Shown: piece by piece, positions 1 to 64,000 of the stretch | How the letters are laid out: each line of letters opens with the position of its first letter | How positions within the stretch are numbered: the first letter of the stretch is position 1 | Source of the DNA: Paraburkholderia sp. PGU19 | Lineage (GTDB): Bacteria; Pseudomonadota; Gammaproteobacteria; Burkholderiales; Burkholderiaceae | Reading direction: 5' to 3' | DNA: 64,000 bases | Assembly (NCBI RefSeq): GCF_013426915.1 | Contig: NZ_AP023181.1 | Coordinates: 248,001-312,000 of the forward strand | The notes under the pieces: model-generated | The model's database searches: none | Seen by the model: the letters and a program-made list of their open reading frames with translations, nothing else | What the model was told of the DNA's origin: nothing | Translations under genes and position numbers: made by a program

Positions 1-575
1 AAGGTTTCCATGAAGGCGGGCGTGGGCAGCACGCGCAGCTTCACACCCTTGATATCGGCGAGCGATTGCGTGGGCTTCTTCGTGAATACGTTGCGCGCGC
101 CGAAGGAGTAGCCCCAAGCGACGACTGAGCAGCCCGCACGCTGTTGCAACATGCTGTCGAACGATTTGCCGACCGTGCCGTCCATGGCGCGCCCGACATG
201 GTCGAAGTTGTCGAACACATAGCCGAGATCGAGCATGCCGAGTTCCGGCAGCACGGTCGCCCAGATCGACGAGCCGGTGACCATCATGTCGACGGCACCG
301 ACCTTCACCTGTTGAACGACATCGCTTTCCTTGCCGAGCTGGCTGTTCGGGAAATAGTCGATCCGAATCTGGTCGCCGACGCTCGCCTTCAGGTTGGCAG
401 CGAGGTTTTGATACCACACGTAATGCGCGGCGTTTTCGTTTGCGGGCATCGAGGACGACAGCCGCAACGTGGCCGTCGGCTGGGCGCGTACGATCGCGGG
501 AAAGCCCGCGATCGCCGCTGCGAGCGAGGCCATCGAGGCCGTTTCTATGAAACGTCGCCGGGAAATGGATTGCAT
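1..575 (-). CDS. TRAP transporter DctP-type substrate-binding protein (3' end outside window)
   Basis: Not seen to its end: the frame stays open to base 1, giving 191 codons. The ATG at 575-573 follows a good ribosome site (caggaga). The N-terminus has a twin-arginine-like signal (SRRRFIETASM, then a hydrophobic stretch ending VRAQ). The mature part begins LRLSSSMPANENAAHYVW and continues with NSQLGKESDVVQQVKVGAVD, the usual DctP signature. These periplasmic proteins bind carboxylates or similar solutes and pass them to a DctQM permease, which would lie beyond base 1 on this strand. The palindrome at 643-671 sits upstream of the start and probably controls the gene. The ligand cannot be told from this fragment. 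Confidence 0.88.
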   Translation of the reverse strand, partial: MQSISRRRFIETASMASLAAAIAGFPAIVRAQPTATLRLSSSMPANENAAHYVWYQNLAANLKASVGDQIRIDYFPNSQLGKESDVVQQVKVGAVDMMVTGSSIWATVLPELGMLDLGYVFDNFDHVGRAMDGTVGKSFDSMLQQRAGCSVVAWGYSFGARNVFTKKPTQSLADIKGVKLRVLPTPAFMET

Positions 576-642
576 GGTGTTGTCTCCTGGATGCCGCTCT
601 GAGTGCGGGCGTTGTGTTCAGCGCGACACGGTAGGGAGGCGC

Positions 643-671
643 ACTGTATCGATTTAGTGTATCGATACAGT
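643..671. promoter_or_regulatory. Palindromic operator upstream of the TRAP gene
   Basis: A perfect 11-bp inverted repeat, ACTGTATCGAT and ATCGATACAGT, separated by 7 bases. The core word TGTATCGAT occurs twice directly (645-653 and 658-666), and the second copy lies inside the perfect 12-bp palindrome TGTATCGATACA (658-669). It lies about 70-95 bp before the TRAP gene start. This is typical of a dimeric repressor (GntR, IclR or LacI type), but no such regulator gene is visible on this side. The rest of 576-1026 shows no gene I can support. Confidence 0.6.
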
Positions 672-1026
672 AAATCGTCAAAGCGCGAGATCAAATGGGC
701 GTTTACCCGCGTGCTCGACAGTTACCCGTGACACAAGCGACTGCGACGCAGCCCCCAAAAAGGTGATTGATGGAACACTAACGCACTCATCCAGACGTGC
801 GGAGGGCTTGCCCAACTGATGCAGGAACACCTGGCGGGCTCAATTGCCCGCGAGTCCTCCGTTCTCGCACGCCCCGGCTGATCCGGCGACGACAACCAGA
901 GAGGCGGCTAACGGAACACGGCGGCCGACGCGCAGGCACTACAATTCGTTCTGAAGCCGCCGTCAGGAGTCAGGATGTGTCGTGCTTCACCCAAGCTTCA
1001 TGCTGTTCAACCCGTAGGCCGGCCTC

Positions 1027-2421
1027 ATGATCCAGCTGGACGAACTGCGCGGGCATCCGCTCTTCAAGGATCTGTCTGAAGCGCTTTTGCAGTGGCTGCG
1101 CGAACAGCAGACGGAAGTCAGCATCGCGGCAGGGGAGGTCCTTGCCCGTGAAGGCGAAACGAGGTCCCACTTTTACGTCGTGCTGCAGGGTGAGGTCGCC
1201 GCGACAAAGCTTTCACGCGGGCAGCAGATTCCCACGTCCCGGTTCATTGCGCCAAGCTACTTCGGGGCAGTCTCGCTGCTCTCGGGAACGCCCGCGCCTG
1301 GCACGCTCAAAGCGGTCACCGATGGGCGCGTGGTGCTGCTGCCGGAACGCGCGTTCCGCGAATTGCTGGTCGGCTCGGAGACCGTCTGCCGGCTGATCTT
1401 CCACAGCTCCTTTGATCGCCTGATGAACCTGGAGGCGGCGCTGCGTAACCGGGAAAAACTGGCTGCCCTCGGCACGCTCGCCGCGGGCCTCGCGCACGAA
1501 TTAAACAATCCTGCGGCTGCACTGGTGCGCACGGCGGACCGTGCGGTGGCCGCACTCGCAACGCTGAAGGTTGCGCACATCGAGTTGAGGGATAGCTCGA
1601 TTCCTGTCGAGGCAATGAAAATCCTGGAGGGTCTGGGCGAACGCCAGGGACCGACAAACGTGATGTCGGCTATCGATGCCCTGAAGCAGAATCAGGCAGC
1701 GGACGCGCTCAGCGACTGGCTGCTCGCACAGGGTGTCGGGAAGGCGTGGCTCCTGGCGCCATGCCTTGTCAGCGCGGGAATCCTGCAGGAGGAACTTGAC
1801 TCGCTTGCCGTCGCCCTGAACAGGGAGCAGTTTGCCGCCGCCATCCACTGGCTCGCGTCGACACTGGAACTCAACGCGCTGATGGAAGACATCCGCGTTG
1901 GGTCGGTCCGGATTTCAGGGATCATCCGGGCGATGAAATCCTACTCGCACATGGACCAGTCGCCGCAGCAGGAAGTGGACATCCATGAAGGCATTGAAGA
2001 TACCCTCATCATCATGCAACACCGGCTCAAGCAGGGCGTCACCGTGCATCGTGACTACGATCACAGCCTGCCGCATCTGAGCGTGTATGGCAGCGAACTC
2101 AATCAGGTATGAACCAACCTGATCGACAACGCCATTGATGCCATGAGAGGTAAAGGCGAGATCGTTGTGCGGACTTACCGCGAGATGGACGAGGCAGTGG
2201 TCGAGTTCACCGACAACGGGACTGGCATCGCAGACGATGTCATGCCGCATCTGTTCGAGCCTTTTTTCAGCACCAAGCCGCCGGGTCAAGGTACGGGCCT
2301 GGGCCTCGACATCTCGTATCAGACGGTCGTCAACCGGCACCGCGGTGCGCTTCTTGTCAGTTCACGCCCGGGACAAACGACCTTCCAGGTGCGCCTGCCA
2401 CTCGTGTCCAGACCAGGCTAA
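1027..2421 (+). pseudogene. Cyclic-nucleotide-binding-domain sensor histidine kinase, broken by one in-frame TGA
   Basis: The first 130 or so residues form a Crp-like cyclic-nucleotide-binding domain (HPLFKDLSEALLQWL, then GEVLAREGETRSHFYVVLQG). A histidine kinase follows with the H-box LAHELNNP (His157). After residue 361 the frame hits TGA at 2110-2112, exactly where kinases of this type read NQVWTNLIDNAIDAM; here it is NQV-stop-TNLIDNAIDAM. The frame then continues intact through the ATPase boxes DNGTGIADD and GQGTGLGLDISYQ to a normal stop at 2421. A single TGG-to-TGA change therefore removes the catalytic domain. Unless read through, the product would lack ATP binding. No partner response regulator is adjacent. 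Confidence 0.85.
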
Positions 2422-2986
2422 ACGCAGTCGCCCTGGGAGGTCCACGTCTGGGGCTTGCGGCGCAAGGGCGCTCCGGTCAATATGCGAAACGTCCCGGATC
2501 GCGGCGTTCGCGATCCTGCTCCTGCCGTCAATTCCCCTGGCGCTGCCTTACTTCCCTTTTCTCATCGAACCCGGCGGTCAGAGCATCGATTGTGGGTCGA
2601 TCAGCTGGATAAGATATCGATTTCATTTGGGGGCACCTCAAGACAAGGGATGCGCGAGTAGTCGATCACGGGTCCCGCGGTAGAAAGGCGTCAAGCCGCA
2701 TCTAGCAATCCTTCGGGATCTCACGTTTGACCCTACCGCGCAAAGGTGCGTGGATTGCTGCAGAGTCTGGTGTGTTCCTGCCCCAAAGGGTCGAACAAGG
2801 CGCCACGCTGGTCGCAGGGACACGTGGGAGCAGCCAAGAGATCATGGCCTACACTAGAAGAGCATCGTTCGCGTTGACGCAATGCAACGTGGCCCGTTCA
2901 AGCGCGCAAATGACGGGGCAAGAGCAACACGTTACTACTGCTGCCTGAAATTCATCTGGAACTGATGTTCAAGAAAAGGGGGCATC
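2422..2986. other. Intergenic stretch without a recognisable gene
   Basis: I read all frames and found no protein signature, RNA gene or clear hairpin. The 3' part (about 2850-2985) presumably carries the promoter of the small gene at 2987. Confidence 0.4.
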
Positions 2987-3313
2987 ATGTTGCAAGCCAG
3001 TGAAATCCAAAAGCGCTTTACTCATCTGCAGCAAACCATCAGCGATGCATCACGGACATGCCATGCTGACAAGACGATCCCAGCTGATTTGATGAGCCGG
3101 ATGGAGGAACTTGATAAGGAATGCAAATCGGCAAAGAAGGTCATGGCGTCCAACGATGAGGATCGGATCCGGCAGTGTGTCGATGATCTCGAACGGATAG
3201 GCGATCGTGGAGAGCGCGCTTGCCAGCAGGCCGGTAGTCTCGACGCCAGGATCAAGGATGCAGTCAGTTCGATGCATTCGGAACTTACTGACCTGAAGCG
3301 TCAATTCCACTGA
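2987..3313 (+). CDS. Small hydrophilic helical protein, function unknown
   Basis: 108 residues, preceded by an A/G-rich ribosome site (aaaaggggg) four bases before the ATG. The sequence is strongly charged and predicted helical throughout (RMEELDKECKSAKK, DDLERIGDRGERACQQAG), without signal peptide or membrane segment. Three cysteines are spread along the chain. The composition resembles small coiled-coil proteins found singly in Burkholderia genomes, but I recognise no named family. It stands alone, with pseudogenes on either side. Confidence 0.6.
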   Translation: MLQASEIQKRFTHLQQTISDASRTCHADKTIPADLMSRMEELDKECKSAKKVMASNDEDRIRQCVDDLERIGDRGERACQQAGSLDARIKDAVSSMHSELTDLKRQFH

Positions 3314-3460
3314 CCTGACCGACCGCCCCGGTCCGACCCGCCGGGGCAATTGGCACTTCAGCGCCACCAGGACGCGCAGCAACGCCTCCGCTCGGTGCGC
3401 GGCCATCTGCTTCCGAGTGACTGCCGTGCCTGATTGCGCAGCAATATCTTACACGGAGGT

Positions 3461-3742
3461 ATGCCATTGCTACGTACGTCATCCCCAGCCGGCTCGCTGC
3501 TGACGTGTTCAAGGATCCCATGGACCTGAAGCAACTCGCCGCCACAGTGGCCGGGAAGATCAAGGCCGAATGCCCTGCTTTCACCTGGAAGGACAGCTCT
3601 GACACTCGGTCGCTTCGACGTAGTTGAGCCGAACGATCCGAAACAGCTTGAGCGGGCGGCGCTGATCATCCGCGGCTACGGACACGGCGCCACCTAGACC
3701 CTGCAGGCAACGCCGTGGAACGAATTCATCGCATCTCTGTAG
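3461..3742 (+). pseudogene. GYD-domain protein, decayed (frameshifts plus a nonsense codon)
   Basis: A good ribosome site (cggaggt) precedes an ATG at 3461, but the conserved start (ATYV) is read one base out of frame. That frame gives IATYVIPSRLAADVFKD and then AATVAGKIKAECPAFTWKDS. Near 3600 it must shift again to give LGRFDVVEPNDPKQLERAA and IIRGYGHGAT. A TAG at 3695-3697 interrupts the last piece before TLQATPWNEFIASL. The order and motifs (GRFDVV, G-ATxTL-A-PW-EF) match the small GYD family of about 95 residues, whose role is unknown. Three separate lesions make it non-functional. Confidence 0.72.
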
Positions 3743-3808
3743 CGGCGCTAGATCAGTCGGGCTTGAGGCGATCACAATCACCAGGTCGATGCCGCATTTC
3801 AACGCCGC

Positions 3809-4573
3809 GTGTCGTGTCTGATCGTATTCGTGGGAGCCGCCATGTTGCAGGATCGTTTTCTCTACTTCCCCGAGAAAGCCCGAATCGAGGACCTCGTTTC
3901 CGGCGGACTTCGCGCCTGGCCGACGCCCGGGGCGTTTCGAGGCCTCGTGGCCGGCCCGGTCGCAGAGGCATGCGGCACGGCCATCGTCTTTCACGGCAAT
4001 GCAGGACATGCCGGACACCGTTCGTTCTACGCCGGAGTGCTCACCCGGCTCGGGCTGCGGGTCATCCTCGCCGAATATCCGGGCTACGGGCCCCGCGACG
4101 GCGCACCCGACGAAGAGACTCTGGTGGCCGATGCCCAACAGACCATCGCGCTCGCCCATCGCTCATACGGCGCGCCGCTGGTGCTCGTCGGTGAATCGCT
4201 CGGGGCCGGCGTCGCGGCTTCGACTGGCTCGCGTGAACGCGACAAGGTCACAGGCTTGTTGCTCATCACGCCATGGGATCGGCTTGAGCACGTCGCCGCT
4301 CACCACTATCCGTGGCTGCCCGTGAAATGGCTGTTGCGCGACCGATACGACAGCGTGACCTCCCTGGCGTCGTTCGACCGCCCGGTTCTCGTCGTGGTGG
4401 CGGAGAGCGACAGCATCGTTCCCACGCGTTTCGGCGAGGCGCTCTACAACGCGCTGGCCGGTCCGAGACAGCTGATAGTCGTAAAGGCGGCGGAGCACAA
4501 CGACTGGTTCGGGCGCGTCGACGAGACCTGGTGGCGGGAGGTGATCAGCTTCCTGCTCACGCCACCTTATTGA
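3809..4573 (+). CDS. Alpha/beta hydrolase, membrane-anchored Bem46-like
   Basis: 254 residues beginning at GTG. A short hydrophobic N-terminus (MSCLIVFVGAAML) is followed by the family hallmark QDRFLYFPEK. The oxyanion region is IVFHGNAGHAGHR, the nucleophile elbow GESLGAG, the acid ESDSIVP and the histidine AEHNDWF, so the Ser-Asp-His triad is complete. Proteins of this kind are serine hydrolases anchored to the inner membrane, usually of unknown substrate. The start is uncertain because no strong ribosome site is seen; it may originally have begun further upstream. It ends three bases before the next gene, so the two are probably co-transcribed. Confidence 0.78.
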   Translation: MSCLIVFVGAAMLQDRFLYFPEKARIEDLVSGGLRAWPTPGAFRGLVAGPVAEACGTAIVFHGNAGHAGHRSFYAGVLTRLGLRVILAEYPGYGPRDGAPDEETLVADAQQTIALAHRSYGAPLVLVGESLGAGVAASTGSRERDKVTGLLLITPWDRLEHVAAHHYPWLPVKWLLRDRYDSVTSLASFDRPVLVVVAESDSIVPTRFGEALYNALAGPRQLIVVKAAEHNDWFGRVDETWWREVISFLLTPPY

Positions 4574-4576
4574 AAT

Positions 4577-4918
4577 ATGAAATCCGGCACCGTCCCACGC
4601 AAACGCAAACGCCTGTACGTCCTTGATGGGAAGAACAGGCTGGTCGAGGTGTTCGACTGCAGCAAGTGGACGCGCTGGATGTCCGAGAACGATCTGATCT
4701 TTCGCCGCACATTGATGGAGGAATCCGGCGTGACAGTCACGACCCGCTTCCGCGGTGTATCCGAAACGGGCAACGGGGAGGCCCTGCTGTTCGTGACCCG
4801 TGTTGCCGGAATGCCGGAGTGGGACAACGAGAGCTACGGAGCACGTACGCTCGATGAGGCGCTGGAGCAGCATGAGCGCATCGTACAGAAAATCCTCCAC
4901 ATGCTGACCGGGCGATGA
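4577..4918 (+). CDS. Conserved-looking hypothetical protein
   Basis: 113 residues, starting three bases after the alpha/beta hydrolase stop, hence likely translated from the same message. The N-terminus is very basic (KSGTVPRKRKRLYV), followed by a mixed alpha/beta body with FDCSKWTRWMSENDLIFRRT and a helical C-terminus (TLDEALEQHERIVQKILHML). There is no signal peptide or membrane span. I recognise no family. Codon use looks like that of the neighbouring real gene. Confidence 0.6.
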   Translation: MKSGTVPRKRKRLYVLDGKNRLVEVFDCSKWTRWMSENDLIFRRTLMEESGVTVTTRFRGVSETGNGEALLFVTRVAGMPEWDNESYGARTLDEALEQHERIVQKILHMLTGR

Positions 4919-5246
4919 TAGCCGCGCCTCGCGGGAGCAACATCTCGGTCGGCGCGGTTCTGAAGTGGCGTTCAACGCTGTTTTACGTATAAATCAATAC
5001 CTGACGGGTATTGATTTCGAAGCAGTTGCGCATACTGCCCCGGTGTAATTAATCGGACCGACCGATGTACGGGTAATCACCTACGTAGCGTCATCCCAAA
5101 TATTAGATGCGCTATATTAGAATGATTACTCAATTGATGCATCGCACCATGCCGTGTTAGGCGGTTTAGGGTTCGCACTTCTCATTGCTTGTGGTGACGC
5201 AATGACAGACGGGCGTTTCGTTATGCTAAATGAATAGGCGATCTTA
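4919..5246. other. AT-richer intergenic region upstream of the phasin
   Basis: This 328-bp gap is visibly richer in A and T than the genes around it (for example 4978-5020 and 5095-5140) and contains no open frame with a recognisable product. It presumably holds the phasin promoter. No operator could be defined. Confidence 0.35.
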
Positions 5247-5822
5247 ATGAGCGTTTTCACAGAACAACTGGTTCCGTTGCAACAAGGCAATGTCATCACC
5301 CTGTTCGCGCTGACGAATCAGGCATTCCAAGGGTTGCAGAAAGTGGTCGCACTGAATCTGCAGGCGGTCAGATCTGCGCTTGCAGAAGGCGAAGTAAACT
5401 GAAAAGAAGCGTTCTCCGGCCAGCCCACGGAGGCGATCGTCACGAGTCAGATCAACGCCATGCAGCTCGCGGCCGAGAAGATGTTGTCATATAACCGCCA
5501 CCTGTATGAAATCGCTTCGGGTACACAAGCAGAATTGCTGAAGGTCTCGCAGGCGCGGCACGAGCAGCAGAACCGCGACGCGCAAACGCTCGTCCACAGT
5601 TTTGCGACGAGCGCACCCGCCGGTGCCGAAGCCGCCATCACAGTGCTGAAATCGGCGTTCCCGACAGCCAGCCTCACGTATGAAACGGTGCGCAAGGCTG
5701 TCACGCAAGCCTTTGAAGTAATGCAAAGCAATTTTGCCGCTATGAGTGCCGCTACAAGTGCCGCTGCCTCGAAGGCTGGCCAGCAGGCCCCCGCGCAGAT
5801 GTCGCGCGCAGCGAAGCAGTAG
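5247..5822 (+). pseudogene. phaP: Phasin (PHA granule surface protein), broken by one in-frame TGA
   Basis: Read through a single TGA at 5400-5402 the frame gives a complete phasin of about 190 residues. It opens MSVFTEQLVPLQQGNV, then ALTNQAFQGLQKVVALNLQA, ALAEGEVN-stop-KEAFSG, and later EIASGTQAELLKVSQARHE. Phasins normally have Trp at the stop position (N-W-KEAL). They coat polyhydroxyalkanoate granules and regulate their size. Translation from the first ATG yields only 51 residues; an internal ATG at 5460 could give a 120-residue C-terminal part. It lies just upstream of phaA and phaB, a natural context. Confidence 0.82.
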
Positions 5823-6080
5823 GGGTTGAACCGCGACAGGTTGCCCGTTGCGCCGTTGCGCCACTCAAGCGTTTTTATGCCCTGACTGGCTGATCCAATA
5901 AACCGGTTCGGAAAGTCATGTCGCGCGCTTCGCGCACTCAGCTGGCAGCGTTGCAAGTTCCATGTTGATTCCGTTGCCCAGTTCTCGGGGGACCTGACTA
6001 CGCGCAATGACGTGCCACGGCAAGTCCAGCGTAATGGTTAGAGCAATTCAAGGTTGCGTATTGTCATTTAAGGAGTGGAA

Positions 6081-7262
6081 ATGACTGATGTTGTGATCGT
6101 ATCGGCGGCCCGTACGGCCGTTGGTAAATTTGGTGGGTCGCTGGCGAAGATTGCAGCGCCGGAACTGGGCGCCACGGTGATCCGCGCCGTGCTGGAGCGC
6201 TCGGGCCTCAAGCCTGAGCAGGTGAGCGAAGTGATCCTGGGTCAGGTGCTGACGGCGGGTTCGGGACAGAACCCGGCGCGTCAGTCGCTGATCAAGGCCG
6301 GTCTGCCGATGGCAGTGCCCGGCATGACCATCAACAAGGTTTGCGGCTCGGGCCTGAAGGCCGTGATGCTGGCCGCCAACGCGATCATCGCGGGCGACGC
6401 GGACATCGTCATCGCGGGCGGCCAGGAAAACATGAGCGCTGCGCCTCACGTGTTGCCGGGCTCGCGTGACGGCTTCCGCATGGGCGACGCGAAGCTGATC
6501 GACAGCATGATCGTCGACGGCCTGTGGGACGTGTACAACCAGTACCACATGGGCGTGACGGCTGAGAACGTCGCGAAGGAATACGGCATTTCGCGCGAAG
6601 ACCAGGACAAGTTCGCGGCGCTTTCGCAGAACAAGGCGGAAGCCGCACAGAAGGCCGGCCGCTTCGATGATGAAATCGTGCCGGTCCAGATTCCGCAGCG
6701 TAAGGGCGATCCGCTGTCGTTCGCCACGGACGAATTCGTGCGCCACGGCGTCACGGCCGAATCGCTGGCGGGCCTGAAGCCGGCCTTCTCGAAGGAAGGC
6801 ACGGTGACGGCTGCGAACGCGTCGGGGCTGAACGACGGCGCGGCAGCCGTTGTCGTGATGTCGGCGACGAAGGCTGAGGCGCTGGGTCTCACGCCGCTCG
6901 CGCGCATCAAGGCGTACGCGAACGCCGGCGTCGATCCGAAGGTGATGGGCATGGGCCCGGTGCCGGCATCGCGCCGCTGCCTGGAGCGTGCGGGCTGGGG
7001 CGTGAACGATCTCGACCTGATGGAAATCAACGAGGCATTCGCGGCGCAGGCGCTGGCCGTGCACAAGCAGATGGGCTGGGACACGTCGAAGGTCAACGTG
7101 AATGGCGGGGCGATCGCGATCGGTCACCCGATCGGCGCGTCGGGCTGCCGTATTCTCGTCACGCTGCTGCACGAAATGCAGAAGCGCGATGCGAGGAAGG
7201 GCCTGGCTTCGCTGTGTATCGGCGGCGGCATGGGCGTGGCGCTCGCAGTCGAGCGCGTCTAA
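6081..7262 (+). CDS. phaA: Acetyl-CoA C-acetyltransferase (beta-ketothiolase)
   Basis: 393 residues. The ATG at 6081 is preferred to a GTG at 6075 because the ribosome site AAGGAG overlaps the GTG and is correctly spaced from the ATG. Thiolase landmarks are all present: the nucleophile cysteine in [11 protein letters not shown], the His of GHPIGASG, and the second cysteine in [15 protein letters not shown] at the C-terminus. The enzyme condenses two acetyl-CoA to acetoacetyl-CoA, the first step of polyhydroxybutyrate synthesis. phaB follows after 238 bp. The polymer synthase phaC is not in this window. Confidence 0.95.
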
Positions 7263-7500
7263 TCATTCAAATCATGTAAAGCGGTGCGTTTGCGACGCTT
7301 ACTCTGGCGCGCAGACGAACTGCTCTCCAGTCGCGCAATATTCGAAGCCAACAAGCAGTCGCGCGATTTGAGCGATGTCGAGTCCGCAATCCGGTCCAGC
7401 CGGCGACGACGACGCATTGCTGCAAGACAGTGGTAGTAGATGCGGCGCTGCCATTAAAAATTCACAACTCTCGCAGACAGTAATATCAAGGATAAGTAGG

Positions 7501-8244
7501 ATGACGAAACGAATCGCGGTAGTAACGGGCGGTATGGGCGGCCTCGGAGAAGCGATCAGCATGAAACTGCGCGATGCGGATTGCGCGGTGGTAGTCACAT
7601 ACTCTCCAAGCAATGCCAGCGCAAATGACTGGCTGGCCAGAATGGAATCCCAGGGCTACAGGTTTCACGCCTTTCCCGTGGACGTGGCCGACTATGACTC
7701 GTGTCAGGACTGTGCGGCGAAGATTCAGGCTGAGGTCGGCCCGGTCGACATCCTGGTGAACAACGCAGGTGTCACGCGGGATATGACGCTCAAAAAGCTG
7801 GACAAGGTCAACTGGGACGCGGTCATCCGAACCAATCTGGATTCGGTGTTCAACATGACCAAACCGCTGTGCGAAAGCATGGTTGCGCGCGGCTGGGGCC
7901 GCATTGTCAATATTTCGTCGGTCAACGGTTCGAAAGGGGCCATCGGCCAGGCCAACTATGCGGCGGCCAAGGCGGGCATGCACGGCTTTACGAAATCGCT
8001 TGCGCTTGAGGTCGCTCGCAAGGGCGTAACAGTCAATACGATCTCGCCGGGCTATCTGGCGACCAAAATGGTGACCGCGATCCCGCAGGACATCCTGGAC
8101 ACGAAGATCCTGCCGCAAATTCCCGCCGGCCGTCTGGGCAAACCGCAGGAAGTGGCGGCGCTCGTTGCGTTCCTGTGTTCCGACGAGGCAGCGTTCATCA
8201 CCGGGGCGAACCTTGCCATCAACGGCGGCCAGCATATGGAGTGA
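7501..8244 (+). CDS. phaB: Acetoacetyl-CoA reductase, NADPH-dependent
   Basis: 247 residues, the usual length. The ATG at 7501 follows aaggataagtagg. This is a short-chain dehydrogenase with the cofactor loop TGGMGGLGEAI, the NNAG motif (VDILVNNAGVTRDM), the catalytic serine in NISSVNGSKGA and the YxxxK pair in QANYAAAKAGMHG. It reduces acetoacetyl-CoA to (R)-3-hydroxybutyryl-CoA, the monomer of polyhydroxybutyrate. The C-terminus ITGANLAINGGQHM is typical of PhaB. A hairpin 24 bp after the stop probably ends the phaAB transcript. Confidence 0.95.
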   Translation: MTKRIAVVTGGMGGLGEAISMKLRDADCAVVVTYSPSNASANDWLARMESQGYRFHAFPVDVADYDSCQDCAAKIQAEVGPVDILVNNAGVTRDMTLKKLDKVNWDAVIRTNLDSVFNMTKPLCESMVARGWGRIVNISSVNGSKGAIGQANYAAAKAGMHGFTKSLALEVARKGVTVNTISPGYLATKMVTAIPQDILDTKILPQIPAGRLGKPQEVAALVAFLCSDEAAFITGANLAINGGQHME

Positions 8245-8267
8245 GCGGCTGGCCTTGAGGTCGCGGC

Positions 8268-8305
8268 GTCATCGCCACAAACGGTCATTCGAGTGTGGCG
8301 ATGAC
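8268..8305 (+). terminator. Hairpin after phaB
   Basis: A perfect 12-bp inverted repeat (GTCATCGCCACA / TGTGGCGATGAC) with a 14-base loop begins 24 bp after the phaB stop. There is no run of T after it, so it could be a processing or stabilising hairpin rather than a classical intrinsic terminator. Confidence 0.5.
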
Positions 8306-8560
8306 CGGCGGCGCCGCGTTTCCGCGCGCTCAACTCATCCCGAAGAACGACATGGGTCCGGCGACGCCGTAATCTGAAAAAGATCGACCAATGTGCTGCG
8401 CCGATTGGTACCGTAACAAGTGGTATGGGAACATCGATGCCGTGAGTTTTTCCAATAGGCCCCGCAACAGTGAGGCCTTAAGCTCAATTCAATAGGCATC
8501 GCCTGAATCGCTTGCACACCCAACACGAGAAATGCGGGGAAGAGCTGTCGGAGGCAGTCG

Positions 8561-8806
8561 ATGATGCATGACGATGAGCGGCAGGAGTTCTTTCATATCC
8601 GGAATATGGTGCTTGAACGTGAGCGGCTGGTACAGAGCAGTGAAGACGTCAACGTGGAACTTCCCGTCATGCAACCTGAATACTGGCGGAACCGGATCAA
8701 TGCATTGCTGGCTAGACAAGCCGTCTCGAGAACTATCGTTGCGCAGGCTTCAGTATTGTTGATGAAGCTGGACGGCACTACCAATGCGCTGAAGAATGCC
8801 AGATGA
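8561..8806 (+). CDS. Small hypothetical protein
   Basis: 81 residues. A strong ribosome site (ggaggcag) precedes two consecutive ATG codons, which supports translation here. The protein is hydrophilic and helical (DDERQEFFHIRNMVLERERL, WRNRINALLARQAVSRTIV), with no signal or membrane part. No family recognised. It is followed by the small membrane protein at 8879. Confidence 0.5.
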   Translation: MMHDDERQEFFHIRNMVLERERLVQSSEDVNVELPVMQPEYWRNRINALLARQAVSRTIVAQASVLLMKLDGTTNALKNAR

Positions 8807-8878
8807 TGTATTGCGATTTCCGGGGTGGCCGTCTACACTGAACTTTAATGGGCACTCGCATGCAGAAAGGAGTTCGCC

Positions 8879-9037
8879 ATGATCGATCCCTGGGTGGGCG
8901 TGATTGTTGGTTCGTTTGTGCTCGCAATCGTAGCGACGCTGGTCATTGGCCACTATCGTCGCGAACATCTGCGGGAGCGGTTGCTCAGGCGGATGGACCA
9001 TCATCACTGCTGGGACGTGATGCGACGTCGGCAGTGA
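8879..9037 (+). CDS. 52-residue single-span membrane protein
   Basis: The ribosome site aaaggag lies seven bases before the ATG. The N-terminal half is one hydrophobic span (DPWVGVIVGSFVLAIVATLV) and the rest is very basic with a histidine cluster (RRMDHHHCWDVMRRRQ). By the positive-inside rule the tail would be cytoplasmic. Such short proteins are often missed. The function is unknown; the His/Cys cluster could bind metal, but that is a guess. Confidence 0.5.
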   Translation: MIDPWVGVIVGSFVLAIVATLVIGHYRREHLRERLLRRMDHHHCWDVMRRRQ

Positions 9038-9200
9038 CCGCCGTCTGTCTGGTAGGTGCGCTCGTGGCTTCGAGAAACGGCGATCCGCGCGGTTGATCGC
9101 CCGACAGCGGGTGTGAACTGCGTTCCATTAATTGCCGGCGCGATGCGCGGGCGACCACAGCCATCAGGCGACGGGCAACCGTCGACCTGGAATCACTGCT

Positions 9201-9518
9201 ATGACATTTCCAGACAAGCATCGGGCCGATGCCCCGTCGTCGAGCATCACAGTGCGAACTGTCGCCGGTCAACTGCGGGTCATTCCAGTCTGGCAGGCTT
9301 TGGGACCGCACGCCGCGCAGGCGAAACGCACGCGGTTTCACCACAACAAAAAGGACAACTTCGACGAGGTGACGGTCATGTTAGGGGCCGTTTCACCCGC
9401 GGACCTGGCCGAAATCGCCAGGCGGTTGAGCACCCAGACGTGGGTGGTGGTGGCATCGGTCCACGCTGCACAGGCACCGGTTGTGAACAGGCACGATGAG
9501 ACTGGTTCCGAGGCGTGA
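9201..9518 (+). CDS. Hypothetical protein
   Basis: 105 residues from an ATG at 9201. The sequence contains VTVRTVAGQLRVIPV-like beta segments and a helical PADLAEIARRLSTQTWVVVA. The upstream ribosome site is weak. No family is recognised, and although the frame has coding-like third positions I cannot exclude a chance ORF. The next 283 bases before the GlxA-type gene hold nothing I can name. Confidence 0.4.
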   Translation: MTFPDKHRADAPSSSITVRTVAGQLRVIPVWQALGPHAAQAKRTRFHHNKKDNFDEVTVMLGAVSPADLAEIARRLSTQTWVVVASVHAAQAPVVNRHDETGSEA

Positions 9519-9801
9519 GCGATTGCATCAGCCTCCGGGGCCGACGTAGCCGATGCACGCTGTCAAAGCGCGATTAAAATGTCAGGCGCAGACTTGGTCG
9601 GCAGACTGCGTGATCGGGGCGCGCCGGGTCTCGTGTCGCGACGTCGATCGAAGTCGAACAACAACCCAGAACAGCAGTCTCTGGCTGCCGCCAGCTTGGC
9701 TTGGTCCGAATTTTTTCCCACAAACCCCTCGGGTTGATGTCCAACCTTCGGGGTTCAGTTCATCGTTTGGCCGGGCCTACTGTGTCCACTTTCCGCGTGT
9801 C

Positions 9802-10920
9802 TCAAGCCGTGCTTGGCTCCTTCGTCGATAGCATAGCCGCCGTTGTGGATCGCCGCAGGATCAGAGACTCTTGCGGCCCAACTCGATAAGCCCGCGTGGG
9901 AAGAATGCTTTTCGCACGAGTCGGCGTCGACAAATGGAAGGGCTCTTTTTGTGGATTCGCGATCGCTTGATCGCGAAAGCGCTGACGGTACTCACGAGGA
10001 GTTGTATCGAGCCGCCTGGTAAAGATAGCCCGCATTTGACTGGCACTATGGAACCCGCATCGGAACGCCACCGTTTTTAGCGGCAAATCGGTCTCTTCCA
10101 GCAACTTGCGCGAAAAATCGACCCGCATCTGCTCCACGAAAGCCGAAGGCGTCATATTGGCGTGCTTTGCGAAGATGCGCGAAAACGTCCGGCGGCTCAC
10201 TCCCACAGCGTCAGCCAGCTGTTCAATGGACAACTGTTCGCTGATGTGGTCAGTGACATACCGCAGAACCTTCGCGACGACAGTCTCTTCCTTCGGACCA
10301 ACAGCGAGATACGGACTGTATTGCGACTGTCCGCCTTCACGGCGGATATACACGATCAGCCGCTTCGCCACGCGTAGCGCGATCTCGTGGCCCCAGTCTT
10401 CCGTCACGAGTGCGAGGCAGAGGTCAACTCCCGCCGTGACGCCCGCGGAAGTGAACAGGCTGCCGTCGCGAACGAAAATCTTGTCTGGCTGAACGTCGGC
10501 CTCCGGAAACTGAACGGCAAGACGATTGACGTCGTGCCAATGAGCGGTCACCTCTTTGCCATCCAGCAAACCCGCATGGCCCAGCAGAAAAGCGCCATTG
10601 CAAACCGATCCGAAACGCCTGCTCCCTTCGGCCTTTGTCTTTAGCCATTGCAGAAAGCCGGGCAAAGGGGTTACATCGGGCAGCTTCGGTCCACCCGCCA
10701 CGAGGAGCAGCTCAGGCTGTTCCTTGTAATGCAGGTAGTCGATCCCGACGGTGAGTTCCAGACCATTGGAACACTGCACGCTCCCGGCGCGCATGCCAAT
10801 CAGGGTGATTTCATACTGTTGATCCGGCAGGAGAAAATTGTTCGCCTCGGCAAAAACATCCAGCGGCCCGGCGACATCCAGCGCAAGCACTCCGTCGAAC
10901 ACGACGATGGCTACCTTCAT
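9802..10920 (-). CDS. GlxA-type transcriptional regulator (DJ-1/PfpI plus AraC DNA-binding domain)
   Basis: 372 residues from the ATG at 10920 (preceded by aaaggggc); an upstream in-frame ATG at 10998 is less likely. Residues 1-190 are a DJ-1/PfpI-like domain: MKVAIVVFDGVLALDVAGP, LLVAGGPKLPD and the nucleophile-elbow-like FGSVCNGAFLLGHAG. The last part is an AraC/XylS double helix-turn-helix: LSIEQLADAVGVSRRTFSR and PLKTVAFRCGFHSASQMRA. Members usually activate nearby catabolic genes on sensing an amine or amino-acid-like ligand. Its targets are not evident, since neighbours are small unknowns. A polar C-terminal tail of about 45 residues extends beyond the usual end. Confidence 0.9.
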   Translation of the reverse strand: MKVAIVVFDGVLALDVAGPLDVFAEANNFLLPDQQYEITLIGMRAGSVQCSNGLELTVGIDYLHYKEQPELLLVAGGPKLPDVTPLPGFLQWLKTKAEGSRRFGSVCNGAFLLGHAGLLDGKEVTAHWHDVNRLAVQFPEADVQPDKIFVRDGSLFTSAGVTAGVDLCLALVTEDWGHEIALRVAKRLIVYIRREGGQSQYSPYLAVGPKEETVVAKVLRYVTDHISEQLSIEQLADAVGVSRRTFSRIFAKHANMTPSAFVEQMRVDFSRKLLEETDLPLKTVAFRCGFHSASQMRAIFTRRLDTTPREYRQRFRDQAIANPQKEPFHLSTPTRAKSILPTRAYRVGPQESLILRRSTTAAMLSTKEPSTA

Positions 10921-11453
10921 GCTCTCAGCCCCTTTCCGTCGACGCCACAGGATGCCATGGCGTCGCCTGGTCGGATTGCATCGTGTTCCATACTGCAACT
11001 CCCTTCGGTATTGCTACAAATGTGTAGCTGTCTGCTCGAATATATCTGCAAGGTCAGATATTTAAAAGGTCGGGTTCTGATAATGTCAGTTTCAGATAGC
11101 GAGCGACGTGCGGAGACTACCACTTCCGCCGAGTGCCTTCCATCCGCTCGGCGCATCGTCAATTGTAATGCCAATGCTGGGCCCGTCCGCCATAGTGGGC
11201 GACTTCGCGACTCGACTAGACGCCGCATCATCAAGCCTTTGCCTTTGTACTGGGCGATAGCGGTAGTCGGGGCGCGCTGATTTGACCGATGCCGCATGAA
11301 CATCAGCGTACTGCAGGGGCGGCTCGCTGCCGTGCAGGCGACGAATGCAGCGCTGCAGGAACAGCTGGCGGCGCCGCGCAACGTGGATGACAGCGCAGGC
11401 CGGCCGACGCGCGCGAAGGCCGCTCTGGCACGCCCGACTGCGACGCGTTCAGC
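10921..11453. other. Region without a supported gene
   Basis: 10921-11295 includes the promoter side of the GlxA-type gene. From 11296 a plus-strand frame (MNISVLQGRLAAVQATNAAL, helical) runs towards the gene at 11454 but in a different frame. It may be the displaced N-terminus of that gene, which I cannot prove. Confidence 0.3.
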
Positions 11454-11903
11454 ATGGACACCGGGCCCGGCGCGCAAGATCCCGGTGTCCTCCGCATCGC
11501 CCGGCAAGACGGCGGCACGCCGCAAGAAGTGGGGGAAGGGGGCGGCATATTCACGGCGTTTTCGGCACCTGTGCTGGTGTCCGCGATCGTGGCAGGTGTC
11601 GGCGCGTATATCGGCTCGCTGATCGGCGCGATGTACAGGACGCGCAACGTGAGCAAGAGCATCCGGCAAGAGCGCATACACTACGCGCAGCGCGACTCTG
11701 GCGTGCTGCTCGCTGTTCACGTCACGCCGGAAACGCAGCAGAGTGTGGCCAATGTGCTGCGCGAGGCGGGCGGCGCGTCGATCGAGCGCGCGTCGGGACG
11801 CTGGCAGCAGGGACGTTGGACGGACTTTGACCCGACGCGGGCGCCGCAGCCGGTGCGAGCCAGCGAGCCCTACGCCGACAGGGCGCGCGAACGTCACGCT
11901 TGA
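11454..11903 (+). CDS. Glycine-zipper membrane protein, possibly missing its N-terminus
   Basis: 149 residues. A hydrophobic glycine-zipper span (FSAPVLVSAIVAGVGAYIGS followed by LIGAMY) precedes a ferredoxin-like half domain (GVLLAVHVTPETQQSVANVL, then REAGGASIERASGRW). This arrangement resembles the general-stress-protein-like family common in Burkholderia, in which a first half domain precedes the glycine zipper. That first domain is absent here. The frame upstream is closed by TGA at 11388 and the ATG lacks a ribosome site, so the gene may be frameshifted or truncated at its 5' end. Confidence 0.5.
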   Translation: MDTGPGAQDPGVLRIARQDGGTPQEVGEGGGIFTAFSAPVLVSAIVAGVGAYIGSLIGAMYRTRNVSKSIRQERIHYAQRDSGVLLAVHVTPETQQSVANVLREAGGASIERASGRWQQGRWTDFDPTRAPQPVRASEPYADRARERHA

Positions 11904-12177
11904 TTGTCGCTTAATCATGTGGTGCCGAAACTTCGGGGAGTGGTCCGGCCTTGCGGACGGAACGTCACCTTCGGTGTGCCGGGTCCGTGGCCCCGCGGCA
12001 AGAGAGGCACATCCGCATTGTCATCACTGGCAGTTGTTGGGTTCTTGCGCAGACATCCGTACTGAAAATCCGATATCCACCATCAACAAGGTCAACCGTC
12101 CCTCGTGATTAACGGTTATTTGATTCATGCCGCAGGAGCTGCGAGATTTTGACCACTCCCAACAAAGGAGTCAGATC

Positions 12178-12396
12178 TTGAAGAAAGTAATCGTTGCAGC
12201 ACTCGCTACGGCATTCACCTTTCCCACCACGGCTGCATTTGCACAGGCGAGCGGTACGATGTCGAGCGGCACAATGGCCAAGGAGCTGATGTCGAAAGAC
12301 ACGATGAAGAAGGGCAAGACGAAACACAACAAGATGAAAAAGGGCAGCGACGCAACAGGTATGAAGCCTGAAGCGTCGGGCACGATGGGGCAGTAA
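12178..12396 (+). CDS. Exported pentapeptide MXKDX-repeat protein
   Basis: I chose the TTG at 12178 because an excellent ribosome site (aaaggag) lies seven bases upstream and the product then starts with a proper signal peptide: KKVIVAALATAFTFPTTAAF, cleaved near FAQA. The mature part of about 50 residues is Met/Lys/Ser/Thr-rich with degenerate MxKDx units (MSSGTMAKELMSKDTMKKGK). This matches the small periplasmic MXKDX-repeat family; its role is unknown and metal binding has been suggested. A longer upstream ATG (12127) would bury the signal peptide. Confidence 0.68.
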   Translation: MKKVIVAALATAFTFPTTAAFAQASGTMSSGTMAKELMSKDTMKKGKTKHNKMKKGSDATGMKPEASGTMGQ

Positions 12397-12457
12397 GAAG
12401 ATCCCGCTGTTGGAAGCCAGGGTTGCTTGTCCGTGACGCGCCGTATTAGACTAAATA

Positions 12458-12634
12458 ATGGAGCGTTTTGGTTTTGGGTCGCAAAGACGCATGAAGAGTT
12501 CCGTGGAATCCAGCTTCTCTTGGGGGTGGTACTTTCTGGCGATGCTCGCGGTGATGGCATTCAGCATGGGGTTGACGCAGTTTCTCGGGGGTGGTCCCGG
12601 AAAGAGCGAGCGCGAGGAACACGAGGAAAACTGA
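12458..12634 (+). CDS. Small single-span membrane protein
   Basis: 58 codons, or 47 from an internal ATG at 12491. The centre is hydrophobic (FSWGWYFLAMLAVMAFSMG) and the C-terminus charged (GGGPGKSEREEHEEN). No good ribosome site is seen for either start, so this is tentative. Confidence 0.35.
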   Translation: MERFGFGSQRRMKSSVESSFSWGWYFLAMLAVMAFSMGLTQFLGGGPGKSEREEHEEN

Positions 12635-12677
12635 GGTATTGGTTTTCACTCGTCTGTGTTCGTTTACTTGCTCTGAT

Positions 12678-12809
12678 ATGCGAAAAAAAATGATGGCGCT
12701 CGTCACCTGGCAGCGCGCCGTGAAGTCGCCACGCGAGATCGAGTACATGCGCATGGTCGAGAAGATGTATGCGCATATCGTCGAGCGGATCGAGCCGGGC
12801 ATGCGCAAG
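12678..12809 (+). pseudogene. N-terminal-side fragment of an M24 (creatinase/ectoine-hydrolase-like) peptidase
   Basis: The reading TWQRAVKSPREIEYMRMVEK and then AHIVERIEPGMRK matches the start of the M24 peptidase domain, where the fold begins with RxVKSPxEIExMRxA and continues to EPGMR. The match stops at the lysine codon ending at 12809, and IS481 transposase sequence begins at 12811. The peptidase gene was therefore cut by, or recombined with, the insertion element. None of the metal-binding residues, which lie further on, are present. Confidence 0.65.
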
Positions 12810-12990
12810 CGAGCTCTATCTGGTCATCGGGAACATCGATCACACTCGCAATAAAGGAGAGGTCACCGCGACCGACGGCATCGTCGAGCCGCTGCACAAA
12901 ACCATGCTCAACGAGTTCTACCGTACCGCCTTCAGGAAGAAAATCTACGCCATCATCGGCGAACTGCAGATCGATCTCGATCACTACGCC
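12808..12990 (+). mobile_element. IS481-family transposase remnant (C-terminal DDE region)
   Basis: The frame gives ELYLVIGNIDHTRNKGEVTA then TDGIVEPLHKTMLNEFYRTA and FRKKIYAIIGELQIDLDHY. It aligns without gaps to the canonical IS481 block HTRTKAKSPQTNGICERFHK followed by LNEFYRVAFRKKIY and ELQADLD. The final catalytic Glu region survives, but everything upstream and the typical RPHQGRWCFGKTP end are missing. It is a small decayed fragment without visible terminal repeats. Confidence 0.75.
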
Positions 12991-13042
12991 CACCTGGTTG
13001 AGCGCAAATTGCCGGCACGAGGCGTCGTCTGCACGGAACTGG

Positions 13043-13276
13043 TCAAACGTCTCTGTACTGGCCCGGGCCGGCCGACGGCTGCCCTTGTTCGACGTAGTTC
13101 ACCGGATAGGCCGGCACGGCGACAGTGGGTGGGTAGTAGTACGGGAGCGGAGCGACCGGATAGAAGAAAGGGGCGCCCACGCCAACAAAGACCCGGACGC
13201 GCCCGGCGTCTGCCGACCCGGATGCGCAGGCGGCGGTCAGCACCGCCAGCGTGACGAAAATCTTCAGGCTTTTCAC
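13043..13276 (-). CDS. Exported Pro/Tyr-rich small protein, C-terminus probably truncated
   Basis: 77 residues from a GTG at 13276, chosen because gaggag lies eight bases upstream; a longer in-frame start at 13315 has no such site. The N-terminus is a lipoprotein- or signal-like segment (KSLKIFVTLAVLTAACASGS). The mature part is proline/tyrosine-rich (APFFYPVAPLPYYYPPTVAV). Related exported proteins usually continue with a C-terminal YYC-xxYP-V-x-CP-GW element; here the chain ends soon after EQGQPSAGPGQY, close to the decayed IS481 piece. I infer truncation by that element. Confidence 0.5.
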   Translation of the reverse strand: MKSLKIFVTLAVLTAACASGSADAGRVRVFVGVGAPFFYPVAPLPYYYPPTVAVPAYPVNYVEQGQPSAGPGQYRDV

Positions 13277-13448
13277 GACAAACTCCTCAATGGACGTGTT
13301 TGCCGTCAGCGTCAAGCAGACTCCCTTGCCGGCTAACAGCGACCGGCTGCCTTACTGCCGCTGGGCGGCTTGCGTAACGCGTTCCTGAGCGGTCACGTTG
13401 GACGAACACATGTGAGCATTGCGAGAGGCGCGCAAAGGAAAAGCTGGG

Positions 13449-13946
13449 CTAGTGTCGATGCATTCCGCCGGACCCATGCATGCCGCCGAATCCCCTCATA
13501 CCACCGAAGCCACGCATACCACCGCCGGGGAACGGGCCGCGGTGAAAGCCGGCTCCGATCGGGGCACCAAAATGGCCGCGATCCATCTGATGGAAATGAC
13601 GGAAGTGGTGAAAGTGATGAAAACGCTCGACAAAGATCAAGCTCACGCCCGCGCCGATGAAAAGCGGCGGGCCCCACCACCAGAGGTCGGGATATGGATA
13701 AGCCGCATGCGGGTACCACAGCACGCTACCATCCGGGCTTTGCACGATCTGCCAGGTCCCGTCACTTTGCAGGCACGAACGTCCGACGATCTGCTGCATC
13801 GTGCCGTCGATTGCTGCCTGTTCGATAACTGCGCGGCAATTCGTGCTGTCGGCTGGCACCGGTTGCTCGTCATAGGTTTGCGCGAGTGCAGGCGCAGCGA
13901 AGCCGAGACAGACGATCAATGTCCCGAAACGAAGCAGTTTGTCCAT
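13449..13946 (-). CDS. Exported His/Gly/Met-rich protein
   Basis: 165 residues from the ATG at 13946; in-frame ATGs at 13961 and 14009 would hide the signal peptide. The signal is DKLLRFGTLIVCLGFAAPAL ending AQT. The mature part has two conserved-looking cysteines (TNCRAVIEQ, GRSCLQSDGTW), a short hydrophobic stretch (LWWWGPPLFIGAGVSLIF), a histidine block (FHHFHHFRHFHQ), and C-terminal GMRGFGG-type repeats. The His and Met content suggests a periplasmic metal-binding role, but this is inference. No close family is recognised. Confidence 0.55.
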   Translation of the reverse strand: MDKLLRFGTLIVCLGFAAPALAQTYDEQPVPADSTNCRAVIEQAAIDGTMQQIVGRSCLQSDGTWQIVQSPDGSVLWYPHAAYPYPDLWWWGPPLFIGAGVSLIFVERFHHFHHFRHFHQMDRGHFGAPIGAGFHRGPFPGGGMRGFGGMRGFGGMHGSGGMHRH

Positions 13947-14009
13947 GATGTATGGCCACATGAGGCCCCGACGTTTTCGACGTCGTGTGACCGGCGTCAC
14001 CCAGCACAT

Positions 14010-14642
14010 TGGTGTGCTCGCGCAAATTCACGCCGCGGGTCTGACAGCCGTGGAGGCTTGCCGCCCGGGACGTGGTTGCCCGCTGGGTAAACGATGGAGC
14101 GCGCCGGCTTATTCCAGCGCCGGACGTATGACGTGGGCCGTGTCAAGTGGGGCGTGATCGGGCAATCGCCTTTCCGTGCGCGCCGATCAATTTGTGCGAC
14201 CGAACCTATCGATTGCGGGCGCGTTTTCGGTCGGATGCCTTCGGCGTTGCGCGTTCACAAAAACGTGCAGGGAAGCCGGATCGTAGTGAGTGTTGCCGAC
14301 CTCGCCGCCGCGCGGCATAGTTCAGACCGCTTGTATTCGCGAAGGTCGAACGCTGTCGCAGTCGCACTATCTCCAGAACACTGGAATAACCCGGGTGCGC
14401 TGAACGTTTTACTACCGTAGTAAGCAGGTCACCTGAACGATCCGCGCGTGAAATTCATCCCCCCGCGCGACGACTACGACCTGGACCGCGGTCTGAGCAG
14501 CGCCTGTTGATGACGATCGGCAGCACGGTCGCGTCATGGCACTTCGTCCGGACCTTGGGACTGCTACGCCCCGCCCTGACATCATACGTAGCGCGGTCAG
14601 CCACACGCACGATGCTCGCGGCGATTTCTAGAGGAAAACATC
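14010..14642. other. Gene-poor interval before the cupredoxin gene
   Basis: No complete gene is seen. A short open stretch at 14425-14510 reads AGHLNDPRVKFIPPRDDYDL and ends at TGA. It has coding-like composition and may be the tail of a lost gene. The cupredoxin promoter should lie in the last 150 bp. Confidence 0.3.
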
Positions 14643-15062
14643 ATGATCCCCAGTCCACGCGCCGCGATCTTTCTTGGTGTGACCGCACTCGGCCTCGTTT
14701 GCAGCCCTGGTTACGCAGGGGAGACGATAAAAGCCACGCTGCTCAAAACCAACACGATCCAGCTTGATACGAGTCAGGTGAAGGCCGGGTCAGTCACGTT
14801 TGAGGTCAGCAACGCACCCGACACCGGTATGACACACGAATTCGTGGTCCTCAAAACGGACTTGGCCGCCGACAAGTTGCCAGTTAAAAACGGACAGGTG
14901 CCAGAGAGCCAGTTCAAGAAAATGGGGGAGGTTGAGGACATGGCCCCCGGCAAGGCCAAGCACATGACGCTCAAGTTGGCCCCCGGCCGCTACGTAGTGA
15001 TCTGCAACCGACCCGGCCATTATTCGATGGGCTTGCATGCTTCGTTGGTCGTCACGCCCTAA
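14643..15062 (+). CDS. Periplasmic cupredoxin-domain protein
   Basis: 139 residues; the ribosome site (agaggaaaa) fits the ATG. A signal peptide ends near GYAGE. The domain is plastocyanin-like, with a complete type-1 copper set: His65 (THEFVVLK), Cys121, His126 and Met129 (VICNRPGHYSMGLH). A conserved EVEDMAPGKAKHMTLKLAPG stretch precedes the copper loop. Such proteins carry electrons or bind copper in the periplasm. The neighbours (His/Met-rich exported proteins) loosely suggest metal handling, but no partner enzyme is adjacent. Confidence 0.85.
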   Translation: MIPSPRAAIFLGVTALGLVCSPGYAGETIKATLLKTNTIQLDTSQVKAGSVTFEVSNAPDTGMTHEFVVLKTDLAADKLPVKNGQVPESQFKKMGEVEDMAPGKAKHMTLKLAPGRYVVICNRPGHYSMGLHASLVVTP

Positions 15063-15261
15063 CCGGCTTGCGTCACGGGGCCTTGATACACCACGATTCA
15101 CCGTTCCCCGATGGCGTGAGGTCGTTCGGGGATGGTAGACGCAAACGGGTTAGGCAGCGGTCGATCCAAATGGAAGCGATCTGGATAATCGGTGGAAGGC
15201 CGGTAGGCCACGCCAGCCTGTTTCGGGATCCTTGACTACGGACGCATGCACATGAAAATGT

Positions 15262-15842
15262 AGCGAGCGTCGCGCACGTTCGTTGCAAGCTGAAAGACCT
15301 GCACTGGGACGTGCGAGTGCGTCCCAGTGCGTTTCGAAGATCTCAGTCCCAGGCAGCCGCAGATCGCGCTCGGCACAGCTTGGTCTTGGTCTGGATCTTT
15401 CAACGAAGCGCACCCGCAAGCGCAAGAGGTACGACAACATAAGAGTCTGCCGATACTTTCCGCGGTCAACGCATGGTTGAAGCATAGGATCAGGACATTG
15501 CCGGTGAAGTCGGAACTGGCCAAAGCAATCAACTATTCGCTCAGTCAATGGAAAGCGCTTGCCTTGTACTATGAAGACGGTCGCATCGAGATGAGTAATG
15601 CTCTCGCCGAAAACACCCTTACGTCGCGTGAGTCTGGGTCGCGAGAGCGTCCTTTCGTCGGCTCCGGCCGCGACGCAAAGTGGGTCGCGGCGATGTACAG
15701 TCTTATCGGATGTTGCGAGGTCAATGACATCAATCCCAACGCCTACCTCGAGCATGTCCTGTCGAATATCGCTGGTGACAAGATCAACAGCGTTGAGGAG
15801 TTATTGCCTTGGAACTCGGCGGACAGACTTTCCAGCAAGTAG
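15262..15842 (+). mobile_element. IS66-family transposase (TnpC) remnant
   Basis: Reading frames around 15262 give AHVRCKLKDLH, matching the CWAHVRRKFFDLH block of IS66 TnpC. The frame at 15327-15842 then gives EVRQHKSLPILSAVNAWL, SELAKAINYSLSQWKAL, YYEDGRIEMSNALAENTL, AAMYSLIGCCEVNDINPNAY and SVEELLPWN, all characteristic of the C-terminal half. Around 15610-15665 the match is scrambled, where normal copies read NNAAERALRGIALGRKNWLF. It is a decayed fragment; TnpA and TnpB are absent. Confidence 0.78.
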
Positions 15843-15864
15843 GAATCGTCTGTAGTCGTATCGC

Positions 15865-16026
15865 GTGGTTTGGCTACGTTCGACCGAAGGCGCCAACCAG
15901 TTCAAGGTCACACTTCAGGACCTGAAACGTGCAGTCGACAATTCGGAATGGGCCCAGAAGAACGCTCTTCAAGCAGCGTTTTGTATGACCAACATGGGGG
16001 CCAACGGCGCTACGCTGACGTGCTGA
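15865..16026 (+). other. Short coding-like remnant
   Basis: A 53-codon frame with coding character (STEGANQFKVTLQDLKRAVD, AFCMTNMGANGATLTC). It lies between the IS66 remnant and the metalloprotein gene. It is probably the tail of a gene lost on IS66 insertion; no family recognised. Confidence 0.3.
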
Positions 16027-16063
16027 TTCAAGGCCGTCGGGCAGCTATCAAACAGGCCGTGAT

Positions 16064-16975
16064 ATGACAGCGACATCAAACGCGGCAGAGCACAATCATG
16101 AGCAGCCGCAAATCGGCACACCGCGGTGGATCGAGGCCGAGGTACGGCGCTACCTTTGCAGCGGTGACTACGACAGCAGCTTCGCGGGCTGGCCTGGCAT
16201 GACCTTTATCGACGTTGCAACAAAGGCGGATCAGCGCCTTCGAACCGCGCTCGTAGAAGAGACCCTCCGGCGGGCAAGCGACTTCGGCTGCCAGGTGGCC
16301 CTGCCGAACGACTTGCATGCGTGGATCCGCAACAAGCTCGCACCAATGGCGCACGGTCTGTTCGGCGCCGATGACCGTTCCATTATTCTGGACATGCTCG
16401 ATCGCAGCGTCGTATTCCTCACGCGGCAGAATATTGCTGCGGTCCTCATGGAGGAACAGTGGCTATCGACGGCCTGGGACGTGGCAAACCTCTATTTGTA
16501 CAGTCTCGGCGTACCCTGTCTCTCGCTGCAGGCACGCCATATCGTGGGCTTGAGCCAGGAAACCACCTGCTACGTCTCGATGTCCTACTTCCACGAGACC
16601 GATCGATTCACCGATTTCGTCGTCCACGAGGCGGCGCACGTCTTCCATAACTGCAAGCGAACAGCAATCGGCGTGTGCGGGAGCCGTCGCCACGAGTACC
16701 TGCTTAACATCGACTACTTCAAGCGCGAGACGTTTGCATAGCGTGCGAAGCATATAGCCGCATCAGTTCGATGGCCACAGGCACCAGGGATCGGAAGGAA
16801 GCGCTCCAGCGACACGCCGAAGCCTTACAGCCTCCCAACGACCGAGTTGATCACGACGAGTACCTGGCATCCTTGCTGAGGCCGTACGGGGGCCCGCAAC
16901 GGCTGGCAACGCATCCTCCAACGGTGTGCCCCGGTTAACGGCACGCCAATCCCACATATCAGTAATACACTATGA
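16064..16975 (+). pseudogene. HEAAH zinc-metalloprotein of unknown family, broken by two frameshifts
   Basis: The intact first part (225 codons, 16064-16741) ends with a putative zinc motif, VVHEAAHVFHNCKR (HExxH), and KRETFA. Just after that codon a one-base loss moves the frame. The continuation CEAYSRISSMATGTRDRKEA and HAEALQPPNDRVDHDEYLAS has clear coding character. A second shift near 16883 returns ARNGWQRILQRCAPVNGTP to a stop at 16973-16975. The original product was about 300 residues. I do not recognise the family; the motif suggests a peptidase. The first 225 codons might still be translated, but the C-terminal helices after the motif would be lost. Confidence 0.6.
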
Positions 16976-17165
16976 GCAACTCGGACCATGCCATGCACGT
17001 GTAGCAATCGAAGCTACCCGCAGCACCAAGCAATCCCGAGCTCCAGCGCGGGTGCGCATGTCTTGCCTGCGGTCGTTCAAAGCCATGTCTAGCATGCGGA
17101 CGACGTCCTACGTGCGAAGCAGGTAGCCGATCCGTTCGCCGCCCCTTCAGCATCGACCCCGTATG

Positions 17166-17348
17166 TCAGCTTCGAAAATTGCGCAAACGGGGCCAAGCGT
17201 ACCAATCTGCAAAGAAAGGATCGTGCGACACGAAACGGAGAATTTCCAAGTAATTGTCGTAGAACGCTTTTTGAACCCCGACCGTATCAATCTGCAGCAA
17301 AAGGACGATCACCCCAGATAGCGTTACAACCAGTTTTCTTTTGGGCAA
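17166..17348 (-). CDS. Possible small membrane protein
   Basis: A frame starting TTG gives a basic N-terminus (PKRKLVV), one hydrophobic segment (TLSGVIVLLLQIDTVGV) and an aromatic tail (KAFYDNYLEILRF, FFADWYAWPRLRNF). The composition is protein-like and the frame stays open further upstream to 17398 (DEWARRET), but no ATG or ribosome site is found. It may be a gene fragment. The rest of 16976-17699 shows nothing else. Confidence 0.3.
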   Translation of the reverse strand: MPKRKLVVTLSGVIVLLLQIDTVGVQKAFYDNYLEILRFVSHDPFFADWYAWPRLRNFRS

Positions 17349-17699
17349 TGTTTCGCGTCGTGCCCACTCATCAGACTGCTGTTGTACGTATTTAAAGTCT
17401 TAGGCGCTCTGTGCGTTGGCGCACACAAGAACTGAGTCCGGCTTTAACCACGTCGCGCAGAAATCTAAATTAAGAAAAAACGCGCATCAACAATCCATCG
17501 CCGATTTCAGTTGCATATCAACAGCCTACAGTTTGCTTTCTCGTCCTTGACGTGTCACTGGCGCAACGCAGATGGTCATTACGTACGCGGGTACAACTGT
17601 CGATGTCGATAAGCGGGGCGTTGGATATCCTGCGTAGGAATTTTCATTCTTCGAACAGGTTTGACCCTGTCTCCAACAAAAACTTTGAGTGAGGGCACT

Positions 17700-18257
17700 A
17701 TGACGCCAACGCGCATCATGTTCATCCGCCATGCGGAGAAACCAGATAAGGGCATTAGCCAAGGCGTGACAGGGAGCGGGTCGAACGATTCGGGGAGCAT
17801 AACGCCTCGCGGTTGGCAGCGGGCGGGAGCGCTGGTTCGATATTTTTGTCCATTGAAAGAACCTGCGCCCGAGGACTCAATGAAGCCGCGCGCAATCTTC
17901 GCGGCAGCTGTGGACGATGGTGACCCAAGCGAACGTTCACAGGAAACCGTCACGCCACTTTTCGAGTACCTGAAGACTGAGGGGCCAGTCGACTTTGTCA
18001 CGACGCACCAAAAAACGGACCACCAAGGCTTGATAGACGATCTGTTGCAACATAATGGGATAGTCCTTGTTGCTTGGGAGCACAAGCAAATCCCGGCATT
18101 GATTGCCTGTCTACCTGACGCGCCCGTGACTCCGACAGAGTGGCCCGATTCCCGACTTTATGTGACGTTGGTATTGGACCAAAACGCTGGCGGCTGGCGA
18201 TTCTCGCAAGTACCGCAGCTACTACTCGCAGGCGATTCGCCCGCGCCGATAGAGTGA
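17700..18257 (+). CDS. Histidine phosphatase (phosphoglycerate-mutase-like) superfamily protein
   Basis: 185 residues from the ATG at 17700, after gtgagggc. The catalytic motif at the N-terminus is MFIRHAEKP, in which the RHAE variant replaces the usual RHG. Later landmarks are TPRGWQRAGALVRYF and a C-terminal catalytic-histidine region, VLVAWEHKQIPALI (W-E-H instead of the more common THG). Members dephosphorylate diverse small molecules or proteins by a phosphohistidine intermediate. The gene stands alone. The substrate is unknown. Confidence 0.72.
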   Translation: MTPTRIMFIRHAEKPDKGISQGVTGSGSNDSGSITPRGWQRAGALVRYFCPLKEPAPEDSMKPRAIFAAAVDDGDPSERSQETVTPLFEYLKTEGPVDFVTTHQKTDHQGLIDDLLQHNGIVLVAWEHKQIPALIACLPDAPVTPTEWPDSRLYVTLVLDQNAGGWRFSQVPQLLLAGDSPAPIE

Positions 18258-18517
18258 CCAAAGTAAAGCAAGCCACTGATAAACCAGTGACGTGGGAGTC
18301 TTGATCAGGTTTGCAATTTGACTCGCCGCCGTGCGTTTTACCTTTGATGTGCGGTGATTCAATGTGGCGTCCATCTGATACCTGGATGCGGCCGCTTGGC
18401 TAACGATTGGAAAACGTGCTAAATCATCAGCAGTGCCAACCTGCACAGTTCGCGTCGAGGTACGCGTATGCGACCAATCTAGTTTATTCCCCTTCCGCTC
18501 GACGTATTGCTGCGTGT

Positions 18518-18597
18518 ACCTGCCGAGAAAGCATTCAGCGGAGTCATATCGTTGGCATTTTGAATCGATATGACTCTGCCTGTTAAGTTCGGCAGGT
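18518..18597. promoter_or_regulatory. Nested inverted repeats upstream of the sedolisin gene
   Basis: Two perfect inverted repeats share one centre. The inner arms are GAGTCATATCG (18541-18551) and CGATATGACTC (18566-18576). The outer arms are ACCTGCCGA (18518-18526) and TCGGCAGGT (18589-18597). The spacers between outer and inner arms are 14 and 12 bases. The structure ends 80 bp before the sedolisin ATG. It could be a double operator or a structured 5' leader. Nothing else is seen between 18258 and 18677. Confidence 0.55.
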
Positions 18598-18677
18598 TGG
18601 CGGCGATGCGTTCTTTACGTTCGATCGCGTTGTCGGCGTCATATCAGCGCGACCGGATTTTCTAACTGGAGGAAAAA

Positions 18678-20336
18678 ATGGCCAACACCCATGTCGAGCT
18701 AGCTGGTAGCCGCAGGCCGCTACCTCATAATGCAATCAAAGTGCGCGATATTGACCCGCATGCACCAGTCCAGGTCACTGTCACACTAAAGGGCCCTAAA
18801 CTTCCGTCTGCCGACGAGATGCCAGAAAAAGCGATTTCCCGCGAGGATATCGCCCGGGACTGGGGTGTCCCGTCGGACAAGGTTCAAGAGGTCGAGCGGG
18901 TGCTAAGGTCGTATGGCCTCCAGATTGTTGACGTCAAACAGGGCGGCCGGAGCGTGCGGGTAAGGGGGCCGGCGGCAGCGATCATTGCGGCGTTCAAACC
19001 TGATCTCGGAATTTATCAGGTTCCGGGGCAGGGGCAGATTCGGGCGCGTCACGGCACGCTGATGGTGCCCAGTGAGCTTGCGGACATCGTGGAAGGGGTT
19101 TTCGGTCTCGATCAACGGCGCGTGGCCAAGCGTCATTCACAGGCGGCGGCAGCGAGAACGCATACGATGGCTCCCCTTGCGCCTGCCGATCTCATCGAGC
19201 GATACAGATTCCCAGCGGGCGATGGTGAAGGCAGCACGATTGCGATTGCGGAATTTGGGCAAGACCTTGGCAACGGACAGGTGATGCCACCTGCGTATAT
19301 CCCGTCGGACGTTTCGTCGTTCTGTGAGAGCCACGGTCTGCCCGTGCCGAATGTCAGGATCGAGAGTGTCGGGCTTTCTCCTCTCAATCAGCAGCAGTTT
19401 GAATCGGAAATTCAACAGTTGGACCGGGACCTTCAGAACCTGCTTATCGCGCAGACGGCTGAAACAATGATGGATGTTCAGATTGTCGCTGGACTGTGTC
19501 CGAAAGCCGATATCGCGGTCTACTTCGCGACGTGGGGTGAGGGCGGCTGGGTCAATCTGCTCGACGAAGTGACATCCGGCAGCGGACCAGTTCCCGTCGC
19601 GTTATCGATTAGCTACGGCCTTGCCGAAGAGGCGGCGGACTGGAGCAGCGGGGCAATGGATTCGATCAATCAGCGGCTCCAGATCGCGGCCATGCAAGGC
19701 ATCACCGTTTGTGTTTCGTCGGGTGATGACGGCAGCGGCTGCGATCAGACAGGCAACCGCTGTCATGTGGAGTTTCCCTCGTCAAGTCCGTTTGTGCTGA
19801 GCGTCGGCGGCACAATGTTGACATCGCAAGCGGGCGGCAGTGTCGACGAAGTCGTCTGGTGGGTTGCGCCAGGCGACCGATCCCGGCGGGGCGCAGGCGC
19901 GACGGGCGGCGGCGTGAGCACGCTGAATCAGCGCCCTGCGTGGCAAACTGTCCAGGTCCAATCGAAGAACCCGCATTCGATTGATGGACGGGTGGTTCCC
20001 GACGTAGCAGCGTTGGCTGGAGCGCCGCTCTATGATCTGCTGCTTGATGGCAATTCGTTCCCCGATGGCGGCACGAGCGCGTCGACGCCACTGTGGGCTG
20101 CATTGATCGCGCGGATCAATGCAGCATTGCCAGCTGACAAGAAACAGCGGTTTTTGACCCCCCTTCTATACAAGGCCAACGTCGGGAAGGACGGTTTCAC
20201 CGATATCGAATCCGGTCAGAACGCTTCCCATCCAAGTCCCGGGATAGGTTATTCGGCTATAAAAGGCTTCGATGCCGTGAGCGGTTGGGGCGTACCGAAC
20301 GGGCAGGCACTCTTGAATGCATTGAGCGCGGTGTGA
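18678..20336 (+). CDS. Sedolisin (S53) acid serine peptidase with pro-domain
   Basis: 552 residues; ggagg precedes the ATG. Residues 1 to about 150 are the S53 activation domain (ISREDIARDWGVPSDKVQEV, LPSADEM). The catalytic domain follows, with the Ser-Glu-Asp set Glu262 and Asp266 (TAETMMDVQIVAG), the oxyanion Asp350 (SSGDDGSG) and nucleophile Ser467 (DGGTSASTPLWAAL). The C-terminal calcium site is SGWGVPNG-like (FDAVSGWGVPNG). It is a kumamolisin-type enzyme active at acidic pH. There is no classical signal peptide, a common feature of bacterial members. The S10 carboxypeptidase gene follows after 44 bp, so the two likely form an operon for peptide breakdown at low pH. Confidence 0.93.
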   Translation: MANTHVELAGSRRPLPHNAIKVRDIDPHAPVQVTVTLKGPKLPSADEMPEKAISREDIARDWGVPSDKVQEVERVLRSYGLQIVDVKQGGRSVRVRGPAAAIIAAFKPDLGIYQVPGQGQIRARHGTLMVPSELADIVEGVFGLDQRRVAKRHSQAAAARTHTMAPLAPADLIERYRFPAGDGEGSTIAIAEFGQDLGNGQVMPPAYIPSDVSSFCESHGLPVPNVRIESVGLSPLNQQQFESEIQQLDRDLQNLLIAQTAETMMDVQIVAGLCPKADIAVYFATWGEGGWVNLLDEVTSGSGPVPVALSISYGLAEEAADWSSGAMDSINQRLQIAAMQGITVCVSSGDDGSGCDQTGNRCHVEFPSSSPFVLSVGGTMLTSQAGGSVDEVVWWVAPGDRSRRGAGATGGGVSTLNQRPAWQTVQVQSKNPHSIDGRVVPDVAALAGAPLYDLLLDGNSFPDGGTSASTPLWAALIARINAALPADKKQRFLTPLLYKANVGKDGFTDIESGQNASHPSPGIGYSAIKGFDAVSGWGVPNGQALLNALSAV

Positions 20337-20380
20337 AGTTTGGTGACCATTGTGAAGTGGACAGCATCCAGGAGGTTTCA

Positions 20381-21988
20381 ATGAACTCTACGACGCATAA
20401 AGAGTTGCCGCCCGATCAACCGCTTGCGGACGCGACTCCGTATGGTTATGGGCCAAACGACTCTGTCAGCGATGCCAATGAAGAGGCGGCAATCACCCAA
20501 CATACGCTGAACATCAACGGAAAATCGTTATCCTATACGGCGACAGCAGGTCATCTCGTCACGACAGGGTCATATACTGCCACGCCCGCGGCCAAATTGT
20601 TTTATGTGGCCTTCACGGCAACTGATCCTAACCCGTCTGGAAGACCGATCACTTTCTTTTATAACGGCGGCCCCGGATCGTCGTCTGTTTTTCTGTTGCT
20701 CGGTTCCTTCGGGCCGAGGCGCATCAGAACTAGCATGCCGGATTTCACACCGCCCGCGCCGTACACGCTGGAGGACAACCCGGAGACCTTGCTTGACGAA
20801 AGCGATCTTGTATTCATCGATCCCGTCGGAACGGGATACTCGACAGCGATCGCGCCCAAGGTAAACAAGGACTTTTGGGGCGTCGATCAGGACGCAAGCT
20901 GCATTAAACAGTTCATTAAGCGCTACCTGACCGTGTTCAACAGATGGAATTCACCGAAGTACCTGTTTGGCGAGTCGTACGGAACACCACGTACCTGCGT
21001 TCTCACGTGGATGCTGCATGAAGATGGCGTGGATCTGAATGGAATTGTCCTGCAGTCTTCGATACTCGACTACTCGCAGGCGAGTCCGGTTGGCGTCTTG
21101 CCGACATTTGCCGCAGATGCCTGGTTTCACAAAAAGGTGTCGGTCACCCCGGCTCCCGCCGACCTTCCCAGTTTCATGGAAGAGGTGATGGCGTTTGCAA
21201 TGAAAGATTATGCAAAGGCGCTGGACTCGTTTCCGAAGGTGCCCCAGAACGTGCTGCAGCATCTGAGCGAAATACTTGGCATCCCGCCAATGGTCCTCAA
21301 GTACTGGCAGCTAGATCCGACAACTGGAAATGGACCGGTGTTTTTGACGAGTCTTCTTTTGGAAGACGGACTCGCAGTGGGCTCGTATGACGGCCGGGTG
21401 ACCGGTGACGATACAGGCATCGCCGAGTACATCTCGCCTGATGCGGGTGGTAACGATCCGACGATGACTGCCGTGGGCGGCGTATATACAACGATGTGGA
21501 ACGTATACCTCAATGAGGAACTGAAATACACATCCATATCGCCTTTCATGGACCTTAACGACAAGGCATTCAAGCACTGGGACTTCGGCCACATCGATCC
21601 GACCGGTTCGCAGAGGGGTGGCATTGGCAGTCTTTATACGGCAGGAGATCTTGCTGCGGCCATGTCCGTGAATCCATATCTCAGGGTGTTTTCGGCGAAT
21701 GGCTACTACGACTCGGTAACGCCTTTTTTCCAGACAATACTCAACTTTCAGAGCATGCCGCTGGGAAATGCACAGGCGTTGAATAACCTGACGATCAGAA
21801 ACTATCCGTCCGGTCATATGATCTATCTCGACAATGAATCGAGAACGGCGATGAGGGCAGACCTCGCGTCGTTTTATCAAGCCTCGGAAAGCCACGCGGC
21901 AGCGATGAAAGCCGCGCTCGCCAAGGGACCATCGTCGCAAACTGGTTCCGTGCGATACCACAGGCGTGCGAGTCGGACACCCTATTGA
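20381..21988 (+). CDS. Serine carboxypeptidase, family S10
   Basis: 535 residues; the ATG at 20381 has an ideal ribosome site (aggaggtttca). S10 landmarks are FYNGGPGSSSVFLLLGSFGP (the usual GGPGCSS has Ser for Cys), nucleophile Ser199 in FGESYGTPR, Asp444 in ANGYYDSVTP and His479 in YPSGHMIYLD. These enzymes remove C-terminal residues, usually at acidic pH, which fits the upstream sedolisin. No signal peptide is obvious at the N-terminus (STTHKELPPDQPLADATPYG). A hairpin follows 40 bp after the stop. Confidence 0.92.
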   Translation: MNSTTHKELPPDQPLADATPYGYGPNDSVSDANEEAAITQHTLNINGKSLSYTATAGHLVTTGSYTATPAAKLFYVAFTATDPNPSGRPITFFYNGGPGSSSVFLLLGSFGPRRIRTSMPDFTPPAPYTLEDNPETLLDESDLVFIDPVGTGYSTAIAPKVNKDFWGVDQDASCIKQFIKRYLTVFNRWNSPKYLFGESYGTPRTCVLTWMLHEDGVDLNGIVLQSSILDYSQASPVGVLPTFAADAWFHKKVSVTPAPADLPSFMEEVMAFAMKDYAKALDSFPKVPQNVLQHLSEILGIPPMVLKYWQLDPTTGNGPVFLTSLLLEDGLAVGSYDGRVTGDDTGIAEYISPDAGGNDPTMTAVGGVYTTMWNVYLNEELKYTSISPFMDLNDKAFKHWDFGHIDPTGSQRGGIGSLYTAGDLAAAMSVNPYLRVFSANGYYDSVTPFFQTILNFQSMPLGNAQALNNLTIRNYPSGHMIYLDNESRTAMRADLASFYQASESHAAAMKAALAKGPSSQTGSVRYHRRASRTPY

Positions 21989-22028
21989 GAATCGAATAGA
22001 AGATGGGAAGTCGAACTTATCCGCGATT

Positions 22029-22054
22029 GGCCTGAAGACCGCCGTCTTCAGGCC
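22029..22054. terminator. Hairpin after the S53-S10 pair
   Basis: A perfect 11-bp stem, GGCCTGAAGAC / GTCTTCAGGCC, with a 4-base loop CGCC. It starts 40 bp after the S10 stop. There is no T-run on either strand, but stem strength and position suggest transcript termination or 3'-end stabilisation. Confidence 0.55.
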
Positions 22055-22261
22055 GACCCCGGATGCACCGGTCAAGCTGGGTGCTCGCGTCTGCCACCAC
22101 CGAGGGTGCTGTAATCTGCAATTGCTGGTGACAGGTTGTGCGATTGACGCGAACAGGCACACGGGGGGCAGCAGTAGCCGTTAAATCCGCACAATCGTCG
22201 CGGAGATCTGTGCTATACGCCATCGGCAGGGCGGGGGAGCCTGGCGCGACCGTCGTCCCCC

Positions 22262-22480
22262 TCACAGTCCAGCATCTGACGCTGCCTGGCAGAACTCCAT
22301 CAGACCGGCCCCAGTGTCCTGAAGGTTGTTGTGGTACTCCTGCAAAGTGGGATAGAAGTTGGTCGGATAGCCAAATTCCATGGTGAAGCCGTACACCTTG
22401 TTCCGCTTCGCGTCAACGCGATGGCGGCGGAAAGCATAGTCGTCGCTTGCCTCGAAAGCAAACCGGATTCCGAAGGGCGC
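22262..22480 (-). pseudogene. C-terminal fragment of an M14 zinc carboxypeptidase
   Basis: On the minus strand, FAFEASDDYAFRRHRVDAKR is followed by NKVYGFTMEFGYPTNFYPTL and NNLQDTGAGLMEFCQAASDA to a natural stop at 22262. This is the typical end of Burkholderia M14 carboxypeptidases, including the catalytic glutamate segment (TMEFGYP). Upstream of about 22480 the resemblance ends and plus-strand coding begins, so at least three quarters of the gene, with the zinc ligands, is missing. It once neighboured the S53/S10 genes, pointing to a former three-peptidase cluster. Confidence 0.68.
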
Positions 22481-22696
22481 CAAAAGGTTCTGGAAGAGGA
22501 ACTGTCTGCGGCCGGTGCGCCAGCAGACGCAGAACTCGTTCGCGTCGCGACCGCACTCCTCGAACAGATCAGGACGCTGCCGGGCGGCACCCAGCATGTT
22601 GTGCAGATTGCTCAAGGGACAGGCATCGCGCAGGCCACGGGTAACAGCGCAGCGACCGTCAACCTCTACGGGTCGCCGCCACTGAAAAATGACTGA
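22470..22696 (+). other. Coding-like remnant of unknown origin
   Basis: The plus-strand frame gives VLEEELSAAGAPADAELVRV, LLEQIRTLPGGTQHVVQIAQ and GIAQATGNSAATVNLYGSPP to a stop at 22696. The helical segment followed by a GIAQATG-type repeat tail resembles the C-termini of some ATPase- or effector-associated proteins, but I cannot name the family. It abuts the M14 fragment tail to tail. Confidence 0.35.
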
Positions 22697-22712
22697 GCCG
22701 GATAGCGGGTGA

Positions 22713-22868
22713 CAGTCCGCCCACGGACTTGGTCGCGGGGATGCCGTCGCCTTCTCGATTCCGGCCGGTAACCGTTTCTTCACGTTGATCGAAGGTCACG
22801 AGCACCTGGAAGCATACGGCAAACTGTTCTATGGGAAGGCGCTCAAGACATTACGTTTTCATTGTTGA
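22713..22868 (+). other. Second coding-like remnant
   Basis: After a stop at 22710 the frame reads GRGDAVAFSIPAGNRFFTLI, EGHEHLEAYGKLFYGKAL and KTLRFHC to TGA at 22866-22868. It looks like the C-terminus of a real protein, with no start. The family is not recognised. Confidence 0.3.
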
Positions 22869-22980
22869 ATGCGTGGCGCCCCTGTCAGGTCTGCCAGGCA
22901 TGCACGCATGCCATGCCTACCGGTATGTAGTCCCATGCCGCAGTTGTAACTGGGACAGTTGTAGCGAAGTGAGTCGACGT

Positions 22981-23499
22981 GTCACCGTGCGCTCCGCTGG
23001 TCGGCGCCTGCCGGCATTCCGGCGGGTATCAGCGATCGACCAGGTGTCAGATTCGCTGACGCTGCTGAACGACCGCGTAATCTGGCTGCTCGACGACACG
23101 CCGTTGACCCGCCGCCTGATTGGCCGCTACATCGACGTGTGGGGGTATCCGGACGGCCGCCTCGAGATCCGCGCAGACGGCGTGGCGCTGCCGTGTGTGC
23201 CGTACGACAAGCTCGCGGAGATTGATCAGGGCGCCGTGGTGCAGCACAAGCGATTGGGACACGCCCTGCAGATCGCGCAGGCGGTGGAGGCGCAGCGTGA
23301 CAACCGCCCCGCATCGGGCACGCCGTCACGCACGAATCGCGGCGCCGCGGTACGCAAACCGAAATCCCTGTCCGACACAAGGAAGCCGCGCGAAGCGACG
23401 CTCGATGACTGGAATGCGGCCGTAACGGGGACACACCGCAACCTAGCAGGCTCGGTGCTAAAAACCTCCCGCAGAGATCAGAAGGATTCCGAATCATAA
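22981..23499 (+). mobile_element. ISNCY-type transposase remnant (C-terminal part)
   Basis: The frame gives VSDSLTLLNDRVIWLLDDTP, GRYIDVWGYPDGRLEIRADG, LPCVPYDKLAEIDQGAVVQH and KRLGHALQIAQAVEAQRDNR, then a basic tail (SGTPSRTNRGAAVRKPK). This matches the end of the transposases filed as ISNCY in Burkholderia and relatives. The N-terminal helix-turn-helix and catalytic core are missing. Downstream of the stop, 23520-23570 is a C/A-rich stretch (caaccccgacatttg) that may be the right end of the element. Confidence 0.68.
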
Positions 23500-23785
23500 C
23501 TTCACCCAGATCCATAAAACCGACCTCAACCCCAACATCTGTATTTAGCCACAACCCCGACATTTGAATCTGGCTTTGACATGCGCGCGGATACGCTGGC
23601 CCAGCCATGACCGTTTCGGCCGGCATTGCGCACGCGAATGTATAGCTCGAACCGCCTATGGCCGCCACGAAGGTGAGAGCGCTCGGCGCCCTCTGGTGAG
23701 TGGCAACGTGGTGCCACAGCAACGTTGACGGCTGGCGGAATCAGCCGGAGTTACTTCGACAACGAGACGCCCGATCCGATGCGTG

Positions 23786-24643
23786 TCAGCTTCCATTTTT
23801 CCTGTAGCGCAACGGCGTTGCGCCCATGCGTTCAGAGAAGAGTGTTGTCATGTGCTGCTGAGAAGAAAAGCCACATGTGACGGCCACATCACAAAGCGGC
23901 GTGTCGGTCGTGCGCAGCATTCTGGCGGCCGCATTCAGCCGCTTTTCCACTACGAAGCGGTAAAGGGAATGACCTGTTCGCGCTTTCACGCCATCGGAGA
24001 TCACCCGGACCGGGAGATCCAGCATCGCTGCGATTTGCGTGCAACTTGGCGCACACTCGAGATTTTCTTCCACATACTGTTCGAGTCGGCTGAATTCGAC
24101 GCTCGACAGCGTCGGTCGTTGATAGTCTTTGGTCGTTTCCAGTTGCCGCGTCGTTTCGATCCATGCCAGTGACGCGAGACACTGCATCTCCCACGGATCG
24201 ACGGGCAATGCCGCATCCGATGGAGTCTTTAGCCGCGCATAGCGCACCAGATGACGTATCGCTTCAGTGCCGAGATTGTCCCGGTGACCGGTGCTTTGCG
24301 CTGCATCCGCGCGCCAATCGGTCATGCTGCGCTTGAACTCGTCGGAATAGCGAAATGCGACGAAGCCGAGGCGGACCTGTTGCGCGTCGATATGCATTCT
24401 TCCGCCGCGCGGATGAAAAGCCGCCGTTTCCGCGTGAAAGGTCAACGCGAGCGCGGGCCCGTCGTCAAAACGCGTCTTTGCGACGATTGTGCCGAGCAGC
24501 AGACAGACGGTATCCAAGGTGTTGTGCACGTCGAACGTGTACGGATGAGCACCCGAGATACAGTATTCGAGTCCAGATATGCCGCTAACGGCACGGAACG
24601 CGTCGATATGTTTCCCAGCCGCCCGCTGGGCCAATGCTGTCAT
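23786..24643 (-). CDS. AraC-family transcriptional regulator
   Basis: 285 residues from the ATG at 24643, chosen because cggagac lies five bases upstream. In-frame ATGs further upstream (24691, 24703) lack such a site. Residues to about 190 form a ligand-binding half (ISGLEYCISGAHPYTFDVHN). The C-terminal 100 residues are the AraC double helix-turn-helix: APSCTQIAAMLDLPVRVISD and DTPLCDVAVTCGFSSQQHMT. It is transcribed away from the flavoprotein operon starting at 24912 and is its likely regulator. The inducer is unknown. Confidence 0.85.
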   Translation of the reverse strand: MTALAQRAAGKHIDAFRAVSGISGLEYCISGAHPYTFDVHNTLDTVCLLLGTIVAKTRFDDGPALALTFHAETAAFHPRGGRMHIDAQQVRLGFVAFRYSDEFKRSMTDWRADAAQSTGHRDNLGTEAIRHLVRYARLKTPSDAALPVDPWEMQCLASLAWIETTRQLETTKDYQRPTLSSVEFSRLEQYVEENLECAPSCTQIAAMLDLPVRVISDGVKARTGHSLYRFVVEKRLNAAARMLRTTDTPLCDVAVTCGFSSQQHMTTLFSERMGATPLRYRKNGS

Positions 24644-24911
24644 GGTTGTCTCCGTATCCGTCGATGCGTGCGCGTGCGGCTCGACGTTCATATTTCTGTT
24701 CATTTGAGTATAGAGGCACGCGTTGCCGCGAGCACGTTCCGACTGTTCGGCAATCGCGAACGCGGCGTCCGTGGATTTCCCCTTAGTAGTGACCCGGATG
24801 TCCGCTTTCGCCCGGAATCTGTAAACCGCAAAACCTGAAAGACCCGCCGATTGCGTCGACGTACGGTGCACCCCATGCCTGACGGCACCCGACACCAACA
24901 CGGAGACGACG

Positions 24912-25877
24912 ATGAGAGCACCATCGGCGCGCAAGCGCTTTAGGCACTGGCGAGACAACGCACGACGACGCAGCGGCACGCTGGTCGCATTGATCGGCAT
25001 GACGGGCACGCTGCCGTTCGCCGATACGGCGCAGGCGTCAGGCATCCCTTTCGCCACCGACCGGCCGCAGACCTGGCAATTCAGCTCGGATTTCGAAGGT
25101 ACTTACGACTCATTCGGCGAGAACATCTGGTGGAATCACGACAGCCGCGCGTTCGACTCGCACGGCAACCAGATAGACGGCCCCGGCACGAATACCTTCG
25201 TCGGACTCTCGACGTTCATCCACTACTGGAAACTGCCGTCGCTGCCGCATGTCGGCTTCAATGCGAGCATCACGTTGCCCGCGATTCGCACGCAGGGTTC
25301 GCAATTCTCGGCCAGCGGGATAGGCGATCCGCTCGTCGGCGGGCTCGTCTGGTACAACCCGGCGCCCGCGACGACGCTTGGTTTTCAAGCCTACGTTCAG
25401 GTCCCGATCGGACAAAACAGTGTATCGACGAACACATGGTCGTTCTGGCCTTCCGTCTTTTACGACGACTGGTACGGCCATGTGAACGTTGATCTGCTGG
25501 TCGGCGGCATTCTGCGCGGACGGACGCTGCAATCCGGTCATAACGATCTGAGTCCGGGCGATACGTTCCATCTGAATCTGCGTATCGGCTACAGCATCTC
25601 GCCGCCAGACAATCCGTTCGCCATTCCCTTTCTTGCGGTCGATCACCAGACGAGCGGCGGAACGTTCGACCAGACGGCGGGCATGCCAGTGTCGAACAGC
25701 GCGAGCCGCGAAACGACCATCGGCGCCGGCGTGCTGTTCCAGTTCAAGCCGAACAGCCTGCCGTTCGTGCATCAGAGGATGTACGACCAGCTCTCCATCC
25801 AGTACCAGCACTCGGTGTCGGGCCGCAATACGACGCTGACCAACGCTGTCCTCGTCCAGGCGTGGCACTACTGGTAG
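24912..25877 (+). CDS. Outer-membrane channel-like protein (phenol MetA-degradation family)
   Basis: 321 residues, first of the operon; cggagac precedes the ATG. A signal peptide with a basic start (RAPSARKRFRHWRDNARRRS) ends near TAQASG. The mature part is a beta-rich barrel with alternating strands and many aromatics (YWKLPSLPHVGFNASITLPA, WYNPAPATTLGFQAYVQVPI) and ends in an aromatic residue (VLVQAWHYW). This is the SphA/MetA-type family found beside catabolic operons for hydrophobic compounds, thought to aid uptake across the outer membrane. The next gene starts 49 bp later. Confidence 0.8.
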   Translation: MRAPSARKRFRHWRDNARRRSGTLVALIGMTGTLPFADTAQASGIPFATDRPQTWQFSSDFEGTYDSFGENIWWNHDSRAFDSHGNQIDGPGTNTFVGLSTFIHYWKLPSLPHVGFNASITLPAIRTQGSQFSASGIGDPLVGGLVWYNPAPATTLGFQAYVQVPIGQNSVSTNTWSFWPSVFYDDWYGHVNVDLLVGGILRGRTLQSGHNDLSPGDTFHLNLRIGYSISPPDNPFAIPFLAVDHQTSGGTFDQTAGMPVSNSASRETTIGAGVLFQFKPNSLPFVHQRMYDQLSIQYQHSVSGRNTTLTNAVLVQAWHYW

Positions 25878-25926
25878 GGGTATGCCCACATCCATCGATC
25901 GGAAAACCATCATTCGGAGACAAACC

Positions 25927-27660
25927 ATGACTGACGAGACCCAGGCGCCTGCCACATCGCGGCGAAATTTCATCAAGGCTGCAGGCGCAGGCACTGCTGC
26001 CGCGGCATTCGGCGCCGTGACGCTTTCCGCGAAAGCCGCGGATCAAACGAAATTCGACGCGGAATACGACATTGTCGTGTGCGGCGGCGGAGGCGGTGGC
26101 TTGCCCTGCGCGCTCTTTTCGCGTTGGCTCGGCAACCGCGTAGCGATTCTCGAGAAGGCAGGCAGCGTCGGCGGTACGGCGGCGAAAGCGGCCTTCTGGT
26201 ACTGGGTGCCCAACAACGAACCCATGCGGCGCGCCGGCATCGCAGACCCGAAGGACGATTATCTGCGTTACGTCGCGCGGCTTTCGCGACCGGAGCAATA
26301 CGACCCTTCGCTGCCGAAACTCGGACTCTCGGACTGGGAGTTCGAGATGTGCGAAGCGATCTACGACAGCGCATCGCCGGCCGCGGAACTGCTGGCGGCG
26401 AAGGGTGCGTTGCCGTATCGGCATGAAGCGGCCGTGCCCGACTACTGGGCCGAGCTACCTGAAAACAAGGCTCCGCGTGGCCGCGTGCTATTTCCGAAAG
26501 ACGGTTTGCCCAGCATGTCGGACGGCGGCCGCGTGGCGATCCGCACGATGAGCGCGGCGGCGCGACGCGACGGCGTCGATATCCACACAGGTTATCGCGT
26601 ACAGAAGGTGCTCGTTGATGCGAACGGCGCGGTAACAGGCGTCGAGGCGTTGACCGAGGAGGGCACGATGTTTCGCGTACGCGCGAAGAAAGCCGTCGTG
26701 TTCGCAACGGGCGGCTTTACGCATGATCCCGAGCTTCGGAAGAACTTCCTGCATGGCGCCGTCTATGGCGGATGTGCCGCCGTCACCAACGAAGGCGACT
26801 TCGTACGCATTTCGAGCGCATTTGACGTGCAGTTGCGCAACATGAACTACTCGTGGATGGCGCCGATCTCGCTCGACAAGGCGATCGCAAAGGACGGTTC
26901 ACTCTCCGGTATCTTCACGCCGACGGGCGACTCGATGCTGTATGTGAACCGGTTTGGCAAGCGTGTCGTCAACGAGAAGCTCGCATACAACGAGGTCTGC
27001 GCGACGTTTTCTCAGTGGGACGGCTCGAAAGGCGAATATCCGAATCTCGCGCTGATCTCGATCTGGGATCAGCAGGCGCAGGAGCATTGCGCGAGCGACG
27101 ACTACGGCAGCCTGATCGTGCCGCACGGCTCCAATGATCGGCACGTGCTACGCGGCAACACGCTGCAGGAACTGGCCATCGCAATTCGCGAGCGCCTGAC
27201 GAAGCATGCGAACGCGCTTGGCGGCATGCAGTTGAGCGACGACTTTGTGCAAAACCTTGATGCGACCATCAAGCGTTTCAATGGGTTTGCGAAAGCGGGC
27301 AGGGACGCCGACTTCCATCGTGGCGAACGCGTGGTCGAAAAGCTTTTCAACGGACCGATTCAGAAGAAGGCTGATCAGCGAAACGAAACGATGTATCCAC
27401 TCAGCGCGCAGGGGCCATATTACGCCGCGCTGATCGTCGCCGGCAATCTCGACACCAAGGGCGGTCCGAAGACCAATTCACATGGCCAGGTGCTCGACGT
27501 GCGCGATGTGCCCATCAAAGGCCTGTATGGCGTGGGCAATTGCGTGGCGTCGGCATCGGCGCGCGCGTACTGGGCAGGGGGCGGCACGCTCGGACCTATC
27601 ATCGCGTTTGCGTATCGCGCGGCGAACGCAGCGCATGCAGAGAAAGTTTCACGCACATGA
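25927..27660 (+). CDS. Twin-arginine-exported FAD dehydrogenase, 3-ketosteroid-dehydrogenase-like
   Basis: 577 residues from the ATG at 25927 (cggagacaaacc before it; an in-frame ATG at 25882 has no site). The signal TSRRNFIKAAGAGTAAAAFG is a Tat motif, so the folded flavoprotein should be exported. The FAD-binding start is YDIVVCGGGGGGLPCALFSR. The substrate domain keeps the family pattern WYWVPNNEPM. The end reads QGPYYAALIVAGNLDTKGGP, then GLYGVGNCVASASARAYWAG and GTLGPIIAFAY, as in 3-ketosteroid delta-1-dehydrogenases and fumarate-reductase-like flavoproteins. The downstream cytochrome c is the likely electron acceptor. The substrate is unknown; fumarate or urocanate reductase chemistry is an alternative. 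Confidence 0.85.
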   Translation: MTDETQAPATSRRNFIKAAGAGTAAAAFGAVTLSAKAADQTKFDAEYDIVVCGGGGGGLPCALFSRWLGNRVAILEKAGSVGGTAAKAAFWYWVPNNEPMRRAGIADPKDDYLRYVARLSRPEQYDPSLPKLGLSDWEFEMCEAIYDSASPAAELLAAKGALPYRHEAAVPDYWAELPENKAPRGRVLFPKDGLPSMSDGGRVAIRTMSAAARRDGVDIHTGYRVQKVLVDANGAVTGVEALTEEGTMFRVRAKKAVVFATGGFTHDPELRKNFLHGAVYGGCAAVTNEGDFVRISSAFDVQLRNMNYSWMAPISLDKAIAKDGSLSGIFTPTGDSMLYVNRFGKRVVNEKLAYNEVCATFSQWDGSKGEYPNLALISIWDQQAQEHCASDDYGSLIVPHGSNDRHVLRGNTLQELAIAIRERLTKHANALGGMQLSDDFVQNLDATIKRFNGFAKAGRDADFHRGERVVEKLFNGPIQKKADQRNETMYPLSAQGPYYAALIVAGNLDTKGGPKTNSHGQVLDVRDVPIKGLYGVGNCVASASARAYWAGGGTLGPIIAFAYRAANAAHAEKVSRT

Positions 27661-27671
27661 CGGGAGGCATC

Positions 27672-28067
27672 ATGAAACGCATTGACACTCTATCAATTGG
27701 GATCGGCATGTTGTTCGCGCTCGTGAGCGGAGCGTCCCATGCCCAGGACGCGGCGGATCTTGTCGCGTTGGGCAAGAAGCTTACGACCAACAACTGCGCC
27801 GTGTGCCACACATTCGGCAAGGATGAGCGGAGCGGACAGGGGCCGAATCTCTTCGGCATCGTCGGCAGGCCGATGGCTGCGCAGCCCGGATTCAAGTACT
27901 CGGCGGGCATGAAAGCGGCCGCTGCGGGCAAGGTGTGGGACGAAAAGTTGCTCGACGCATGGCTTTCGGATACGCAGACCGTCGCGCCGGGCAATGCGAT
28001 GACCTACTTCGAAGGCGATGAGGCGCGTCGCCGGAAGATCATTGCCTATCTGAGTACGCTTCATTGA
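27672..28067 (+). CDS. Periplasmic class I cytochrome c
   Basis: 131 residues; gggaggc precedes the ATG at 27672, twelve bases after the flavoprotein stop. A signal peptide (IGIGMLFALVSGASHAQD) leads to one haem site, NNCAVCHTFGKDE. Downstream come GPNLFGIVGRPMAAQPGFKY and a probable axial methionine in PGNAMTYFEGDE, followed by the C-terminal helix RRRKIIAYLSTLH, all typical of mitochondrial-type cytochrome c. Context says it takes electrons from the exported flavoprotein and hands them to the respiratory chain. Confidence 0.92.
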   Translation: MKRIDTLSIGIGMLFALVSGASHAQDAADLVALGKKLTTNNCAVCHTFGKDERSGQGPNLFGIVGRPMAAQPGFKYSAGMKAAAAGKVWDEKLLDAWLSDTQTVAPGNAMTYFEGDEARRRKIIAYLSTLH

Positions 28068-28088
28068 AATCTACCCAGGAGACAAGAC

Positions 28089-28520
28089 ATGGAAACCACC
28101 ACGATGACTGACGAACAACGCAAGACGATTGCACTCGAATATCTGCGCCGGCTGGACCGCGGCGCGCCGTTTTTCGACCTCTTCGACGACCACGCGGAAG
28201 TTTACTTTCCGAAGTGGGGCATTGCGTCGGGCCGCGCGTCGTTCGAGAAGCTTTTCGCGGACCTGGGGTCGGTCGTGTCGAAGTTCAAGCACGATCTCGC
28301 GTATGTGAACGTGATCCAGCAGGGCGATACCGTGGTCATCGAGGGTACGAGTTACGGAACGAGCAAGGGCGGGGTCGACTGGCGCGCGGGCGTGTCCCAC
28401 GCAGGTCGCTGGTGCGACGTCTTTGAGATCCGGGACTTCAGGATCCAGCGATGCTTCATCTATCTCGACCCCGACTACGCAGACGCGGACACGGCACGCT
28501 ATCCTTGGTTGTCTCGATAG
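28089..28520 (+). CDS. NTF2/SnoaL-fold protein (ketosteroid-isomerase-like)
   Basis: 143 residues; caggagac precedes the ATG, 21 bp after the cytochrome stop. The pattern EYLRRLDRGAPFFDLFDDHA, EVYFPKWGIASGRASFEKLF, VIEGTSYGTSKGGVDW and WCDVFEIRDFRIQRCFIYLD is that of the cone-shaped NTF2-like fold, which includes delta-5-ketosteroid isomerase and limonene epoxide hydrolase. The buried Asp/Tyr residues could serve acid-base chemistry. No signal peptide, so it is cytoplasmic, unlike its operon mates. As the last gene it may isomerise or bind the product of the flavoprotein. Confidence 0.75.
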   Translation: METTTMTDEQRKTIALEYLRRLDRGAPFFDLFDDHAEVYFPKWGIASGRASFEKLFADLGSVVSKFKHDLAYVNVIQQGDTVVIEGTSYGTSKGGVDWRAGVSHAGRWCDVFEIRDFRIQRCFIYLDPDYADADTARYPWLSR

Positions 28521-28858
28521 CGGCATAAACAACACCATCGCGGCGTGGACGCCTGATGGAGCCGGTGCGGGAAAAGGCCGGCTCCGCCATGAGCGCTGTC
28601 AGCGCGTGTCACTGAAAAAACGACGATATGCGCTACGACACAGTTTCCGTCCAGACCTGCGGTCCTGCCGCGGGCGATGTCTCCGATCCGCTTGATGGCC
28701 AGCATGAACTCGCCGGTCTTGTCGTAAGAAAAATCCACCCCCCACTATACGGGCGGCCTCAGGAACGGCCGACGTCGCGTGATTGGTCAGAACGATCTTG
28801 ATTGTCTTGCAACCGGTGCGGGTCAGCCCGGAGACGACATCCAGTCCGCTACCTTCGG
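28499..28858 (-). pseudogene. Response-regulator receiver-domain fragment, frameshifted
   Basis: On the minus strand one frame gives LDVVSGLTRTGCKTIKIVLT then NHATSAVPEAARIVG; another gives DFSYDKTGEFMLAIKRIGDI. Together they match the second half of a receiver domain (beta4 VVLTNHAT, beta5 DYFFDKTSEF). The shift lies at a run of six C (28738-28743 on the plus strand). The phosphoryl-accepting aspartate and the N-terminus are missing, and an in-frame run-on replaces the end. A decayed leftover. 28859-29308 holds nothing I can identify. Confidence 0.6.
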
Positions 28859-29308
28859 AATAGTAAGGCTGCCGGCGTTTTATGCGGGCGTAACGACGCC
28901 GCTAGTGCTAGACCTTTTCTTTATGTGGAGCTTTCCATAAGGCCGAATCACGGCCATCTGTTTCGATGGGTTTGTCTGTACTTTATCAGGATGGCTGATT
29001 GTATCCATCATTCGAGACCCTCTTCGAGCGGGTACCGTGCTTCCCACGCAATTCACGTCTTGGCAGGTTCCTCGGCGAAGAGCTTTTCATCGGGCAGCAT
29101 CACGTGGTCCTCAGCGGACAGAATCATCGATCGCGGCCCTGTTCAATTGCGCGGTCACCTTATCGAGGTCAAAATGCATCGCGCGCTCACTACTGCTGGA
29201 CCCGGAAGGAGGTCGTGACTCGCACACTCCACGCGACCGACTCAACACGACGCGTGCTGTCTGCGCATTAGACGATTCGCGTGCCACCCTTTCGCCCGGT
29301 TGTCACCG

Positions 29309-30184
29309 TCACGCCTCCCCATCAGCCCCGATCCACTCGCGAAAAAGGTTCACCTTGTGCTGGTGCGCGAGGCAATCCGGATAGACGAAATAATAGCGAG
29401 CGCCCGTCGTCAGGACGATGTTGAACGGCATCGTGAGGCGCTTCGACGCGACATCCTCACTGACCAGCGAGCAGTCGCTGATCGCAACACCAAAACCCTG
29501 CGCCGCCGCGTTCGTCGCGAGGTCGAGTGTTTCAAAACTCTGACCGAGATCGGCATCGATCTCGGGTGTATCGGCGTGCGCAAGCCACATCTTCCAGTCA
29601 CGGTGGTCGCGCGTCGGGTGCAGGAGCGTATGCCGGGCAAGATCGGCCACGCTGTCGAGCGGCGTATTCTCCAGCAGCGAAGGCGCGCATACAGGCGTCA
29701 GTTGTTCGTCGAACAGCGCAATCGAATGAACGCCGGCGCCCGGCGACGAGCCATAGATGATCGCCGCGTCGAATGGTTCGACCTGGAAGTCGACGTCATG
29801 CTGCCATGTGGTCGTCAGTTGCAATTGAATGTCAGGATACTCGGCCTGAAAGCGCATGATCTTCGGCAGGATCCAACGCATCAAGCAGGTGGGTACCTTT
29901 AGCGCGAGGTCGGTTCGCTGCCGGGTTAGTCGCAGCGAAATCTCCTCGATTCGCGCGAAGCTCTCTTTCACTGTCGGCAATAGCTGTTCGCCTTCCATCG
30001 TCAGCACGAGTCCCTTCGCGTGCCGCGTAAACAGAGCAAATCCGTAGTACTCCTCGAGCGCCTGGATCTGACGGCTCACGGCTCCCTGGGTCAGACAGAG
30101 ATGATCGGCAGCACGCGTGAAACTGCGGTGGCGCGCCACCGTTTCGAAGATTTGCAGCGCGTTCAGCGGCGGCAGGCGGCGCAT
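29309..30184 (-). CDS. LysR-family regulator (GcvA-like)
   Basis: 291 residues from the ATG at 30184 (RRLPPLNALQIFETVARHRS is the normal start of GcvA-like regulators; longer in-frame starts at 30196 and 30259 are possible). The winged helix-turn-helix is SFTRAADHLCLTQGAVSRQI. The effector domain includes LALKVPTCLMRWILPKIMRF, typical of this subgroup. It is transcribed divergently from the guanidino-acid catabolic genes at 30439, with about 250 bp between, and is their probable regulator. Confidence 0.9.
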   Translation of the reverse strand: MRRLPPLNALQIFETVARHRSFTRAADHLCLTQGAVSRQIQALEEYYGFALFTRHAKGLVLTMEGEQLLPTVKESFARIEEISLRLTRQRTDLALKVPTCLMRWILPKIMRFQAEYPDIQLQLTTTWQHDVDFQVEPFDAAIIYGSSPGAGVHSIALFDEQLTPVCAPSLLENTPLDSVADLARHTLLHPTRDHRDWKMWLAHADTPEIDADLGQSFETLDLATNAAAQGFGVAISDCSLVSEDVASKRLTMPFNIVLTTGARYYFVYPDCLAHQHKVNLFREWIGADGEA

Positions 30185-30438
30185 CGTCGTTCCCATCGGG
30201 CATTTGGAAAAGACATGACAGCCGGATGTACCTTCCAGCTCGCTTTTTATTATATGCACCGAACAAGGCGGTCGATTGGTCTGAACGTATCGCTATCCTG
30301 ACTACGCCCATGAGCAAGGGACATGGAGAGCATGCAAATTCATCGGTTGCTGTGGACACGTCGCGGAACAAGAATGGGCCACCACAGAAACTCCGGAGCC
30401 AAGCATGCACCGGCAACCGATCGAAACACAGGAGTCTC

Positions 30439-32139
30439 ATGAACTATCCTGAAACGGCCTCGCTCTTCGGCCACGCGGACGGGCGCCACCAGCCCCGGCC
30501 GATGATTACGCAGACCTGCGGCGAAGCGCTCGTGACGCTGCTCGAACACTACGGCGTCGAACTGGTGTTCGGCATCCCCGGTGTCCATACCGTCGAGCTC
30601 TATCGTGGGCTCGCGGGGTCGACGATGCGCCACGTCACACCACGCCACGAGCAGGGCGCGGGGTTCATGGCCGACGGCTATGCGCGCGTTACCGGCAAGC
30701 CCGGCGTGTGCTTCATCATCACCGGGCCGGGTATGACGAATATCGCGACCGCGATGGCGCAGGCTTATGCCGATTCGATCCCGATGCTCGTGATTTCCAG
30801 CGTCAACGCCACGCGCCAGCTAGGCGGAGGCACCGGGCGCCTGCACGAACTGCCGTCGCAGCGCGGGGTGTTCGCTGGGCTCGCCGCGTTCTCCCACACG
30901 CTGCTAAATGCGGACGAACTGCCGCAGGTGCTGTCCCGCGCGTTCGCGGTGTTCGCGAGCGAGCGGCCGCGGCCGGTTCACATCGAAATTCCGCTCGACG
31001 TGATCGTCGCGCCAGCTTGCGGCATGGCATCCGGCGCGCGCGTGCTTCCCGCGAAAGCCGCCGGAGAGCCGGCCGCAATCGACGCCGCCGCCGCCTTGCT
31101 CGCTGGCGCGCAGCGCCCGCTGATTCTGGCGGGCGGAGGGGCGGTCGAGGCCGCCCCCGAGTTGCGCGCTCTGGCCGAGCGCTTGCAGGCCCCGGTGGCG
31201 CTGACGATCAACGCGAAGGGCCTGTTGCCGCGCAGCCATGCGCTGTCGATTGGCTCGACCCAGTCGCTCCCCGCGACGCGCGAGGTGGTGTGCGAGTCCG
31301 ACGTGGTGCTCGCGGTGGGCACCGAACTCGGCGAGACCGACTATGACGTGGTGTTCGATGGCGGCTTCGTCATAAACGGCAAGTTGATCAGGATCGATAT
31401 CGACGGCCAGCAGGTGATGCGCAACTTCCCGCCCGACGTGGCGATCGCGGCCGACGCGAAGCTCGCGCTCGCCGCGCTCGCCGCCAGGCTGGCGACATAC
31501 CCGCTGCCGCCTCGCGATGCGGGGTGGGGGGCGCCGCGCGTGAGCGCCGCGCGTGCCGCGATCAACGCCGGTTACGACGCACCGATTCGTTCGCAGGAGA
31601 CGCTCTTTGACACCATATCGGACACGCTGCCCGACGCGGTCATCGTGGGCGATTCGACGCGCCCGGTCTACGCCGGCAATATCGTCTTCGAGGCTTCCGC
31701 GCCCAGGTCGTGGTTCAACTCGTCCACGGGGTACGGCACGCTGGGCTACGGGTTGCCGGCCGCGATCGGCGCCAGGCTTGCGACCGACAACCGGCCCGTG
31801 ATCTGCCTCATCGGTGACGGCGGCCTGCAGTTCACGCTGCCCGAACTGGCGAGCGCTGTCGAAGCCGCCGTACCGGTGATCGTGCTGCTGTGGAACAACC
31901 GGGGCTATGCAGAAATCAGGAAATACATGGTCGAGCGCGATATCGAGCCAATCGGCGTCGACATATACACGCCGGACTTCCTCGCGCTGGCGCGCGGCTT
32001 TGGCTGCTGCGCAGCAACGGCCGAAACACCGGCTCTGCTCGTGAACGAACTGAAGCAGGCCGCAGCTCGCCGCGTGCCTACGCTGATCGAAATCGACGAA
32101 CAGAAGTGGTTCGACAATGTATCGGGAGGGTCGGCATGA
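30439..32139 (+). CDS. aruI: Thiamine-diphosphate 2-oxoacid decarboxylase, likely 5-guanidino-2-oxopentanoate decarboxylase
   Basis: 566 residues; acaggag is seven bases before the ATG. The fold is that of acetolactate-synthase-like enzymes: cofactor-activating glutamate in VTPRHEQGAGFMADGYARVT, the central Rossmann domain LLAGAQRPLILAGGGAVEAA, and the ThDP motif GDGGLQFTLPELASAVEAAV with NN closing it. The neighbours (aldehyde dehydrogenase, guanidinobutyrase) make decarboxylation of the arginine-derived 2-oxo acid to 4-guanidinobutyraldehyde the best assignment. The arginine transaminase aruH of the Pseudomonas pathway is not in the window. It overlaps the next gene by four bases (ATGA). 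Confidence 0.85.
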   Translation: MNYPETASLFGHADGRHQPRPMITQTCGEALVTLLEHYGVELVFGIPGVHTVELYRGLAGSTMRHVTPRHEQGAGFMADGYARVTGKPGVCFIITGPGMTNIATAMAQAYADSIPMLVISSVNATRQLGGGTGRLHELPSQRGVFAGLAAFSHTLLNADELPQVLSRAFAVFASERPRPVHIEIPLDVIVAPACGMASGARVLPAKAAGEPAAIDAAAALLAGAQRPLILAGGGAVEAAPELRALAERLQAPVALTINAKGLLPRSHALSIGSTQSLPATREVVCESDVVLAVGTELGETDYDVVFDGGFVINGKLIRIDIDGQQVMRNFPPDVAIAADAKLALAALAARLATYPLPPRDAGWGAPRVSAARAAINAGYDAPIRSQETLFDTISDTLPDAVIVGDSTRPVYAGNIVFEASAPRSWFNSSTGYGTLGYGLPAAIGARLATDNRPVICLIGDGGLQFTLPELASAVEAAVPVIVLLWNNRGYAEIRKYMVERDIEPIGVDIYTPDFLALARGFGCCAATAETPALLVNELKQAAARRVPTLIEIDEQKWFDNVSGGSA

Positions 32140-33614
32140 ACGCGCCAAACGACACGCAGTTCCTCACGCGGCACTATATCGATGGCCGCTGGGTCGACGG
32201 CGCACTGGGCCGGACGATTGCCGTGGTCAACCCGGCGACGGGAGCCCACCTGGCCGACGTGGCCGCAGGCACCGCACACGACATCGATCTGGCGGTGGCC
32301 AGCGCGGGCCGTGCACTCCGCGTGTGGCGGCAGACGACGGGCGCCGAGCGCGCACGCTACCTGCGTGCAATCGTGACGGAAGTCGAAGCGCGGCGAGAAC
32401 GTCTCGCGATGCTGCAATCGCTGAACAACGGCAAGCCGCAAGAAGAGGCGCACATGGACGTTGACGACGTGATCGCGACGTTCCGATATTACGCCCAGCT
32501 GGCCGAGCGGCTGGATGATGCGACCGGCGAAGAAGTCAGCATCCCCAGCGCCGAGCACCGTGCACGGATTCGCCGCGAACCATGCGGCGTGGCCGCGCTG
32601 ATCGTACCGTGGAATTTTCCGATGGTGACGACGGCATGGAAGCTCGCGCCGGCGCTCGCGGCCGGCTGCACAGTCGTGCTCAAGCCGTCCGAAATCACGC
32701 CTCTGCCGGAGCTTGAACTGGCCTCGGCCCTCGCATCAGTCGGCTTGCCGGCGGGCGTTTTCAACGCGGTGACGGGTACGGGTGCTGACGTGGGCGCGTC
32801 GCTCGTCGCACATCCGGGGATCGCGAAGGTGTCCTTTACCGGCAGCACAGGTGTCGGCCAGACGGTGATGAAGACTGCCGCCGACACGCTGAAAGGCATC
32901 AGTCTCGAACTCGGGGGCAAGTCGTCGATCATGGTGTTCGACGATGCGGACCTCGACCTGGCGGTCAAGCTGGTCGAGGCCGGTGGCTTCTTCAATAGCG
33001 GCCAGATGTGTTCAGCGACGAGCCGGGTGCTGGTGGCGCGCGAACTCGCGCCCACGTTGCTGGCGAAGCTTGTCGAGTGCGCAGAGCGAATCATCGTCGG
33101 CGACCCGTTTGCGCCCGGCGTGCAGATGGGTCCGCTCGTGAACCGTGCCCAGTTCGATAGGGTGCGCGGCCATATCGAACAGGGTATTGCCGACGGTGCG
33201 CGGCTCGTAACGGGCGGTGGCGCGCGGCCAGCCGGTGTGCCGGAGCAGGGGTTTTTCATCGCCCCGACGATTTTTGCCGACGTGCCACCGACAAGCGCTT
33301 TGTGGCGAAATGAGATTTTCGGTCCGGTCCTGTGCGTGCGCGTGTTCGACACCGAACAGGAAGCCGTTGAACTCGCCAATGACAGCGAGTATGGGCTGGT
33401 GGCGACCGTCGTCACCGCCGACGAGACACGCGGCGAACGGGTCGCTCGCGCTCTGGAGGCAGGCGTGGTGTGGGTCAACACGCCGCAACTCATCTATCCG
33501 CAGACCTCTTGGGGCGGGTACAAGCGCAGCAGCATCGGGCGCGAACTGGGCCCGTTCGGGCTTGCCGCCTTCCAGGAAATCAAACAGATACTGACGCGTC
33601 GTCAGGCCTATTAG
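32136..33614 (+). CDS. Aldehyde dehydrogenase, likely 4-guanidinobutyraldehyde dehydrogenase
   Basis: 492 residues; the ATG overlaps the stop of the decarboxylase gene (ATGA), showing translational coupling. Standard landmarks: the cofactor region AALIVPWNFPMVTTAWKLAP, the glycine motif FTGSTGVGQTVMK, general-base glutamate in ISLELGGKSS, nucleophile cysteine in FFNSGQMCSATSRV, and NEIFGPVLCV. By position it oxidises the aldehyde made by the preceding enzyme to 4-guanidinobutanoate with NAD(P). Betaine- or aminobutyraldehyde-type activity cannot be excluded from sequence alone. Confidence 0.88.
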   Translation: MNAPNDTQFLTRHYIDGRWVDGALGRTIAVVNPATGAHLADVAAGTAHDIDLAVASAGRALRVWRQTTGAERARYLRAIVTEVEARRERLAMLQSLNNGKPQEEAHMDVDDVIATFRYYAQLAERLDDATGEEVSIPSAEHRARIRREPCGVAALIVPWNFPMVTTAWKLAPALAAGCTVVLKPSEITPLPELELASALASVGLPAGVFNAVTGTGADVGASLVAHPGIAKVSFTGSTGVGQTVMKTAADTLKGISLELGGKSSIMVFDDADLDLAVKLVEAGGFFNSGQMCSATSRVLVARELAPTLLAKLVECAERIIVGDPFAPGVQMGPLVNRAQFDRVRGHIEQGIADGARLVTGGGARPAGVPEQGFFIAPTIFADVPPTSALWRNEIFGPVLCVRVFDTEQEAVELANDSEYGLVATVVTADETRGERVARALEAGVVWVNTPQLIYPQTSWGGYKRSSIGRELGPFGLAAFQEIKQILTRRQAY

Positions 33615-33638
33615 CCAGTCTGCTTAAAAGGATTTGCG

Positions 33639-34610
33639 ATGAAGCACGATAACCAATCCGACAACCCCTTCAACCAGCCGCTCGGCGGCAACCGGATGCC
33701 GCGCTTTGCGGGCCCGGCGACGATGATGCGCCTACCGACCGCGATATCGGCCGAGGGGCTCGATGCGTGTTTCGTTGGCGTGCCGCTTGACACCGGCACG
33801 TCGAACCGGTCGGGCGCGCGGTTCGGCCCGCGTGCGATCCGCGCCGAATCGTGTCTGCTACGCCCGTACAACATGGCGACCCGCGCAGCGCCGTACGACA
33901 GCATGCAGGTGGCCGACATCGGCGACGTCGCGATCAACACGTTCAACCTGCAGAAGAGCATGGACATCGTCACCGAAGCGTATGACGAAATCCTCGCGCA
34001 TGGCTGTGTGCCGCTAACGATGGGCGGCGACCATACGATCGTGCTACCGATCCTGCGCGCGATGAAGAAGAAATACGGCCCGGTCGGCGTGGTCCATGTC
34101 GACGCGCATGCGGACGTGAACGACACGATGTTCGGCGAGAAGATCGCGCACGGCACGCCGTTCCGGCGCGCGATCGAAGAAGGGCTGATCGACGGCAACC
34201 GCGTCGCGCAGATCGGTCTGCGCGGCACCGGCTATACGGCGGAGGACTTCGACTGGTCGAGGTCGCACGGCATACGTGTCGTGCAGGCGGAGGAGTGCTG
34301 GTACAAGTCGGTCGCGCCCATCATGGACGAGGTGCGCGCGAAACTGGGCGACGGCCCGGTCTATCTGAGCTTCGACATCGACGGCCTGGACCCGAGTTTT
34401 GCACCCGGCACGGGCACGCCAGAAATCGGCGGCCTGACGATTTGGCAAGCACTTGAAATCATCCGGGGCTGCCGTGGGTTGGATATCGTGGGTTGCGATC
34501 TGGTGGAGATTTCGCCGCCGTACGACCCGTCTGGCAATACGGCATTGGTCGGCGCGAACCTGCTGTATGAAATGTTGTGCGTGCTGCCGAAGGTTAAATA
34601 CCGAACGTAA
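33639..34610 (+). CDS. gbuA: Ureohydrolase, likely guanidinobutyrase
   Basis: 323 residues; aaaagga precedes the ATG, 24 bp after the dehydrogenase. All manganese-binding motifs of the arginase/agmatinase superfamily are present: MGGDHTIVLPI, VVHVDAHADVNDT and SFDIDGLDPSFAPGTGTPE. The N-terminus (NRMPRFAGPATMMRLP) matches guanidinobutyrase and agmatinase-like enzymes. It splits 4-guanidinobutanoate into 4-aminobutyrate and urea, the last step of the set. An inverted GC-rich repeat (CCCGGGC / GCCCGGG) near 34640-34680 may end this transcript. Confidence 0.88.
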   Translation: MKHDNQSDNPFNQPLGGNRMPRFAGPATMMRLPTAISAEGLDACFVGVPLDTGTSNRSGARFGPRAIRAESCLLRPYNMATRAAPYDSMQVADIGDVAINTFNLQKSMDIVTEAYDEILAHGCVPLTMGGDHTIVLPILRAMKKKYGPVGVVHVDAHADVNDTMFGEKIAHGTPFRRAIEEGLIDGNRVAQIGLRGTGYTAEDFDWSRSHGIRVVQAEECWYKSVAPIMDEVRAKLGDGPVYLSFDIDGLDPSFAPGTGTPEIGGLTIWQALEIIRGCRGLDIVGCDLVEISPPYDPSGNTALVGANLLYEMLCVLPKVKYRT

Positions 34611-34879
34611 GTGTGTGAATACGGGCGCGCGGCGAGCCGTCACCCCGGGCTTCGCTCCGTCCCGGCTACGGCCCGGGCCATGCACACTCTACTTGCCGCC
34701 ACCTATAACAACAAGAAACCGGGTCACCCGCCTATGCGCTTTGGTCATGACACGCATGCCGATATTTCGCTTGTGATGCCCTTCCTGCACTTCTAGAGTC
34801 AGTACATACGCGACGCCATCACAAGCACTCATCTGGCATATAGATCGGATACCTAACTTAATCACTCATGGAGACAGCA

Positions 34880-35758
34880 ATGAAAGATTTCAGATTTCAT
34901 CCCCACACCAGAATTTTCGGCAGAGGAGCGACCAAGGCCATGCTTAACTCCTTTCCCCTGCGTGCCCGTCGCGTGTTCGCTACGGCCGCAGCGACACTCG
35001 CGTTCACCGGTATCGCCGCGCTGTCGGCATTCGCGCCTGCCGCTCATGCCGATGCGATCGATTCGATCGCCAAGTCTGGCGTCGTGCGGATTGGCGTGTT
35101 CGAGGACTATCCGCCGTTCGGCTCAATCGGCCCGGACATGAAGCCGCAAGGCTATGACATCGACGTCGCCAACCTGATCGGCAAGGCGCTCAATGCAAAG
35201 GTCGAACTCGTGCAGGTGACAGGCGACAACCGCATGGCCTATCTCGCCGACCACAAGGCCGACATGCTGCTGTCAGTCGGCCAGACGCCCGAGCGCGAAA
35301 AAGTGATCGACTTCTCGCGGCCTTATGCGCCGTACTACCTCGCGGTCTTCGGTCCGAAATCGTTGACCGTCAAGAACGCCAATGACCTCGCTGGCAAGTC
35401 GATTTCGGTTGCACGCGGCACGCTGGAAGACCTGAGCGTCACCAAGGTTGCGCCCGCGAGCGCGACGATCAAACGTTTCGACGATCCGAATGGGGCAATT
35501 TCCGCATTCCTCTCCGGACAGGCCCAGTTGATGGTGGTCGGCAACGACGTGGGGGCGACGATCCTCGCGCGTCATCCGGCGAACGATCCGGAGCAGAAGT
35601 TCGCGCTGTTCAGCTCGCCGGATCACGTCGGCCTGAACAAGGACGAGCCGCGCCTGAAGCAGAAAGTCGACGACACGATTGCCCGCGCCCGCAAGGACGG
35701 CACGATGAACGCGATTTCTGAAAAGTGGTTGCGCGCGCCGCTTCCGACCGATCTTTGA
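34880..35758 (+). CDS. Polar amino acid ABC transporter, periplasmic binding protein
   Basis: 292 residues from the ATG at 34880 (ggagacagca before it). An alternative ATG at 34940, with agaggag upstream, would give a shorter and more usual signal peptide (NSFPLRARRVFATAAATLAF to AAHADA). The mature protein begins IDSIAKSGVVRIGVFEDYPP and FGSIGPDMKPQGYDIDVANL, the SBP_bac_3 signature for amino acids, followed by DMLLSVGQTPEREKVIDFSR. It should bind arginine or another guanidino/cationic or amide amino acid, given the catabolic genes just upstream. Two permeases and an ATPase follow. Confidence 0.9.
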   Translation: MKDFRFHPHTRIFGRGATKAMLNSFPLRARRVFATAAATLAFTGIAALSAFAPAAHADAIDSIAKSGVVRIGVFEDYPPFGSIGPDMKPQGYDIDVANLIGKALNAKVELVQVTGDNRMAYLADHKADMLLSVGQTPEREKVIDFSRPYAPYYLAVFGPKSLTVKNANDLAGKSISVARGTLEDLSVTKVAPASATIKRFDDPNGAISAFLSGQAQLMVVGNDVGATILARHPANDPEQKFALFSSPDHVGLNKDEPRLKQKVDDTIARARKDGTMNAISEKWLRAPLPTDL

Positions 35759-35804
35759 TGACCGGCTTTCCCAATCGGCCTCCCCTGACCACGAGCAATA
35801 CGCC

Positions 35805-36547
35805 ATGACCTATGCGTTCGATTTCAGCGGCTTCGGCTTCTACGCGGGCATGCTCGCACATGGCGTCGCCGTCACCCTTGGGCTCACTGCCGTGTCCACC
35901 GTGCTGGGGGCCTCATCGGTATCACGGGCGCCAGCATCAGCGTCGCCGGGCCTCGCTGGGCCCGTGCGGTGGTCGCCAGCTATGTCGAGTTGATACGGAA
36001 CACGCCGTTCATCGTGCAGTTGTTCTTTGTGTTCTTCGGGCTGCCGGGTCTCGGTATCCGTATCGACGAAGTGCAGGCCGCGATCCTCGCGATGACGGTC
36101 AATCTCGGTGCCTACGCGACGGAGATCGTGCGTGCGGGTATTGACTCGATTCCCCGCGGCCAGGTACAGGCCGCCCAGGCGCTGGGCCTGCATGGGCGGC
36201 AGGTGTTCCGCCATGTGGTGCTGCCACAGGCCCTCGCCAATGTGTTTCCGGCGCTCTTGAGCCAGGTGCTGATCGTGATGCTGGGTTCGGCGGTCGTGTC
36301 GCAGATCTCGGTACCGGATCTGACCTATGCGGCGAATTTCATCCAGTCGCGCAACTTCCGCTCGTTCGAGAGTTATCTGATCATTACCGCGACCTATCTG
36401 CTGCTGTCAATCCTGTTGCGGCAGTTGCTGAACTGGCTCGGACGCGGCCTTTTTGCAGGACGCACGCCACACACACCCGATGCGCGCCGAAACTGGTGGA
36501 CATGGTTCGCCCGACGTCATGTGTCGACGATGGCAACGGAGCGCTAA
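35805..36547 (+). pseudogene. Polar amino acid ABC transporter permease 1, frameshifted
   Basis: The first frame gives TYAFDFSGFGFYAGMLAHGV and AVTLGLTAVSTVLG. At the run of five G (35906-35910) the frame must slip by one base to continue as LIGITGASISVAGPRWARAV, SYVELIRNTPFIVQLFFVFF and the permease EAA-like loop VQAAQALGLHGRQVFRHVVL, to a stop at 36545-36547. The downstream part is otherwise perfect for a HisM/GltK-like permease of about 248 residues. As written the transporter would lack this subunit. A one-base loss in a G-run can be a true mutation or a sequencing error; the intact neighbours favour checking for error. Confidence 0.8.
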
Positions 36548-36549
36548 CA

Positions 36550-37206
36550 ATGAACGAATTCACGCTGTGGGATATCGCGCGCAATCTCATGCTTGCCGCG
36601 CGCTGGACCGTGCTGCTCTCCCTGATCGCTTTCGTCTGCGGTGGCGTGGTCGGGCTCCTGTTACTCGCGATGCGCGTGTCGCCGCTGCCGTGGCTGCGCC
36701 GCGTGGTCACGGTGTATGTCGAGCTGTTTCAGGGCACGCCGTTGCTGATGCAACTGTTCCTTGCGTTCTTCGGCCTGCCGTTACTGGGCGTGGAAGTGTC
36801 CGCATGGGTTGCCGCCACCGTCACGCTGACGCTCTACACCAGCGCGTATCTCTCTGATATCTGGCGCGGCTGCGTCGAAGCGGTGCCGCGTGGGCAGTGG
36901 GCAGCAGGCGCGAGTCTAGGCATGACCTTCGGCCAGCAACTGCGCTATATCGTGTGGCCGCAGGCGAGGAGGATCGCGGTCGCGCCGACCGTAGGCTTTC
37001 TGGTGCAGGTGGTGAAGAGTACCGCGTTGACGTCGATCATCGGTTTCACCGAACTGACGAAGACCGGCACGATGATCACCAACACAGCGTTCCGTCCGTT
37101 TCCGATCTACGGAATGGTCGCGCTGCTGTACTTCGCGATGTGCTACCCGCTCACGTGGTATGCGCGCCGCCTGGAGCAGCTGCAACGCGTGCAGACACGC
37201 CGGTGA
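36550..37206 (+). CDS. Polar amino acid ABC transporter permease 2
   Basis: 218 residues, starting two bases after the stop of permease 1. About five membrane helices are seen (WTVLLSLIAFVCGGVVGLLL, FLAFFGLPLLGVEVSAWVAA). The ATPase-contact loop is RGQWAAGASLGMTFGQQLRY followed by VWPQARR. The motif YVELFQGTPLLMQLF is typical of His/Glu/Gln permeases. It would pair with permease 1 in a heterodimer. Confidence 0.9.
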   Translation: MNEFTLWDIARNLMLAARWTVLLSLIAFVCGGVVGLLLLAMRVSPLPWLRRVVTVYVELFQGTPLLMQLFLAFFGLPLLGVEVSAWVAATVTLTLYTSAYLSDIWRGCVEAVPRGQWAAGASLGMTFGQQLRYIVWPQARRIAVAPTVGFLVQVVKSTALTSIIGFTELTKTGTMITNTAFRPFPIYGMVALLYFAMCYPLTWYARRLEQLQRVQTRR

Positions 37207-37348
37207 CAATGGTCAGGATGCAAGACGTCTTTCCGCCCATCTCGACGTCTTGTTGTCATCGTAGCTGCAAGCCGGCAGTTCGGGGACGATCCGGGGCTTC
37301 CCGCTTCGTGGTGTGTTCCACGGAGCCCAACAAGGAATGAATTTCACC

Positions 37349-38074
37349 ATGATCTCAATCAACAATGTTTCGAAGTGGTATGGACATTTCCAGGTGCTGA
37401 GCGGCTGCACAACGGAAGTCAAAAAGGGGGAAGTAGTGGTGGTGTGCGGCCCGTCGGGTTCGGGCAAGTCGACCCTCATCAAGACGGTCAACGGCCTTGA
37501 GCCGTTCCAGAAGGGCGAAATCACGATTGACGGCCAGTCAGTGGGCAACAAGAAGACCAACCTGTCGAAGCTGCGCGCGAAAGTCGGCATGGTGTTCCAG
37601 CACTTCGAACTGTTCCCGCATCTGTCGATCACGGAAAATCTGACGCTCGCGCAGATCAAGGTGCTCGGCCGTTCTAAGGACGAAGCCGCTGCGAAGGCGC
37701 TGAAGCTGCTGGATCGCGTCGGCTTGCGTGCGCACGCGAGCAAGTTTCCAGGACAATTGTCAGGCGGTCAGCAGCAGCGTGTAGCGATTGCGCGTGCGCT
37801 GTCGATGGACCCGATCGCGATGCTGTTCGATGAACCGACGTCGGCGCTCGATCCGGAGATGATCAACGAAGTGCTCGACGTGATGGTGGAACTCGCGCAG
37901 GAAGGGATGACGATGATGTGCGTCACGCACGAGATGGGCTTTGCGAAGAAGGTCGCACACCGCGTGATCTTTATGGACCGCGGCCTGATCGTCGAAGACG
38001 ACCGTAAGGAAGATTTTTTCGCGAACCCGAAGTCGGATCGCGCAAAGGATTTTCTCGCGAAGATACTGCACTAA
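37349..38074 (+). CDS. Polar amino acid ABC transporter ATPase
   Basis: 241 residues from the ATG at 37349, matching the family start [18 protein letters not shown]; an in-frame ATG at 37337 is possible. Walker A is [18 protein letters not shown], the signature [15 protein letters not shown], Walker [15 protein letters not shown], and the H-loop [15 protein letters not shown]. It energises uptake by the two permeases upstream, from which it is separated by about 140 bp. This makes the transporter a complete four-gene set apart from the permease 1 frameshift. Confidence 0.93.
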
Positions 38075-38901
38075 CGCCTTCGTCACTCAGAACGGGGCGC
38101 CGGGGCAGGCCCGGTCAAAATCAATGGAATCGCGAAATCAGATATCGCGGTAGGAACGAATTGTGTGGGCGCTCGCCTGGCTCTGTGGCATCAGGCGCCG
38201 TGTAAAGAAGAGCTCGGGCAACAGGTTGCTGAGACGTCGGCCTTCGCTCGCTCCACAAACGATCGGGATGTCGATTCCAAGTAACTACCCCGGCAACTTG
38301 AGGCATTTTCCCTCATATGGAATGCCTGCCGTGCGGCGTTACCTGTTGTGGAAATGAGCACCGGCTTAGGGGCGGGTTCGCCCGCTCCCGCAACAAGGAA
38401 GCGGCCGCTCGCGACGGCTGCAGTTGGCTAAACGCGAACGGCTGGTTTTGCCGACCAGCGGGCACGCCGGGTGGCGCCGGGTAGGGCAGGTACGGCGAGT
38501 CGGACCGGGTCGTTTGACATAAACACCGCTGGCGCAACCGCAATCATGGAAGGTCAAAGCAGGGCGCGCGAGCGGGCTGGGATGTTGCAAAGGCAGGCGT
38601 ACCAAGTCATGCCGACGATTCAGAATGACTCCGGCGGGCGGAATGGATGCGGTCAAAACGCCGGGAATCCCGAGCGTTGTTGGTTAATAGCCGCGCCAGG
38701 CTAATACATATATGGCAACGTTCGGCCGACTCCTGCATGGCTGATTGCATCTCTGTTCAGCATCGAGTGTCGCTCGTTGGGTGGGGACATGAAACGGGGC
38801 GATTATTCGCGCGCGCCGGCCCAAGCCACCTCGATGCGCTTTATGCGTCATGGCACGAGGGGGCCCTGGCACTACCAGTGTCGGCCTCAACCCCTAATAA
38901 T
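38075..38901. other. Long intergenic region between converging operons
   Basis: About 830 bp between the ABC ATPase (plus) and amiR (minus). No reading frame has a recognisable product. A short GC hairpin (GGGCG..CGCCC around 38371-38385) is the only structure I saw; terminators of both operons should lie here. Confidence 0.35.
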
Positions 38902-39522
38902 TCAGAGCTTTGGAGCCTTCCCTAAACCCAGTTTTTCCATTGCCTCATGAGCGTCAATCACCATCGTAGCGATTTCCCCTACCGTGACCCGGAGGCTTGT
39001 CGCGCGTGAGCGCATGTGCTCGTAGGCTTCATTCTCACTGAGCCGATGGGCATCCATCAGAATCCGTATCGCCTTCTCGATATGGCGTCGCGCCTTGATT
39101 GCTTCCTCGAGCTTGCCAATTTTGTGGTGAAGTCGCTGTTGATAGCCGGAGGAGGCGCGTGCCAGCACCAGCGTGCTCAGTATCCCGCTAGAGCGATATG
39201 GTTTCGTGATCACGCCATGCGCCTGGGTATCAACGAGCAGTCGTAAAGCCGTCGGATTTTCGTAATCGGACAAAGCAATGAGCGTCGCTTCGGTGTCTAC
39301 TGAACTCCAGTTGCCCGCGCTGCGAAGCTCAGGGCCCACGAGGAAGAAAATCACGTCAGCGTCAACCGGCAATTGCGCTGGAAATGGCCAGACGGTTCGT
39401 ACGGGGCAGCCAATCCGGCGCAACTGCTCTTCCAGGACGCCACGATCCTCCCCTGGCGGATGGATCACGACGACGCGCAGCGTGCGCAGGTCGTCAAATA
39501 GACGCCGCACACTGGTATTCAT
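38902..39522 (-). CDS. amiR: AmiR-like ANTAR-domain RNA-binding antiterminator
   Basis: 206 residues. The first 130 residues are a pseudo-receiver domain without an obvious phosphorylation site (RVVVIHPPGEDRGVLEEQLR, VDADVIFFLVGPELRSAG). A coiled coil follows (YQQRLHHKIGKLEEAIKARR), then the ANTAR helix bundle HIEKAIRILMDAHRLSENEA to RATSLRVTVGEIATMVIDAH. The same layout is known from Pseudomonas AmiR, which binds nascent leader RNA and prevents termination when released by AmiC. Its ATG overlaps the amiC stop (ATGA). It is the last gene of the amide operon; the candidate target is the leader at 47853-47992. Confidence 0.92.
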   Translation of the reverse strand: MNTSVRRLFDDLRTLRVVVIHPPGEDRGVLEEQLRRIGCPVRTVWPFPAQLPVDADVIFFLVGPELRSAGNWSSVDTEATLIALSDYENPTALRLLVDTQAHGVITKPYRSSGILSTLVLARASSGYQQRLHHKIGKLEEAIKARRHIEKAIRILMDAHRLSENEAYEHMRSRATSLRVTVGEIATMVIDAHEAMEKLGLGKAPKL

Positions 39523-40757
39523 GCTGGTTCTCCGTCGAGCCAGAACTCCGTGAAGCCGTACGAGGTCAGATAGGGGTCCGGTTTGACCGGGCTACTGCCT
39601 TCCCATACGACGTCGAACGCGCCATCCGGTCGACAGACGGCAATGCGCGGCGTCAGGATGGCGTGATTATTCTCCGGATCGATCCTGAGCGGTCCCTCGG
39701 GTGAATCGAACTCGACTTCGCGGACCGCCTCCACCAGTTTGGCGGTATCAAGACTTCCGGTGCGCGCAAGGGCGAGAGCGAACAGGTGCACCTGGTTGTA
39801 CGCCATCTCGGACCACATACTGGCCGGTTGCTCTCCGAAGCGCGCCTGCCATGATTTCAGGAAGTGACTATTGCGCTCGTTGCCCAGCGTATTGAAGTAG
39901 CTGGCTGAAACGATATGGCCACCACACAACTCCGCGCCAATCATTCGCGTTTCGCCCTCGGTCATAGTCAGACTTGCAATCGGGATGCGGGCGGGATCGA
40001 TACCGTGTTCTCGGTAGAGCTTGTAGAAGACACGCGCTCCCCGACCGATCAGGGTCGAGAAAACCACGTCCGGTTCGACGGCTTTGATTTCCCGCACGAC
40101 ATCCTCCAGTGCGGAGGGATCGGCGTCGCTGGGCAGATACACTTCTTCCACAATTTCTCCGCCGTGTTCCTCGACCATGTCACGCATGATCCGGTTCGAT
40201 TCCCGAGGATAAATATAGTCGGCGCCGATGAGAAAAAAGCGCTTGCCCCGGTTGTGAAGCAGGTACGCAGCCAGTTGCATGCTGTTCTGGTTCGGTACTG
40301 CGCCCGTATAGATGACGTTCGGCGAATATTCGAATCCTTCGTAGATTGAGCAGTACCACAGCAGCGCATTCTTACGCTCGATCACCGGCAGCACCGCCTT
40401 TCGACTCGACGACGTCGAACATCCAAAAATCACAGTTACGTCATCTTCCTGCAACATGCGCGTGGCGAGTCTGCGATATTCTTCGGGGTCGCTTTTCGGG
40501 TCGTATGCGACCGGATCGAGCAACCGCCCATCGACGCCGCGAGCAGCGTTGATTTCTTCTATTGCGAGGACAGTACCAAAGAAATGCTCAGATTCGGTTG
40601 CTGAGGTCACACCCGTTCGCGAGTAGAGGACGCCGATTCGCCAGCCATCATTGTGCTGGCTGTCCTGTGCTTCGGTCGTGTCTGCCCGGTGTTTGCTGTT
40701 AGCCGCCAGTTCTGCGGCACGCACTGCCGAATCGTCGTGTGAACTCCCGATGGTCAT
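39519..40757 (-). CDS. amiC: AmiC-like amide-sensing negative regulator (cytoplasmic type I binding-protein fold)
   Basis: 412 residues from the ATG at 40757 (cacggagc upstream). The body has the two-lobed fold of urea/amide-binding proteins: IGVLYSRTGVTSATESEHFF, GCSTSSSRKAVLPVIERKNA, YCSIYEGFEYSPNVIYTGAV and FLIGADYIYPRESNRIMRDM. There is no signal peptide; the first 50 residues are polar, so the protein stays in the cytoplasm, as AmiC does. In Pseudomonas the amide-free form sequesters AmiR. The gene follows the amidase gene after about 160 bp containing a small inverted repeat (CGCCCGG / CCGGGCG). Confidence 0.9.
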   Translation of the reverse strand: MTIGSSHDDSAVRAAELAANSKHRADTTEAQDSQHNDGWRIGVLYSRTGVTSATESEHFFGTVLAIEEINAARGVDGRLLDPVAYDPKSDPEEYRRLATRMLQEDDVTVIFGCSTSSSRKAVLPVIERKNALLWYCSIYEGFEYSPNVIYTGAVPNQNSMQLAAYLLHNRGKRFFLIGADYIYPRESNRIMRDMVEEHGGEIVEEVYLPSDADPSALEDVVREIKAVEPDVVFSTLIGRGARVFYKLYREHGIDPARIPIASLTMTEGETRMIGAELCGGHIVSASYFNTLGNERNSHFLKSWQARFGEQPASMWSEMAYNQVHLFALALARTGSLDTAKLVEAVREVEFDSPEGPLRIDPENNHAILTPRIAVCRPDGAFDVVWEGSSPVKPDPYLTSYGFTEFWLDGEPA

Positions 40758-40920
40758 GGTATTGCTCCGTGCATAATTTGAAGATCCCCGCTCATGTGCC
40801 ACGTCATGCCGGCCCCGCACAGGTTACGCCTCTTCCGCCCGGTGTTGACTAACGCCGGGCGTTCTGGCCGTCGCGTATCGATCACTGATGGGTCTCGCTG
40901 TCGCAGCGCCTCGCGCGTCC

Positions 40921-42219
40921 CTACTTTGAAGGATGATCATCCGTGAACACAGCGATCGCCTGCTCAACGAACGCGGCGGCGTCGAGGCATCGTGCGTCCT
41001 CCCACGGACGGCCGATAACCTGCACACCGACGGGACCGCCGCGTGTGCCCCACAGCCCGGGAACGTTCACGCACGGACATCCAAGCAAGGTCCAGTTGCG
41101 ATTGAATGCTGGATCGCCGGTTGAACCCAGCCCGTCTGGCGCTTCATCGGGCGCGCTCGGCGTCAGCAACGCGGAGACGCCGTCGAAAAGCTCGGACAGC
41201 TTGCCCTTCGCCTCTTCCATCAGCAAACACGCGTTGGCGTAAGTTACCGTGTCAATATCGGCTGCCCGGTTGAGAAACCCGGCAAGCTTGGGCGAAAGAT
41301 CGGCCCGGTGATGATCGTACTCGTATCCCAGCGCCCGCCAGGCCTCGTAACTCTGAATCATGTCGTGCGCTTTGATCATGTCCGCCATCCACGAACTGAA
41401 GCGAATCCGCCGCACCCGGCCGCCAGCGCGTTCAATCGCCCGCACGGCGGTGTCAAGCACGGCACTCGCGTTTTCCGACGGGGCGGTCCACGGATAGTTC
41501 TCAGGGACGCCGAACACCGGAATGGCTGTCGAGGCGTTCACCGCGAGCTGGCGACCTGACAGAACCTGGGCCAGGTACGCCACGTCAGTCACGCCGGCAG
41601 CAAACAGGCCGACGGTATCAAAGGACCACGAAAAGCATTTCATGCCAACGGTGGGCAACATGCCGAGAGTCGGCTTGTAACCGGCAATCCCGCAAAACGA
41701 TGCCGGACGGATCGTCGAGCCGCCGGTTTGGGTACCAATCGCGTACGGAGCCATGCCGGCCGCCACCGCGGCGGCCGAACCTGAAGAGGATCCACCGGCC
41801 GTTCGGCTCATGTCACAAGGGTTACGCGTCACGGTCGGCGCCATGTAGGCGAACTCGCTGGTCACCGTCTTGCCGATGACGACACCGCCGTTTCGGCGCA
41901 ACTGCGTAACGATCGCGGCATCGGATCTGGGCTGGTAACCCTCGTAGATAGGTGAGCCATAGCAGGTCACCAAATCGACTGAGTCGAAAATATCCTTCAC
42001 CGCTATTGGTAAACCTGCGAGCGGCCCCTTAGCCGCTGTTGCTTCAGCGATCGCGGCCTCCTGTCGGGTGATCGCAGTCATGGCTCGAACTTGTGGATCG
42101 ATTTCCTCGATCCGCGCAAGGGCGTCCAGAATGATGCTGTTGCGTTCCGTCGGATCGTTACCGATTCGCTTGAGAAGATTCAATCCCGAGACGGGACGAT
42201 AGATGGAATTTGCATTCAT
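40921..42219 (-). CDS. Amidase-signature-family amidohydrolase
   Basis: 432 residues from the ATG at 42219; no good ribosome site is visible, and translation may be coupled to the ATPase gene ending 26 bp upstream. The Ser-cisSer-Lys triad is complete: Lys in GLPIAVKDIFDS, cis-Ser in TAGGSSSGSAAAVAAGMAP, and nucleophile Ser in GTQTGGSTIRPASFCGIAGY. The end, NVPGLWGTRGGPVGVQVIGR, is characteristic. It hydrolyses an amide in the cytoplasm; the exact substrate is unknown. It probably works with the operon's CN hydrolase, for example nitrile or diamide to acid in two steps (inference). Confidence 0.9.
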   Translation of the reverse strand: MNANSIYRPVSGLNLLKRIGNDPTERNSIILDALARIEEIDPQVRAMTAITRQEAAIAEATAAKGPLAGLPIAVKDIFDSVDLVTCYGSPIYEGYQPRSDAAIVTQLRRNGGVVIGKTVTSEFAYMAPTVTRNPCDMSRTAGGSSSGSAAAVAAGMAPYAIGTQTGGSTIRPASFCGIAGYKPTLGMLPTVGMKCFSWSFDTVGLFAAGVTDVAYLAQVLSGRQLAVNASTAIPVFGVPENYPWTAPSENASAVLDTAVRAIERAGGRVRRIRFSSWMADMIKAHDMIQSYEAWRALGYEYDHHRADLSPKLAGFLNRAADIDTVTYANACLLMEEAKGKLSELFDGVSALLTPSAPDEAPDGLGSTGDPAFNRNWTLLGCPCVNVPGLWGTRGGPVGVQVIGRPWEDARCLDAAAFVEQAIAVFTDDHPSK

Positions 42220-42244
42220 CAGATTGTGGTCATTGTGGTGTGCT

Positions 42245-42952
42245 TTATACGCGCAGGTGTTCAAAAATCGAACCTGCGGCCCTTTCATCCTTGGCATTTC
42301 CGTGATCGACAATCTCGCCCTGCTTCAGCACCGAATAGCGGTCGACGACCTTCAGCGCGAACGCAACGTTCTGCTCGACAAGCAGGATCGTCGTACCGTG
42401 GCGGCTACGTTCCCATAGCAAAGCTTCCGCCAGGCGATCAATCACCGACGGTTGCAAGCCTTCGGTTATCTCATCAAGCAGGATGATCGAAGGACGCATC
42501 ATCAGCGCACGGGCGACCAGCAGCATCTTCTGTTCACCGCCGGACAGCGTGCCGGCGTACTGTTTAAGACGGCTCTTGAATACCGGAAAGATCGGCTCGA
42601 TTTCGGCGAAGCGCTCATCAAAAACCGATACCTTCTGGAGGCCGAGGCGCAGATTGTCACGAATCGTCAGATCCTGAAACAACGCATGTTCCTGCGGCGC
42701 ATAGGCAATCCCTGACCGCGCGATCCGGTGCGGTGGCAGCCTGGTGATGTCCAGTCCATTCAGACGGACCGAGCCGGCTTTCTTTGGCAGGTAGCCCATG
42801 ATCGTCTTGAGCAATGTGGTCTTTCCCATCCCGTTCTTACCGAGCAGGGCGACAGCTTCGCCGCTCGATACAGTCATCGACAGCTTTCGAAGCACGACCG
42901 AGGCCTTGTATCCGCTCGTGACGTTCTGCAGGTCCAAAGCGATCTGGCTCAT
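42245..42952 (-). CDS. livF: LIV-type ABC transporter ATPase (LivF-like)
   Basis: 235 residues. Walker A LLGKNGMGKTTLLKTIMGYL, the LivF-specific AYAPQEHALFQDLTIRDNLR, signature LSGGEQKMLLVARALMMRP, Walker B IILLDEITEGLQPSVID, and H-loop LLVEQN. It starts four bases inside the end of the LivM-LivG gene (ATGA overlap), so the two ATPase domains are made in fixed ratio. It couples ATP hydrolysis to uptake of the amide-type solute. Confidence 0.93.
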   Translation of the reverse strand: MSQIALDLQNVTSGYKASVVLRKLSMTVSSGEAVALLGKNGMGKTTLLKTIMGYLPKKAGSVRLNGLDITRLPPHRIARSGIAYAPQEHALFQDLTIRDNLRLGLQKVSVFDERFAEIEPIFPVFKSRLKQYAGTLSGGEQKMLLVARALMMRPSIILLDEITEGLQPSVIDRLAEALLWERSRHGTTILLVEQNVAFALKVVDRYSVLKQGEIVDHGNAKDERAAGSIFEHLRV

Positions 42953-44811
42953 GATGCCTCCCCGTGTTTGGCGGTACCGTCACCTACGACAGGTTGGGCG
43001 GTGCCAGCATAGATCGTCTTGACGAGCTCTGAATCGACCACGTCATCGAAGCTGCCTTGCATCACAATTTTTCCCTGATGAAGGACCACGATGCGTGTGG
43101 CAATTTCGGCCACGAAATCGAGATCGTGTTCCACGAGCAGGCAGCAAAGCTGATATTCGTGTGCCAGTGCGGCGAGTACATGACCAATCTGCGTACGCTC
43201 AGTCTTGGTCAACCCCGCTGTCGGCTCGTCGAGCAGCACGATGCGCGGTTCCAGGGCAAGTACCATAGCAAGTTCGAGTGCCTGCTGTTCCCCGTGAGAC
43301 AGATCCTTCGCCACTGCGCCCAACTTCTCGTCAAGGCCGGTAGTGCGAATTACCGCCAACGCGTATGGCGGCAAGGCGAGCGTGTGTGAACGCTGGAAAA
43401 GTGAAGGCCGTTCGATAATCGTGCCTGCAATTCTCAGGCATTCCGCGACTGTGAGAGTGTCGAAGATGTTCGCATTCTGGAACTTTCTGCCCAGCCCAAA
43501 GTGTGCGCACCGGTCCGGCGGGAATTCTCCGATATCATTGCCGCACAGCACGACTGTTCCAGCAGACCGTTCGGCGCCATCGCTCATGCAGCGCATCAAC
43601 GTCGTCTTGCCTGCTCCGTTCGGACCGATCAGGCCGACCAGTTCACCGGCGTTGGCATGCAGATCGATACCCTGCAGTACCTTGAGGCTGCCGAATTGTT
43701 TCGCAACGTCGTGCATCTGCAATGCAGGTTCGGAGCGCGTCTGCCGATGATCAGCTCGAATCGCACGTTCGGCCAGTTCAACTTCAATCCTGTCGCCGGC
43801 CAGGCGGCGGAGGGGGTTGAGCAGCAACGGCACCAACCCTTGCGGCAGCAGGACGATCACCGCCACAAAAGCAGCACCGAGAATCAGTTGCCACGCGAAC
43901 GGCATGCTGCCACTGAGATAGGCTGTCACGACGTTGATCAGGAGCGCACCGATCACCGGTCCCCAGAGAGTTCCGCGGCCACCGAGAGCGACCCAGATGA
44001 TCAACTGGGTACCAAGGACAAAACCGGTCAGTTCCGGCGCAACCACGCCGCTAAATGATCCATAGCCAAACCCGGCGATACCGGCTACAACGGCGGCCAC
44101 AACCAGCAAGACGATCTTCACGAGTGAAGTGTTGATGCCAAGGTACGAGCAACGCGATTCATTGTCTCGAATGGCCACCAGCACGCGGCCACCATCGCTG
44201 CGTACGAAGAACCACGCAAGCGTCGCGATGAGGAGCAATCCAGTGCCGGCGATCCAATACCACGCCTGAAGCGACATATCGAATGTTTCGTAGCCAGTCA
44301 GGCCCGAACTGGAGCCAGTCCACTCACCGCCAGACAGAAGCAACTGGCTGAGCACGATTGGTAGCACGAGCGACATCACAGTGGCAAAGAATGGCGAGGC
44401 GCCACGATAAAATGATAGCCAGCCGAGCAACGCTGCGACCGCGGCGGCGACGAGGATGGCGGCGCCCAGTGCCAACGCAACGTAGCCGGGCGAGAAGCCG
44501 CCATGTGTGAACACGAGGCCCGCGGCATAGGCACCAATGCCGAAGAAGGCTGATTGCCCGAACGTCAGGTAACCCGTGTAGCCCCACAGGATGTCGACGC
44601 TCACCGCGACGATCGAGAAGAAGAACGCCTGGATCAGGACGTTCAGCAGATATGTGCCGAACAGAAACGGACCGACGGCCAGCAGCAGTACGGCCAATGC
44701 GCCGACCAGCAATATTGCGCGCGAATGTGTCTTTCGCCGACCGGGCAACTGATCCCCGCGATGCGAGGAATCGACGCCGACATGGGGCGGCGACATATTG
44801 ACTTTAGCCAT
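42949..44811 (-). CDS. LivM-LivG fusion: ABC permease joined to ATPase
   Basis: 620 residues from the ATG at 44811 (gaagggg upstream). Residues 1 to about 330 are a LivM-type permease with eight or so helices (GYTGYLTFGQSAFFGIGAYA, GFGYGSFSGVVAPELTGFVL, GGRGTLWGPVIGALLINVVT). A linker (RAIRADHRQTRSEPAL) leads to a LivG ATPase: Walker A LIGPNGAGKTTLMRCMSDG, FGLGRKFQNANIFDTLTVAE, signature LSHGEQQALELAMVLALEP, and Walker B IVLLDEPTAGLTKTE. The fusion is seen in some urea/amide transporters. It overlaps livH by 8 bp. Confidence 0.92.
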   Translation of the reverse strand: MAKVNMSPPHVGVDSSHRGDQLPGRRKTHSRAILLVGALAVLLLAVGPFLFGTYLLNVLIQAFFFSIVAVSVDILWGYTGYLTFGQSAFFGIGAYAAGLVFTHGGFSPGYVALALGAAILVAAAVAALLGWLSFYRGASPFFATVMSLVLPIVLSQLLLSGGEWTGSSSGLTGYETFDMSLQAWYWIAGTGLLLIATLAWFFVRSDGGRVLVAIRDNESRCSYLGINTSLVKIVLLVVAAVVAGIAGFGYGSFSGVVAPELTGFVLGTQLIIWVALGGRGTLWGPVIGALLINVVTAYLSGSMPFAWQLILGAAFVAVIVLLPQGLVPLLLNPLRRLAGDRIEVELAERAIRADHRQTRSEPALQMHDVAKQFGSLKVLQGIDLHANAGELVGLIGPNGAGKTTLMRCMSDGAERSAGTVVLCGNDIGEFPPDRCAHFGLGRKFQNANIFDTLTVAECLRIAGTIIERPSLFQRSHTLALPPYALAVIRTTGLDEKLGAVAKDLSHGEQQALELAMVLALEPRIVLLDEPTAGLTKTERTQIGHVLAALAHEYQLCCLLVEHDLDFVAEIATRIVVLHQGKIVMQGSFDDVVDSELVKTIYAGTAQPVVGDGTAKHGEAS

Positions 44812-45637
44812 GAGAAAACCCCTTCGGACGAACGCGCAGCGTAAGAGCGGCAAGCACTGCGATCGTCAAGCCACCGAGGACCGGACTGACAAAAGTGCTG
44901 ACCAGAACCTGGCATGCCCCGAACACCAGACACGTAACCAGAAGGCTGACCATCGAGTAGCCGGAAACCATGACCAGCATGAAGGCATTGACTAGCCACG
45001 GTAGACCCATGTTGGGATCGACGCTTGACAAGGGTGTAATCAGCGTGCCCGCAAGGGAACCAAGCGCTGCGCCCAGACTGAACGTGATGAAACGGATGCG
45101 CCCGGAATGAATGCCGAGACCCCGTGCGAGGTCCTCATTCATGATTACCGCACGTGTCTTGACGCCAAAGCGTGTGCCGGACAACAGCGCGGTGAGGACT
45201 GCGCACATTCCTAGCGCGATCGGAATAAGCAGCAGGCGATACGCGGAATAGTCCGTGCCGGCTATGGAGAATGCTCCCTTTAAAGGCGTTTCAACGAACT
45301 GGACCTCCCGGCCGAACATCATCACAATAACCTGCCCGATGACGATTCCCAGACCCCAGGTGGCAAGGATCGCATCAAGCGGGCGCTTATAAAGCGGGCG
45401 CACGATCATCTGCTCGACGAGCATGCCAACAGCGACGCCGACAGCAATTGCGAGCGGCACGCCAAACCATGGATTGAGCTTCAGTTGCGTGACCACATAG
45501 CTCGCGTACGCGCCCATCGTCAGCAGGCCGCCATGAGCAAAGTTGACGATTTTCATCACGCCGAAAATCATCATCAAACCAGCGGTCACGATGAACAATA
45601 CCGCCGCAGTCGTAAAAATATCTAGTCCTAGAACCAT
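44804..45637 (-). CDS. livH: LIV-type ABC transporter permease (LivH-like)
   Basis: 277 residues from the ATG at 45637 (ggagacgg upstream; an in-frame earlier start lacks a site). Helices include FTTAAVLFIVTAGLMMIFGV and the signature KIVNFAHGGLLTMGAYASYV. The cytoplasmic loop is AVIMNEDLARGLGIHSGRIR. It forms the channel with the LivM half of the next gene, and belongs to the urea/amide-like branch by its neighbours. Confidence 0.92.
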   Translation of the reverse strand: MVLGLDIFTTAAVLFIVTAGLMMIFGVMKIVNFAHGGLLTMGAYASYVVTQLKLNPWFGVPLAIAVGVAVGMLVEQMIVRPLYKRPLDAILATWGLGIVIGQVIVMMFGREVQFVETPLKGAFSIAGTDYSAYRLLLIPIALGMCAVLTALLSGTRFGVKTRAVIMNEDLARGLGIHSGRIRFITFSLGAALGSLAGTLITPLSSVDPNMGLPWLVNAFMLVMVSGYSMVSLLVTCLVFGACQVLVSTFVSPVLGGLTIAVLAALTLRVRPKGFSHG

Positions 45638-45713
45638 TTCCGTCTCCAGTCGCATCCGCCAGCGAGATGTACCACGCACATACAGCAGGCGGATGCCAAA
45701 TACTTGATCTCGA

Positions 45714-46877
45714 TTACTTGATGTTTGGGCACTGCGCCCCGGGATCGACGTCAGAAAAGGTTTGCAGGATCTTCACGGAGCCATCGGCCTGAATCTGCCC
45801 GAGGCGCATCGCCAGAGGCGTATGCCGGCTCTTGTCCATCGTTACCGCGCCGCGTGGACCTTCGAACGACACCTGGTCAAGTGCCTTGACCACCTTGCCC
45901 GGATCTGTCGAGCCTGCCTTCTCGACCGCCGCCTTATACAGGAAGAAGGCTTCGTATTGCGGCTCCGACAGCTCGTTGGGCGTCTTCACGTCCTTTCCGA
46001 ATCGTTTATCCATGGCCGTAAGAAATTTTTTGTTCGCGGACGTATCAATGCTCGTCAGATAGGACCCTGACATGTACGTGCCTGTGGCAACGTCGCCCAT
46101 GCTCTTCGCGGTGCCTTCGTCAATGGCGAGATTTCCGTACGGCAGCGTCATACCTGAACCCTTCAGTTGCTTGGCCAGCGCCACATTGGGCGCACCACCA
46201 GCTGTGGCGCTGATCAGCGCATCGGGATGAACGGCACGGATCTTCGAAAGAATAGGCGTCCAGTCGGTGCCGTCGATCGGCAGGTACTCTTCGCCGACAA
46301 CCTTGCCGCCATGTTGTTCTATATATTTCTTCGTGAACTCAAGCATGCCCCGTCCGAACGCGTAGTCGTTGCCGACCAGGTAGAAAGTCTTCGCTCCCTT
46401 GCTTTTGTTGAAATAGTCGACTACCGGTGCAACCTGTTGCTCCGGCACCCAGCCGTTGACATACATCCACGGACTGCACGACCGGCCTTCATAGAACGAC
46501 GTGTAGATAAAAGGCTTCTTGCCCCGCGCCACGATGGGTAGAGCTGCGTTGCGAGCGGCACTGGTTTCCATCGAGATGATCGCATCAACGTTCTTCTGGA
46601 ACACCAGCGTGTCGTAGGCCTTCTGCGCGCCGACAGCACCAGACTCGTCGTCCACGATCTCGAGCTGGACTTTGCGTCCCAGAATGCCGCCGGCGGCGTT
46701 GATCTCGTCGACCGCAAGATGCGATGACTGCACGACGGCAGGCGCGACCACGCTGTTGGCGCCGGACAAGCCAACCGCAACGCCGATCTTGATGGGCTCT
46801 GCGGCATATGTGGCTGCAGTAAGCGAGGCTACCGCTGCAACGGCGCCGACAAGGACTCGCTGTTTGAACGGATTCAT
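45714..46877 (-). CDS. LIV-type periplasmic substrate-binding protein of the amide transporter
   Basis: 387 residues from the ATG at 46877, with an excellent ribosome site (aaggagac). The signal peptide is NPFKQRVLVGAVAAVASLTA ending AATYAAE. The mature start PIKIGVAVGLSGANSVVAPA and the segment FIYTSFYEGRSCSPWMYVNG resemble urea- and amide-binding members of the type I fold, and share features with the cytoplasmic AmiC of the same operon. It captures the substrate for the LivHMGF transporter. A cytoplasmic sensor and a periplasmic receptor of the same fold in one operon suggest a common ligand class. Confidence 0.9.
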   Translation of the reverse strand: MNPFKQRVLVGAVAAVASLTAATYAAEPIKIGVAVGLSGANSVVAPAVVQSSHLAVDEINAAGGILGRKVQLEIVDDESGAVGAQKAYDTLVFQKNVDAIISMETSAARNAALPIVARGKKPFIYTSFYEGRSCSPWMYVNGWVPEQQVAPVVDYFNKSKGAKTFYLVGNDYAFGRGMLEFTKKYIEQHGGKVVGEEYLPIDGTDWTPILSKIRAVHPDALISATAGGAPNVALAKQLKGSGMTLPYGNLAIDEGTAKSMGDVATGTYMSGSYLTSIDTSANKKFLTAMDKRFGKDVKTPNELSEPQYEAFFLYKAAVEKAGSTDPGKVVKALDQVSFEGPRGAVTMDKSRHTPLAMRLGQIQADGSVKILQTFSDVDPGAQCPNIK

Positions 46878-46938
46878 GGTGTCTCCTTCACGTAAGGTCG
46901 GTTTGGTTTTCAGGATCATGCGGACGTCGCCGGATTGC

Positions 46939-47835
46939 TCACGGACGTGAGGAAGGCCAGCCAGTGCCCAGCATAGGGTCGTACACGTCCGAGCGCCGGT
47001 CGCGCAGCACGTGGTTAAAAGCGTTAAGCGTGCGTCCGGAACGGGTGCGATGCAGATTGATCGCCGCGTACAGAATTTCTTCGCTATCCTGACTGGCTGG
47101 TCCGGCCAGTGGCCAACCGTCAGCCCCCACGATCAGGCTTTGTCCGATGAACTGCTGCCCACGCTCGGTTCCGGTCCGATTTGCGCACGCAATCATCAGA
47201 CCGTTGCTATGTGCGGCAGCCATCGTGAGAGTGGTGGCCATCGCTGGGCGCTCTGCCAGTTGACCTGGCATGGGGACCCAGTTCGTCGGAACGCAGATGA
47301 TGTCGGCGCCTTGCGTGGCGGCCAGTCGGTACACCTCCGGAAACCATCCGTCGTAGCAGATGGCGATCGAGATCCGTCCGAGCGCTGTGCCGAACACTGG
47401 CACGCCGCCGTTACCCGGCTCGAAGAAGAGGTTTTCGTTGTTCCAGAGATGGAGCTTGCGGTACGTCCCGATGTGCCCCGACGGGCCGACGAAGACTGCC
47501 GAGTTGTAGAGTCGCCTGCCTTCGCGCTCTGCAATGCCCCCAACGATATGGATGCCAAGACGCTGAGCCGCGTCGGCCCAGATCCGCACGGTCTCGCCGT
47601 TCGGAAGGTCTTCGGCCAGGCCGAACGCTTCCTCGCGGTCCGCAAAGACATAGCCGGTGTTGACCAACTCAGGCAGGACCACGAGGGATGCGCCGCTTTG
47701 CGCAGCTTCCTCGATGTAACGGAGCGATTTAGCTACGTTTTCGCGCTTTTCGCCGACGCGAGGCTCCATCTGTACGCATGCCACAACGGGCTCATTAATG
47801 CTCCGAGGGGCAGGGTTGCACCGCAAGTCTTCCAA
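46939..47835 (-). CDS. Carbon-nitrogen hydrolase (nitrilase/aliphatic-amidase superfamily), first gene of the operon
   Basis: 298 residues from a TTG at 47835, selected because ggag lies seven bases before it and no ATG gives a full domain without crossing the upstream terminator. The Glu-Lys-Cys triad is intact: Glu in LVVLPELVNTGYVF, Lys in GTYRKLHLWNNEN, and Cys in ISIAICYDGWFPEVYRLAA. A fourth family residue (Glu) is likely in the AERPAMA region. The enzyme hydrolyses an amide or nitrile. It occupies the place of amiE in the Pseudomonas amide operon, directly behind a terminator-containing leader. Confidence 0.88.
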   Translation of the reverse strand: MEDLRCNPAPRSINEPVVACVQMEPRVGEKRENVAKSLRYIEEAAQSGASLVVLPELVNTGYVFADREEAFGLAEDLPNGETVRIWADAAQRLGIHIVGGIAEREGRRLYNSAVFVGPSGHIGTYRKLHLWNNENLFFEPGNGGVPVFGTALGRISIAICYDGWFPEVYRLAATQGADIICVPTNWVPMPGQLAERPAMATTLTMAAAHSNGLMIACANRTGTERGQQFIGQSLIVGADGWPLAGPASQDSEEILYAAINLHRTRSGRTLNAFNHVLRDRRSDVYDPMLGTGWPSSRP

Positions 47836-47852
47836 TTTCGTTCTCCAAAAGC

Positions 47853-47894
47853 AAAAAGCCCCCGAACCGGCGTTGGTACGCAAGTTCGGGGGCT
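47853..47894 (-). terminator. Intrinsic terminator inside the amide operon leader
   Basis: On the minus strand an 11-bp perfect stem, AGCCCCCGAAC / GTTCGGGGGCT, is followed directly by TTTTTGCTTTT. The end of the T-run lies only a few bases before the ribosome site of the TTG start at 47835, so this is a leader attenuator and not the end of another gene. Confidence 0.85.
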
Positions 47895-47954
47895 GCATAG
47901 CCTTCCATGTAGCGCGGCATCGTTGCCGCAGATTGCCAATGACGCCCGGCAATC
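47891..47954 (-). promoter_or_regulatory. Leader hairpins, candidate AmiR (ANTAR) target
   Basis: Three hairpins precede the terminator on the minus strand. H1 (47954-47931): stem GATTGCC / GGCAATC, extendable by two G-U pairs to leave a six-base loop. H2 (47929-47914): stem GCGGC / GCCGC with hexaloop AACGAT, having A at position 1 and G at position 4 as described for ANTAR-bound RNAs. H3 (47902-47891): GGC / GCC with loop TATGCA; its 3' arm overlaps the terminator's first bases, so H3 and the terminator exclude each other. H1 and H3 do not show the A1/G4 loop, so only H2 fits fully. Confidence 0.55.
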
Positions 47955-47963
47955 AATGTCGCA

Positions 47964-47992
47964 AATCTACGAGCCCCTCGTTAAGTCGTCAA
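47964..47992 (-). promoter_or_regulatory. Sigma-70-type promoter of the amide operon
   Basis: Minus strand: TTGACG (47992-47987), 17-base spacer, TAGATT (47969-47964). Transcription would begin around 47957, just before hairpin H1, giving a leader of roughly 120 bases up to the first start codon. Confidence 0.6.
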
Positions 47993-48373
47993 GAAGATTT
48001 GACCGGTTTTCAGGGAAAGTCCCTAGCTACGGTGAGACCAAAATTCAGAATCCTCGCGGCCCTGTGGCGCAACCGGTCAGCTCCAAACCTTAACGCCAGC
48101 AGTTCGCTTACGAAGCACAACCGTTTGCATGACCGCGTCTGCGTCAGCCGCGGCAGCCAATCGTTGGTTATCGTCGCACCTCATCTCATGTCTCTTTGCC
48201 TTTCTCGTGAAGCCTGCCAAGCCAACTTCGCTCAGAAGTGACATAGCGATTGGCATCACATTCCCGCCGGTGAAGATGCCGTCGAGTGGTACAACGCGCG
48301 CGCTCGATAGCGCGTCGAGCGAGGCGATGTGACCACACCGGAGGCAGGCGTCTTTAGGAACGCTGAAGGACCG

Positions 48374-49525
48374 TCACTTCTCCACCACGCTGAGCAGCGC
48401 CTGCTTACCGTCGACGTACTTGTAAAGCGAAATCACGCCGTGCCGCAGATCGCCCTTCGAGTCGAATTGCGTCTGACCAAGCACGCCGTGGTAATCGGTG
48501 GCTGGCATCGCGGCGAGAATCTTCGCCGGTTCGGTGGATTTCGCACGCTTCATTGCATCGACGATGACGCCCACCGCGTCATACGCAAACGGCGAGTTCA
48601 GCACCGGCGCGTACCCGAAGCGCTTCTTGTAACGTTCGACGAAGGCCGGTCCTTCGGCCATTTTTAGCAGCGGTGCACCGGCTATCGAGCAGATCACGTT
48701 GTCGGCTGCATCGCCTGCGAGCTTGGCAAGATCGTCGGCACACAGGCCATCACCCGCCAGCACTTTCGCGGATATGCCGAGTTGCTTTGCCTGCTTCGCG
48801 AACGGGCCGCCCGTGCCATCGAGGCCGCCGTACATGATCACATCGGGCTTTTCGCCCTTGATCTTCGTGAGGATCGCGCGGAAATCGACGGCCTTGTCGG
48901 TGCTCGCATCGTGCGAAAGCACCGTGATGCCGTTCGCCTTCGCCTGCTTCTCGAACTCGACAGCGAGTCCCTGCCCATAAGCAGTCGAATCGTCGACAAT
49001 CGCTACCGTCTTCACCTTGAGTGTTTTCGCCGCGTAGTCGGCCAGCGTCGGACCCTGCTGCGCATCGGTGGCGACCACTCGGTACGCAGTCTTGAAACCC
49101 TGCAACGTGTACGCCGGATTCGTCGCGGACGGCGACACCTGCACGATGCCCGCGTCGTTATAGATCTTCGACGCGGGGATCGTCGAACCGGACTGCATGT
49201 GCCCAACCACTGCGACGACCTTGTCGTCAGCGAGTTTCTGCGCGACCTGCGTGGCCTGACGGGGATCGCCCGCATCGTCCTGGGCGTCGAATACCAGCGT
49301 GATCTTCCGCCCGCCGATCACGAGCCCTTTCTGGTTAATTTCCTCGATAGCGAGACGTGCGCCGTTCTCGGTGTCCTTGCCCAGATACGAAGCTGGCCCG
49401 GTCACGGGCGCGGCTTCGCCGATCTTTACCGTCTCGTCAGCCTCGGCGACGCCGGCTGCGACGATCGCCAACGTTCCCAATATGCCGACAGTCGCGACGC
49501 GACTCAAAGTTGTGATCTTGCTCAT
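48374..49525 (-). CDS. Branched-chain/amide amino acid ABC transporter binding protein (LivK-like)
   Basis: 383 residues; gggtgaag precedes the ATG. The signal peptide ends near GVAEADE. The mature start VKIGEAAPVTGPASYLGKDT and the hinge motifs VVGHMQSGSTIPASKIYNDA, QVSPSATNPAYT and VDDSTAYGQGLAVEFEKQAK are those of LivJ/LivK. No permease or ATPase adjoins, so it must use a transporter encoded elsewhere, or share the one at 42.2-45.6 kb. Its upstream region carries one copy of the 30-bp repeat shared with the asparaginase gene, so asparagine or a related amino acid is a plausible ligand. Confidence 0.9.
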   Translation of the reverse strand: MSKITTLSRVATVGILGTLAIVAAGVAEADETVKIGEAAPVTGPASYLGKDTENGARLAIEEINQKGLVIGGRKITLVFDAQDDAGDPRQATQVAQKLADDKVVAVVGHMQSGSTIPASKIYNDAGIVQVSPSATNPAYTLQGFKTAYRVVATDAQQGPTLADYAAKTLKVKTVAIVDDSTAYGQGLAVEFEKQAKANGITVLSHDASTDKAVDFRAILTKIKGEKPDVIMYGGLDGTGGPFAKQAKQLGISAKVLAGDGLCADDLAKLAGDAADNVICSIAGAPLLKMAEGPAFVERYKKRFGYAPVLNSPFAYDAVGVIVDAMKRAKSTEPAKILAAMPATDYHGVLGQTQFDSKGDLRHGVISLYKYVDGKQALLSVVEK

Positions 49526-49707
49526 GCTTCACCCAAAAAATAGTTGTGGTTGACCGCGACGAACGACCAACGCCGCCCATCGACCGGATACACGAACCGC
49601 ACACGCTCCAGTTGCGGCCGAATCCCGCTTTCGACAGATCGTTCGCGCCTGGCAGCGCGGCGTCATCCGTCGGCAGGTCAAAATTTATGCAATCAGAATG
49701 CGGCGGC

Positions 49708-49737
49708 ATTGAATCGATCTGCCGGGAAATAGAAGAA
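49708..49737 (-). repeat. Conserved 30-bp site, copy A (upstream of livK-like gene)
   Basis: Read on the minus strand it begins TTCTTCTATTTCCCGGCAGA and ends TCGATTCAAT. It matches copy B (50962-50991) at 26 of 30 positions. It points toward the livK-like gene and ends about 180 bp before its start, within the divergent region shared with the GlxA-type gene. Confidence 0.75.
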
Positions 49738-49813
49738 TTGCGGCAGGCATTCACGAAGGTCCGAGCGTCGCCCGTCGCCGTATAATCCGGACGAACCACC
49801 CACGAGTTCGCGC

Positions 49814-50905
49814 ATGCCGACCGCTGCCCCTTCTTCGAACGTTTCCCCGCCCGTGGCGCAAACGGCACATGAGCTGGTCGAGCAGCTGGACGCGCTGCCG
49901 CGCACGCTTCAGACGCGCCCAAGCCGGTCCGAAGCGGAACTGAGCGTCGGCATCCTGCTATGGCCACGATTTCCCATGCTGTCGCTAGCGGGGTTATGCG
50001 ATGCACTGCGCCATGCAGCGGATCGCGGCGACCAGAGCCGACAGTTGCGCTGCCTGTGGACGATCATCGGCGTGCAAGGCGAGTCGGTCGAAGCAAGTTG
50101 CGGTATTCCCGTGCAGGTACAGTCCGCATTTCCGGATCTCGCGCAATTCGACTATCTGGTCGTGATCGGCGGCCTGTTGGCGGATCTCGATCACGTCGAC
50201 CGCCGCTCCTGGGACTATCTGAAACTGGCCGCTCAGGAGGGCATTCCGCTTGTCGGGATGTGCACTGGAAGCTTCGTACTGGCGCGAGCAGGTCTGATGG
50301 AAAATTACGTAGCCTGCGTGCACAGCTTCCATCTCGAAGACTACCGACGCATGTTTCCGGCGTTGCGCGTAATCACCCATGCGGACTATCTGATCGACGG
50401 CAACCGCATCACCTGTGCAGGCGGCATTTCCGTGGTCGAACTGGCCGCGCGCCTGATCAGCCTGCATTGCGGACCGGATCGCGCCTCGAAGGTGATTCAT
50501 CAGATGACGGTGAGCCGTCAAGGCGGCTCGTCGTTTGTCGAACGGCGTGCCGCGCTCGGCTATCTCTCCGTCGGCGACGCAACCGTGCGCCACGCAGTGC
50601 TGCTGATGGAAGAGAACCTCGAAGCGCCATTGAATATCGCCGTCATCGCGAAAATGATCGGCACCAGCGTCCGCAATCTCGAGCGCGCATTCATGGCGGA
50701 GATGGACACCTCGCCAAACGAGTTCTATCGACGCATGCGGCTGCGTTACGCACGCTGGCTGCTCGTCAATACGGCACGCAAAATCACCGACATCGCGTAC
50801 GAGTGTGGCTTCGCCGACTCGGCGCATTTCATTCGCGTATTTCGCGAAGCGTACGGGGTTACGCCGGGCAAACTGCGCGCGTCGCGAACCGCCGGGGTTG
50901 CCTGA
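49814..50905 (+). CDS. GlxA-type transcriptional regulator (DJ-1/PfpI plus AraC)
   Basis: 363 residues from the ATG at 49814. After a polar N-terminus of about 40 residues comes the DJ-1/PfpI-like domain (VGILLWPRFPMLSLAGLCDA, LVVIGGLLADLDHVDR, VGMCTGSFVLARAGL), with an intact MCTGS elbow. The C-terminal AraC domain has LNIAVIAKMIGTSVRNLERA and KITDIAYECGFADSAHFIRV. It lies between the livK-like gene (divergent) and the asparaginase gene (same direction), and is the obvious candidate to bind the two 30-bp sites flanking it. Confidence 0.92.
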   Translation: MPTAAPSSNVSPPVAQTAHELVEQLDALPRTLQTRPSRSEAELSVGILLWPRFPMLSLAGLCDALRHAADRGDQSRQLRCLWTIIGVQGESVEASCGIPVQVQSAFPDLAQFDYLVVIGGLLADLDHVDRRSWDYLKLAAQEGIPLVGMCTGSFVLARAGLMENYVACVHSFHLEDYRRMFPALRVITHADYLIDGNRITCAGGISVVELAARLISLHCGPDRASKVIHQMTVSRQGGSSFVERRAALGYLSVGDATVRHAVLLMEENLEAPLNIAVIAKMIGTSVRNLERAFMAEMDTSPNEFYRRMRLRYARWLLVNTARKITDIAYECGFADSAHFIRVFREAYGVTPGKLRASRTAGVA

Positions 50906-50961
50906 ACACGCGGGGCCTAAGCCCATCACATTGCGTCCCACCTCCTTCGCACCTGTCGCGT

Positions 50962-50991
50962 TTCTTCTACTTTCCGGCAGATCAATGCAAT
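50962..50991 (+). repeat. Conserved 30-bp site, copy B (upstream of asparaginase)
   Basis: On the plus strand it begins TTCTTCTACTTTCCGGCAGA and ends TCAATGCAAT; 26 of 30 bases equal copy A. It points toward the asparaginase gene and ends about 130 bp before its ATG, the same relative orientation as copy A has to the livK-like gene. Confidence 0.75.
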
Positions 50992-51122
50992 TTCTCCGCA
51001 TTGGGCCGCACTACAGTCCCGTCATCGGGTAAGCCACGCATCGCGTGGCACGCCTCCAACGCGAATCACACAAGAAAGCGAGTGCGTCAGCATGCGCCTT
51101 CCTCAAATCTGATCGAACCCGC

Positions 51123-52115
51123 ATGACCGCAAAGCCCAACATCCTGGTTATCGGCACCGGCGGCACGATTGCCGGCCAGGGCAAAGCCGCCATCAACACG
51201 TCCGCCTATCTGTGCTCGGTGCTCGGCATCGACGAGATTCTTGACACACTCCCTCAGGCCAGAGCGCTGGCCAATCTGCGCTCGGAGCAGTTATTGCAAA
51301 CCGGCTCTGAGAACTTCAATAACGAGCATCTGCTTGCAATCGGCAAGCGCGTTGCAGAAGTACTCGCACGGCAGGATATCGATGGCGTAGTGATCACACA
51401 CGGGACCGATACGATCGAGGAAACCGCCTACTTTCTGCATCTCACGCTCAAGAGTGCAAAACCGGTGGTCGTGGTCGGATCGATGCGCCCACCGTCGGCG
51501 ATGAGTTCCGATGCGTCGCTCAATCTTTACGATGCGATCGCGGTCGCAGCGCATCCATCCTCAAGCGGCATCGGAACGCTCGTTGTCGCGAACAGCGAGA
51601 TACATACCGCACGCGACGTCGTGAAGAGCAACAGCTTCAAGCTCGATGCGTTTCGCTCGCCCTATGGTGCGCTCGGCTGGGTGATCGAAGGCGTCCCGCA
51701 TTACTACCGCCGTCCGGCCCGGGCGCATACACTGGACACGCCGTGGTCGCCCGACCGTCTTTCCAGTTTGCCCAAGGTCGAGATTGTCTACGGATACGGC
51801 TCGCTGGAGTCCGATGCGGTTGAAGCCATTGCCGCTGACTCTCGCGGGCTGATCTTTGCGGGCACCGGCAACGGCAACATCGCCAGCCATCTGCTGCAGC
51901 CGCTGCGAGATGCCGCGCGGCGAGGTTTGCGAGTGGTTCGCGCATCCCGCACTGGGAACGGCATCATATTACGCAACGGTGCACAACCCGACGACGAATA
52001 CGGTTGGATCACCGTCGACGATCAGATCCCCCAGAAGGCTCGCCTTCTTCTCATGCTGGCGCTCACACAAGACGCGGACACGAACGCGTTGCAAGCGGTC
52101 TTCGAGCGCTACTAA
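51123..52115 (+). CDS. ansA: L-asparaginase
   Basis: 330 residues from the ATG at 51123; in-frame codons continue upstream to 51045 but do not resemble the family. Both catalytic threonine motifs are present: VIGTGGTIAGQGKAA near the N-terminus and VVITHGTDTIEETAYFLHLT. The cap residues SDGSxNL are represented by SSDASLNLYDAIAVA. There is no signal peptide, pointing to a cytoplasmic type I-like enzyme that splits asparagine to aspartate and ammonia. The ornithine cyclodeaminase homologue follows after 43 bp. A conserved 30-bp site lies upstream. Confidence 0.9.
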   Translation: MTAKPNILVIGTGGTIAGQGKAAINTSAYLCSVLGIDEILDTLPQARALANLRSEQLLQTGSENFNNEHLLAIGKRVAEVLARQDIDGVVITHGTDTIEETAYFLHLTLKSAKPVVVVGSMRPPSAMSSDASLNLYDAIAVAAHPSSSGIGTLVVANSEIHTARDVVKSNSFKLDAFRSPYGALGWVIEGVPHYYRRPARAHTLDTPWSPDRLSSLPKVEIVYGYGSLESDAVEAIAADSRGLIFAGTGNGNIASHLLQPLRDAARRGLRVVRASRTGNGIILRNGAQPDDEYGWITVDDQIPQKARLLLMLALTQDADTNALQAVFERY

Positions 52116-52158
52116 AGCGTGCTCCTTTCACGAACAACTCTCGATCTCCCGACACATC

Positions 52159-53070
52159 ATGCATTTCATTACCGACGACCAGGTGCGCCGCCTCATCACC
52201 ATGCGCGACGCTATTGCCGAACTGCGCGTTGCCCTCACCGAACACGGCGCGGGCCGCGCGTCGGTTCAACCGCGCGTCAGAACGAATGGCGACCATGTGT
52301 CGATCAGTACGATGGGAGCAATCCTGCCTCGCGCGGGCGTGTGCGGCGCAAAAGTCTATTCGACGCATCAGGGACGGTTCGATTTCGTGATCCCTCTCTT
52401 TTCGAGCGTGGACGGACAGTTGATATCGATCGTCCACGGCGACGCGCTGACCGAATTCCGGACTGCTGCCGTCACGCGTATCGCGAGCGACGCGCTCGCC
52501 CGTCATGATGCGCGTGTACTCGCGGTGTTCGGGACTGGCCGCCAGGCCAGAGCCCATATTCGGGCGCTCGCCGACGATTCGAGAATCGAGCGTGTACTGA
52601 TCGTCGGGATCGACCATGTTGCGCAGACAGTCGCAGAAATGCAGGCGCATTTCCCCGACAAACTGATTGAAGCCAGTCACGCGCAAGCCGCCGCGCAGGC
52701 CGCCGACGTGATCGTCACCGCAACGCGAAGCGCGACGCCCCTGTTCGACGGCAGGTGGGTGAAGCCGGGCGCGTTCGTCGCAGCGATTGGTTCGAGCAAA
52801 CCCGATGCGCGTGAACTCGACGACACACTGTTGGCGCGCGCCGGCACGGTCGTGGTCGAGTCGCGGGAGCAGGCGCGAATCGAAGCAGGCGATCTGTTGA
52901 TGGCCGCGCCAGGTATTGTCAATTGGAATCAAGTGGTTGAGTTGGGTGCCGTGCTCGTAGCGCCTCAGATTGTTCATCCCGCGCAAGGCGACGTAACGGT
53001 GTTCAAGTCACTCGGTCTGGGTATTGCAGATGTTGCATTGGCCGGGTTGCTGACAGCGCGAATGACGTGA
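52159..53070 (+). CDS. Ornithine cyclodeaminase / mu-crystallin family protein
   Basis: 303 residues from the ATG at 52159 (HFITDDQVRRLITMRDAIAE). Family features are AKVYSTHQGRFDFVIPLFSS, ALTEFRTAAVTRIASDALAR, the NAD-binding loop AVFGTGRQARAHIRALA, and DVIVTATRSATPLFDGRWVK with AAIGSSKPDARELDD. Members include ornithine cyclodeaminase and alanine or ketimine reductases; the precise reaction is not decidable here. The position after asparaginase suggests amino acid catabolism under the same control. Confidence 0.87.
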   Translation: MHFITDDQVRRLITMRDAIAELRVALTEHGAGRASVQPRVRTNGDHVSISTMGAILPRAGVCGAKVYSTHQGRFDFVIPLFSSVDGQLISIVHGDALTEFRTAAVTRIASDALARHDARVLAVFGTGRQARAHIRALADDSRIERVLIVGIDHVAQTVAEMQAHFPDKLIEASHAQAAAQAADVIVTATRSATPLFDGRWVKPGAFVAAIGSSKPDARELDDTLLARAGTVVVESREQARIEAGDLLMAAPGIVNWNQVVELGAVLVAPQIVHPAQGDVTVFKSLGLGIADVALAGLLTARMT

Positions 53071-53193
53071 CGCCGTTGGCAGTCGTCCCGAAGAGACGAC
53101 GCCGCGAGGAATTGACGGCTGTATATGATCTTTTTTCAGTCTTCAGCGACGGATCAGCGGCGGCATCGTTGGCCGATCGACGCCGCCAACGAC

Positions 53194-54540
53194 TTACAGC
53201 AAGACCGCTTGCTGCAAAAGTTCCAGCGCTTTCAATTCGTCCAGCCGACCCGCGCGTGCCTTACCTGCCAGCGTCCTGATCAATGCTTCTGCTATCGGTG
53301 CAATACCGTGAAGATTGTCCAGGCTGGTCACGGAAGCGATCGGGAGTGGAGCCGGATTTTGCTTGGCTGCCGAGGCCTCGCCCTCAATTTCGTCCGGTGA
53401 GCGGCTGGCGAGATCGTCGGAGACGTCATTTACACGAGCTTGCGGGCTGACGACGATCGTCTCTCGCTCTCCCGCGACATCCGCCGAAACAGGTGAGGGG
53501 CTTTCCGAATTGCCCGGGTCGCCCGTACGCGAGCGCGTCGTGTGCGCCTTCGCTTTGGCGAGCTTCTTCCCTGGCGCACCATCGTCTGTTGCAGTCGCAA
53601 GCGGCTCGTGTTGTTGGGCGGATACGCGACCACGCGGAGCAGGCGCAAGCATACGCGACACCGACTCTGGAATCTCGGCTTCGGTACGCGGCATGTCCAG
53701 CCAGCCAGTTGGCAAACCCAGTCGCTCCGTGAACCGGTTTGCTTCGACACTGTCCATGCGCTTCTTGCCATGTAGCCGATCGGCGATGTTGAATCCACTC
53801 ATCTCCATGACCACGCCAAGTCTTACTTTCGATCCGTTGCGACTCGTGAGAAGGTGGAGGTTAGCGCGCCGGATGTTCTCCACCTCGGCGCTGTCGCTCA
53901 ATGCCAGCGGTTGCTGTTGGGGCGTTTTAGGAGACGCCTTGTCTTTCGAAGTCGAAGCCTTGAGTGGCGCGCGAGCCTTAGGCTGTTCGGCCGTTCCGCT
54001 TCGACTGTTCTTGACGGCTCCCGGCGAGCCGCCAGCTACTTTCTTTGGCATTTGCGCTTCCTCGGACAAACTATCTTCAGGAACTGGTTGCTGGTCGACG
54101 GTCCTGGCAGGAGCCGGCTCAAGTGCTTCGGACTCTGCGTCGAATCCTTCATCGATCTGAACGAAGTCGAGCGGTGACTTCAGACGAGCGATGGTCTCGT
54201 CCGCGAGCGCAGGATTGGGCTGGTCAAAGAAGCCATGCGGTAACCCAAGCGTGGTTTCCATGTGAAAGGCGGTCTCGGGCGTGAACCTCTCGCCTTTCAT
54301 CAGTTCGGCCACGCGCGTCATGTTCGATTCGAGTGCTATGGCGATATTCTCTGCGCCTACCGCATCGACCAGAAACTGAAACGATCGTGTTTTGAAGATG
54401 GAGGCAGTCTGGGCGGAGTCTCGAGGAGGCGCCTTCACATACGGTGGTCCCTGCCGTTGGGGCGGAGATTTTTTCTCGTGGTGAGGTTGGCGTTGGCCGT
54501 CGCGCCGGGATCCCGCATAGCGCCCGCGGGCTTGACTCAT
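53194..54540 (-). CDS. Protein with two similar atypical helix-turn-helix modules
   Basis: 448 residues from the ATG at 54540 (ggag nine bases before; an upstream ATG at 54555 overlaps that site). A basic N-terminus (QARGRYAGSRRDGQRQPHHE) precedes module 1, FKTRSFQFLVDAVGAENIAI, ERFTPETAFHMETTLGLPHG, FFDQPNPAL. A Pro/Ala/Lys linker follows, then module 2, ANLHLLTSRNGSKVRLGVVM, EANRFTERLGLPTGWLDMPR. Each module resembles a Cro/C1-type HTH ending in LGLPxGxxDxP. A second disordered linker leads to a C-terminal helical domain (LHGIAPIAEALIRTLAGKAR). Probably DNA-binding; role unknown. The helicase gene at 54875 is divergent. Confidence 0.7.
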   Translation of the reverse strand: MSQARGRYAGSRRDGQRQPHHEKKSPPQRQGPPYVKAPPRDSAQTASIFKTRSFQFLVDAVGAENIAIALESNMTRVAELMKGERFTPETAFHMETTLGLPHGFFDQPNPALADETIARLKSPLDFVQIDEGFDAESEALEPAPARTVDQQPVPEDSLSEEAQMPKKVAGGSPGAVKNSRSGTAEQPKARAPLKASTSKDKASPKTPQQQPLALSDSAEVENIRRANLHLLTSRNGSKVRLGVVMEMSGFNIADRLHGKKRMDSVEANRFTERLGLPTGWLDMPRTEAEIPESVSRMLAPAPRGRVSAQQHEPLATATDDGAPGKKLAKAKAHTTRSRTGDPGNSESPSPVSADVAGERETIVVSPQARVNDVSDDLASRSPDEIEGEASAAKQNPAPLPIASVTSLDNLHGIAPIAEALIRTLAGKARAGRLDELKALELLQQAVLL

Positions 54541-54874
54541 AAAATACGGCTCCATGCGATGTGAATATTCTGGGTATCCTGATTATAGACGAGGCGATGT
54601 CGTCGAAAACGCCTTGCCTGGCAGTCGGCAGTGCTGCATGCGGTGCCTTTCGCTCATCCTGGGACGCAATGTGCGGCAGGTTCGAGGAATGAACGCCGCA
54701 GGACTTTCACCCGATGTGCAACACGTCCAAGACCTTCGGGACGACTACGTCCAGGGACGGACCGGATTCTGTCCAGTTCGCTGGACGCCGTGGTTGCCCG
54801 GTTGGCGCGGCCCATTGCAATTGCGGCCTGTGCGTTCCGCGTAGACTGTCGGTTCATCTGCTCCCGAACTGCAA

Positions 54875-56335
54875 ATGGCCCGTTTGATAAGACCGACACC
54901 TGAACAGCAGGCGATCGTCGATGCTGTCGCCGGTAGCGGCAATCTCAAGATCAAGGCGTACGCGGGTGCGGGCAAGACCTCGACGCTACGGCTTGTCGCA
55001 AACCGTCTCGCCCGTCAGCGTGGCATCTATCTGGCGTTTAACCGCGAGATTGCAGAGCACGCGCGGCGCGGCTTTCCGCCCAACGTGCTGGCCGGAACCG
55101 TCCACTCGCTGGCCTACCGATCGGTGTCGCCCGCGCTTGCCGCGCGGGTGAACCACCCCGCTGAGCCGCCTCACGAACTTGCTGCCCGCTATGGCCTCGG
55201 TCCGGTAGCGGTGCCCCTCGTGACGGGAAAGACCGTCGAACTGACACCGTTCGAGCTCGGCCGCATGATTGTCGATGGACTGGGCAGGTTCTGCCGCTCG
55301 GCTGACGACGCGCCGAAAGCGATCCATGTCCCCGTCGACGAGAAGATCGACGATAAAGCCGCCGACTGGCTGCGGGAAGGACTGAGCCCCTATGTCGCGC
55401 GTCTGTGGAGTGAGAGCACGGACCCGCGTGGCCGCAGCGCCATCATTCCCGACGTCTATCTGAAGGTCTGGGCGCAAGGGCATCCGCGCATCGAATCCGA
55501 CTTCATCCTCTTCGACGAGGCACAGGATAGCGATGGCGTGATGCTGTGGCTTCTGAACCGGCAGCCACATGCCCAGATCGTCTACGTGGGTGACCCGTAC
55601 CAGCAGATATACGAATGGCGTGGCGCAGTGAACGCCATGGCGCAGATCGATGCACCCCAACACGCGCTGACCGAGTCCTTCCGTTTCGGTCACACGTTCG
55701 CCACGCTCGCCAGCCGGCTACTCGGGCTGCTGGGCGAGCAGACAGCCGTTCGCGGCCAGGGCACGATCGGCTCGATCCTCGTCGAAGACCCGACGATCGC
55801 TCCACCTGTTGACGCCATCCTTTGCCGCAAGAACGTATCAGCCATCTGGCATCTGGCCGCAGGCGTGGAGGCGGGCCACCGACCGTCGATCCGCATGAGT
55901 CCCGCCGAAATTGTTGCGTATGCAGATGGGGCAGAGAGGCTGCTTGAGGGGCGGCGGGCCTACAAACCTGCAGCCTTTGCGCTGTTTGAGACGTGGAAGG
56001 ATGCACAGACTTTCGCTCGCAGCGCAGCCGGCGCCGACCTGCTTCCCGTCGTGCGGATTGTCGATGAATTCGGAACCGGCTATCTGCGGTCGCTGGCACA
56101 ACGGATTACGCCAGAAGCGCAGGCCGATTACGTGATCTCCACGGTGCATCGTGCCAAGGGCCTCGAATGGAAGCGGGTGAAAGTCATCAACGATTTCCTG
56201 TTCAAATACGTCGATGGTCGCCTGACGGTGGAGGAGGACGAGCTGCGGCTGCTCTACGTCGCGTTCACACGCGCGCAGCACGTGCTGGACGTATCGGACC
56301 TTCGCGATGCGCTCCTGCGTTTGTTCAGATCATGA
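54875..56335 (+). CDS. UvrD-like SF1 DNA helicase (FBH1-like)
   Basis: 486 residues. Helicase motifs in order: Q-motif region PTPEQQAIVDAVAGSGNLKI, Walker A AYAGAGKTSTLRLVANRL, motif Ia YLAFNREIAEHARRGFPPNV, Walker B DFILFDEAQDSDGVMLWLLN, motif III VYVGDPYQQIYEWRGAVNAM, motif IV TESFRFGHTFATLA, motif V STVHRAKGLEWKRVKVINDF and motif VI LLYVAFTRAQHVLDV. It is shorter than UvrD (about 720), lacking large 1B/2B inserts, as in F-box-helicase-like bacterial proteins carried on plasmids and genomic islands. It likely unwinds DNA in recombination or repair. No nuclease partner is adjacent. Confidence 0.88.
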   Translation: MARLIRPTPEQQAIVDAVAGSGNLKIKAYAGAGKTSTLRLVANRLARQRGIYLAFNREIAEHARRGFPPNVLAGTVHSLAYRSVSPALAARVNHPAEPPHELAARYGLGPVAVPLVTGKTVELTPFELGRMIVDGLGRFCRSADDAPKAIHVPVDEKIDDKAADWLREGLSPYVARLWSESTDPRGRSAIIPDVYLKVWAQGHPRIESDFILFDEAQDSDGVMLWLLNRQPHAQIVYVGDPYQQIYEWRGAVNAMAQIDAPQHALTESFRFGHTFATLASRLLGLLGEQTAVRGQGTIGSILVEDPTIAPPVDAILCRKNVSAIWHLAAGVEAGHRPSIRMSPAEIVAYADGAERLLEGRRAYKPAAFALFETWKDAQTFARSAAGADLLPVVRIVDEFGTGYLRSLAQRITPEAQADYVISTVHRAKGLEWKRVKVINDFLFKYVDGRLTVEEDELRLLYVAFTRAQHVLDVSDLRDALLRLFRS

Positions 56336-56412
56336 ATCTGATCGGTCGCGGAAGAATTGGGTGAGGAGGATGTTCAGATCGTCGGCCGCGATCCGTCGAA
56401 GTGCAGCGATGC

Positions 56413-56868
56413 TCAGAAGAGGGATGGCTGTTCAGTCGGAGCGACGTCGGACCGGACTGCGCTTTTCCGGTCGGTTTCCCGTGGACGCCCCGGCGCAGGA
56501 TGCACAGCGCCGCTGGAGAGCGAAAACGGTTCTTCCTCAAGCCGACGGCCGAGCACTTCCCGACTGAAGACGACGTCGGGAGAAAGGCGAACGAACGGCG
56601 AGGGGGCTTCCGTTGGCATTGGGTTTGAGTACGGCGTCGAAATGATCCGCTGAAGGCTTCGATCATTCTGATAGTACCGGGACCGCGAGAAAAGCCCTTG
56701 CAGGCTCGACCGTGGGACATCAGCAGTTTGGTTGCGTCGAAAACCCTGTTTCGGCGCCCCCTTGGGATAACCCAGACGGGTGACGCTTTGGGTTTCGCGG
56801 TTGCCACAGTTCCAGCGCGAGGGATCTGTGCTATCCCGTTTGCAGCAGAAACGGTCTAATACGTGCAA
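56413..56868 (-). CDS. Possible hypothetical protein
   Basis: A 151-codon minus-strand frame. The C-terminal half has protein-like composition and G/C-rich third positions (PMPTEAPSPFVRLSPDVVFS, REVLGRRLEEEPFSLSSGAV). The N-terminal half is poorly convincing and no ribosome site is seen. Apart from this, 56336-57019 contains only the HU hairpin. Confidence 0.3.
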   Translation of the reverse strand: MHVLDRFCCKRDSTDPSRWNCGNRETQSVTRLGYPKGAPKQGFRRNQTADVPRSSLQGLFSRSRYYQNDRSLQRIISTPYSNPMPTEAPSPFVRLSPDVVFSREVLGRRLEEEPFSLSSGAVHPAPGRPRETDRKSAVRSDVAPTEQPSLF

Positions 56869-56972
56869 CGCGGCGACACCCGCTCAGGAATACGTAGGGC
56901 GAAAGGTGAGGGGGCTGCGTGTTTGATATTCGTCGACGTAACGCTCATCAGGTGCCATCGAACACATCGAAT

Positions 56973-57001
56973 CTGGAGGGCTCCTGTCCGAAGCCCTCCA
57001 G
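56973..57001 (-). terminator. Hairpin downstream of the HU-like gene
   Basis: A perfect 10-bp stem, CTGGAGGGCT / AGCCCTCCAG, with a 9-base loop, begins 18 bases after the HU-gene stop on the minus strand. The sequence after it (attcgatg) is not T-rich. Confidence 0.55.
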
Positions 57002-57019
57002 CGTCCGGTGCGACGCTAT

Positions 57020-57454
57020 TTAAGCCGCAGCATCCTTCAGCTTTTTCAGCGCACGCGCCTTGATACGAACGGTTGCCGGCTTGGCGTCGAACCAGCGGTC
57101 CTCGCCGGTAAAGGGGTCCTTGCCGAACCGGCGCTTCTTTGCCGGTATCTGCTGAACACTGATTTTCAGAAGACCCGACAGCGTGAACTCGCCAGCACCC
57201 TTCTTATGGATCGAGCCGAGCATGATGTCCTCCAGTGCGGCAAGAACGGCCTTTGCGGCCTTCGGCTCAACGTTGGCCGCCTGTGCAACGTGCGCGGCGA
57301 GCGATGCCTTGGTGAACTTCTCCTTCACGGGCGCACCGGCGACCGGCTTTTTCGGCGTAACATTTGTAGCCTTTGCGCTAACCCTGGTAGCGGGTGCAGC
57401 AGCTTTGCCTTTTGCGGCGACTTTCGGTGCAGCCTTCGTTGCAGTCTTTGCCAT
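57020..57454 (-). CDS. HU/IHF-family DNA-binding protein with basic N-terminal tail
   Basis: 144 residues, longer than the usual 90. Residues 1-45 are a Lys/Ala/Pro-rich tail (KTATKAAPKVAAKGKAAAPA). The HU fold follows: FTKASLAAHVAQAANVEPKA, EDIMLGSIHKKGAGEFTLSG and the DNA-gripping arm AKKRRFGKDPFTGEDRWFDA. The arm has FGKDPFTGE where HU usually has RxGRNPxTGE, keeping the proline. The C-terminus VRIKARALKKLKDAA is typical. It bends and compacts DNA; the tail probably adds non-specific binding. An H-NS with similar tail chemistry lies 2.5 kb away. Confidence 0.9.
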   Translation of the reverse strand: MAKTATKAAPKVAAKGKAAAPATRVSAKATNVTPKKPVAGAPVKEKFTKASLAAHVAQAANVEPKAAKAVLAALEDIMLGSIHKKGAGEFTLSGLLKISVQQIPAKKRRFGKDPFTGEDRWFDAKPATVRIKARALKKLKDAAA

Positions 57455-57920
57455 GGCCGTGGTTGTCTCTCTTTCGAATTGGGAGGCGCTCGCTAATCTG
57501 TTTATGCAGCAAGCACGTGCATTCTATGATGCATCACAATCGGTATGTCAAGAAAATGCCCTAAAACATGCACTCAAATGAGTGTCCCGCAACACCACCG
57601 GGCTCGGCGGATTCAGGAAGCGGGCCGGCATCTGTCAATTGTCCCGGCGATCAGAACCAGCAAAAAGTGAGGATTTCCAGGAGTTAATCCGGTTCTGACC
57701 TCGAGATCCGGGCGAGTCAGGTCGCTCACAATGCGGGGGGCGAGACGACGTTCCCATCATCGACGGAGCAGCCACTCCGTAGTGAGTTCTTTTAGAACCG
57801 GAAGGAGTATCTTCTGGAGCGGCCCGGAGACATCGCGCCATTTGTCAGTGAACGGACTCGCCAGGCCCGGACGTAGTGGGTCTCCGGTGGCGCAGTTTCT
57901 TTACCGCGACGTACATGCCG
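57455..57920. other. Intergenic, HU promoter side
   Basis: The first 100 bp upstream of the HU-like gene are AT-richer (57525-57580) and presumably contain its promoter. No gene recognised in the rest. Confidence 0.35.
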
Positions 57921-58112
57921 CTAGCGGTCGTGCAAACTCCGTCGTTCGAACTCATGAAGCTCATGCAAGAGCTCCTGGACCCAGTGACGTTGGTAGTCGG
58001 TGAGATGTAGCGATTGGAAAAGAGTGTGAAGTCGGTTGCGCCAGTATGCCGTAGTGACGGCATCGGGTGTGCATCGAAAAACGAACGCGCGCAAGACCCG
58101 GGCGAGATGCAT
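57921..58112 (-). CDS. Small hypothetical protein
   Basis: 63 residues from an ATG at 58112; an upstream GTG at about 58148 is possible. The sequence HLARVLRAFVFRCTPDAVTT, YWRNRLHTLFQSLHLTDYQR and VQELLHELHEFERRSL is helical and coding-like, and resembles short uncharacterised Burkholderia proteins with an AxTxxYWRxRL pattern. No operon partner. 58227-58683 shows no other gene. Confidence 0.4.
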   Translation of the reverse strand: MHLARVLRAFVFRCTPDAVTTAYWRNRLHTLFQSLHLTDYQRHWVQELLHELHEFERRSLHDR

Positions 58113-58683
58113 GATGTCTTGCTCAACAATCGTATTGGTTTGCACCGTTAAACCGACTCCGCGTTGAAGCCCGCAATCCTGATCGTAAGCGGGGCGAACA
58201 ATACACGGCTCGCTGCACCATGGCAACCATCTGTGCGCTGTCGTTTTCCCTCCGGAACGTAACCCGGCACAAGCCTTTTCATTACCCCGCGCGGATCTGC
58301 CCCGTTGGGCTTCTTTTCCGTGAATGCATCAGTTGAGAATGGGCTGGTGACGCGTCGGGGCATGAGAGGTACGGCTTTCCTTACAACATCAGGATTATGG
58401 TTGCTACAACAGGCTTCCACCTGAAGTGCGCCCATCATCATCGATAAACACCGCCTCCAAACTGGCTCGCGAGATAAAATGCGTCGGTCTCAGAGACACG
58501 ACTGCCATCGCTGATGGGCAAGCGTCGTAGCGAAGACGCGGATTTCGCTCGATGAGCAATGACGTGCTTTTTCGGGGGGCCGTCTGGGGAGCGATTCCGA
58601 AAGCGTCACTGAGATCGCCTGTGCACAGCCCTGCGGCGTTTCCTGAACGACAGGCTGAGGCTCACAACAACGTAAGCAGACCA

Positions 58684-59846
58684 ATGTCCAGCACTGACGT
58701 CCTTCTTGTCGTCGCCATGGTGTCATGCATCGCAAGCGCTGCCGTGCTTGGCAGCCTCGCGCGTCATCGCATTGCAGGTCTTGACCGATGGCTCGCCGCG
58801 CACTGCATGTTATTTGTGGCATTTGGCATACTCGTTTCAAGGCGCGGCAGTTACCCGCCACCGATCATACTCACTGCGTGTTCGTGTGTCCTCACGGCTG
58901 CGGTGCTGATTTTGCAAGGCTGTCGCCGCTTTGCCGGCCGGCCGACGATCGGACGATACGAGCACCTTGGCCTGGCCGTGTCGGTCGGCGCGGTGTTTTA
59001 CTGGACCCTGTTTTCACCCAACGAGAACGCGCGAGCAGCCGTGATGTCGGGTCTGCTCGGTTATACACGGTTGGCCGTGGGGTGGACCATCTGGAATTCC
59101 CGCACGTCGCGTCGGCGCCAGTATGGTCACTGGATGGTCCTGCTGGGAGCGGCTGCAGGCACGGTGGTACATGCGTCGAGAGTCGTTCAGTGCGTTTTCT
59201 TCGCAAAGCCCACGGCGAGGGTTCTGGAGCCGTCGGCATGGAATATCGCCTTCATTTCAGCGGGCATCCTTTCGCTGCTACTGCTGTCAATCGGCCTCGT
59301 GATGCTGGTGAACGACAGTCTCGTGGATCATGCGCAACGCCTCGCAACAGTCGACGAACTGACAGGTCTGCTTGCAAGACGTGAACTCCTGTTGCGTGGG
59401 GAGCCCTTTTGAAGGGCGCTCTATCTGACCGTTCGCTGCTGTCGGTTGCCATCATTGATCTCGATGACTTCAAGGTCATCAACGACCATTACGGGCATCC
59501 TGCCGGCGACCGCGTCCTGCAGAATTTTGCCATCGAGGTGTCCCGGCAGCTTCGACGTACGGACCTTTTCGGGCGACTTGGTGGTGAAGAGTTTGCAATT
59601 TTCTTTCCACAGACCGGACGGGAACAGGCGGCCGGACTGATTGAATCCATTCTGTCGTCAGCGAGCGTTAGCAAAACACAGGCAGATCAACCTCGATGGA
59701 CCTTCAGTGCAGGTATCGACGAGTGCGGTTTTGACGATACGCTCAGCGACCTGATAAGTCGCGCTGACGCAGCGTTGTATCGTGCGAAGCGGAAGGGAAA
59801 AGGGCGCGTTGAACTGGCAGGTTCGCACTCGCTAACTCCAGCCTGA
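58684..59846 (+). pseudogene. GGDEF diguanylate cyclase with membrane sensor domain, frameshifted
   Basis: The first frame (ATG 58684) encodes about six membrane helices (TDVLLVVAMVSCIASAAVLG, WNIAFISAGILSLLLLSIGL) and the start of a GGDEF domain, ATVDELTGLLARRELLLRGE. It then stops at TGA (59410-59412). The GGDEF domain resumes one frame back: LLKGALSDRSLLSVAIIDLD, DFKVINDHYGHPAGDRVLQN, FGRLGGEEFAIFFPQ (GGEEF active site) and SRADAALYRAKRKGKGRVEL. One lost base near 59400-59410 separates them. Corrected, the protein would be about 387 residues and should make cyclic di-GMP. As written it is inactive. Confidence 0.82.
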
Positions 59847-59974
59847 TACTTCGCGATCTTCAACCCGGTGCGCGTGCCTTTCAACGAAGCGGGAAGACAG
59901 GCGCGCGGCGATACTAGCGCCTGGTCAATGCCGTGTGGCATAGTGCGGCCATCGCTAAATCAAGGGGGGAACAA

Positions 59975-60751
59975 ATGGCAACGCTCGAAAAAGTACAGGC
60001 ACAAATCACAAAGCTTCAGGCGCGAGCCGAAGCTCTCATCAAAAACCAGTCGTCCACCGTCATCGCAAAGATTCGTGACCTGATGGAAAAGCATGGCTTG
60101 AGCGTCGCGGATATCGAAGCACACGTCGGCGACAAGAAGCGTGGCCGCAAGCCAGGCGCCACGACGGTTGCCAGGCCGACAGCATCGGCGAAGTATCGTG
60201 ATCCGAAAACGGGCGCCACCTGGACGGGACACGGCCGCGCCCCGGCGTGGATCGCGAGCGCCAGAGACCGGACGAAGTTCCTGGTCGACGACAGCACCGC
60301 GCAACCGGCTCCTGCCGCTAAAAAGACGGCAAAAGCAGGCAGCTATGTACGGGGTCCCCAGGCGCCGAAATACCGCGATCCCAGGAGTGGTGCGACGTGG
60401 AGTGGTCGCGGTCGGACACCGGCATGGCTGGCGGGTGTCAGGGATCGTTCAAAGTCTCTGATCGCAGCAGCGGAGGAGGTATCGTCGACCTCGAAGTCTG
60501 CTCCGGCCACCAAGGCAGCAGTGAAGAACGCCGCGACCAGAAAGGTTGCAGGAACAAAGGTCGTCGCAAAGAAGGCCGTTGCAAGGAAGGTCAAGGCAGT
60601 GACAAAACCGGCGCCGGCGAAGAAGGCCGCAGTCAGAAAAGCCCAGGCGAAGAAGCCCGTAACGAAAAAAGCGCCTTTAAATAAGGCACTGCAGAGTCCG
60701 GAAGCGGTTGCATCGACCAGCGATATGGCCTCGGCAACGGTCTCGGCCTGA
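59975..60751 (+). CDS. H-NS-family protein with two DNA-binding modules and a histone-H1-like tail
   Basis: 258 residues from the ATG at 59975 (ggggga upstream). Residues 1-55 are the H-NS oligomerisation helices (ATLEKVQAQITKLQARAEAL). The AT-hook-like DNA-binding domain appears twice: KYRDPKTGATWTGHGRAPAW (residues about 70-90) and KYRDPRSGATWSGRGRTPAW (about 130-150), each followed by a similar IASARDR/LAGVRDR helix. The rest is a Lys/Ala-rich tail with KKAVARKVKAVTKPAPAKKA-type repeats. Single-domain H-NS of about 100 residues is usual. The architecture suggests one chain can hold two DNA segments. Confidence 0.9.
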   Translation: MATLEKVQAQITKLQARAEALIKNQSSTVIAKIRDLMEKHGLSVADIEAHVGDKKRGRKPGATTVARPTASAKYRDPKTGATWTGHGRAPAWIASARDRTKFLVDDSTAQPAPAAKKTAKAGSYVRGPQAPKYRDPRSGATWSGRGRTPAWLAGVRDRSKSLIAAAEEVSSTSKSAPATKAAVKNAATRKVAGTKVVAKKAVARKVKAVTKPAPAKKAAVRKAQAKKPVTKKAPLNKALQSPEAVASTSDMASATVSA

Positions 60752-60786
60752 TATCCGCAGCCCATTAGTCATGAGAGGTTCGGTAT

Positions 60787-60810
60787 GGGCAGGACGCCTC
60801 CGTCCTGCCC
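60787..60810. terminator. Hairpin after the H-NS gene
   Basis: A perfect 10-bp stem, GGGCAGGACG / CGTCCTGCCC, with a 4-base loop, 35 bases after the stop. No T-run follows. Nothing else is seen to 61012. Confidence 0.55.
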
Positions 60811-61012
60811 GAACAGCTCCGGCACCTTTATCACGCGACCGTCGTCGCATCACCGCTCGCCTGACTGCGGCAAAGAGACCTGTGCCGTCTGCATATGAGC
60901 CAAGGCAGCGCGGCCCGGTTGTCGGTTTGCAGTAGCCTGGCTTCGGTACTGCAGCACGGCATGGTGTAGCATTCGGACGCCACGTCTTCCGGAAACATAC
61001 CTCATCCACCTG

Positions 61013-61477
61013 ATGGCCAGAACGATCCCATTTGCAAGAACGACCCAGACTGCACGGACGCGCCGGAGCAAGGCAATGCTATTGCCCATGCCGCATGCCG
61101 AGGTGGATCGTGTCTGTCTGCAGGTGCATGTCGCGCTCGATGCCATGCGGCGCGGAATGGGCAACTTCAATGCTGCACAGACGCTATGCCAGGTGATGAT
61201 CCTGACTGGCCTGCTGGCTGAAGCGGGATATGGCGATGCGACATTCGAGCAGATGCGGGACGCTGAAAGCATCCTTTCCGCCGCATTCGATCATGGTCGC
61301 GACTCCGACGTGTGGGCGCTCGATGAAGAAGGTTTCCGGCAATTTGCCACGATCGTGGCGACGTACGACTATCAGATGCAGCGCGCGCCGCTCGCAGCAA
61401 TCGCGGACGCGAGTGACCGTCTGGAGCGTTTTCGGGCGGGTGAGTCGTTCGAACAAGTGGCGCGAAAGCGCGCGTAA
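61013..61477 (+). CDS. Hypothetical protein of a Burkholderia-type small family
   Basis: 154 residues, or 133 from an ATG at 61076, which has aagg closer upstream. The sequence is helical and soluble: DRVCLQVHVALDAMRRGMGN, QTLCQVMILTGLLAEAGYGD, FRQFATIVATYDYQMQRAPL, RLERFRAGESFEQVARKRA. No signal or membrane part. I recall similar uncharacterised proteins in Burkholderiaceae but no function. Single gene. Confidence 0.55.
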   Translation: MARTIPFARTTQTARTRRSKAMLLPMPHAEVDRVCLQVHVALDAMRRGMGNFNAAQTLCQVMILTGLLAEAGYGDATFEQMRDAESILSAAFDHGRDSDVWALDEEGFRQFATIVATYDYQMQRAPLAAIADASDRLERFRAGESFEQVARKRA

Positions 61478-61700
61478 CCGCTATTTGCGCGATGCAAAGT
61501 TTCGGTGCGGTGTCCGGCGATCAGCGCCCGCCCGCTTCGCGGATAGGGCGCGACCCAAACCGACTCCAGTACGCCATCGATAAACGGTATGACGGGAGCG
61601 GTCTTTTGCGGCGTGTCGAAGTTGGTCCCGCTGATGCGAACTGCGACTCACCCGTGATAGAAGCACCACCCACGACGATTACTGAATGCAGGAGCATGCG

Positions 61701-61812
61701 GTGAAAAGAACCGCCGGGAACAAGCTGGTGGTCGCAGTACGCGTCACCCCACAGATCGAGCAACGGTTGCGGCTACTGGCGGAGATAACGGCACGCAAGC
61801 AGTCGCTTTTCC
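61701..61812 (+). pseudogene. Ribbon-helix-helix-like small protein, interrupted by a group II intron
   Basis: GTG at 61701 with an ideal ribosome site (caggag). The frame gives KRTAGNKLVVAVRVTPQIEQ and RLRLLAEITARKQSLFR, the beginning of a ribbon-helix-helix antitoxin or repressor of the CopG type (a beta strand followed by a helix). At 61813 the group II intron starts (GTGTG) and the frame closes at 61829. The remainder of the gene, expected on the far side of the insertion, is not in the window. Partner toxin genes cannot be judged. Confidence 0.5.
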
Positions 61813-62603
61813 GTGTGTCACGAACGTAGGCGAGAGCCTGCGGTGCTGTACTGAAGATGGGAGCAGGCCTCCCGAAGTCGGCTTTCAGGAGCAGGCTTCA
61901 AACCGCCCGATGCTGCTGCGTTCAAAAGGCGCGGTGGTGAGCGATCGTGGAAAAGGCATCCTTTAAAGATGTCAGGTAGGTGTTGAGAAGATGAGCGAAA
62001 GCAAACCGTTCGACGACGCATCGTTAGACTGCTAAAGCGCTGTCAAAACTGGAGCCGGGAAAAAGCTTCAGGATCAGTCGGGACGCCACCTGATTACGGA
62101 CCCGATGGCAGCCGGTGTAAAGACGGCATGAGCTCAACACAGGCTTCAGTATGGAACGTGAGAACCTTGCTTCGGATGTTAAGAGAAATGACAAATGGCT
62201 GACACCATGAGGAAGAATATCGATGCCGAAGTGAGGGGCGGAGCTGCCCGTAGTAGTGTTGAAGCCCTTGTAATGAGGGTGGAGCGAAGGGGCAGCGTTA
62301 TCCGGTTGACGAACGTCGCCAACCTGCATTGCGGGGATGAGTGACATGACCTCAACAAAGCCGTACAGCATTGCAAAGCGGGTCGTGTGGGAAGCGTATC
62401 AGTTGGTGAGGGCCAACCGCGGCGCTGCGGGCGTGGATGATGAAACTATCGCCATGTTCGAGCAGAACCTCTCTGGAAATCTGTACAAGCTGTGGAACCG
62501 GATGTCGTCGGGGTCGTACTTCCCGCCACCGGTGAAGCAGGTAGAGATTCCGAAGGCCAAGGGCGGCACGAGAAAGCTGGGCATTCCGACGGCGATCTCA
62601 TAA
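61813..62603 (+). mobile_element. Group II intron, 5' part with truncated reverse transcriptase/maturase
   Basis: The intron probably begins at GTGTG (61813-61817). About 520 bases of non-coding sequence, structured as expected for intron RNA domains I-IV, precede the maturase start at about 62337-62346. The protein TKPYSIAKRVVWEAYQLVRA, NRGAAGVDDETIAMFEQNLS, YKLWNRMSSGSYFPPPVKQV and EIPKAKGGTRKLGIPTA is the LtrA-type N-terminus (RT-0 to RT-1). The match stops after GIPTA near 62598, where reverse transcriptases continue VADRIAQ. The RT active site YADD, maturase and intron 3' end are missing here, displaced by the recombinase-bearing element. Confidence 0.82.
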
Positions 62604-62632
62604 TGCACCTCTCACAGTTGAATGCTGGACTG

Positions 62633-64000
62633 CTACGGTTGAAGATGCCCTGAATTGCGGATCCAGTTCTGAAGCTGATGCTCTTTCGTGGCGTCCAGGG
62701 TGATCCACCACGCTCCCCGGCCGTCGATCTTGCGTGCTTCGACGATACGGCGGTCGATCCAGTAATAGACGACGTACGTGCTCACCTGCAATCGACTGGC
62801 GAGTTGCTGCACGGTGAGTTCGTCAGGACGCGTCAGGCAGGCCGGCGCAATACCGTACCTGAAGCGGACCCATTTGATCATCGCGAGCGTAAAGGGCTTG
62901 CCGTAAGGACTGCGGAGCCCCGCCTGATTGAAGCGTGCGACGATTTGCGGATCGGACATACTTCGCGCTGCCTGGCGGACCTGCTCGACGGTCTCCGCCG
63001 GATAGCGTATCGCTTCGGGACGTGGCCTGGGCAGATTGACGGTGATGTCGGTGCAGACGCCGCCTTGCCAACGCACATGCAGAACGAACTGCCGTTGCCC
63101 GGACAATTTCTCTACGGTGATGTCGCGGATGAGCAGTCGCAGCATCCGCTTGCGTTCCTTCGCGGCAGTCGTTGGTGCGCCCCACAGGCGCGGCAGATCA
63201 CAGGCCAGAGCAAGGATCTGGGCCCTCTGTTCCGCCGTGACAACGCGCGCTTTCTGGCTCTGGAATTGCGCGGCTTCCGTCCTGATCGACTCGACGCGAA
63301 GCAACGCGTCGTTCCAGCGCCGCTCGAGGGTGCCCGCAACCAGACGGTTGGCAGGATCGCATTCCTGATAGCGTCGTTCGGCAAGCGCGGCCTCGTATTC
63401 GGCTCGCTCGATGCGCATATGCCACTGACGCATGATGGCCTGATCACGTTGCTCAAGTTCCTTCAGCGCCGTCAGGGCGAGTTCGAGCTCGGCCGGGCGC
63501 AGCGCATTGATCACCGCGTCGCTGATCGCGGCGTCTAGCAGGTTGCTGCGCACGCTCATGCAGTCCCGGGTTGCCAGACCTTCACGGCGCCGCCAGTTGC
63601 ACACATAGACCGGATAAATGCCGCCGTTCCCCTGGTAGCGTACCGTGATGGCCCGGCCGCAGCAGCCGCACACCAGCAGGCCCTGAAGCAACGCGAGTCC
63701 TTCACGAGCTGCACCGTTCAGCATGTTTCCTTCGCCGTTAGTGCGATTGCGTGCCAGGCGCACCTGATTCTGCTCGAATTCATCCGGGGTAATGTATCCC
63801 TCGTGATGTTCCGGCAGATGAACGCGCCATTGCGCCTTTGGTACCGCCTTCATGTGCGTGCGCACATCCCCTTGGGGCGTAATGTGCTTGCGATACTGGT
63901 AGCGTCCAAAGACATAGACGCCCGCGTAAGACGGGTTCTTGATCAGCCCACGCACGCGTTCATGACTGAGTTGCCCCCAGATGATCTGGCCTGCCCAGGC
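62633..64000 (-). mobile_element. Large serine recombinase (C-terminal part; N-terminus outside window)
   Basis: The minus-strand frame is open to base 64000 and gives at least 455 residues. It contains the end of a Recombinase domain (RGLIKNPSYAGVYVFGRYQY), a zinc ribbon (LLQGLLVCGCCGRAITVRYQ then VYVCNWRRREGL), a long coiled coil (LERRWNDALLRVESIRTEAA), and a C-terminal region with two helix-turn-helix-like segments (DPQIVARFNQAGLRSPYGKP, LTVQQLASRLQVSTYVVYYW). The catalytic serine domain lies beyond the window. Such enzymes integrate and excise transposons, phages or resistance islands. Its gene ends about 35 bp from the break in the group II intron, so the element's end is there. Confidence 0.85.

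Follow-up and report, generated by a model that had tools for sequence, protein, structure and literature searches.

Probable Antitermination Control of the nit–Transporter–Amidase Operon

The leader RNA that precedes a nitrilase–transporter–amidase operon in the soil bacterium Paraburkholderia sp. PGU19 (minus strand, 47992–47853 of the 64-kb stretch of DNA analyzed, hereafter the window) is very probably an off-switch that is opened by the operon's own AmiR. AmiC-gated AmiR antitermination at a two-hairpin site (P1–P2) is predicted with high confidence to control the operon from nit to amiR. AmiR antitermination had been proposed in the initial annotation, and the sequence comparisons support it, by virtue of the AmiC and AmiR homologues encoded in the operon and a conserved, covarying two-hairpin site that overlaps the terminator.

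By the proposed mechanism, the leader transcribed from the promoter at 47992–47964 would fold by default into the terminator at 47894–47857, and transcription would stop before nit. On binding of a ligand by AmiC, AmiR would be released, as in Pseudomonas aeruginosa; AmiR would take P1 as P1 emerges and then hold P2, the 3′ arm of which forms the base of the terminator. Polymerase would thereby pass through the whole operon, amiC and amiR included, giving feedback through amiCR. The comparisons show the anatomy, conservation, and covariation of the leader, its single strong site in the genome, and its linkage with the cargo; AmiR binding, ligand gating, read-through, and amiCR feedback are inferred from these. 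The AmiC ligand is probably a small amide; judged from the malonamidase-like amidase, our best guess would be malonamate or a similar monoamide.

Genes of the Operon

The operon comprises nit, SBP, livH, livMG, livF, amidase, amiC, and amiR, in that order, over about nine kb of the minus strand. The nit gene (46939–47835) encodes a carbon–nitrogen hydrolase of the nitrilase superfamily (PF00795), with PH0642 and nitrilase chains as its best PDB matches (1j31, E = 1e-60). It is followed by genes for an ABC substrate-binding protein of urea/amide type (45714–46919; Peripla_BP_6, UrtA-like below cut-off), a LivH/UrtB-like permease (44804–45679; Pfam BPD_transp_2), a permease–ATPase fusion corresponding to LivM/UrtC plus LivG/UrtD (42949–44853; Pfam BPD_transp_2 and ATPase), and a LivF/UrtE-like ATPase (42245–42952; Pfam). 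Because the NCBIfam Urt models are matched by these components only below their cut-offs, the transporter substrate need not be urea. The amidase (40921–42312; PF01425) has malonamidase E2 as its best PDB match (1ock, E = 4e-94); its listed reading frame overlaps livF, and the real start is probably later.

The last two genes are amiC (39519–40820), a ligand sensor with P. aeruginosa AmiC as best PDB match (1pea, E = 1e-89), and amiR (38902–39522), an antiterminator with AmiR as best PDB match (E = 9e-28); these matches bear out the earlier statement that the operon ends in amiC–amiR. The two genes overlap by 4 nt, and the pair has the expected composition: an AmiR_N pseudo-receiver (PF21332, 122.5 bits) joined to an ANTAR domain (PF03861, 49.9 bits), and an AmiC-type sensor adjoining amiR. 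The window AmiR has Thr at the position of Met172, an RNA-contacting residue of EutV. A plasmid of Paraburkholderia hospita carries the operon at 97–98% nucleotide identity.

Several other features lie upstream of the leader. A second Peripla_BP_6 binding-protein gene (48374–49525, minus strand), about 380 bp before the promoter, would by this reading lie outside the leader's operon. Beyond it are a gene for an AraC-type regulator that is GbdR-like below cut-off (49814–50905, plus strand) and one for a type II asparaginase, above cut-off (51045–52115, plus strand), which is a second amide-nitrogen gene nearby. The sole Rfam match above gathering score in the window is a Group II intron D1–D4 (RF01999, 114.8 bits; 61859–61977, plus strand).

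Architecture of the Leader

The −35 element TTGACG (47987–47992) and the −10 element TAGATT (47964–47969), separated by 17 nt, read directly as a sigma-70-like promoter, from whose spacing transcription would be expected to start at about 47957. Hexamers and spacing agree with the initial annotation, and both hexamers are nearly invariant in 19 leaders (the window and 18 congeneric genomes, see below), with TTGAC identical and the −10 element conforming to TA(A/C/G)A(T/G)T.

Three hairpins follow, as originally drawn. The predicted fold of H1 (47931–47954) pairs GAUUGCC with GGCAAUC, and two wobble pairs extend the stem; it is a third hairpin that stands 0–1 nt from P1. P1 (47913–47930; formerly H2) has the stem GCGGC/GCCGC with an outer U–G pair and presents the canonical ANTAR loop AACGAU (47924–47919), with A at position 1 (A1) and G at position 4 (G4), exactly as first described. 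A linker (47903–47913), 11 nt long when the P1 stem is taken as 5 bp and 10 nt when it is taken as 6 bp, leads to P2 (47891–47902; formerly H3), GGC-UAUGCA-GCC, the loop of which has U1, G4, and A6. Each of the two hairpins thus has a stem of at least 3 bp (P1 5–7 bp, P2 3–4 bp) and a 6-nt span. The initial annotation allowed that the true two-hairpin site might differ from its drawing: the pair is indeed its H2 and H3, and its H1 proves to be an extra hairpin outside the pair. In P1 and P2 alike, loop positions 1 and 6 could form a base pair; the folding program closes this pair in P1, leaving a tetraloop.

The intrinsic terminator (47857–47894) consists of an 11-bp stem, AGCCCCCGAAC/GTTCGGGGGCT (arms 47894–47884 and 47867–47857), with an inner GCGT/ACGC hairpin and a run of five T residues (47853–47857), the one at 47857 being also paired in the stem. 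The earlier description of a strong terminator directly before the ribosome site of the first gene therefore holds for 47894–47853; the ribosome site GGAG occupies 47846–47843 and the TTG start of nit lies at 47835 (whole element 47833–47846). The overlap of P2 with the 5′ arm of the terminator, also noted initially, amounts to three bases (GCC, 47893–47891, inside the terminator stem), or four when U1–A6 is counted.

The predicted fold of the leader RNA is unusually stable (z = −5.4; none of 200 dinucleotide shuffles equally stable). In the pre-terminator transcript, P2 has a predicted pairing probability of about 0.33, in competition with a linker hairpin, and when P2 is forced a shortened terminator hairpin is left. 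P2 is thus weak by energy alone and would need protein. The match of P1 and P2, the linker, and the terminator overlap to the target type published for EutV, NasR, and AmiR counts in favor of the AmiR reading, as far as the available text of those reports describes that type. Counting against it are the short P2 stem of only 3–4 bp, the lack of A1 in its loop, and an AmiR without Met172.

Conservation Among Congeneric Leaders

AmiR was found at E ≤ 1e-15 in 44 of 146 genomes searched. The congeneric set consists of the window and 18 genomes with a full-length AmiR at least 80% identical; three loci with first-gene homologues and no leader upstream (L052–L054) were dropped from the congeneric count, and two genomes with only an amiR fragment (G020, G044) were left out. 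A nit homologue lies on the amiR contig, 5.9–7.5 kb away, in 17 of the 18 genomes, and on a separate contig in the remaining one (G060). The leader precedes nit in all 19 operons, and its layout of promoter, P1, P2, and terminator is kept throughout, as is the three-hairpin arrangement. The TTGAC motif, the −10 element, the P1 and P2 cores, and the terminator arms are near-invariant. A more distant congeneric operon (L055, AmiR 45% identical) also has a leader, in which the P2 span is 7 nt.

Within the genus, one outer P1 pair changes compensatorily, and H1 varies in sequence yet stays paired, with double changes in five of six consensus pairs and 91.5% of cells paired (18 distinct congeneric rows). 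The combined covariation score of H1, P1, and P2 was equaled in none of 500 shuffles; P2 shows no variation inside the genus and so contributes no covariation evidence there. The initial annotation had tied its reading to covariation of the hairpins among relatives, and in the aligned leaders of orthologous operons the stems do covary (0/500 shuffles), leaving that reading standing.

The linker is 10 or 12 nt long in the 19 leaders (counted from a 6-bp P1), within the 5–12 nt of the Enterococcus faecalis eut genes. Loop position 4 is G in both P1 and P2 of every leader, and position 1 is A in all 19 P1 loops and U in all 19 P2 loops, so that A1 is present in one loop of the pair and not in both. 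The initial annotation was right that neither H1 nor H3 has the complete A1/G4 loop: H3 combines G4 with U1, and no hexaloop is conserved in H1 across the 19 leaders.

H1 was considered as a common part of the leaders of all Thr172-type AmiR proteins, and this was rejected, as the hairpin stands out against mononucleotide shuffles in only some of them. In these shuffles p was at most 0.023 in the window, L075 (the orthologous leader of Paraburkholderia xenovorans LB400), L094, L099, L100, L101, and L110, 0.05 in L105, and about 0.09–0.12 in L088, L092, L098, and L109; H1 did not stand out in L103, L104, L107, L108, L111, L187, and L055. In L106 and L262 a hairpin adjoining P1 was read by eye. 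The leaders L099 and L100 contain three tandem hexaloop hairpins, with an H1 loop (AACAGC or AACATC) of the AACA type, like that of P1, which suggests that H1 may descend from a third AmiR site.

Distribution of the Site and Position of the Leader

Genome contigs were scanned for AmiR, and 80 loci were found. A P1–P2 pair of the window type is present in 32 of the 35 nearest relatives (L063–L097); the three exceptions are one contig that ends too early (L077) and two loci without cargo genes (L090, L096). L077 is without a leader because its contig starts 2.8 kb upstream, and the leader of that genome is on the L040 contig. Among the remaining loci, a hairpin-plus-terminator scan and a relaxed scan found leaders in part and none in many; the relaxed scan, run on 38 further loci, yielded 21 matches, some of them clearly spurious, vs. 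2.7 in block-shuffled sequence. Departures from the standard pair include L109, with P1 present and a P2 span of 5 nt, L098, with a P2 span of 7 nt as in L055, and L106, in which P1 carries a mismatch.

The ANTAR covariance search suggested at the outset gave no ANTAR-type match with Rfam 15, either in the 64-kb window or in 18 related loci, and for this reason a covariance model of our own was built. Other Rfam matches, among them RsmW (18 bits vs. a cut-off of 52) and the rnk leader, were at chance level, and across the 18 related loci no match fell on the leader. The model rests on an alignment of 35 distinct leaders from the hairpin-plus-terminator scan, leaving out L090, L096, L132, and L142; the leaders L098–L101, L103, L105, and L106 are also outside it. 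Compensatory changes occur in 6 of 10 pairs of this alignment, the 1–6 pair of the P1 loop included, and none of 500 shuffles reached the covariation score. Since the rows were selected for paired stems and G4, part of the pairing percentage reflects that choice, in which the loop 1–6 pair played no role. In a search of the 11.2-Mb genome to which the window belongs, the model scores the leader at 56.4 bits (E = 1.9e-10), with the next match at E = 0.29: there is one strong site genome-wide, though the window sequence itself is in the model.

The operon genes were checked over 28 loci, 22 of them with Thr172-type AmiR. Nineteen of these 22 have nit, SBP, livH, livMG, and livF; the three that do not are L102, a contig of 5.7 kb; L090, in which 20.6 kb contain no cargo gene; and L096, whose 10 kb of upstream sequence lack nit, SBP, and livH. 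For L090 and L096 no leader was found either. The leader sits before the first cargo gene in either of two operon orders. The Burkholderiaceae among the 19 have amiCR last in the operon, with the leader in front of nit. An order with amiCR at the head, the leader following amiR and preceding the first cargo gene, is found in Bradyrhizobium, Aureimonas, a Rhizobium plasmid, a Comamonas plasmid, and several MAGs. There are exceptions to this split by family, such as L187, which belongs to the family of the window and has amiCR first. The transporter–amidase operon was seen in genomes of Paraburkholderia, Caballeronia, Trinickia, Variovorax, and Bradyrhizobium, and on Rhizobium and Comamonas plasmids.

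Two loci have further features of their own. In L187, leaders at 1679 and 10352 (plus strand), about 8.7 kb apart, flank amiR, with the P1 loop AGGGCU in both and the P2 loops UACGUA and UAGGAA; two operons are possibly under one AmiR here. In L263, a Comamonas antarctica plasmid typed as conjugative, the amiCR–transporter–nit block lies beside urease genes.

Alternative Readings of the Leader

The antiterminator might be the longer linker hairpin (GCUACAU..AUGCAGC) instead of P2, with AmiR reading P1 alone. This hairpin is the stabler pre-terminator fold predicted in the window, and EutV binds single isolated hexaloops, according to the available portion of PMC8934654. Against it, in the congeneric alignment, which was not chosen for P2, the linker helix is paired in 80.9% of cells without compensatory change and P2, also invariant, in 100%; in the wider set, the rows of which were picked for the P2 stem, the values are 70.7 and 96.4%. 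Scored alignment-free, the best linker helix falls to 5–6 pairs in 8 of the 19 leaders. We therefore regard the linker hairpin as unlikely to be the antiterminator.

Ribosome-coupled attenuation, in which translation of a leader peptide rather than AmiR overcomes the terminator, is very improbable: the frame from TTG 47952 is open into nit, but direct reading reveals no Shine–Dalgarno sequence before this TTG, and the linker of 10 vs. 12 nt and the variable H1 lengths leave no common frame in the congeneric leaders.

We give equally little credence to a ligand-binding riboswitch, such as the two-hairpin guanidine-II class, the loops of which are ACGR; the leader has two small hairpins, a P1 core (ACGA) like ACGR, and nitrogen genes downstream, but its P2 core is AUGC, AUGU, or ACGU, no guanidine family is matched at E ≤ 10 (Rfam; window leader and 18 related loci), and the site travels with amiCR and the cargo.

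Loop Variation and AmiR Residues 172 and 153

With AmiR antitermination at P1–P2 as the preferred reading, the departure of the P2 loop from A1 can be set beside the proteins. Among distinct AmiR/leader combinations, 16 of the 18 readable P2 loops that accompany Thr172-type AmiR have U1, and positions 1 and 6 are pairable in 16 of 18; of the 17 that accompany Met172-type AmiR, 16 have A1, and positions 1 and 6 are pairable in one (L142). For P1, the 1–6 pair is possible in 17 of 20 combinations with Thr172 and 7 of 17 with Met172. Several of the loops were read by eye, and L098 and L055 (7 nt) and L109 (5 nt) are outside the P2 counts. As a repeated independent association, the link between Thr172 and P2 U1 is strong by these counts but was rejected on the tree, where Thr172 forms a single clade with one change (support 99); the link is thus one event and no proof of causation.

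The literature gives these residues some context. As far as the available text of each report goes, Met172 is essential in EutV and has been suggested to exclude tetraloops (PMC8934654), and mutation of A1 weakened EutV binding (PMC3369931). A1 and G4 are more than 50% conserved in Actinobacteria, one point variation being allowed (PMC8164766, in the part available); accordingly, the A1 feature is not absolute, and a loop that lacks A1 is in itself nothing new.

With positions 1 and 6 paired, the loops are tetraloop-like, and the predicted fold shows P1 in this form. Position 4 of P1 is A in L098–L101 (residue 153 A, A, G, and A, respectively) and in L177, L206, and L242–L245 (residue 153 C), so that a small residue 153 together with a readable P1 goes with A4 in 10 of 10 loci, across the Thr and Met clades; four loci with a small residue 153 (L102, L189, L199, L246) have their P1 outside this count. 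Counterexamples are L141, with A4 and Val153, and L103 and L105, with U4 and Val153, and P2 loops with A4 are also found where residue 153 is Met or Ile (L117, L119, L126, L123, L190, L194, L202). On the tree, two to three of three supported independent pairs go the same way and none the opposite way, which is not significant in so small a test. Residue 153 lies one helical turn from the G4-contacting Lys149. The paralogous loci L242–L245 (residue 153 Cys) each contain a pair of leader-like sites, one per strand, about 226–254 bp apart, with A at P2 position 4 of both sites; P1 was read for one site each.

We tentatively suggest, while considering it doubtful, that AmiR proteins are split into RNA-reading dialects, in which the Thr172 clade would read 1–6-paired loops and a small residue 153 would independently go with A4. 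As part of the same doubtful suggestion, A–U or C–G pairs in P1 and U–A pairs in P2 would leave tetraloops presenting the third base, of the kind proposed to be excluded by the Met172 plug of EutV. Such dialects, if true, would insulate several AmiR switches within one cell.

Comparison With Known Systems

The mechanism itself is known; what is new is the operon predicted to be under such control and the P2 loop variant. In a search of titles and abstract openings among openly available papers, no paper was found on AmiR control of a nit–transporter–amidase operon or on 1–6-paired ANTAR loops. Matches in Burkholderia are reported in the accessible part of PMC3369931 and may include the window leader; an amiCR pair beside an amide transporter is already in print (PMC13209695, from the text available); and PMC9409073, as far as its accessible text goes, concerns NasT and has no bearing on the leader. 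From the present analysis come a proposed mode of control and a proposed class of substrate for a transporter–amidase operon. The leader is also an AmiR target that is naturally rich in variants of both protein and RNA, and some of the genomes carry paralogous systems as well. The current picture of ANTAR recognition, based largely on EutV (A1, G4, Met172), thereby becomes directly testable.

In the available descriptions, an ANTAR target comprises two hexaloop hairpins with A1 and G4, a short linker, and a P2 that overlaps the terminator (PMC3369931, PMC7496416, PMC8934654). The amiE leader of P. aeruginosa resembles the present one in the AmiC and AmiR homologues of the operon and in a leader whose two hairpins and terminator precede the first gene (PMC3369931, available part). 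It differs in its cargo, which here is nit, a urea/amide-type ABC transporter, and a malonamidase-like amidase rather than amiE, and in P2, which here has U1 vs. A1 in Ramesh 2012 (PMC3369931), where the amiE loop is known to us by description only. A P. aeruginosa-type amiE leader was also sought via plasmids to serve as a positive control, and all 193 of 193 records were below 60% identity to P. aeruginosa AmiR (15 at 34–35% among the matches listed). The plasmid-borne acetamidase operon of Klebsiella sp. KOS9 likewise has amiC, amiR, an amide hydrolase, and ABC transporter subunits, and AmiR antitermination has been proposed for it; unlike here, the hydrolase is AmiE, the transporter as described is of another cluster, and no leader RNA is mentioned in the accessible text (PMC13209695).

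The EutV-dependent eut leaders of E. faecalis share the dual hexaloops, G4, a linker of 5–12 nt, and a P2 over the terminator (PMC3369931, PMC8934654, parts available). EutV, however, carries Met172 and is a response regulator controlled by phosphorylation, whereas the present AmiR would be gated by AmiC and has Thr at that position, with U1 in P2. NasR–nasF of Klebsiella oxytoca has a similar two-hairpin target with a terminal C:G pair, but nitrate is sensed by a domain of NasR itself, and SELEX favors A1 and G4 in both loops (PMC7496416, as accessible). Within the genus, paralogous AmiR systems (L177, L178, L206, L242–L245) also combine AmiR-type proteins with dual-hexaloop leaders; these differ from the window in having Met at position 172 and P2 loops with A1 (ACAGAA) or with A1 and A4 (AACAGA, AGCAGA, AATAGA).
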